This document shows, one piece after another, positions 1 to 26,217 of a DNA stretch of 26,217 bases. The notes beneath the pieces were generated by a model that ran no database searches, was not told where the DNA came from, and saw only the letters and a list, made by a program, of their open reading frames with translations. Made by a program: the position numbers and the translations under genes. Origin of the DNA: a virus; the IMG/VR virus record IMGVR_UViG_3300039106_000633, positions 462 to 26,678 of that record, one strand, 5' to 3'. Position 1 is the first letter of the stretch. Every line of letters begins with the position of its first letter.

Positions 1-429
1 TCCAACAACTTCTAAGTATGTTCTATCATAATAAAATCCACCAACAGCAGCATCAATAATTGCTCTTGCTAAATTTTCATAACCTGTATAAAGTGCTATA
101 TCAGTTGCTGTACCAGATATAGCCAAGGGTGTTGGATCTACATATGGTCTCATAATTTCTAGATTATCCTGTACTACAATATCACCACGAACAAGGTTTT
201 CTCCAGATGATCCGCCATCTTCGTATATTGTTAATGCATACGATTTGTCATATTTAATAAAGTTACCGTCTAAAGAATAGGTGATTTGTTTGCTAGCGTT
301 AGACTCTACAGCCTCTTCAATTTCTGTTAACTCTGCAACGTTCTCAATAACAATTATGTAGTCAGCGTTAGCGTCTGGAACTGTGTAAGTAACAGAAAGT
401 GGGTATGGGGGAAGACGTAATATCTGCAT
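1..429 (-). CDS. Head-tail connector-like protein, 3' end cut off by the window
   Basis: An open frame runs from an ATG two bases after the stop of the upstream gene to the window edge, giving 143 codons without a stop. It begins MQILRLPPYPLSVTYTV and continues through acidic and beta-rich sequence. Near the cut it reads NLARAIIDAAVGGFYYDRTYLE, a helix like those in small head-completion/connector proteins that start by describing a 'row of Ala-rich helix then Gly-Phe/Tyr' pattern. The position right after the capsid gene and the SAP-like head gene is where tailed phages keep connector genes, so that role is inferred mainly from order. No Shine-Dalgarno sequence is visible in the two-base gap, so translation is probably coupled to the upstream gene. 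The family itself was not recognised with certainty. Confidence 0.7.
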   Translation of the reverse strand, partial: MQILRLPPYPLSVTYTVPDANADYIIVIENVAELTEIEEAVESNASKQITYSLDGNFIKYDKSYALTIYEDGGSSGENLVRGDIVVQDNLEIMRPYVDPTPLAISGTATDIALYTGYENLARAIIDAAVGGFYYDRTYLEVVG

Positions 430-431
430 TT

Positions 432-785
432 TTATTTACCGTAGTATGCGGCTACCTCTTCAGGTGGTGCAATTCTTACCAACCTGTGGGTTAACCACTT
501 TTCCGATGCCTCCTTTGAAACTATGTTGTATCCTATTTTTAAAGCCCCTATGTTGTCCATGTGTAGGTTTCTTTGTGAATATAGGGCTACTTTATTTACC
601 AATGTTTTTGCTTTTTCTAATTCCTCTACCCGTTCTTCTGTGTTTACTGGGGGAATCCAACTAGCAAGAATTTCTAATATTTCAAGTTTAGTCTTTGCAT
701 CAAATAATTCTATGTTATTTTTCTTTGCGTATGCCTTTAATGCCATTACGGTTTTAGTTGATAACTCTTCAATTGTTAAATTCAT
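432..785 (-). CDS. Small head protein with SAP/Rho-N-like N-terminal domain
   Basis: A 117-residue protein. Residues 3-43 (LTIEELSTKTVMALKAY followed by ..KTKLEILEILASW) have the helix-extended-helix pattern of SAP/HeH/Rho-N-like domains, which often bind nucleic acid or act as small protein-binding modules in phage head genes. The middle (residues about 48-62) is charged and helical. The C-terminal part (GYNIVSKEASEKWL and then RIAPPEEVAAYYG) resembles the tails of small phage proteins found next to capsid genes. It has its own extended -10 promoter and a Shine-Dalgarno-like AGGAG about 5 bases before the ATG. It sits between capsid and connector genes and follows a strong terminator, so it starts a new transcript. 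The exact role (head completion, DNA-end binding) is inferred. Confidence 0.8.
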   Translation of the reverse strand: MNLTIEELSTKTVMALKAYAKKNNIELFDAKTKLEILEILASWIPPVNTEERVEELEKAKTLVNKVALYSQRNLHMDNIGALKIGYNIVSKEASEKWLTHRLVRIAPPEEVAAYYGK

Positions 786-807
786 AATTCTCCTATGCTT
801 ATTTGTA

Positions 808-816
808 ATTATACCA
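808..816 (-). promoter_or_regulatory. Extended -10 promoter TGGTATAAT for the head-completion genes
   Basis: On the minus strand this reads TGGTATAAT, directly after the capsid terminator and about 22 bases before the ATG at 785. No TTGACA-like -35 is seen at 16-18 bp. The same nine-base element recurs upstream of many genes in the window. Confidence 0.6.
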
Positions 817-828
817 GAATAAGAATAA

Positions 829-854
829 GGCGGGTAGTTTTTACGCTACCCGCC
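829..854 (-). terminator. Rho-independent terminator after the major capsid gene
   Basis: A perfect 9-bp GC-rich stem (GGCGGGTAG / CTACCCGCC) with an 8-base loop, followed on the minus strand by TTATTCTTATT. It lies 22 bases after the capsid stop and just before a new promoter, so it isolates the highly expressed capsid transcript. Confidence 0.85.
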
Positions 855-876
855 CTAATATTTGATCTTTTAGATC

Positions 877-2025
877 TTAGGAATCAGCACTATCTGAGTC
901 GACATAAGCGACTGCATCTAGTTCTTCCCATTGGATACCAAAGCGTACGAATACTGTGTATTCAATTGTATCTTTCTTTGGCTTGTATTCACGGTTTACA
1001 GTGATGTCTCTCTGGAAGCCCCATACACGGTTCTGAGGGAATGTCAAATCGACATAACCTGCAGGGTAGTAAGGAACCTCAAGAACATCTACACCAAGTA
1101 CACGAGTTGTACGTGAGTTACCTAGTGTCTGTGCTCCACCATCAAGGAATTCTTGACGGTTTGCTTGTGTGCTACCAACTCTGTCAGCGAATGCTGAAGA
1201 AATGGCGTCTGCAAGTGTACCGTTGTTACGAACAATACCAGCAAAAGCATCAGTACCTGCGTAGAACTTAAGATTGCTCTTAAGTGCACGGTATTTACGA
1301 GGCATTGCTAGTAGCAAGCCTTGCATTACTGATGTTGTGTAGTTGTTGTCTGCAACTGTTGCAGCATACTCGTGAGCGTCGTTTCCAACTGTCGTACGAG
1401 TTTGCTTGATAAAGCCAGGCATGATTGAAAGGAAGGCATCTGCGCCTGATCCTAAACCATTGATAGCAAGATCTTCAATATCGTTTGCGAAAGCATTGGT
1501 CATCAAGCGAACTAGATGATCTTCAAGTGCTCCACCTTCAATATTGTCTTCAAGTGCTTCTGTTGATACTTCCCAATCAAGACGAATCTTCTTGGTAGTT
1601 AATTCAACCTTTGTAAAAGTTGCGCCGATGTTTGTATAATCTGGTGCACCTTGTGCTGCTGCACGGATTACACGCTCTCCAACGTTGACCTTTTCGATCT
1701 CCATTGTGTTAGCACGCATTGTAACTCTACGACCATCTTTAGCGAGAACTGTTGCATCCCACACATAGTCGATGAATCTACGAGCCTGCTCTGGTGCTAG
1801 AATACCACCTGCAGAACCAGTTGGGTTTACTGCGTTTGCACCAGTTGTTGAACCGAATGCTGCAGTAGCAGTGTTACCAAGTTGTGAACCTACAGATGAT
1901 CCTGCAGAATCCAAACCTGTTGCACTACCTACACCACCTGATACAAATGAGCCTGCTGAGTTAATTTCAGCGCCTGCGCTTGCACCTGGATAGTTTTTTT
2001 CTAGGTCTTTATTTTGTTCCGACAT
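877..2025 (-). CDS. Major capsid protein, HK97-fold type
   Basis: A 382-residue protein. Residues 1-70 are a low-complexity Gly/Ala/Ser-rich arm, followed from about residue 75 (ILAPEQARRFIDYVWD) by a shell-protein sequence with the features of N4-gp56/HK97-type capsids: a helical start, VTMRANTMEIEKVNVGERV beta segments, a KVELTTKKIRLDWEVSTEAL stretch typical of capsid proteins, a long helix at EDHLVRLMTNAFANDIEDLAINGLG, and a beta-rich C-terminus ending EELDAVAYVDSDSADS. Immediately upstream are protease/scaffold and portal genes, as expected. The start is supported by the strongest Shine-Dalgarno in the window (AGGAGGTGA, 2032-2040), and its codons are less AT-biased than those of neighbours, both fitting high expression. 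A strong terminator follows. Confidence 0.92.
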   Translation of the reverse strand: MSEQNKDLEKNYPGASAGAEINSAGSFVSGGVGSATGLDSAGSSVGSQLGNTATAAFGSTTGANAVNPTGSAGGILAPEQARRFIDYVWDATVLAKDGRRVTMRANTMEIEKVNVGERVIRAAAQGAPDYTNIGATFTKVELTTKKIRLDWEVSTEALEDNIEGGALEDHLVRLMTNAFANDIEDLAINGLGSGADAFLSIMPGFIKQTRTTVGNDAHEYAATVADNNYTTSVMQGLLLAMPRKYRALKSNLKFYAGTDAFAGIVRNNGTLADAISSAFADRVGSTQANRQEFLDGGAQTLGNSRTTRVLGVDVLEVPYYPAGYVDLTFPQNRVWGFQRDITVNREYKPKKDTIEYTVFVRFGIQWEELDAVAYVDSDSADS

Positions 2026-2054
2026 TATTTTTCACCTCCTAGTGATTTTATTAC

Positions 2055-2672
2055 TTATTTAAATAGGTCGGTTGATGTGAGGAAACGACCGCCCCATAGG
2101 GATTTCTGAACTTTTGAAGGTTCAAACTGCACGATCTCGCCTAGATCGCCAGACTTGCGGAAAGCGGTGTCTTGCTCTACAAGATCTACACGCTTACCAA
2201 ACTCATTAAAAACTCCCTTAACATTGTTTACTTCTCCAGATACGGTTTTAACCTCATCTGATACATTGTCAAGAGACTTGCTTAATGCAACTACCTGCTC
2301 ATGAAGAGACTTAACGGTTGTTGCTAAATCGCCAAAGGCATTTGTAAGAGAGTTCTTAATTTCTGCAACTGCCTCAACAATTGCTTCGTTAGATTTTTCA
2401 ACAACAGTTTCTACTGCTGCTACCTCTCCCTCTTCTGTTTTTATTTCAGAAGAATCTGCACTACCGTCTTCTGATTTAGCAATAGCAAGTTCTTCAACTA
2501 CTGCTGCTTCTTCAGCGACTGCAGGGGTTTCTGTTGCTTCTGCAACAACTTGTTCTGCTTCTGCAACAACTTCTGCTGATGCTTCTGCAACTACCTCTGC
2601 TGGCTGTGCCTCTGGAGCGACCTGTACTTCTTCAACTGCAGTTTCAACTACTGCTTCTGTTGCTTCAGTCAT
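2055..2672 (-). CDS. Nested in-frame scaffold protein made from an internal start
   Basis: Within the protease gene, an in-frame ATG (residue 258, MTEATEAVVETAVEE) is preceded by AAAGGAGG with an 8-base gap, a far better ribosome site than that of the full-length gene. The predicted product is 205 residues. It is acidic, Ala/Val/Glu-rich and coiled-coil-like in the middle, and ends GGRFLTSTDLFK. The boundary coincides with the change from protease fold to scaffold-like sequence and with a visible shift to less AT-rich codons. Overlapping protease/scaffold genes with a shared C-terminus are known from phage lambda (C and Nu3). The nested product here is inferred from sequence only, but the ribosome site is hard to explain otherwise. 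Confidence 0.72.
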   Translation of the reverse strand: MTEATEAVVETAVEEVQVAPEAQPAEVVAEASAEVVAEAEQVVAEATETPAVAEEAAVVEELAIAKSEDGSADSSEIKTEEGEVAAVETVVEKSNEAIVEAVAEIKNSLTNAFGDLATTVKSLHEQVVALSKSLDNVSDEVKTVSGEVNNVKGVFNEFGKRVDLVEQDTAFRKSGDLGEIVQFEPSKVQKSLWGGRFLTSTDLFK

Positions 2673-3443
2673 AGGACTAACCTCCTTTGTAATCTTAATT
2701 GTACTAATGCCTTTAGCACTATCAACTAAGAACTTTATCATTTCTGTATTATTTTTATCTCCCTTTTCAATAAACCCAATATTTTGCATTGGATTTCCTG
2801 ACGTAGGGCTTGTTTCACTTTCAGATTCTGAAACCATAACAATTCCAGATTCTTTGTCCCAAAAAACATTTTCAATTTCTGCCTTTGAAAGATATCCACC
2901 AATTATATTTTGACCATTAATTTTTTCAATGGATACAATATTTGCAAATTGGTTTGCTGGATTATCAACCAAGGACAACTCATATAAGTCATATTCTTTA
3001 ATAATTCTAATACTTTTATTTAAATCATCATTGTATGCATCATCCCAAGTTTTAATGTTTCCACCAATTGAAAAACCTTTATATGTTCCATCTAATACTT
3101 TTTCCCATGCATCTTGTGCACCTTTTGAAACATAGGCAGATACATAGACTCCACTATAAAACTTTTTTACTGATGGATCAAAATAGCGATCTTCTTTAAA
3201 TGATACTATCTTTCCTACTGCGGATGGTTGATGCATTTCACGTAGGTTACCCCTAAAGTTTTTAAATGCTTCAATGCTAGACTCAGTTGTTACGATGTCG
3301 CCCTGACGATCAACGTTATCAAGAGTTGCAAAACCTGAAACTATACGGCGCTCTACATCTACCTTACCAATAGGCATTGATAGACGAACACTGTCGCCAT
3401 CAGTTTCCCAATGTGCTTTATTTATTAACATATCGTTATCCAT
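2055..3443 (-). CDS. Prohead maturation protease (XkdF/U35-like) fused to scaffold domain
   Basis: A 462-residue protein with two halves. Residues 20-175 match the XkdF-like phage serine protease family: VSGFATLDNVDRQGD, a likely catalytic His in REMH (about residue 71), a Ser in YKGFSIGG (about residue 125) and ELSLVDNPAN near 155-163. Residues from about 258 are Ala/Val/Glu-rich and coiled-coil-like (KTVSGEVNNVKGVFNEFGKR) and end in GGRFLTSTDLFK, as in phage scaffolds cleaved during maturation. A strong internal ribosome site and in-frame ATG at residue 258 suggest a separate scaffold product. The annotated ATG is buried in a TATAATG promoter box and has no Shine-Dalgarno. The second Met (residue 5, ATG at 3431) would fit a transcript made from that promoter, so the true start may be there. 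Confidence 0.88.
   Translation of the reverse strand: MDNDMLINKAHWETDGDSVRLSMPIGKVDVERRIVSGFATLDNVDRQGDIVTTESSIEAFKNFRGNLREMHQPSAVGKIVSFKEDRYFDPSVKKFYSGVYVSAYVSKGAQDAWEKVLDGTYKGFSIGGNIKTWDDAYNDDLNKSIRIIKEYDLYELSLVDNPANQFANIVSIEKINGQNIIGGYLSKAEIENVFWDKESGIVMVSESESETSPTSGNPMQNIGFIEKGDKNNTEMIKFLVDSAKGISTIKITKEVSPMTEATEAVVETAVEEVQVAPEAQPAEVVAEASAEVVAEAEQVVAEATETPAVAEEAAVVEELAIAKSEDGSADSSEIKTEEGEVAAVETVVEKSNEAIVEAVAEIKNSLTNAFGDLATTVKSLHEQVVALSKSLDNVSDEVKTVSGEVNNVKGVFNEFGKRVDLVEQDTAFRKSGDLGEIVQFEPSKVQKSLWGGRFLTSTDLFK
2679..2688 (-). promoter_or_regulatory. Internal ribosome binding site for the nested scaffold
   Basis: The minus strand reads AAAGGAGGTT, nearly full complementarity to the 16S rRNA 3' end, 8 bases from an in-frame ATG inside the protease gene. 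Confidence 0.75.
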
Positions 3444-3450
3444 TATACCA
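3442..3450 (-). promoter_or_regulatory. Extended -10 promoter overlapping the protease start codon
   Basis: The minus strand reads TGGTATAATG, in which the final ATG is the annotated protease start. A transcript from this element would begin near 3435 and could not include that ATG. The next in-frame ATG is at 3431. Confidence 0.5.
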
Positions 3451-3471
3451 AATATTTTACGACTATCTCAT

Positions 3472-5067
3472 TTATTGAGATGATCTACCTTCACCCTGTG
3501 GATTACGGCCAGAGATGGTTGTTGGGGAGTCAGAATTGTTATTTGTTCGTTCTGTATCTCTTTGACGATTCCCTGCCAAATTTGCTCTAGCGTCAGTTGC
3601 CTGCCTTGGAGACATTACAAATGGATCATCACCATCTGGTCTTTGTGGTAAGTCTAACTTTTCACGAGCCTCATTTGGAGTCATGACCTGTGTTTTTACG
3701 TATCTTTCAATAATCTGTGACTGAGCAATTTCGTCTGTTAATGTTAACTCATTAAACTTAAGTTCAAGAATGTCAGTTTTTTCTCTAATAACCTTATTAA
3801 CAACTTTTTCAAGATGTTTTTGGGCTGGACGAGATACTTGCTCTTTAAAAGTACGATCTTGTGAAAGAGCAGCAGCAATACCTGAATCTGCACCACCCAA
3901 TTTAGAAATAGGTACTTGGTGGGCAATTAGAATATCATCTCTGTTTTGTTTACGATACTCTTTAAATGATCCTTCTTGAATACCATTTTCAATTGGTTCC
4001 ATTTTAAATTCAACTTTGTTATTTTCTGTATCGCCAGGAAGTGGTATATAGAGGGTTCTATGAGATTGAGATTTAAGACCAGTTTGCAAGAATCTAAACA
4101 TCTTGTCTTCTCCGTCAGACGATAACTTTGCACCTTTGAGCGTTACGATATATCTTGGAACAGCCTTATTCTCAAAGTAATCAATATTATATTGTGAAGC
4201 AAGTTGATCACCAATTAACGAAGGCATGGCTGCTACAATATCTGGAATACCATAAAATGTGTTTAGTGGAGAGTATTCTTTATAATGAATAATCTCATTT
4301 GGACGAGGATCAGCAGTCATTGGGTTTTTATTCTTTGCCCCAAAGTTTCTAAAATAAACTACCGAGTTTCCAATAATTTGAACAAAGCCATCATGTAAAC
4401 GACGTACACGAACTGTTGTTGCTGGGATATGACCAAGATAGCCAATCTCACCAGTAACTGTTCTACCTACTTCAAGAAAACCATTTCCTGTAGCCTGAAC
4501 ATCTGTATAAAATTTTTCCATTGTTTTTGTAAATGAATCATCATCATTAAGATTTTCTAGCCAATCCTTTAATTCAAGTTTCATTCTTTCAATACGATTG
4601 CGAGCACGGTCTACCGCTGCTTGATCGTCATTCATTTCAAACCTTAGCATTGTTCTATCTGCAATATCAAAACGGTATCCAAGACCAACTACGTTTTCTA
4701 CCTTAGCGTCAATAGCAGCATGATTAGCAAATGATGTATCATAGAAATTTGCTAGTTCGTACATGTTATATGGAGGGGTAATTACGTCAAATAATCCGTA
4801 GCCATTTCTATATACCGTGCCAGGATTAATCTGTTTTGAATTTGCATCTACTCCAGATGGAGTTGCATTAGCAGAGTCTAGGTATTCATTTGTTGCAAAG
4901 GTCATTGCTTTTGTTACATTCCGTGCAGTTTTTCTACGGAAGTTTTGATCTAGTCCACCAAAATCTTTAAGTTGATCCCAAGATTTATTAAATGGATCTT
5001 GTTGTGCAAAAATATTTTCTTGTTCTGGTTGAGTATTTAAACCAACCCTTACGTGTTCTTCACTCAT
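3472..5067 (-). CDS. Portal protein
   Basis: From MSEEHVRVGL the protein is 531 residues, normal for portals. Recognisable portal features are the N-terminal region leading to PPYNMYELANFYDTS, AIDAKVENVVGLGYRF, the phrase NEIIHYKEYSPLNTFYGIPDI, the Gln/Arg-rich EYRKQNRDDILIAHQVPISKLG and TRDIL-like crown sequence, then TPNEAREKLDLPQRPDGDD. The C-terminus is a polar, disordered tail. The dodecameric portal forms the DNA entry vertex and seeds head assembly, which agrees with protease/scaffold and capsid genes directly following. Three possible ATGs exist (5085, 5076, 5067). The last is preferred because its ATGAGTGA overlaps the stop of the previous gene by eight bases. No strong Shine-Dalgarno precedes any of them, so translational coupling is likely. 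Confidence 0.9.
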   Translation of the reverse strand: MSEEHVRVGLNTQPEQENIFAQQDPFNKSWDQLKDFGGLDQNFRRKTARNVTKAMTFATNEYLDSANATPSGVDANSKQINPGTVYRNGYGLFDVITPPYNMYELANFYDTSFANHAAIDAKVENVVGLGYRFDIADRTMLRFEMNDDQAAVDRARNRIERMKLELKDWLENLNDDDSFTKTMEKFYTDVQATGNGFLEVGRTVTGEIGYLGHIPATTVRVRRLHDGFVQIIGNSVVYFRNFGAKNKNPMTADPRPNEIIHYKEYSPLNTFYGIPDIVAAMPSLIGDQLASQYNIDYFENKAVPRYIVTLKGAKLSSDGEDKMFRFLQTGLKSQSHRTLYIPLPGDTENNKVEFKMEPIENGIQEGSFKEYRKQNRDDILIAHQVPISKLGGADSGIAAALSQDRTFKEQVSRPAQKHLEKVVNKVIREKTDILELKFNELTLTDEIAQSQIIERYVKTQVMTPNEAREKLDLPQRPDGDDPFVMSPRQATDARANLAGNRQRDTERTNNNSDSPTTISGRNPQGEGRSSQ

Positions 5068-5437
5068 CGCTACCATACTTATCATAGGTTTGTCGTGCTG
5101 CTACCCAAGCACCATGATCATTCATGGAAGGAATTAAACCATTCTTCATTCTATCTAGTTGTTCAGAATGCTCTTCCTCGCTAATTCTTGTTAATCCAGG
5201 TACAAATACTGCCTTACCTTCTCCGTCATCTCCATAGTGCATTGCAACTTTTTTTAGTTCTGCAATCTTAGAAATATCTCCACGTTCTGCTGGAATGTTT
5301 AACACGCTACCAGTGCCGTCAGTAAACCAGGCACCGTTAGACTTTTTGTACACATATAAGCCCCAATTATAGTCTTTTTCTATTACTTTGCGCCGAACAT
5401 TGCCAACTTTTTTAAGAATCTCATTATCCATAACCAT
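5060..5437 (-). CDS. Small conserved-type phage protein upstream of the portal
   Basis: A 125-residue, charged, soluble protein with no signal peptide or membrane segment. Visible elements are an N-terminal basic helix (ILKKVGNVRRKVIEKDYNWG), a central YGDDGEGKAVFVPGLTRISEEEHSEQLDRMKNG stretch, and a C-terminal SMNDHGAWVAARQTYDKYG. No family was recognised. It overlaps the portal start by eight bases and so is likely to be co-translated with it, suggesting a head or packaging role. The start could be the first ATG (5437) or the third codon, also ATG (5431). A TGCTATACT element would start RNA almost exactly at the latter. Confidence 0.8.
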   Translation of the reverse strand: MVMDNEILKKVGNVRRKVIEKDYNWGLYVYKKSNGAWFTDGTGSVLNIPAERGDISKIAELKKVAMHYGDDGEGKAVFVPGLTRISEEEHSEQLDRMKNGLIPSMNDHGAWVAARQTYDKYGSDE

Positions 5438-5438
5438 A

Positions 5439-5454
5439 AGTATAGCAGATTATA
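5439..5454 (-). promoter_or_regulatory. Two overlapping -10-like boxes before the portal operon
   Basis: TATAAT (minus strand 5454-5449) overlaps the stop codon of the preceding gene, and TGCTATACT (5447-5439) ends one base before the ATG. The second has the extended TGN and would give an RNA start near 5432, next to the ATG at 5431. Confidence 0.45.
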
Positions 5455-8400
5455 CTGGAATTTGAACAGTTGTCTGCCAAATTGTATTATTATATATTTT
5501 CATTTTTTCAGCATCAAATATCATGCCTTCTTCATCATCAATAATAACCTTATTAGTTCCTGTATATGCTTTATATACGTTTTCTGGGCTTACTCCATAT
5601 AGGTCTGAGGAAGAAATAACAAGAACCCCTTCCCAAGTAAAGTTATTTAGCCAATACTGCCAATCAAAGTTTGTGGATTCATTATTTTTAATATTTTGCC
5701 AAGGACGAGTATGAACACTTTGAACTTGTTGCAAGTTGTTTGCCTGATAATAAGCAATATTATTAAATAAAATTGGGCCAGTTAAATTAATACCTCCAAG
5801 ATATGCATCAAAGTTTAAGGCGGTACTAAAGGCTATACCAAGAACTCCCCACTCTTTAATTGTTAAAATAGGTTCTCTAACTAATGACCCATTCCAATAA
5901 TATGATAAACCATTAAAGTCTAGACCAGTATTTTTGCTTTTTGCATATATCTTTGCCCTATCTCCATTTTCACTATTTGCTACAGCATAAAATTTAATAG
6001 TATCACCCTTATAATCAATTTCAAACAACTCTATTGGAACAAGTGGAAATAAATCTTCATCATATCTCATCCAAATTTGGGCAGCGCTTATCTTATAGTT
6101 ATCTGCAGTTGTCTTGTTAATAGGAATTGCAATACCTCTATTGACATTAGAATCAAAATCACCACGAACCTCTATACCAGTTTTTCTATTTAAATATAGA
6201 TATGGTGTACTTCCCTTATAGATACTAAATGGATTTTTAGACTTATAGTCATAATATATTCCAGAACGTTTGTATGGAAACATATCTATTCCGAATCTGG
6301 TTCCAACTGGATTAAAAGAGTTGTGATTTAGAACTTGAGACGCCAATTCTAAACCCTTTAAAATAACTGGTTTTATTAATATATTTCTAAAATTAAAATC
6401 AAGGTGATAAACTATAGCAAGTTGATTAAAATCTACGGTTTTGCTTGGATAAATTAATGTATTATCAACTACCTCAAATCTTGTGCTATCCCAAAGTGGA
6501 TAATCTTCTATATCAATAATTTTTTTTGATGTTGGAGTAACTGTTGTTGTAAAATCACTTTGTGGAGCATTTGCTCCTTCTTGAATATATTGAAAAGTAA
6601 TATAAGATCTAATTGACGATTTAGATGTATCATATTCAAAGTACTTAGTAGAACTTTCTTTCATGTCCTCATAATTGTTCCAACTATTATATAAAAAATT
6701 ATCTAATTGGTAATATGTTAATTGAATTGGACTAGAGTATTCATCCTTCAAGTCTTGATATGTCCAACTTTCTAAGATTGTTTCTCCTTCAATGGATTTG
6801 GATGGTGCTGGATATTCTATATTAAATTGTAAAAAATCTAAATCATAATACTGATTTCCTAAATCATTTTTTACATATTGAGCAAAATAAGATAAGGGCA
6901 GATAATCTTGCCAATGACCAGATACACCGATATCTAAGAAAAATTTATCATAGGCTTCTGTTGGTAACAATGTATAACTTGCTGTATGTTCAATTAGTGC
7001 TATTGCTGTTTCTTCTGTTACCCCGCTTTCTGATAAATCGTCAAATAATATAAATCCATCATTATCAAAAAAATCTTTTATTTTTATTGTATTAGACTGT
7101 GTAGATAATCCAAGCGAATAGATTTTGCCAGAGAAGGTGTTCTCTGTTTCTTCATCACCTCCGACATATAGCCTTAGTCCATTTTGATTTCCAAAAAAAG
7201 ATGCAATATTTTTACCAAATGTATTTGATACTGTTTGAATATTGAACCCAACAGCAAATAATTGATCCGACTCAAGAGGTTGTGTTGTATAAATTACTTC
7301 ATCATTTCCATTATAATTTAAAACATATTTAACTAAATCTTCTTCTTGTCTAATAATAAAAAAATCTCCAGTTAAATAATTATATATTTTTAAAAGTGTT
7401 TGTGGTTGTATTTCTCCAGATTCTGGCCCAATATCTTCTGTGCTAAAAACTGCATAAATTGATCTAACCTGATCATTTAAAACATTAAATTTTGGAAAAT
7501 TAAAATAACAGTGCTTTGAACTCCAGGTATTGTTGGGCCTAAAAGTAATAAACTTATATGATTCTGCTTGTGACCCAATATATCCAGTTTGTTCAACTTG
7601 GCAGTCGTCGTATAGTTCTTGTAGTGTTTTAGTGTCTAAAAATATTTCTGGTAGTTGATATGCTGGTGTAGCAATTGCCGTATCGGTTGTAATTAGATTA
7701 TCAAAAGAACCTTGTTGCCATTGTGCAAAGTCTGGATAATTATAATTAGAAGTATAGTCTGCAAATGGATAATCAATAAAAACAGATGTTCCTCCATAAG
7801 CAGCGTTAATTCCTTCTGGAGAAAGAACACCCTGTCCATAAACCCATCTACGTTTGGCAACTGTTATAGGAACTTTATAAGAATAAATAGATACACAATC
7901 AATCTCTATTGGGTTTACATCTGAATATGCATAAAATCCTAGCCAGTCTTGTGATTTTGAGTCTACCTCCTGTAATGGCAAGTCAAGTGTTTCTGTGTTG
8001 ATTGCCATGGAAATAACTTCTTCTCCATTTATAAGAACTGTTGCTGAATTACGAATTAAACGAATATGGATAAGCATTGGTCTATACCATTCACCAACAA
8101 AATGTGAAGAAATATTATTGTCAATAACTAAAGTTAAAAATCCACCATCAACATATAAACCATTTGTTCCTATAATTGGTCCAAAAATTCTTTTAGGGGT
8201 TTGAGCATCTGAATTAATTCTTGCCCAAAATTCTACCGTATATTCTTTATATCTTCCAACTTCATTTAAAAAGCCTTTTCCAGGAACTATTAATGAAGGA
8301 TCTCCAGAAGTGTTTGGCAAAATCTTTGTTACTCCATATGCACCAAAAACCAATGGAACACCACAATTTCTTGCAACTAAAGAGTTATCATTAACAAGAT

Positions 8401-9103
8401 AATATCCTTGCTCTGTTGATATTCCATATGCTGCTGCTGAAATAACCTGACTATTTGTGTCTAAAGCAATATCTAATGGAAAAGATTCTGGAGTAACGCC
8501 AAGAGATGTGGCATTAAACTCTTCTGACCACTGTCCTATGGTAATGCCATTTAGATAAAATCGATAATCTTCAATAGATGCTCCACCAGTTACTGTAGTT
8601 ATTTTTATAACAATACGAAGATCTGTATTTTCATTGGGTATTTCAAAAGTTTCAGAAACAAAAGCCCAATTTTCAAAAACAGTAGTTGGAAAAGTTTTAA
8701 GATTTTGAACTATTAAAGAAGTTGTTGTATCTGTATACTCGTATCCAATAGATACGGACTGTAAGTGCGGACTTGCAGAAAAAAAGTATGCCCCCACTGA
8801 AAATGTGCCAAGTTCATGGTTTAAATCAGAAAAGTTTATAAGGTTTGGACTTATACAAATAAGATCATTTGTTGCTCCTGCTGGTACATTGCCTACTAAT
8901 CTAGTTGTTTCACTTTCAGGAAATGGCTCACCTCCAACCGTATTACTGCTTACAGAACAGCCACCTATATCCCACTCATTCGCTATATCTCTTTCAGATT
9001 CAGAAATAAGACTAATATAATCTGCTTTATCATCTAATGCCCAAAGAACTGTTGGGTGCTCAGAATAAATCTTTTCTGCATATAAATTAGATGGGTTAGT
9101 CAT
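5450..9103 (-). CDS. Giant lectin-like virion protein (1217 residues)
   Basis: A long beta-rich protein starting MTNPSNLYAEKIYSEHPTVLW. Residues about 100-200 and 270-400 (YTVEFWARINSDAQTPKRI, LTLVIDNNISSHF, WYRPMLIHIRLIRNSATVLINGEEV) have the strand and Trp pattern of concanavalin/LamG-type carbohydrate-binding domains. Further jelly-roll-like stretches occur around 640-680 and in the C-terminal third (IKEWGVLGIAFSTALNFDAYLGG). There is no signal peptide or catalytic motif. It is rich in Asn, Tyr, Ser and Ile, as expected for an adhesive tail or head-fibre protein. It sits just upstream of the portal block and has its own extended -10 promoter and a good Shine-Dalgarno (AGGAGA). The role in host or surface binding is inferred from fold-like features. 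Confidence 0.8.
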   Translation of the reverse strand: MTNPSNLYAEKIYSEHPTVLWALDDKADYISLISESERDIANEWDIGGCSVSSNTVGGEPFPESETTRLVGNVPAGATNDLICISPNLINFSDLNHELGTFSVGAYFFSASPHLQSVSIGYEYTDTTTSLIVQNLKTFPTTVFENWAFVSETFEIPNENTDLRIVIKITTVTGGASIEDYRFYLNGITIGQWSEEFNATSLGVTPESFPLDIALDTNSQVISAAAYGISTEQGYYLVNDNSLVARNCGVPLVFGAYGVTKILPNTSGDPSLIVPGKGFLNEVGRYKEYTVEFWARINSDAQTPKRIFGPIIGTNGLYVDGGFLTLVIDNNISSHFVGEWYRPMLIHIRLIRNSATVLINGEEVISMAINTETLDLPLQEVDSKSQDWLGFYAYSDVNPIEIDCVSIYSYKVPITVAKRRWVYGQGVLSPEGINAAYGGTSVFIDYPFADYTSNYNYPDFAQWQQGSFDNLITTDTAIATPAYQLPEIFLDTKTLQELYDDCQVEQTGYIGSQAESYKFITFRPNNTWSSKHCYFNFPKFNVLNDQVRSIYAVFSTEDIGPESGEIQPQTLLKIYNYLTGDFFIIRQEEDLVKYVLNYNGNDEVIYTTQPLESDQLFAVGFNIQTVSNTFGKNIASFFGNQNGLRLYVGGDEETENTFSGKIYSLGLSTQSNTIKIKDFFDNDGFILFDDLSESGVTEETAIALIEHTASYTLLPTEAYDKFFLDIGVSGHWQDYLPLSYFAQYVKNDLGNQYYDLDFLQFNIEYPAPSKSIEGETILESWTYQDLKDEYSSPIQLTYYQLDNFLYNSWNNYEDMKESSTKYFEYDTSKSSIRSYITFQYIQEGANAPQSDFTTTVTPTSKKIIDIEDYPLWDSTRFEVVDNTLIYPSKTVDFNQLAIVYHLDFNFRNILIKPVILKGLELASQVLNHNSFNPVGTRFGIDMFPYKRSGIYYDYKSKNPFSIYKGSTPYLYLNRKTGIEVRGDFDSNVNRGIAIPINKTTADNYKISAAQIWMRYDEDLFPLVPIELFEIDYKGDTIKFYAVANSENGDRAKIYAKSKNTGLDFNGLSYYWNGSLVREPILTIKEWGVLGIAFSTALNFDAYLGGINLTGPILFNNIAYYQANNLQQVQSVHTRPWQNIKNNESTNFDWQYWLNNFTWEGVLVISSSDLYGVSPENVYKAYTGTNKVIIDDEEGMIFDAEKMKIYNNTIWQTTVQIPV

Positions 9104-9120
9104 ATTTCTCCTATCCCCTT

Positions 9121-9129
9121 ATTATAGCA
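9121..9129 (-). promoter_or_regulatory. Extended -10 promoter TGCTATAAT for the large virion gene
   Basis: The minus strand reads TGCTATAAT, 17 bases before the ATG at 9103. It would separate expression of the structural gene from the B12/reductase operon ending at 9138. No -35 is evident. Confidence 0.6.
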
Positions 9130-9137
9130 GGACGAAA

Positions 9138-9632
9138 CTAGTTTTTAGGAACCCACAACTTTTCATTGCCTTTATTGTAATATCTAGCCATTACAAACAG
9201 TAAGTCGGATAGCCGATTTAAATACTTTGCAATATTTGGATTTATGTCTTTTACCTTCCAAACCTGACGCTCTGCTCTTCTGACTATGGTCCTTGCATTA
9301 TGTATGGCACCAGTAGGCAAAACAAAAGAGTGTAGCGGTTCTAAATATTCATTATAATCATCAATAATATTTTCTAAATAAGTAACCCTTGCTTCTGATA
9401 TTGTAATTGTTGGAGCACCCGAAAGTTCTGCACCTAGATCAAATAGGTCATTTTGTATTCTATCTATAATATCGTTATGAAACTCAGTTGCCATACCTAT
9501 AGCAGAGTTTGCTTCATCTACCGCTCCGATTGCCTCAATTAAGTCACTGCTTTTGTCTATGCGTTCATTGGTGGCAGTAGAGGTTTTTCCATCATCGCCA
9601 GTCTTTGTATAAATACGAGTTAAATGAACCAT
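9138..9632 (-). CDS. Cob(I)alamin adenosyltransferase, PduO type
   Basis: A 164-residue protein matching the PduO/MMAB family, which transfers adenosyl from ATP to cob(I)alamin to make adenosylcobalamin. The family marks are present in order: the ATP loop TKTGDDGKT (residues 9-17), GAVDEANSAIG (36-46), QNDLFDLGAELSG (60-72), FVLPTGAIHNART (103-115), the RRAER motif (118-122) and YLNRLSDLLFVMARYYN near the C-terminus. The length is near the shorter, complete members. A small variation is LPTG where LPGG is usual. It is the last gene of a packed operon headed by an adenosylcobalamin-dependent ribonucleotide reductase, so it most likely supplies that enzyme's cofactor. Its ATG overlaps the stop of the small upstream gene (TAATG), which implies coupled translation. 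Confidence 0.93.
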   Translation of the reverse strand: MVHLTRIYTKTGDDGKTSTATNERIDKSSDLIEAIGAVDEANSAIGMATEFHNDIIDRIQNDLFDLGAELSGAPTITISEARVTYLENIIDDYNEYLEPLHSFVLPTGAIHNARTIVRRAERQVWKVKDINPNIAKYLNRLSDLLFVMARYYNKGNEKLWVPKN

Positions 9633-9796
9633 TAGTGTCCTGTCAGAGAACGCCAGATATCAATAGTGATATCGTTTGCTACATATAGTGCAGCAAGAGT
9701 TAACATTAGTTGTACTATATTTTTTGCTGTTTTAGGTTTCTGTGTTTTTAGACGAAACTGAACAACATTGTCTGAATGCTTTTGTGCAACTTTCAT
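9632..9796 (-). CDS. 54-residue single-pass membrane protein in the B12 operon
   Basis: An ORF too short for standard cut-offs but bounded by overlaps on both sides: its ATG overlaps the upstream stop (ATGA) and its TAA overlaps the adenosyltransferase ATG (TAATG). It starts with a basic, soluble segment (MKVAQKHSDNVVQFRLK, then KPKTAKN), followed by one hydrophobic helix (IVQLMLTLAALYVAN, residues about 28-42) and a short tail DITIDIWRSLTGH. The positive N-terminus suggests that end stays in the cytoplasm. No known family was recognised. Its fixed place between a membrane-anchored transcobalamin-like protein and the adenosyltransferase suggests a part in B12 handling, or simply a small coupling gene. 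Confidence 0.75.
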   Translation of the reverse strand: MKVAQKHSDNVVQFRLKTQKPKTAKNIVQLMLTLAALYVANDITIDIWRSLTGH

Positions 9797-10248
9797 GGAA
9801 ACCTTAACTCTCCGTTAGGACCAGCCCAAACTAAACCTAGTGAATCTCCTGGGTTTAAATATTGTTGATCTATTGCTAGTTGTCCCCAACCCCATTCTTT
9901 TCTAGGAAAAGGAATCGTTTGTTTTTCTTTAATAATTAATGCCCAGTATGCTTTTTCTGGTGGCATTATTTCACAAGACTCTGCTTTTTCATCTGGCAAA
10001 TTATTTACTCTACAGACAACGCCTAGTCCATATTTTTTGGTTCCTTCTATTTCAAGGTTAGCCTTTTTTAAAACATCTAAAGCAATTGTCTTTGTAGATG
10101 CATCTATACACTTTGTTAGTTTTGTGCCATTATCTAATTGACCGTAATCAATATACAAATTAATACAATTGTTGTCTGATTTATTTATACCTTGCAACCC
10201 AATAAAAATAAGTATAAAAATTGCTAATGATATTAATATTTTTTTCAT
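9793..10248 (-). CDS. Membrane-anchored transcobalamin-like (DUF4430-type) protein
   Basis: A 151-residue protein. Residues 1-20 are a Lys-Lys start and hydrophobic stretch (KKILISLAIFILIFIGLQG) that would act as a signal or anchor. There is no lipobox. The exported part begins with a beta strand ending in DYG (residues 34-36), has ALDVLKKA (56-63), a VVCRVN strand (77-82), a Cys-x-x-x-x-Pro-Pro-x-x-x-Tyr-Trp block (C92 to W102) and a C-terminal LNPGDSLGLVW. This order resembles the DUF4430/transcobalamin C-terminal-like domain seen in secreted actinobacterial proteins. Four Cys (28, 47, 79, 92) could form disulfides outside the cell. Its place between reductase and adenosyltransferase genes supports a B12-binding role, but binding residues cannot be proven here. 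The start has a clear GGGGGT ribosome site. Confidence 0.82.
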   Translation of the reverse strand: MKKILISLAIFILIFIGLQGINKSDNNCINLYIDYGQLDNGTKLTKCIDASTKTIALDVLKKANLEIEGTKKYGLGVVCRVNNLPDEKAESCEIMPPEKAYWALIIKEKQTIPFPRKEWGWGQLAIDQQYLNPGDSLGLVWAGPNGELRFP

Positions 10249-10256
10249 TTTACCCC

Positions 10257-12287
10257 CTAGTATAATTTTATTTCACAGGCATCAGTACTGCAATATGCTT
10301 CGCCTTGTGCCTCTAAATTTTCTACTCCATCATAAATTGCAGACCAATCAATTTTTGCAATTTTTCCAACATAAGAATTATATTCTTCTTTAGTTATTTC
10401 ATTGTATGGTTGTTGTGGATAAATCTCATTACCCATAGGCAAGAATGAAACAGCCTTAAGTTCTCCTTCATGTAAATGTAGGGCAGGAGCAATATGTTTG
10501 GTTTCTGTTTCTTTGTTAAATGAAAGAGTTACGGAGACTCCATTATCAGACCAATATTTCTGGGCTGTTGCTGCCAAACCAATCTTTTCAAAAAGACTTA
10601 CATCTTTCTCAGATCTTGGATGTCCAGATGCAATTGGGAAATAAACTACTGATGTATTTGCTGATACAAAGTCTGCCTCAACTTTATACCCTGCTGCTTT
10701 AAATAAATGAACCATTGGATCTGTATTACCAAACCTTATAGCACGTAAATAAAATGCTCCTCCAGGACCCCAGTGAACTCCAGGGGTAGCGCCAGAAAGT
10801 AGTGATACAGAACCAGAAGGTTTAACAGTTGTTACTCTAATTGATTCTCTAACACATAACCATTCAGAGTATGTGTGATCATAAAATTTAATTTTCTTAT
10901 ACCCTTCGTCCATCCACTCACGTAATGCTGGCATACCTTTTGTATCTGCAAATGATGCAATACCTGTTAAAGATGTTCCAATACGACGATTACGTTGCAT
11001 AATTCCATTTGTGGTTTGCCAATGAGTTGGAACTAAAGTTACAGTTTTACCATATAAATATGCAAACTTTAATGTACGTAAAAAGTCTTCTCTGTCTTCA
11101 TGTCGATTTAAATGAACCTCTACAAGTGTGCAAAGTTCATAAGATTCTAATGGTTGTTCTGCACAAGGATTAAATCCCATTACCCGCAAATCTTTACCAT
11201 CTGCTGGATCTGCAAGACGTCCATAGTTACGAGCAACATCAAGCCATATAAATCCTGGTTCTCCATTATTTACAATTAAATCAACATACTCTTCGTAATT
11301 TGTTCCAACCTCTGCAGCAATAGAGTTGTTTGACATCCATGCCCACCCTGGTTTTTCTGGATCATAAGAGTTTCTTTCTGGAAATATTTCTGGATTTTTT
11401 AAGTTACTAAATACTTCATCTTCTGGTGTACCTAATGCTAGAGTTGCAGAACGACGAACATTTCCAGAAACTACGCAGGTACCAATCAAGTTAACAATAT
11501 CTACTATTGCACGAGAATCAAACTTCTCTCCTACTCTAGAGCCAATAACATTACAAATTCGTGTATGGAGATCCATAAGTGGCTGCGGACCGCTTGCAAC
11601 GCCTCCAAAACCTTTAATTAAAGCACCTAAAGGTCTTATTAGGCTATAGTCAAACTCTTGTATATTTTGATTTTGCCTTAAAAATGAGTTTATAAGCATT
11701 CTTACTGACTCTACCCAACCTTCACGAGTATCGGGAATTTGATAGGTAACTACTGGCTCAGTTGGTGCATAAATTAACATTTCTTTTTCTTGACCGACGG
11801 TATCAAACCCTACACCTACACCTAACATTAAAGCATCCATTACCCAGCCAAACAAGGCTCCTGGATCATTACGATCAATATCTCTTGTTGATACCATTGC
11901 ACAATTTTGAAGGGCTGCAGAGTTCTTACGCTCCATAGTCATAGGCGTACCAAATGCCCATAGACCACGTCCAGGAGGTGTCCATTTAAGGTTAAACATA
12001 CGATCATAGGCCTCTTGAGCAGACTTCTGTGCTTTATTGTCGTTCCACGGCAAACGGCTCTCTTTAGCCCAGTTTTTTTGAACTGAGTACATTCCCTCAA
12101 TTACTCGCTTACAAACCTCATACCATCTTTCTTTTGTACCGTCCTCTTTTACACGAGAATATGTTCTTATAAAGGTAATCTCTCCTAATGAGTTTGATCC
12201 TGCATCTGAAAAACCAAATGGTGGTTGTATATCTTTATATTTTGATACAAACTCATCTAATAAACGAAAAGAAAAAACCTCTGACAT
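10257..12287 (-). CDS. nrdJ: Adenosylcobalamin-dependent (class II) ribonucleoside-triphosphate reductase
   Basis: A 676-residue monomeric reductase of the Lactobacillus RTPR type, which reduces ribonucleoside triphosphates to dNTPs using adenosylcobalamin to form the thiyl radical. Key elements are in place: active-site Cys in LQNCAMVST (C129), the NPCAEQPLESYELC block with C365, E367 and C376 (the same 11-residue spacing as C408/C419 in the model enzyme), the PSGSVSLLSGATPGVH substrate motif, and the C-terminal redox pair C666/C671 (YCSTDACEI). It is about 60 residues shorter than the 739-residue model, mostly in surface regions, with no lost catalytic residue seen. A strong terminator and a promoter with inverted repeats lie upstream, so it begins an independent transcript. 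The three downstream genes are tightly joined to it. Confidence 0.95.
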   Translation of the reverse strand: MSEVFSFRLLDEFVSKYKDIQPPFGFSDAGSNSLGEITFIRTYSRVKEDGTKERWYEVCKRVIEGMYSVQKNWAKESRLPWNDNKAQKSAQEAYDRMFNLKWTPPGRGLWAFGTPMTMERKNSAALQNCAMVSTRDIDRNDPGALFGWVMDALMLGVGVGFDTVGQEKEMLIYAPTEPVVTYQIPDTREGWVESVRMLINSFLRQNQNIQEFDYSLIRPLGALIKGFGGVASGPQPLMDLHTRICNVIGSRVGEKFDSRAIVDIVNLIGTCVVSGNVRRSATLALGTPEDEVFSNLKNPEIFPERNSYDPEKPGWAWMSNNSIAAEVGTNYEEYVDLIVNNGEPGFIWLDVARNYGRLADPADGKDLRVMGFNPCAEQPLESYELCTLVEVHLNRHEDREDFLRTLKFAYLYGKTVTLVPTHWQTTNGIMQRNRRIGTSLTGIASFADTKGMPALREWMDEGYKKIKFYDHTYSEWLCVRESIRVTTVKPSGSVSLLSGATPGVHWGPGGAFYLRAIRFGNTDPMVHLFKAAGYKVEADFVSANTSVVYFPIASGHPRSEKDVSLFEKIGLAATAQKYWSDNGVSVTLSFNKETETKHIAPALHLHEGELKAVSFLPMGNEIYPQQPYNEITKEEYNSYVGKIAKIDWSAIYDGVENLEAQGEAYCSTDACEIKLY

Positions 12288-12320
12288 AATATTTCCAACT
12301 TTCTAATAAAAAATATAATA

Positions 12321-12345
12321 AGTACTTTAAGAATTATAAAGTAGT
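12321..12345. promoter_or_regulatory. Operator-like inverted repeat over the reductase promoter
   Basis: AGTACTTT (12321-12328) and AAAGTAGT (12338-12345) form an inverted repeat with a perfect 7-bp core (TACTTTA / TAAAGTA) and a 7-base spacer. On the minus strand it contains TATAAT (12338-12333), the likely -10 of the reductase operon, about 45 bases before the ATG. A repressor bound here would block the promoter. The same half-site recurs at 12416-12440. Confidence 0.5.
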
Positions 12346-12365
12346 GTCAAGTATATCATAAATTT

Positions 12366-12396
12366 AAAAAGAAAAACACGCTTGTTTAGAGCGTGT
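12366..12396 (-). terminator. Rho-independent terminator between fibre block and reductase operon
   Basis: A perfect 7-bp stem (ACACGCT / AGCGTGT) with a 7-base loop, followed on the minus strand by TTTTTCTTTTT. It stops transcription coming from the tail-fibre genes, so the reductase operon is independently expressed. Confidence 0.88.
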
Positions 12397-12415
12397 AAAT
12401 CTTTACTTGACGGTT

Positions 12416-12440
12416 AGTACTTTATTTTTTACAAAGTACT
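12416..12440. repeat. Second AGTACTTT inverted repeat
   Basis: Perfect 8-bp arms AGTACTTT (12416-12423) and AAAGTACT (12433-12440) around a 9-base A/T spacer. It overlaps the stop codon of the fibre gene and lies about 95 bp from the similar repeat over the reductase promoter. It lacks a T-run on either strand, so it is not a typical terminator. Confidence 0.6.
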
Positions 12441-13905
12441 AGCAACCAATAAGTAGTAATTCGCTAAAGGCTGCTCCTGCTGCTGGAGTTGTCCATGAAA
12501 GAGTTCCAGAGCCATTTGTTGATAAAACCTGTCCACTTGATCCATCTGATGCAGGAAGTGTCCAAATTTTGTTTGATGAAACACTTGATGGTGCTTTAAA
12601 GCCAACGTAGTGACTTGAGTCTGTATCTGCTAATCTAAGTTCTCCTGCAGCATTAATAGTAAATGACGTTGTTCCTACTGCGCTTGCAAGCGTTTTGTTT
12701 GATAATGTTTCACTACCTGCCAAAGTTGAAAAATCAGCATCTGAAAGAGCAGTATTAAATTCAGCAATGGTTCCAGTAATAGTATTTGTAGTTAAACTAA
12801 TAGATTTTCCTGAAAGTGTATCTGTAGTTGCACGACCTACAAGTGTATCTGTAGTTGTTGGGAGTGTAAGTGTTCCTGTATTAGAAATACTAGAAATTAC
12901 TGGAGATGTTAATGTTTTATTTGTAAGGGTTTCTGAAAAATCTTTAAGAGCAGTTCCATTTATATAATATGACTTTCCTGAAGCAATGTTTATGTGCTCT
13001 GATGATGTCCATGCATCTGTTGAATCTACCCAGTTAAATGTTTTATCGGTAGTTCCTTTTAATGTTATACCGCCACCATCTGCAGTATTATCTGCTGGTG
13101 ATGTTGTATCTCCAAGAACAATATTTTTATCTTCAACAACAAGATTAGTTGAGTTAATATTTGTGGTTGTTCCATTAACTGTTAAGTTGCCAGAGAGTGT
13201 TAGATCTGTTCCAGATACTGCTCCAGTAAATGTTGCTCCAGATAGTGGGGCATATGATGATAGCGCTGATGTAAAAGCAACTGTTCCAGAATCGTCAGGA
13301 AATGTTATTGTTCTATCTGCAGTTGGATCAGTAAATGAAAGAGTAGTTTCATGATCATTTGCTGTTGTACCTTCAATTACTACTGAACCATCTGAAATAG
13401 TAAGTCCAGAGATAACTGGACTTGTTAAAGTTTTACCTGTAAGAGTTTCAGTGCCAGCAATTGTAGCAAAATCAGCATCTGATATTGCTGAATTAAATTC
13501 AGCCTTTGTGCCAGTTATGGTATTTGTTGTTAATGAAATTGATTTATTTGTAAAGGTTGTTGTTGATGATGCTGTCAAATCAGAACCGATATCAGAAAGG
13601 AAGGCAACTGTACCAGATGCATCTTGAAATGTAATTGTGCGATCTGCTGTTGGATCTGTTACTTGAAGAGTAGTTTCATAAGAATCAGCAGTAGCACCTT
13701 CGAAGGTAATGCTTGTGCCAAAAGAAGGATTTATTGTAGAATTAATATCAGAAAAATAATCTAAATTTGCCCAATGATTTGTTCCATCACCGATTTTAAA
13801 CTTGTTAGTATCTGATTCCCAACCAATTTCACCAGCATTTAAAATTGGATTTGCTGATGTCCATTGTGACGCAGTTCCTCTGCGTTGTTGCATTCTGGTT
13901 GCCAT
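12439..13905 (-). CDS. Tail fibre protein with Mtd-N-like anchor and DRTITF repeats
   Basis: A 488-residue protein. Residues 1-50 (MQQRRGTASQWTSANPILNAGEIGWESDT..FKIGDGTNHW) match the N-terminal domain of the phage major tropism determinant and related fibres, which anchors fibres to the baseplate. The rest is repetitive beta sequence: two modules of ETTL..TDPTADRTITF..SGTVAF (about residues 75-110 and 180-215), NKTLTSPVIS linkers and one LTVNGTTT..VEDKNIVLG..GGGITLKG module shared with the 587-residue fibre next door. The C-terminus (SGQVLSTNGSGTLSWTTP) resembles the end of other fibre proteins. It has a TGTTATAAT promoter and an AAGGAGA ribosome site. The product is likely a receptor-binding or shaft protein. 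Confidence 0.82.
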   Translation of the reverse strand: MATRMQQRRGTASQWTSANPILNAGEIGWESDTNKFKIGDGTNHWANLDYFSDINSTINPSFGTSITFEGATADSYETTLQVTDPTADRTITFQDASGTVAFLSDIGSDLTASSTTTFTNKSISLTTNTITGTKAEFNSAISDADFATIAGTETLTGKTLTSPVISGLTISDGSVVIEGTTANDHETTLSFTDPTADRTITFPDDSGTVAFTSALSSYAPLSGATFTGAVSGTDLTLSGNLTVNGTTTNINSTNLVVEDKNIVLGDTTSPADNTADGGGITLKGTTDKTFNWVDSTDAWTSSEHINIASGKSYYINGTALKDFSETLTNKTLTSPVISSISNTGTLTLPTTTDTLVGRATTDTLSGKSISLTTNTITGTIAEFNTALSDADFSTLAGSETLSNKTLASAVGTTSFTINAAGELRLADTDSSHYVGFKAPSSVSSNKIWTLPASDGSSGQVLSTNGSGTLSWTTPAAGAAFSELLLIGC

Positions 13906-13928
13906 TATTTCTCCTTATATCTACCTAT

Positions 13929-13937
13929 ATTATAACA
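13929..13937 (-). promoter_or_regulatory. Extended -10 promoter TGTTATAAT for the Mtd-N-like fibre
   Basis: The minus strand reads TGTTATAAT in the short gap before the fibre ATG at 13905, with a good Shine-Dalgarno between. No -35 is evident. Confidence 0.55.
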
Positions 13938-13942
13938 GATAA

Positions 13943-14401
13943 TTAATTAAAATTATCTATTGCACTTCCGCCATCCCAAGTTTCATCCCAGGAAACCGTA
14001 TTATAAAAACGAGCATCCATTAAAGAACCTGGCTCATAATAATATCCTGCATCTTTAAAAATACTTACAACTAAACCACTTCCATCAATTGCTGTATCGT
14101 GAATATGGTCTTGTAATGTTTCAGCATCTTCAAGTGTTGCAATTGGAAGCCACTCGCTACTATAGTAAACATGTACTCGCTCTGTCAATGTATCAAACCA
14201 TAAATCTCCATTATCTGGAGATGCTGGCGCTGTTCCACTAACAGGAATACTTGGTGAACCTACTGCACTATCTACATATAGTTTTGTTGCTGCATGTGTA
14301 TTTTCAGTAGGAGTGGCAACTGTAACAGTTCCTCCAAAAGTACCGCCTTCGGCTACTGCAATGCCGTGCTTTACTCTAAAGTCTCTATTAGTAGTTGCCA
14401 C
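13943..14401 (-). CDS. Short tail-fibre-associated protein
   Basis: A 152-residue protein that starts with GTG. Its first residues (MATTNRDFRVKHGIAVAEGG) are shared with the start of the 587-residue fibre upstream (MATVTKDFRVKAGLVVEGS), which marks a common attachment segment. ENTHAATKLYVDSAV is a pattern widely found in fibre proteins, and APASPDNGDLWFDTLTERVHVYYSSEWLPI is a short beta domain seen at the ends of fibres. The C-terminus (TVSWDETWDGGSAIDNFN) is Trp/Asp-rich. A GAGGTCGG ribosome site precedes the GTG. It is likely a small fibre or fibre tip built from the same parts as its neighbours. No enzyme motif is visible. Confidence 0.78.
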   Translation of the reverse strand: MATTNRDFRVKHGIAVAEGGTFGGTVTVATPTENTHAATKLYVDSAVGSPSIPVSGTAPASPDNGDLWFDTLTERVHVYYSSEWLPIATLEDAETLQDHIHDTAIDGSGLVVSIFKDAGYYYEPGSLMDARFYNTVSWDETWDGGSAIDNFN

Positions 14402-14421
14402 TTCCGACCTCTATTCTTTAA

Positions 14422-16185
14422 TTATGCTTCTATGTAAGTTTTGCTTACTTTAACAGCAGTGTCTGCTGTAGTACCAGTAACCTGTAGAAGAACGTTTCCT
14501 CCGCTATATACAGCATTAGTTGTTCCAAGAACAGCATTACTAATTACATCAGCATATTCTGTTAGATAAACATTGTTTGATCCATCAATTGTAACTAGAA
14601 CTTCAATTACTTCAATATCTAAACCCTTTTTCATTTGTACTAGATATTTAGCACTTGAATATGTTGATGCTGACCATGTATCAATTGTTGTTGCTGAATC
14701 GGATGCGGTAGCAAGAGCAGTTCCAATAAGAGCATCTGGAAGTGCAATACTTGTAGCACTAGCAGCACCAAGTACTGGAGTAACAAGGGTTGGAGTATTA
14801 GCAAATACTAATGCACCTGACCCTGTTTCATCAGATATTACTCCAGCAAGTTCTGAAGAAGATGTTGCAGCAAGTGCAGAGATCTTACTTGATGTATAAA
14901 TACCGTTTGTTACTGTTGCAGCATTTCCAGTATATTCTGTTGCTGATAAAACTTGGGTTCCATTTACTTTCAATACCTTGCCAGAAGCAAGATCAATATT
15001 TTCAGAAGATGTCCAAGAATCAGTTGCATCTACCCAGTTAAGTGTCTTATCTGTAGCACCCTTGAGAGTGATACCTCCACCATCTGCACCTGCATCAGTT
15101 GGAGTTGCTACTGAACCAAGTGTAAGGTTCTTGTCATCAACTGTGATTTCTGTTGAGTTAATTGTAGTTGTTGTACCATTAACTGTTAGGTCCCCTGAAA
15201 GAACCAAAGATGTACCAGTTGCAGCACCAATATTTGGTGTTACAAGTGTTGGGGTATTAGCAAAAACAAGTGCACCAGTACCAGTCTCATCTGAAATTAC
15301 TCCAGCGAGTTCTGATGAAGAAGTTGAAGCAAAAGCATTTAACTTGTTATTTGTAAGAGCAACAGTACCTGTAGCATCTGGCAAAGTAATTGTGCGGTCT
15401 TCTGTAGGGTTTGTTACTGTAAGAGTTGTCTCATTAGCATCTGCAGATGAACCTTCAAATACTACGCTTGAGTCATTAAGAGTAAGACCAGTTACTACTG
15501 GGCTTGTAAGTGTCTTATTTGTAAGTGTCTGTGTATTTGTTGTTCCAACTACCGCACCAGTTGCACCGTGTGTTTCTGTAAGTCCTGCATGTGTTGACAC
15601 ATAACCTGAAGCAGTTGATTCTGCTGCAGTCTGTGCTGCTGCTGCTGCACCATATGCATCGTATGTATTTGCAGTTACAGAAATTGCACCAGTTGAATCT
15701 GTGTATGTAAGACCAGTTCCAACATTGTTACCAATTGCGTCCTGTGCTCTTTCATCTGTAAAGTATTTATTTGTTGATCCTTCTGAAAGGCCATCAGTGT
15801 TTGATGGAATATCAGTTGTTAGTGCTACTGTTCCACTTGCATTAGGAAGTGTAATTGTTCTGTCTGCAGTAGGATCGGTTACTTGAAGCGTTGTCTCGTA
15901 ATCATCTGCTGTTGCACCTTCAAATGTAATGCTTGAAGCAAATTCACCAACTGCTGCTGGGGCTGCCCACTTTACTCCATTTGTTGCATTTGAGTCTGCA
16001 GTGAGTACGTAGTTATCTGTTCCAACTGCAAGACGAGTTACTGCATCTGCACCAGAGGCGACTAGTAAATCACCTTTAGCATCTACTAATGCTTCTGTTA
16101 ATATATCATGTGAGTTAACGGTTGCAGTTGATCCTTCAACTACGAGTCCCGCTTTTACTCTAAAGTCTTTTGTTACGGTTGCCAT
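14422..16185 (-). CDS. Modular tail fibre protein (587 residues)
   Basis: Starts MATVTKDFRVKAGLVVEGSTATVN, then LVDAKGDLLVASGADAVTRLAVGTDNYVLTADS, a fibre motif also found in the 191-residue protein at 23079-23654. Two ITFEGATADDYETTLQVTDPTADRTITLP type modules follow, with NKTLTSPVVTGL linkers, two ASTSSSELAGVISDETG repeats and one GDLTVNGTTTTINSTEITVDDKNLTLG module closely similar to that in the 488-residue fibre. The final 100 residues (STYSSAKYLVQMKKGLDIEVIEVLVTIDG) form a distinct end domain resembling the 148-residue protein just upstream. Such repeats are known from fibres of aquatic phages. The AAGGAGAT ribosome site fixes the start. The likely role is host-surface contact. Confidence 0.82.
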   Translation of the reverse strand: MATVTKDFRVKAGLVVEGSTATVNSHDILTEALVDAKGDLLVASGADAVTRLAVGTDNYVLTADSNATNGVKWAAPAAVGEFASSITFEGATADDYETTLQVTDPTADRTITLPNASGTVALTTDIPSNTDGLSEGSTNKYFTDERAQDAIGNNVGTGLTYTDSTGAISVTANTYDAYGAAAAAQTAAESTASGYVSTHAGLTETHGATGAVVGTTNTQTLTNKTLTSPVVTGLTLNDSSVVFEGSSADANETTLTVTNPTEDRTITLPDATGTVALTNNKLNAFASTSSSELAGVISDETGTGALVFANTPTLVTPNIGAATGTSLVLSGDLTVNGTTTTINSTEITVDDKNLTLGSVATPTDAGADGGGITLKGATDKTLNWVDATDSWTSSENIDLASGKVLKVNGTQVLSATEYTGNAATVTNGIYTSSKISALAATSSSELAGVISDETGSGALVFANTPTLVTPVLGAASATSIALPDALIGTALATASDSATTIDTWSASTYSSAKYLVQMKKGLDIEVIEVLVTIDGSNNVYLTEYADVISNAVLGTTNAVYSGGNVLLQVTGTTADTAVKVSKTYIEA

Positions 16186-16200
16186 CTTTTATCTCCTTGG

Positions 16201-16647
16201 TTAAGCCTTTAATCCCATACGCATATAGCGTAGAGTTATAGGGGTTTGTCCACCCACAGGAACAACAGTTAATGAAACTGTGTCTCCAGCCCTTGAAACT
16301 GAGATGGTGCCAATATTCCCATCATTATCTATCGTTGCATATTCACTGACAGAAATATCTGTTCCGTCAACCAATATGGTCATTTCTGTAGCGTAAAATT
16401 TATTTGCGCCTCCAGAAGTCTTTTTTAATGAGATCATATATTTCATTGATCTCCACTCGCTTGCTGTAAAATTATCAAATATGGTTGAATTCTCAATACC
16501 ATTTATTGTTAACTCATTATTTCCATAACTTCCTAAGTCTGTTGCTTGTGCGGAAGCGGTATCAATTAAATCTTCATAATTTTCCTGGGTTGGTCTATCT
16601 CCAGTTTGAAATAATGCCTTAACAGATGAGAGTGATATTTTAGCCAT
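16201..16647 (-). CDS. Small fibre/baseplate-like protein
   Basis: A 148-residue protein. Residues 1-40 (LSSVKALFQTGDRPTQENYEDLID) are a motif seen at the starts of phage fibre or needle-like proteins. The rest (EWRSMKYMISLKKTSGGANKFYATEMTILVDGTDISVSEYATI) is a beta domain closely related to the C-terminal domain of the 587-residue fibre that follows. No membrane segment is present. The ATG is six bases after TGATATAAT, which would make the mRNA leaderless, and no Shine-Dalgarno is present. It is probably a fibre tip or a separately made version of the fibre end domain. Confidence 0.8.
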   Translation of the reverse strand: MAKISLSSVKALFQTGDRPTQENYEDLIDTASAQATDLGSYGNNELTINGIENSTIFDNFTASEWRSMKYMISLKKTSGGANKFYATEMTILVDGTDISVSEYATIDNDGNIGTISVSRAGDTVSLTVVPVGGQTPITLRYMRMGLKA

Positions 16648-16653
16648 GTCGCA

Positions 16654-16662
16654 ATTATATCA
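16654..16662 (-). promoter_or_regulatory. Extended -10 promoter giving a leaderless mRNA
   Basis: The minus strand reads TGATATAAT followed by six bases and ATG. That spacing puts the RNA start at the A of the start codon. Confidence 0.6.
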
Positions 16663-16667
16663 TGATA

Positions 16668-16889
16668 TTAAAGAATATAATTATTAATACCGATTATTTG
16701 AAGTGGAATTGCTGGAACTCCAGAATATGATGTTGGTATTCCAATTGTGGAAAATCTAACTCTAAAAGGCAATAACTCAGTAATTTTAACTGCATTTTTT
16801 ATAGAAATTATTGTTGTAACTGGATAGTCTATATCTTTAACTATTTTTGTTTTTTGTAGTTCATCGTCAATTATTACTGCTAAAGCCAT
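16668..16889 (-). CDS. Short unknown structural-region protein
   Basis: A 73-residue protein with no recognised family. It starts MALAVIIDDELQKTKIVKDI, and the rest is beta-like with regular hydrophobic spacing (YPVTTIISIKNAVKITELLPFRVRF), but there is no signal peptide or clear membrane helix. Its ATG overlaps the stop of the upstream gene (TAATG), so it is translated by coupling. Its place among fibre and Ig-like proteins suggests a small virion part or assembly factor, which is inference only. Confidence 0.65.
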   Translation of the reverse strand: MALAVIIDDELQKTKIVKDIDYPVTTIISIKNAVKITELLPFRVRFSTIGIPTSYSGVPAIPLQIIGINNYIL

Positions 16890-17299
16890 TATGACTCACT
16901 ATTTGTTACGTCTTCAATAATAATCATTGTTCCACGAGCAACTGTCCAAACCCTACTTTCATCGCTTAACTCAATATCAAAAATATCTCCAGTCTCCAAT
17001 AAAACAGAATCAGTATCAGATAGGGAAACCGTAAACTCTCCAGCATCATCAATTTCTGTTGGGGATGGAGTAAGGGTAACTATTAATTCTGCATCATCTG
17101 TAAAATCTCCAGGCTCAGTATTTGGACGTTTAATTTCCATATCAATAGTCCAGTCTTCGATTACCAATGGCTCTTTGTTATCATCTGTTACATATACTCT
17201 AAATGATGCAGTGTCTCCTCTAACTACCGTCCAAGTTACAGTTGGTGGAACTAAACCAACTAAATAAGAATTTTGTTGTTGTGATCTAAGAGTTGCCAT
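16889..17299 (-). CDS. Ig-like/BppU-type baseplate protein
   Basis: A 136-residue protein starting MATLRSQQQNSYLVGLVPP. The longer reading from TTG at 17329 is less likely, because this ATG overlaps the upstream stop as TAATG, exactly as the next gene does. The core TWTVVRGDTASFRVYVTDDN is shared with the proteins at 25536-25937 (QWTVVRGDSATLKVEFFEDD) and 24325-24684 (YYRGDTNQFVLRPKNADG), defining a small family with an Ig-like fold similar to the N-terminal region of BppU-like baseplate proteins. The remaining sequence alternates charged and hydrophobic strands and ends in a polar tail. The likely role is a baseplate or fibre connector. Confidence 0.72.
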   Translation of the reverse strand: MATLRSQQQNSYLVGLVPPTVTWTVVRGDTASFRVYVTDDNKEPLVIEDWTIDMEIKRPNTEPGDFTDDAELIVTLTPSPTEIDDAGEFTVSLSDTDSVLLETGDIFDIELSDESRVWTVARGTMIIIEDVTNSES

Positions 17300-17820
17300 T
17301 ATGATAATCCCGCTTTCAGTGATCCCCAAGTGCCATTGCCCCTTGGTGGTATGACAAGTATAATGCCTGTTGTTGAATCAGATTTTAAAACTACTCCTGT
17401 AATTGCTAAACCACCTATTGGTTGTGTATCTGTTAATCCTCCAGATGATCCTACATAAAGAATATCTCCAGCAGTATAAGAAGATGTATTTACTCCAGTA
17501 AAAATACCAGAGATAACAACTACGCCATCACTACCATTTGTAATTGCTGTTGTTGCTAATCCTATTATGGGAAATGTTGAAATATCTGTTGCTAAAGATT
17601 TTGCTACAGTAGTTTTAGTAGAAAATCCAGTAACATAAACTGGATCGGCTTTTGCAATAGTTACACCACTATTATTTCTAACTTCATGAGTAAAATATGG
17701 CAAGCCTAAACTTGGTAATACCTGCTCAATTCGTTCTGCCAGAGCCTGGAAATCACCTGCAACATCAACTGGTGATGAGTCTGTAGGATACGGTAAATCA
17801 TATATTGCGGTTTCTGCCAT
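17299..17820 (-). CDS. Fibre-like protein with capsid-decoration-like repeat
   Basis: A 173-residue protein. The first part (YDLPYPTDSSPVDVAGDFQALAERIEQVL) is the YxLPYP..SD.vDV..D...LA..IE motif at the N-terminus of many phage tail-fibre or 'minor tail' proteins. The second (VRNNSGVTIAKADPVYVTG, then ISGIFTGVNTSSYTAGDILYVGSSGGLT) resembles beta modules found in virion fibres. It ends GNGTWGSLKAGLS, a common fibre terminus. TGGTATAAT lies nine bases before its ATG, so the mRNA may be nearly leaderless. It is the first gene of a four-gene block with overlapping stops and starts. Confidence 0.78.
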   Translation of the reverse strand: MAETAIYDLPYPTDSSPVDVAGDFQALAERIEQVLPSLGLPYFTHEVRNNSGVTIAKADPVYVTGFSTKTTVAKSLATDISTFPIIGLATTAITNGSDGVVVISGIFTGVNTSSYTAGDILYVGSSGGLTDTQPIGGLAITGVVLKSDSTTGIILVIPPRGNGTWGSLKAGLS

Positions 17821-17829
17821 AAGATAATT

Positions 17830-17838
17830 ATTATACCA
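17830..17838 (-). promoter_or_regulatory. Extended -10 promoter TGGTATAAT, near-leaderless
   Basis: TGGTATAAT on the minus strand with nine bases to the ATG at 17820. It is divergent from the plus-strand lysozyme promoter, the two -10 elements being about 75 bp apart. Confidence 0.6.
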
Positions 17839-17884
17839 CTTTCAAGCATGGTATTTATAATAAAATAAAAAATACTATCTAAAC

Positions 17885-17914
17885 TTGCTTTTTAATCCAA
17901 ATTCGTGCTACAAT
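17885..17914 (+). promoter_or_regulatory. Full sigma-70-type promoter for the lysozyme-like gene
   Basis: TTGCTT (17885-17890), an 18-bp spacer, then TACAAT (17909-17914) with an extended TGC directly before it. Unlike the minus-strand promoters it has both boxes. It predicts an RNA start near 17921. Confidence 0.75.
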
Positions 17915-17922
17915 TAATACAA

Positions 17923-17940
17923 TGCTACCGAAAGGTAGCA
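17923..17940 (+). promoter_or_regulatory. 5'-end GAAA-tetraloop hairpin in the lysozyme leader
   Basis: TGCTACC-GAAA-GGTAGCA: a perfect 7-bp stem capped by a GNRA tetraloop, starting about two bases from the predicted RNA 5' end. It is followed after 10 bases by an ideal AGGAGGT (17951-17957) seven bases before the ATG. A 5'-end hairpin of this kind can protect mRNA from decay. Confidence 0.6.
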
Positions 17941-17964
17941 ATTTGGCTCTAGGAGGTAATTTCA

Positions 17965-18510
17965 ATGAGAGACAAGAATAAAGCAGTATGGTTAGGTTTG
18001 ATAGCATTGGTTGGGCTTTTTGCACCATTTTTAAATGCCGCTAATGCTCTTGAAACTAAAACTCTAATTACTGCATCAGTAGCAGCCGAACCCCCTAAAG
18101 GGGTTTTTTTGGTTTCTAGGGTAAAAACATTAGAGAGTTATGAAAATGCTCATTCTTTAAACGATGGGCAGTTGGTTGACCTTTTAAAGGCGGTAGGGTT
18201 CAAAGGAGTTGCTTTACGATCTGCATGTGCAGTTGCCAAAGCAGAGTCTAATGGTAGACCATTTGCTTTTAATGGCAACGCTAGTACTGGAGATTCATCA
18301 TATGGGGTTTTTCAAATCAACATGATGGGTCAGTTAGGTCCAGATCGCAGAGAAAAGTTTGACCTAGATTCAAACTCTGAGTTGTTTAACCCAGTAATTA
18401 ATGCACAAGTGGCGCACTATATGACCAAGGGCGGAAAAGACTGGTCATCATGGAGTTCTGTAAATGGAGCACGGTATCAAGAATGGTACAACAAATATCC
18501 ATGTAAGTAG
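17965..18510 (+). CDS. Secreted lysozyme/transglycosylase-like protein
   Basis: A 181-residue protein and the only plus-strand gene. Residues 1-29 form a signal peptide (basic MRDKNK, hydrophobic core, likely cut after ANA). A short Pro/Val-rich linker and helix lead to a lysozyme-fold domain from about residue 85: CAVAKAESNGRPFAFN with the probable catalytic Glu, DSSYGVFQINM (the S-GlfQIN motif of SLT/lysozyme-like enzymes), and VINAQVAHYMTKGGKDWSSWS, ending in KYPCK. It would cut peptidoglycan outside the membrane, either as an exported endolysin or as a host-surface factor. Promoter, leader hairpin, strong ribosome site and terminator make it a self-contained unit inserted among fibre genes. 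A terminator-like hairpin lies inside the coding sequence. Confidence 0.88.
   Translation: MRDKNKAVWLGLIALVGLFAPFLNAANALETKTLITASVAAEPPKGVFLVSRVKTLESYENAHSLNDGQLVDLLKAVGFKGVALRSACAVAKAESNGRPFAFNGNASTGDSSYGVFQINMMGQLGPDRREKFDLDSNSELFNPVINAQVAHYMTKGGKDWSSWSSVNGARYQEWYNKYPCK
18089..18110 (+). promoter_or_regulatory. Terminator-like hairpin inside the lysozyme coding sequence
   Basis: AACCCC-CTAAA-GGGGTT followed directly by five more T, covering codons 42-49 just after the signal peptide. It uses CCC and GGG codons, which look rare among neighbouring genes. It could act as an attenuator relieved by ribosomes. Confidence 0.5.
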
Positions 18511-18528
18511 GATAAAATTAAATAAAAT

Positions 18529-18564
18529 ACCCCCTTGGACTTTATCCTTGGGGGTTTATTTATT
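18529..18564. terminator. Bidirectional terminator between lysozyme and Kelch-like gene
   Basis: ACCCCC and GGGGGT arms with inner GG/CC pairs around a seven-base loop and a 2x2 T-T mismatch. T-rich tracts follow on both strands. It lies between convergent genes ending at 18510 and 18587. Confidence 0.8.
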
Positions 18565-18586
18565 GGGGTTGTTTATTAAGGCTTTA

Positions 18587-19546
18587 TTATCCTAATCCGC
18601 CATGGCTATTTGAAAGTGCTGCAATACCATATTTTGGAGCAGTCAAATCACCAAAGTCTGTTGCGTTACCTGTTGTAGCAATTGTTACATAATCAATTGT
18701 ATTTCTTACAACTGATCCAGCACTCGCTCCGCCAAAAAATAATCCCCTAGTTGGTGAAGAAGATGCTCCAAGATATCTACGTGTAACTGATAAGTCTCCA
18801 AAGTCTGTAGCATTTCCTGTAGTTGCTATAGTAATATAGTCAATAACATTTTGAAAAGCACTAGAATTTGTCCCACCACCAAATAAACCCCTAGTTGATG
18901 ATGAACAGGCAGCAGATCCACTTCTAGCAACAGTTATATCTCCAAAATCTGTTGAATTTCCTGTAGTTGCTATAGTTATATATTCAATAATATTTGAATA
19001 ACTAGTTGTATAGTAAACTCCAGCGATTCCCCTAGTTGGTGAAGAAAGTGCTACTGTTGCAGCGTTAGTCGATAAAGTTCCAAAAGATTGTGCATTTCCA
19101 GTGGTGGCTATTGTAACGTATGAAATTGTATTTATTGGAGAACCTGATGTGGTTCCACCAAAAAAAATACCCCTAGTTGGTGATGAACAGGCACCACTCT
19201 CTGATGACGCACTGAGTAGATCACCAAAATCTGTGGCATTTCCTGTAGTTGTTATTGTTACATAGTCTATAACATTTTGCCAAACACTGCTTATGTTAAT
19301 TCCACCAGCAAATAAACCTCTAGTTGATGAAGCACAGGCCCTTGCGCTATATCTCCCAATAGTTAAATCTCCAAAATTAGCAGCATCTCCAGTTGTATTA
19401 ATTGCTAAATAATCTATATTGCTATAAACATATGGAGCAGTATTATCAGTAAAACTAGATATTACCGCTCTAGGTGGAAAATAAGCCTCATTTCCAACTA
19501 AAAAACTACGTCTTGTAGATCCTGTTTTAAAACTAGATAGTCCCAA
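18587..19546 (-). CDS. Kelch-like repeat adhesin, paralogue C
   Basis: A 319-residue protein with six copies of a roughly 47-residue unit of the form S-TRG-F-GG ... IDYITIATTGNATDFGDL. The N-terminal SSFKTGSTRRSFLVGNEAYFPP corresponds to the starts of the two paralogues at 20685-21644 and 21678-22631. The end (IAALSNSHGGLG) appears to close the ring. The repeat number and spacing suggest a six-bladed propeller. Such repeats occur in fibre-linked proteins of aquatic phages. No enzymatic residues are seen. The start is TTG, because no upstream ATG fits the gap after the preceding stop. The third repeat is degenerate (IAGVYYTTSY in place of FGG). The likely role is binding to a surface ligand. 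Confidence 0.8.
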   Translation of the reverse strand: MGLSSFKTGSTRRSFLVGNEAYFPPRAVISSFTDNTAPYVYSNIDYLAINTTGDAANFGDLTIGRYSARACASSTRGLFAGGINISSVWQNVIDYVTITTTGNATDFGDLLSASSESGACSSPTRGIFFGGTTSGSPINTISYVTIATTGNAQSFGTLSTNAATVALSSPTRGIAGVYYTTSYSNIIEYITIATTGNSTDFGDITVARSGSAACSSSTRGLFGGGTNSSAFQNVIDYITIATTGNATDFGDLSVTRRYLGASSSPTRGLFFGGASAGSVVRNTIDYVTIATTGNATDFGDLTAPKYGIAALSNSHGGLG

Positions 19547-19550
19547 CTTA

Positions 19551-19826
19551 TTATTCCAATCTACTCCAAATAGATGATATCACATTATTTAATGGAATTT
19601 CTTCTTTTGTATCTGGATTAATAAATATAAAACCACTTTCTTCTACATATTGTAAAAGTTCTGCTTCGTTAGCATATCCTACTTCTGGTGCATTGTCTGT
19701 GGCTATTCCTATTAAATCATGGTCTTGAGGCGAAGGATTTCCATTATATTTTGTTAGATATCCACCATCAATAATATATTCTGGAATAGTGCCATCAGAA
19801 TTTAAAGTATACTTAATTATTTTCAT
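19551..19826 (-). CDS. Small acidic protein next to the adhesins
   Basis: From ATG at 19826 the protein is 91 residues (MKIIKYTLNSDGTIPEYIIDGGYL). A reading from TTG at 19832 adds two residues. Its start overlaps the end of the upstream helical protein by 14 bases. The sequence is acidic and soluble, with a central DHDLIGIATDNAPE and a C-terminal helix (ELLQYVEESGFIFINPDTKEE). The first part resembles short proteins that accompany fibre genes in marine and freshwater phages. The function is unknown. The fixed gene order with adhesin and helical partner suggests an assembly or chaperone role. Confidence 0.72.
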   Translation of the reverse strand: MKIIKYTLNSDGTIPEYIIDGGYLTKYNGNPSPQDHDLIGIATDNAPEVGYANEAELLQYVEESGFIFINPDTKEEIPLNNVISSIWSRLE

Positions 19827-20661
19827 TTTCAATTTCCTTTATTAGTGATTTTTTATCAAGTGGAATAAACCCACGAAGTTTTGCAAAATCTGTTCCACTC
19901 TGAGAAAATTTATCAGCACAGGCTTCTAACCAATTAATAGTCATTTCATGAGTTGGTATTTCTCCTCTAATAATCATTTCTTCTTCCATTTGCAAATAAG
20001 CAATAATTTCTGCCTGTGCTACTGCTCCATTAATTCCCATATCAAAAAGATAAATATGATTTCCTTCATCAATTATTCCACCACGAGTACGAGAAGCAAT
20101 AAGTGCTTGCTTCATGGCAGTCATGACATGATGTCTAGATTCATTAATTTCATAGTCCTCTTCTGTAATTTCTTCTTTACCCAATTTCTCCATAAGGGCT
20201 TCATACTGGGTAGAAAAAAAACTTGCTTTACGTAATGCGCCCTTGATTGAATTTTCAATATTTGCCATCTGGGTATTAATCTCTACAATATCTACCCACA
20301 ATAAATCTTTTTCATAACCATCTTCAGCATTTTCATGCTCTAGAGTTTTTTTCTTTAATTCTATTTGTTTACGTCTTAATCCAACATACGACTCTTCTAA
20401 TGCCATTCTTGTACGTTCAAGAACTGCTAAGACGTGCTTTAAAGATCCCATAGTTGTTAACTCTGTTACATCTAAGGTAACATTTTTGAATTGTGATGCA
20501 GACTTATAAAAATTTTCTGAATCCCTGCGAACTAAAGGCAAATTTTTATTAATATGCTCTAGCATTTTATTATACTCAGGTGAAACCGCTAATTCTTTAC
20601 TTACTGCCTGTAACTCTATTTCCATAGAATTATCCTGTTTTATTTTTTCTATATCGCCCAC
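19813..20661 (-). CDS. Helical coiled-coil protein between adhesin genes
   Basis: A 282-residue protein that is almost wholly helical and charged: LEHINKNLPLVRRDSENFYKSASQF, LKHVLAVLERTRMALEESYVGLRRKQIELKKKTLEHEN (a long coiled coil, about residues 74-115), and a compact C-terminal half with ALIASRTRGG and MTINWLEACADKFSQSGTDFAKLRGFIPLDK. There is no membrane segment or known catalytic motif. It resembles proteins of unknown role found beside fibre genes in cyanophage-like viruses, recalled by pattern rather than search. It starts at GTG after a GGGGGAAA ribosome site. It may help fold or attach the Kelch-like adhesins on either side. Confidence 0.8.
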   Translation of the reverse strand: MGDIEKIKQDNSMEIELQAVSKELAVSPEYNKMLEHINKNLPLVRRDSENFYKSASQFKNVTLDVTELTTMGSLKHVLAVLERTRMALEESYVGLRRKQIELKKKTLEHENAEDGYEKDLLWVDIVEINTQMANIENSIKGALRKASFFSTQYEALMEKLGKEEITEEDYEINESRHHVMTAMKQALIASRTRGGIIDEGNHIYLFDMGINGAVAQAEIIAYLQMEEEMIIRGEIPTHEMTINWLEACADKFSQSGTDFAKLRGFIPLDKKSLIKEIENENN

Positions 20662-20684
20662 TATATTTTCCCCCTTATTATTTA

Positions 20685-21644
20685 TTACAATCCACCATGA
20701 TTATTAGAACATGCTCCCATTGCTGAGTTTGTTGCTGCTAAATCACCAAAGAATGTTGCATTTCCTGTAGTTGCTATAGTTACATATTCCATAGTAGTGA
20801 CTCTTCCTGGTATATCTTCAAATCCGCCAGCAACAACCGCTCTTACTGAAGACGAGCATGCTGCCAGAGATCTGCGAGCAACACTTAAATCTCCAAAGTC
20901 TGTTGCATTTCCTGTAGTTGCTATAGTGATGTAGTCTATAGTCTCATTTTCTGAACCAGTGGAGCCACCAAGAAATAAACCTCTAGTTGATGAAGAGCAT
21001 GATGATAGTTGATATCTGGCCAGACTTAAATCTCCAAAGTCTGTTACATTTCCTGTAGTTGCTATTGTAACGTACTCTATAACATTTATTACTGAACTGG
21101 TTAGTCCACCACCAATTACTCCCCTGGTTGTAGAAGAACATCCCGCTGGAGCGCTGCAGGCAACACTTGTATCGCCAAAATCTGTTGCATTTCCTGTAGT
21201 TGCTATAGTGATGTAGTCTATAACATTGGTTTTTCCGCCAGAACCATTAATTTCTCCTCCAACAAAAATACCTCTGGTTGATGAAGAGAGCGCTGCTGGG
21301 ATTGCCCTCAAGGCAGTTAAGTCTCCGAAGTCTGTTGCATTTCCTGTGGTAGCCATTGTAATGTAGTCTATAACATTTTGATATGTACTGCTAGCAAGAT
21401 TATATCCTCCACCAAAAATGCCCCTGGTAGAAGAAGAACAGCCTGCTAATCCATTTCTGGCAACAGATAGATTTCCAAAATTTGTTGTATTTCCTGTTGT
21501 TGCTATTTGTATATATTGCATAACAAGTCCACCACCGCCAGAACCTCCAGCGAAAATTCCTCTAGCAACGACTGGAATATATGCAGCATTTCCTACTAGC
21601 ATACTTCTACTCCTAGTGCCTAGTTTAAAACTTGTTACGGTCAC
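20685..21644 (-). CDS. Kelch-like repeat adhesin, paralogue B
   Basis: A 319-residue paralogue with six TTGNATDFGDLS type units and STRGIFGGG turns. It starts at GTG (MTVTSFKLGTRSRSMLVGNAAYIP) with an AGAAAGG ribosome site and ends ACSNNHGGL. The insertions between units (for example around GGEINGSGGKTN and GGSTGSENE) differ most from its paralogues, as expected for exposed loops, while the repeat cores are nearly constant in DNA as well as protein. The structure is probably a propeller, a virion surface protein that binds ligand. It is separated by only 33 bp from paralogue A. Confidence 0.8.
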   Translation of the reverse strand: MTVTSFKLGTRSRSMLVGNAAYIPVVARGIFAGGSGGGGLVMQYIQIATTGNTTNFGNLSVARNGLAGCSSSTRGIFGGGYNLASSTYQNVIDYITMATTGNATDFGDLTALRAIPAALSSSTRGIFVGGEINGSGGKTNVIDYITIATTGNATDFGDTSVACSAPAGCSSTTRGVIGGGLTSSVINVIEYVTIATTGNVTDFGDLSLARYQLSSCSSSTRGLFLGGSTGSENETIDYITIATTGNATDFGDLSVARRSLAACSSSVRAVVAGGFEDIPGRVTTMEYVTIATTGNATFFGDLAATNSAMGACSNNHGGL

Positions 21645-21677
21645 TTTATATACCTTTCTGATATAGTAATTTTATCA

Positions 21678-22631
21678 TTATAAACCACCGTGCACATTTG
21701 AAAGTGCTCCAACACCATATTTTGCAGCAGTTAAGTCACCAAAGTCTGTAGCATTTCCTGTAGTTGCTATAGTGATGTAGTCAATAACATTAGAGAAATA
21801 TGGACTAGCAGTAGTGGATCCTCCAGCAAAAATACCTCTAGTTGATGAAGAGCAGCCTGCTAAAATCTCTCTTGCAACAGTTAAATCTCCAAAACTTGTA
21901 GCATTACCTGTAGTTGCTATTGTAACGTAGTCAACAACAAGTCCCTTTGCGTTATCTCCTCCAGCAAAAATACCTATAGTTGATGTTGAACATGATGATA
22001 GATACGCTCTAGCCTGAGTTAAGGTTCCAAAAGTAGTAGCGTCTCCTGTGCTGGCTATTGTAATATAGTCGATATAATTTCTTTTTGTTGGGTTTGCACC
22101 GCCAGCAATAAGTCCTCTGGTAGAAGAAGAACATCCTGCCACGCCATACGCTTGATAGGTTAAGTCTCCAAAATCTGTAGCATTTCCTATTGAGGCTATT
22201 GTAATATAACTAATTGTATTTGTTCTATATGGACTAGCAGTAGTGGATCCTCCAGCAAAAATACCTCTAGTTGATGAAGATAATGCGGCAAGTTCTCCTG
22301 TTTCAACTGCCAAATCCCCAAAGTCTATAGCATTACCTGTAGTTACTATTGTAACGTAGTCAATTACATTAACTAATCCTGAACCAGTAGCAACATCACC
22401 TCCGCCAAAAACACCTCTGGTTGATGAAGAGCAGCCTGCTACAAAGTCTCTTGCTACTGTTAAATTTCCAAAGTTAGTACCATTACCAGTTGAGCCGATA
22501 TTTATATAGTCTATAGTCGCACTTCTTGTACCATTATTTCCACCAGCAATTAAAGCATATGGTATAAAAGCGGTATTTCCTACTAAAAAACTTATTCCAT
22601 CATAACCAGTTTTAACACTACTTGTAGTCAT
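21678..22631 (-). CDS. Kelch-like repeat adhesin, paralogue A
   Basis: A 317-residue paralogue with six units, start MTTSSVKTGYDGISFLVGNTAFIP and end ALSNVHGGL. Two of the six blades contain the same variable-loop sequence GIFAGGSTTASPY and share an identical 54-nt stretch of DNA, showing a recent copy or conversion event inside the gene. The third and fourth units are more divergent (IASIGNATDFGD, IASTGDATTFGT). An AAAGGAC ribosome site precedes the ATG. The role is as for the other two paralogues: a likely surface-binding propeller, with three versions together giving a set of related binding surfaces. Confidence 0.8.
   Translation of the reverse strand: MTTSSVKTGYDGISFLVGNTAFIPYALIAGGNNGTRSATIDYINIGSTGNGTNFGNLTVARDFVAGCSSSTRGVFGGGDVATGSGLVNVIDYVTIVTTGNAIDFGDLAVETGELAALSSSTRGIFAGGSTTASPYRTNTISYITIASIGNATDFGDLTYQAYGVAGCSSSTRGLIAGGANPTKRNYIDYITIASTGDATTFGTLTQARAYLSSCSTSTIGIFAGGDNAKGLVVDYVTIATTGNATSFGDLTVAREILAGCSSSTRGIFAGGSTTASPYFSNVIDYITIATTGNATDFGDLTAAKYGVGALSNVHGGL
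21798..21851 (-). repeat. 54-nt perfect direct repeat, copy 1
   Basis: Identical to 22227-22280. It lies inside paralogue A, covers the variable loop after STRGIFAGG, and includes loop codons that differ in all other blades. Confidence 0.9.
22227..22280 (-). repeat. 54-nt perfect direct repeat, copy 2
   Basis: Identical to 21798-21851, 429 bp away (a whole number of codons) in the same gene. Confidence 0.9.
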
Positions 22632-22686
22632 TTTAAAAGTCCTTTAATCTAAACATTTTTATAATAGTCATTTTAGACTATTTTAC

Positions 22687-23016
22687 CTACGCTGTTATTT
22701 CAGAACCAAATGCTGCAAAAGATAAATCTGTAGTAGAACCACTTACGTATAAAACATCTGCTGCGTTCATAGTAATACCTAAAGTAAGTGCTGTTGTATC
22801 TGATGCGCCAACTGTGATATCTTTAGCAAGATAGTGTTTGTCTGCTAATGTTTCGTCATTTGGACGAAGAACTATTGTAAATGTTTTTGAGGTTGACTCT
22901 CTATTTGCAATTACAATAGTTGAGATAACTGCCTCTGTTGAAGATGGACAGGTATATAGTGCAGCAAGTGATGTTGTACTTGCTAATTGACCTAGTACTT
23001 TGTATGCGTTAGCCAT
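22687..23016 (-). CDS. Small beta-rich virion protein
   Basis: A 109-residue protein (MANAYKVLGQLAS ... LYTCPSSTEAVISTIVIANR ... ITVGASDTTALTLGITMNAADVLYVSGSTTDLSFAAFGSEITA). This is the pattern of small phage structural proteins, with an N-terminal strand, T.LYT.P..T, an 'I.IaNr' strand and an end GSEI. They are found near fibre genes and may be decoration or fibre-joining proteins. No signal or membrane segment is present. AAGGAGA gives a clear start. Two TGGTACAAT promoter-like elements lie upstream. It is likely abundant in the virion, judging by the good ribosome site. Confidence 0.78.
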   Translation of the reverse strand: MANAYKVLGQLASTTSLAALYTCPSSTEAVISTIVIANRESTSKTFTIVLRPNDETLADKHYLAKDITVGASDTTALTLGITMNAADVLYVSGSTTDLSFAAFGSEITA

Positions 23017-23035
23017 TGTTTCTCCTTATTGTCAT

Positions 23036-23087
23036 ATTGTACCACAATTATCCACATAAATAAATTGTACCACAATAATTATCCACC
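23036..23087. repeat. Duplicated promoter block with TTATCCAC
   Basis: ATTGTACCACAATTATCCACA (23036-23056) and a close copy with a two-base insertion (23064-23087, ending TTATCCACC). On the minus strand each holds TGGTACAAT, an extended -10 form, so the gene at 23016 may have tandem promoters. TTATCCACA (23048-23056) equals the DnaA-box consensus. Confidence 0.6.
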
Positions 23088-23654
23088 CATCATTAAAAAT
23101 ATATCTGGCATTGAAGCACTCGTTCCTCCAGTTGGAACTGACCATGTTGGAACTCCAGAGGTAACTGTTAAAACATGTCCTTCTGTTCCAATTGCTAACC
23201 TTGCTGGAGTATTGCTAGCAGAAGCATAAATCATATCTCCAGTAGTAGTTGTAAGCGTATTATTTATTACCTGTGATAGCAATGCTACCGTTCCAGTTAC
23301 ATCTGGAAATGTTATTGTTCTGTCTGCTGTTGGATCTACAACAGTTAAAAGCGTTTCGTATCCATCATCAGTTGTTCCTTCAAAAAATAATCCAGTTGAA
23401 CCAATTGTTTTATTTGTTAATGTTACTGTATTTGTTGGCGTAACCGTTCCTGATGCAATAGCAGTTATTTGTGTTTGAAGGTTAGTAATTGTATAAGCAA
23501 TAGATGGATTAATTAATTCTGCTGGATCTGATTCGGAGGTATCAAAAGTATATGATCCATAATGATATGCCCTTAAAGCAGCCTGAATATCGGCAGCATC
23601 TGCATACCCTGGAATTTTTGTTGGTACTAACGTGCCAATACTCTCAACTGCCAT
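23079..23654 (-). CDS. Short tail fibre protein with DRTITF module
   Basis: A 191-residue protein. The first part (LVPTKIPGYADAADIQAALRAYHYGS, then NPSIAYTITNLQTQITAI) is a common N-terminal motif of fibre proteins of aquatic phages. A single FEGTTDDGYETLLTVVDPTADRTITFPDVTGTVALLS module follows, then GDMIYASASNTPARLAIGTEGHVLTVTSGVPTWSVP, closely related to a segment in the 587-residue fibre at 14422-16185. It ends in a short MPDIFLMMGG tail. GAGGTGAT supports the start, and TGGTATAAT lies 17 bases before the ATG. It is a likely fibre or short spike component. Confidence 0.82.
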   Translation of the reverse strand: MAVESIGTLVPTKIPGYADAADIQAALRAYHYGSYTFDTSESDPAELINPSIAYTITNLQTQITAIASGTVTPTNTVTLTNKTIGSTGLFFEGTTDDGYETLLTVVDPTADRTITFPDVTGTVALLSQVINNTLTTTTGDMIYASASNTPARLAIGTEGHVLTVTSGVPTWSVPTGGTSASMPDIFLMMGG

Positions 23655-23671
23655 AGATCACCTCTTTTCAA

Positions 23672-23680
23672 ATTATACCA
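23672..23680 (-). promoter_or_regulatory. Extended -10 promoter TGGTATAAT
   Basis: TGGTATAAT on the minus strand, upstream of the fibre gene at 23654, with a normal leader and Shine-Dalgarno. Confidence 0.6.
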
Positions 23681-23700
23681 TGAATCATATAGTAAAGATT

Positions 23701-24288
23701 TTACTCTTGAACAATTGATATAAAAATATGAGTTGTTACTTCTCCCTCTAGAACTGCCCAATCTTCATATGGTCCAGAATCTACGTCTAGCCTATGTTCT
23801 ACTGCTTTAAAATTGATAACTAAATTATCTCCTGCTCCAACCAATGCTGGAATACTCATTGAAGATGCAATTGGATTGTTATGTGCAATACTATATTGAA
23901 CACTAAAATTTGCAGCAGTTAGTGGGGATCCAGTAACTGTAACAATATCTGCAATTGGAATAATAATCTGTGCTATTCCACCTGAATATGTTGTTAAATG
24001 ATTTTTAGAATATATGGTTGGATTTATTTCAAGAATTTGAATCCATGTATCTCCACCAGGTTCCGATACATACTGATATAGGTATCCATAATCTTCTCCA
24101 GGAGATGTATTAATATATAAATCATTTAATATTGGAGTTTGACCAATTTCAATAATATTTGGATCTCCAACCCCAACAAATACTTGACTACCCCTAGTTC
24201 CTGTTGGTCCAATGTCCACTAAAACTTGAACGATATTTGGTGGACCTAAAACAGTAATATCATCATTACTAACTAAAACTTCAGGCAT
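23701..24288 (-). CDS. Fibre-like structural protein
   Basis: A 195-residue beta-rich protein. A short Gly-rich segment (DIGPTGTRGSQVFVGVGDPN) near residue 30 leads to LNDLYINTSPGEDYGYLYQYVSEPGGDTWIQIL, a motif found in many fibre proteins, then YSGGIAQIIIPIADIVTVTGSPLTAANFSVQYSIAHNN and a C-terminal strand-rich domain. No enzyme or membrane features are seen. The ATG has no Shine-Dalgarno. It lies inside the last codons of a 14-codon leader ORF, so its translation is probably coupled. The role is likely a baseplate or fibre component. Confidence 0.78.
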   Translation of the reverse strand: MPEVLVSNDDITVLGPPNIVQVLVDIGPTGTRGSQVFVGVGDPNIIEIGQTPILNDLYINTSPGEDYGYLYQYVSEPGGDTWIQILEINPTIYSKNHLTTYSGGIAQIIIPIADIVTVTGSPLTAANFSVQYSIAHNNPIASSMSIPALVGAGDNLVINFKAVEHRLDVDSGPYEDWAVLEGEVTTHIFISIVQE

Positions 24289-24325
24289 TGATCAATACCA
24301 ATATTAATAATAGTTTTTTTAACAT
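24281..24325 (-). CDS. 14-codon hydrophobic leader ORF
   Basis: MLKKLLLILVLINA then TGA. Its ATG overlaps the stop of the gene at 24325-24684 (TAATG) and its own stop lies just after the start of the next gene. It could pass ribosomes to the 195-residue gene, which lacks a ribosome site, or encode a tiny membrane peptide. It is not supported by homology. Confidence 0.4.
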   Translation of the reverse strand: MLKKLLLILVLINA

Positions 24326-24684
24326 TATGACTCAACTGCTCCAGTAATATGATCTGTAACTGTAATTGATCCAGTTACAAGAGTTAATACTAAATCTGGA
24401 TCTGGTGCACTATTAGTAATTTGAACATCATATACCCAGGTTCCAGCAGTAAGGCTTTCTCCTTCTTGTGAATCAATAGTGCATGTAATAATATTTGTTG
24501 ATGTATTTATTGTTGCAGTAAATGGATATTGCGTTCCAGTTGAGCCACGCCTATTTGCGACTTTAAACTGTGCAGAATATCCTGTTAAATTAAACGCTGA
24601 GCCATCAGCATTTTTAGGGCGAAGAACAAATTGATTTGTATCGCCACGGTAGTAATTAAAATTATAAGTTCCTGGAAATGCCAT
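24325..24684 (-). CDS. Ig-like/BppU-type baseplate protein
   Basis: A 119-residue protein. FNYYRGDTNQFVLRPKNADGSAFNLTGYSAQFKV is the RGD-led motif shared with the genes at 16889 and 25536. The rest has the strand pattern of an Ig-like domain (ITCTIDSQEGESLTAGTWVYDVQI) and ends DHITGAVES. AGGAGG and a TGGTATAAT element give a clear start. It is likely a small upper-baseplate or fibre-linker protein. Confidence 0.75.
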   Translation of the reverse strand: MAFPGTYNFNYYRGDTNQFVLRPKNADGSAFNLTGYSAQFKVANRRGSTGTQYPFTATINTSTNIITCTIDSQEGESLTAGTWVYDVQITNSAPDPDLVLTLVTGSITVTDHITGAVES

Positions 24685-24699
24685 TATTCCTCCTACCTC

Positions 24700-24708
24700 A
24701 TTATACCA
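24700..24708 (-). promoter_or_regulatory. Extended -10 promoter TGGTATAAT
   Basis: TGGTATAAT on the minus strand immediately after the stop codon of the collagen-like gene, 15 bases before the ATG at 24684 with an AGGAGG ribosome site between. Confidence 0.6.
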
Positions 24709-25440
24709 TTAACAAACAGCAATATAGATACCATTTAAAACTATATTGCTTTCATTATCTGCTCTGAATTGTATTCTACCGCCCAAGTTTCTAACTCTTT
24801 GGGTATCTATATAAAAGGTTTGGGAGTATGACATATCATAAGAGTATTGGTATTTTAAAGTTCCAACATATCCTACTGGTGTTTTTTCATACTCAGGTAC
24901 AAAAAGCCTACTCCATATTTCTGTATTATTTAAATAGGTAGTCAAAACAAAATCATATCTTATATCTACCTTGGCACCAAGTTTTAAGGTTTTAAAGTTA
25001 AAGGCTTTAGCCTCATCGTTCCATAGTGCAACATAGGGGTTTGGAACGTATGTTTCGTTTGACTCTTTAATATCTCTCATAAAGTCAATTGATACCCAGC
25101 CGTCATCACCTCTATCTGGTCCTAGTCTAATTTCTTTTATATTTTTATTTTTATAATACACCCAGCCAGGATACTGTCCAGATGGGCTATCATATCCCTC
25201 AGCCCCTTTGCCAGGATCACCCTTTTCTCCTTTAAGACCAGCAGGACCGACATCTCCTTTATCACCTTTAGGACCTTGTGGACCTATATCACCTTTATCT
25301 CCTTTAGGACCAACATCTCCTTGTGCACCTTGTATTCCAGGAACAGCCACATACTGAATTCCAGTGCCTTGGGTCTCTTGTATTGTTTCTGAATATTTTT
25401 TCTTTTTTACATTGACTGGAAAATCCATGCTCTTAGCCAT
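24709..25440 (-). CDS. Collagen-like fibre protein
   Basis: A 243-residue protein. After a polar N-terminus (MAKSMDFPVNVKKKKYS), residues 35-79 form about 15 uninterrupted Gly-X-Y triplets (GDKGDIGPQGPKGDKGDVGP), expected to make a collagen-like trimer. Residues 80-243 form a beta-rich globular tip (SGQYPGWVYYKNKNIKEIRLGPDRGDDGWVSIDF, and later strands). This shape (thin triple-helical stalk, globular end) is common in phage fibres that bind cells. The ribosome site is AGAGG within the end of the preceding 28-residue ORF. It has no promoter of its own and is probably transcribed from the TGGTATAAT at 25946. Confidence 0.85.
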   Translation of the reverse strand: MAKSMDFPVNVKKKKYSETIQETQGTGIQYVAVPGIQGAQGDVGPKGDKGDIGPQGPKGDKGDVGPAGLKGEKGDPGKGAEGYDSPSGQYPGWVYYKNKNIKEIRLGPDRGDDGWVSIDFMRDIKESNETYVPNPYVALWNDEAKAFNFKTLKLGAKVDIRYDFVLTTYLNNTEIWSRLFVPEYEKTPVGYVGTLKYQYSYDMSYSQTFYIDTQRVRNLGGRIQFRADNESNIVLNGIYIAVC

Positions 25441-25449
25441 GGCAAACCT

Positions 25450-25536
25450 CTACTTCTTGACTTTAAATATTTTTGCCCCAATTTTTATAATTGGTGGAAG
25501 GATATCTTTCTTGGCTGATACTTTTACGATTGGCAT
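25450..25536 (-). CDS. 28-residue basic small ORF
   Basis: MPIVKVSAKKDILPPIIKIG and then AKIFKVKK. Its ATG overlaps the stop of the upstream gene (TAATG), and its stop lies 9 bases before the next ATG. It is rich in Lys and Ile with no known motif. The same coupling style at other genes in the window supports its translation, but the product role is unknown. Confidence 0.5.
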   Translation of the reverse strand: MPIVKVSAKKDILPPIIKIGAKIFKVKK

Positions 25537-25937
25537 TATAAACCTGGGGTTACATTTCCTAGAACACAAATAGTTCCTATTACTGGTGTCCAGACTGTGT
25601 CTGCATTTTCTCCGCTACCGCCCTCAATTACGACCTGTAGGTCAAATTGTAATTCGGCTACAACTGAGCGGTATTTATTAGCACCCCAATTTGTAGTAAT
25701 AGATGCTGGAGCAAAAATCTCTACATATCCATCATAGGCTGTAGTGGTTAGTTCATCTAATATATCGCCATTAGAATCATAGGAGGTTGCGCTATAGGTC
25801 CAAGATGAGGTATCATAGGCTGTGGTCTCGTCATCTTCAAAAAACTCTACTTTGAGTGTAGCGCTATCTCCACGGACTACGGTCCATTGAATGTTGGCTG
25901 GTGTAGCGCCGTGTTTTTCAATTGTGGATACGCACAT
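25536..25937 (-). CDS. Ig-like/BppU-type baseplate protein, first gene of the fibre block
   Basis: A 133-residue protein. IQWTVVRGDSATLKVEFFEDDETTAYDTSSW is the motif shared with the genes at 16889 and 24325. The remaining strands (YDGYVEIFAPASITTNWG, VVAELQFDLQVVIEGG, VWTPVIGTICVLG) fit an Ig-like domain. TGGTATAAT is eight bases before the ATG, and no Shine-Dalgarno is present, so the RNA is probably leaderless or nearly so. It heads the leftward fibre transcript. The role is probably baseplate or fibre attachment. Confidence 0.75.
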   Translation of the reverse strand: MCVSTIEKHGATPANIQWTVVRGDSATLKVEFFEDDETTAYDTSSWTYSATSYDSNGDILDELTTTAYDGYVEIFAPASITTNWGANKYRSVVAELQFDLQVVIEGGSGENADTVWTPVIGTICVLGNVTPGL

Positions 25938-25945
25938 AATATTTG

Positions 25946-25954
25946 ATTATACCA
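25946..25954 (-). promoter_or_regulatory. Extended -10 promoter TGGTATAAT for the fibre block
   Basis: TGGTATAAT on the minus strand with eight bases to the ATG at 25937. It lies just after a long inverted repeat and is the right-most promoter seen for the leftward transcript. Confidence 0.6.
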
Positions 25955-25963
25955 TAAAAATAT

Positions 25964-26013
25964 GCTAAACACCTAGGTGCAGTGGGTGGGGGTGGGGCAA
26001 CCTAGGTGCTAGC
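25964..26013. repeat. Long inverted repeat with G-rich loop
   Basis: GCTA-AA-CACCTAGGT and ACCTAGGTG-C-TAGC arms around a loop with GGG, GGGGG and GGGG runs (25982-25997). Each arm also holds a self-palindrome (CACCTAGGTG on the left). It could be a terminator for a leftward transcript entering from the right, or a protein-binding site. Confidence 0.6.
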
Positions 26014-26217
26014 AATCAAATTATAACATTATATATTATTAAAAATAAAATAATTATAACAAATCGTTATAAACCAGGTATATCAAAAATTGTTATTAAG
26101 TTGTTATAAAGTTTGGCGGTAAAGTTAAAAAAATCCAGGAGTTATGGTGTATACTTAAAATATATAAAGAAAAGAATTTACTGTAAATAGGTTTTTAAGA
26201 TATCTTATATATTATAT
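26014..26217. other. AT-rich non-coding end of the window
   Basis: No ORF of note on either strand. The stretch holds four exact copies of GTTATAA/TTATAAC: 26021-26027 and 26054-26060 in one orientation, 26066-26072 and 26103-26109 in the other. The middle pair form a 7-bp inverted repeat with a five-base spacer. It may be a control region between gene blocks, but no promoter can be assigned with confidence. Confidence 0.5.

Follow-up and report, generated by a model that had tools for sequence, protein, structure and literature searches.

The window analyzed here is a stretch of 26,217 nucleotides from the IMG/VR virus record IMGVR_UViG_3300039106_000633, which carries on its minus strand an operon of four genes in the order RNR-TC151-M54-PduO. 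All four open reading frames, for a class II ribonucleotide reductase, a transcobalamin-like protein, a 54-residue membrane protein and a PduO-type adenosyltransferase, are found on this strand where the first-pass annotation had placed them. The junctions between the genes are also as described there: RNR and TC151 are separated by a gap of 8 nt, TC151 and M54 are joined by an ATGA overlap, and M54 and PduO by TAATG with one base in common. Among the IMG/VR loci, the one-base M54/PduO overlap is kept in 115 of 115 and the 4-nt TC151/M54 overlap in 99 of 104, and this conservation is more than expected by chance.

Genes and signals of the operon

The RNR gene (10257..12287, minus strand) encodes a monomeric class II ribonucleoside-triphosphate reductase (RTPR/NrdJ) of 676 aa. 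The protein exceeds the cut-off of NCBIfam TIGR02505 (350.8 bits vs 340.05), matches phrog_367 (E 1.5e-142), and shares both the enzyme family and the catalytic cysteines with the RTPR of L. leichmannii (1l1l; phmmer, E 1.2e-93), namely the N-terminal NC of QNCAMV, the NPC thiyl site NPCAEQ, the partner C of YELCTL and the C-terminal C..C of CSTDACEIK. The original assignment to class II is thus well founded. Dependence on AdoCbl is an established property of the RTPR family; by family, the phage RNR is an AdoCbl-dependent RTPR, and a need for AdoCbl is predicted for the phage enzyme. The same family membership and cysteines are common to the viral class II RTPRs described previously (PMC10547690); those enzymes have been described as host-B12-dependent, whereas the phage RNR analyzed here has a candidate capture and activation cassette attached to it.

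The PduO gene (9138..9632, minus strand) encodes a PduO-type ATP:cob(I)alamin adenosyltransferase of 164 aa, in agreement with the first-pass annotation. The protein exceeds the thresholds of both PF01923 (E 5.8e-49, 166.9 bits vs 24) and TIGR00636 (155.7 bits vs 108.45) and matches the M. tuberculosis PduO 2g2d/6wgs (phmmer, E 8e-34). In alignment A3, which includes short and long phage forms, the N-terminal YTKTGD-G-T loop and the R..V(R)RAER and NRLSDLLF motifs show little or no variation. The match to M. tuberculosis 6wgs and L. reuteri 3ci1 extends over the full length, with ATP and cobalamin motifs in common, although the loops of the phage protein are shorter and the phage lineage stands alone on a long branch. 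On these motifs and profile matches, the phage protein is a PduO-family adenosyltransferase, with the corresponding activity predicted. Several INPHARED matches to PduO, in records labeled as 'Listeria', 'Enterococcus' and 'Salmonella' phages (35-38% identity, mostly short and unannotated), were disregarded because they probably stem from contaminating bacterial DNA.

M54 (9632..9796, minus strand), reported at first pass as a membrane protein of 54 residues, was found as such, with one helix predicted in N-in/C-out orientation from hydropathy and charge. It belongs to no known family, and searches of Pfam, PHROG and NCBIfam produced no match. The C-terminal tail WRS(L/M)(T/R)GH is near-invariant in alignment A2. 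A relationship with the small cobalt-transport protein CbtB (PF09489) was rejected, with an hhalign probability of 0.2 and a score inside the shuffle range.

A terminator-like hairpin with a T-run (12376..12396, minus strand; consensus scan) lies in the gap that separates RNR from the tail-fibre gene upstream of it; with 5 sites of this type in the region vs 2.8 expected, this is a pattern and not functional evidence. Of the terminator and promoter originally ascribed to the operon, the former stands as this pattern (12396-12376), whereas the claim of an own promoter is left unproven because the candidate is only a 9/12 match and promoter-type matches are not enriched (27 found vs 24.4 expected in shuffles). 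A 34-nt spacer (9104..9137, minus strand), delineated by empty-site comparison, extends from the PduO stop to the next gene and contains an extended -10-like TGCTATAATAAGG. An exact TGCTATAATA is present at 9120-9129 within this spacer, 3' of PduO; a late-promoter family built on TGCTATAATA was rejected given a single exact site and no enrichment. A search for a cobalamin riboswitch was negative for the whole window, the region ahead of the phage operon included.

The fold of TC151 and its relationships

TC151 (9793..10248, minus strand), a protein of 151 aa that is predicted to be exported, consists of an N-terminal signal/anchor helix (approximately residues 4-22 from hydropathy) and a transcobalamin-beta-domain-like beta-grasp domain (approximately residues 27-145). 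Sequence searches of Pfam, NCBIfam, PDB and INPHARED with TC151 produced no match, so that its identity is visible by fold comparison only. The AlphaFold model (pLDDT 81, pTM 0.75) aligns with the beta domains of transcobalamin, haptocorrin and intrinsic factor at Z 10.5-11.3 in VIA-align (2.4-2.7 A over 93-98 aa), compared with Z 6.7 for the next unrelated fold; the top structural matches are B12 carriers, plus one DUF4430 protein. The order of elements in the model, E-E-H-E-E-E-E, is that of a beta-grasp fold in which the helix is followed by an additional beta-hairpin. This hairpin has been implicated in ligand contact in transcobalamin-type beta domains (PMC1796856), and its TC151 counterpart, the post-helix IEGTKKYG, is nearly invariant in alignment A1. 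As modeled, TC151 clearly has the transcobalamin beta-domain fold, and the initially noticed likeness to the C-terminal domain of transcobalamin holds at the level of structure. Two lysines precede the hydrophobic N-terminal helix, and the protein contains four invariant cysteines; the ectodomain is predicted to be surface-exposed and anchored in the membrane by the helix.

The beta domains of transcobalamin, intrinsic factor and haptocorrin (5np4, 2bb6, 4kki, 2pmv) are extracellular and share with TC151 the beta-grasp fold and the post-helix hairpin, but identity is 13-18%, and TC151 comes from a bacterial virus, is predicted to be membrane-tethered and lacks the alpha/alpha toroid, the beta domain alone being modeled. 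The toroid supplies much of the B12 binding in transcobalamin, and its absence is a point against a capture function. Another comparison is with the bacterial DUF4430/transcobalamin-like SLBB proteins (3u7z; PMC1796856), which have a stand-alone exported beta-grasp domain, as predicted for TC151. Such domains are found in CbiO/CbiQ operons of Gram-positive bacteria and have been proposed to be B12 scavengers (PMC1796856), whereas the TC151 gene of the phages has RTPR and PduO, and no transporter genes, as its neighbors, and PF14478 (DUF4430) gave zero matches among 38 TC151 members at E up to 10. No good match was detected in the BFVD viral structure library, and no close relative was found with the TC151 alignment in 84,980 bacterial and archaeal genomes.

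There is a further similarity to SCO2322 (NF040672), a family of exported proteins whose gene in Planktophila belongs to the riboswitch-linked ECF operon of a putative B12 importer, the riboswitch being of the cobalamin type. NF040672 is absent from the NCBIfam matches of TC151. An alignment of the first half of TC151 to the C-terminal half of SCO2322 scores 28.7, compared to 12.0 +/- 2.4 for column shuffles (maximum 21.5, 0/300); the match is modest and limited to this one half (hhalign probability 45-52%). Of the four cysteines that are invariant in SCO2322, three align with cysteines of TC151. The second halves could not be aligned by hhalign in either order, and a circular permutation relating the two proteins is unsupported by hhalign.

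Distribution of the cassette and the likely hosts

Conservation of the linkage in related phages, which the first-pass annotation had put forward as a check, holds over many loci and two RTPR lineages: the non-redundant IMG/VR loci include 59 with RNR-TC151-M54-PduO and 5 with RNR-TC151-M54, and TC151-M54 is also found next to a distant RNR (27-28% identity) that is still of the RTPR type. However, among the 80 RNRs most closely related to that of the operon, 63 have no cassette, the majority of these 63 representing an empty site in which the 34-nt spacer from the 3' side of PduO directly follows RNR. Relatives without the linkage, which the first-pass annotation had named as evidence against its reading, are thereby found in part. 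The cassette is accordingly accessory and not required for retention of the reductase; it has been repeatedly gained or lost. All three cassette genes are under purifying selection, with median dN/dS of 0.05 for PduO, 0.26 for TC151 and 0.31 for M54.

Every complete locus with TC151 also has M54, and 8 loci consist of RNR-M54 with neither TC151 nor PduO, an arrangement not expected if the cassette served capture alone. These M54-only loci nest within cassette-bearing groups of the RNR tree and therefore look like reductions, in which M54 is, on this phylogenetic placement, retained where TC151 and PduO were lost. M54 is also linked to TC151-PduO away from RNR in three loci (L078, L197, L262), and a 104-kb phage contig encodes the trio TC151-M54-PduO apart from an RTPR-type RNR located at a different site of the same contig. 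Two separate PduO lineages are paired with TC151-M54, one of which nests in freshwater Actinomycetota including Planktophila.

The viruses that carry the cassette are lake viruses that likely infect Actinobacteria; WhiB, a marker of actinobacterial phages, is encoded in 11 of 18 large contigs. Freshwater acI Actinobacteria do not synthesize B12 and possess a riboswitch-linked ECF module (PMC5301498). In Planktophila, a likely host, the riboswitch-linked ECF operon for the putative B12 importer starts with a gene of the SCO2322 family. In the order to which Planktophila belongs, all 61 genomes that were sampled encode PduO, and a B12-dependent RNR is also encoded in the likely host genomes where it was looked for; no DUF4430 protein was found in host-like genomes. 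Because host-like genomes already encode PduO, the cassette would raise the B12 supply rather than create it. The notion that the phage carries cofactor supply together with the consuming enzyme is partly supported, the cassette being optional and one that would supplement an existing host supply.

A possible B12-supply cassette

We consider it probable that an accessory cassette for B12 supply, serving capture, import hand-over and adenosylation, has here been mounted on a B12-dependent phage reductase; we infer that TC151 binds B12, is exported and cooperates with the ECF transporter, that M54 takes part in this, and that AdoCbl rises during infection. The N-terminal helix would anchor TC151 in the membrane and leave the transcobalamin-like domain outside the cell, where it might capture cobalamin and hand it to the B12 importer of the host. 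In freshwater Actinobacteria this importer would most likely be the riboswitch-linked ECF transporter, with TC151 acting alongside or instead of the exported SCO2322-type protein of the host. M54 could be a small membrane partner that couples capture and hand-over. The imported corrinoid would be reduced by host enzymes and then adenosylated by the phage PduO, and the resulting AdoCbl would be used by the phage RTPR to produce dNTPs for phage DNA. The more specific version, in which the phage equips the host ECF importer with a transcobalamin-like protein tethered in the membrane and with M54 as a small membrane adaptor of a new kind, and adds its own adenosyltransferase, thereby diverting B12 flux to its reductase, is proposed tentatively. 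The number of RNR relatives that manage without the cassette, the PduO of the likely hosts, the missing toroid, the RNR-M54 loci, the modest match to one half of SCO2322 and the negative riboswitch search all speak against a capture cassette.

Other explanations attribute a different role to one or more of the cassette genes. M54 might be the core partner of the reductase, a membrane tether or RTPR regulator, with TC151 and PduO being later, dispensable additions unrelated to uptake. The RNR-M54 loci, the constant presence of M54 in complete TC151 loci and its nearly invariant WRS-GH tail would all fit such a role, but we regard it as rather unlikely given the apparent origin of the M54-only loci by reduction, the association of M54 with TC151-PduO apart from RNR, and the lack of M54 next to most of the 80 closest RNR relatives. 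Simple hitchhiking of genes that landed behind RNR and persist with no benefit would account for the common empty sites; it is very improbable in view of the purifying selection, the conserved gene overlaps and the linkage to two RTPR lineages.

A role at the cell surface unrelated to B12 capture is also conceivable. Two membrane proteins that are probably exposed outside the cell, one resembling the exported host protein SCO2322, in an optional cassette that is gained and lost like many exclusion genes, could act as an SCO2322 decoy that alters or masks a surface complex and causes superinfection exclusion, with PduO alone serving the reductase. We assign this scenario a low probability: it leaves the linkage of TC151-M54 to two RTPR and two PduO lineages unexplained, and no phage here is known to use the SCO2322/importer complex as a receptor. 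It seems similarly improbable that the ligand of TC151 is heme, another tetrapyrrole or a sugar instead of B12. Beta-grasp domains are versatile, the ligands of this superfamily are diverse (PMC1796856), several freshwater Actinobacteria are heme auxotrophs, Planktophila having been reported as one (PMC12381374), and the toroid domain is missing; yet the best structural matches are B12 carriers, plus the one DUF4430 protein, and the neighboring enzymes use or make AdoCbl.

While the gene families of the operon are already known, their combination and the occurrence of a transcobalamin-like protein in phages appear to be new. Auxiliary metabolic genes for cobalamin, cobA, cobS and cobT, have been reported in phages as single biosynthesis genes (PMC11183165); like the phage cassette, these are virus-encoded and B12-related and include an adenosyltransferase, whereas the operon described here would bring together salvage, activation and use, with a putative surface protein. 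A 2023 study of RTPR viruses could go only as far as suggesting that they may control B12 uptake or increase it (PMC10547690). Viruses with a B12-dependent RTPR are widespread, and the cassette provides named genes for the question of how the scarce cofactor is secured. If the proposed function is correct, this would be the first vitamin-supply kit, combining surface B12 capture and activation, to be seen in a virus, and would tie phages to the vitamin traffic among B12-auxotrophic freshwater Actinobacteria, which are among the most abundant lake bacteria.

The four-gene operon and its surroundings

The reductase gene (RNR, 12287-10257) is followed on the same minus strand by the genes for the 151-aa protein TC151 (10248-9793), the 54-aa membrane protein M54 (9796-9632) and PduO (9632-9138), as the first-pass annotation had placed them, with head and tail genes surrounding the operon within the window, which spans 462-26678 of an IMG/VR virus record 26.7 kb long. 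With 350.8 bits, RNR scores above the TIGR02505 cut-off for RTPR, and its alignment to the structure of L. leichmannii RTPR includes the catalytic cysteines. PduO exceeds the cut-offs of both TIGR00636 and PF01923, its nearest PDB entry is the M. tuberculosis PduO and the conserved motifs are retained. As families, RTPR enzymes require adenosylcobalamin (AdoCbl) and PduO enzymes make it.

The linkage of the four genes is conserved in related phages, with at least 59 non-redundant loci of the order RNR-TC151-M54-PduO in sampled searches, the counts from which describe the sample rather than frequencies. At least 5 loci contain RNR-TC151-M54, at least 8 contain RNR-M54, in at least 48 the next gene directly follows RNR, at least 3 encode TC151-M54-PduO apart from RNR, and at least 5 encode PduO in the replication region without TC151. 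M54 and PduO overlap by one nucleotide in 115 of 115 cases, and TC151 and M54 by four in 99 of 104 (some contigs being counted more than once). Purifying selection acts on all three cassette genes, with median dN/dS values of 0.26 for TC151, 0.31 for M54 and 0.05 for PduO.

The operon had also been credited with its own terminator and promoter. A pattern scan detects a terminator-like hairpin upstream of RNR, but promoter matches show no excess over shuffled sequences, and the candidate before RNR fits the consensus weakly. The spacer at 9104-9137, directly upstream of a gene for a 1217-aa structural protein, contains an extended -10-like element, TGCTATAATAAGG, which is kept in related phages at empty and occupied sites alike; this suggests a promoter for the structural gene. 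Two large tail-fibre-like genes upstream of RNR (12439-16185) have PHROG matches in common, which suggests a duplicated or shuffled tail-fibre array.

TC151 and M54

TC151 is recognised by none of the sequence libraries searched. An AlphaFold model built from 38 phage relatives has a mean pLDDT of 81 and a confident core, the value being roughly 90 or higher across most of residues 31-90. The predicted fold matches the beta domains of transcobalamin, haptocorrin and intrinsic factor (Z 10.5-11.3, 2.4-2.7 Å over 93-98 residues) and the bacterial protein 3u7z (Z 10.3), presumably a DUF4430-type protein. The highest-scoring unrelated fold reaches Z 6.7, and Foldseek by itself gives modest raw E-values, 6.8e-4 at best. 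The model thus bears out the transcobalamin likeness originally proposed. Invariant residues in the alignment include four cysteines, a G69-T70...G74 hairpin turn and a W119-G120-W121 segment; the turn occupies the position of the ligand-contacting hairpin that follows a helix in this superfamily (PMC1796856). A hydrophobic helix preceded by two lysines forms the N-terminus, the sequence contains no lipobox, and we infer that TC151 is likely an exported, membrane-held domain.

M54 contains a single helix, preceded by seven basic residues, and ends in a nearly invariant C-terminal tail, WRS(L/M)(T/R)GH. It matches none of the families searched; a relationship to CbtB-like small cobalt-transport proteins was tested and rejected.

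An optional cassette and its varied partners

Among the 80 closest RNR relatives, 63 lack the cassette and, where the next gene is in view, it starts about 35 nt after RNR. The spacer containing TGCTATAATAAGG is common to both states, following RNR at empty sites and the cassette at occupied ones. Mapping cassette presence onto the RNR tree requires 8 changes, at least 5 of which are forced by well-supported branches. In phages without the cassette, the reductase evidently works. Because M54-only loci nest within cassette-bearing groups, repeated loss of TC151 and PduO, with M54 retained, is probable; these loci are the main observation that is poorly explained by the proposed capture and use of B12.

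In L251, L191 and similar loci, TC151 and M54 adjoin another RNR, which is no more than 27-28% identical. The L251 enzyme is RTPR-like (TIGR02505, E 2e-86, 290.8 bits, below the cut-off of 340, versus 21 bits for the class I model), and that of L191 is visibly of the same type; a 104-kb contig carries the trio in one place and an RNR of this type in another. Upstream of RNR-TC151-M54 on the L251 phage contig, a cytochrome P450-like gene is encoded on the opposite strand (788-2230). TC151-M54 also partners both of two PduO lineages, one of which nests among freshwater Actinomycetota, Planktophila included (support 99/97), and the other, that of the window, forms a long separate branch of unsure placement. 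In the replication region of other phages (L064, L073-L076), a PduO with 80-88% identity occurs without TC151, next to two small membrane proteins of 51 and 48-49 aa, possibly an alternative partner set; the 51-aa protein resembles XapX/DUF1427. PduO genes in mostly short, unannotated INPHARED records of 'Listeria', 'Enterococcus' and 'Salmonella' phages (OR846616, OR846747, OR846749, OR848180 and similar) look like bacterial DNA contamination.

Cobalamin in the host and a proposed supply by the phage

RTPR of viruses is well known, and an earlier study has asked how it is supplied with B12 (PMC10547690). Viral adenosyltransferase and cobS/cobT have been reported as single genes (PMC11183165), whereas the present operon holds a cassette of several; the collections and mostly openly accessible papers searched contain no transcobalamin-like phage protein or cassette of such make-up. 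The operon is best filed with phage metabolic cassettes, a known kind. Enzyme families, fold, linkage and selection are established computationally; for the mechanism, we infer that most likely TC151 would bind cobalamin outside the cell and hand it over to the ECF importer of the host, M54 would couple this step in the membrane, PduO would make AdoCbl, and RTPR would use it for phage dNTPs, to the benefit of the phage.

WhiB genes, which mark actinobacterial phages (PMC10202952), are present in 11 of 18 large contigs. Freshwater Actinobacteria of the acI group do not synthesise B12, and they possess an ECF module preceded by a cobalamin riboswitch (PMC5301498). In Planktophila versatilis (L447:2224-6176), this operon begins with the riboswitch and, as its first gene, that of an exported SCO2322-family protein, followed by a CbiQ-like protein, a double CbiO ATPase and ECF-S. 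In a profile comparison, the C-terminal half of SCO2322 proteins can be aligned to the first half of TC151 (score 28.7; column shuffles give 12.0 ± 2.4, with none of 300 reaching the score, and the reversed profile gives 17.2; hhalign probability 45-52%), with three cysteines lined up; the remaining halves do not align. The N-terminal YRYW and DG..GW motifs of SCO2322 are reminiscent of the final strands in the beta domain of transcobalamin; a permutation was unsupported by profile comparison. SCO2322, unmentioned in the openly accessible papers searched, may be an uncharacterised B12-capture protein of the ECF importer. L359 (CAMCXX010000001.1, isolate MiE-22jul19-59), titled Bifidobacterium breve, encodes PduO and SCO2322 like those of freshwater Actinobacteria, and the title is probably wrong. 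Among 61 sampled genomes of Planktophila's order, SCO2322 is found in 42 and PduO in all 61. Given this ubiquity of PduO and the class II RNR of Planktophila itself, the phage would strengthen a B12 economy that is already in place rather than create one.
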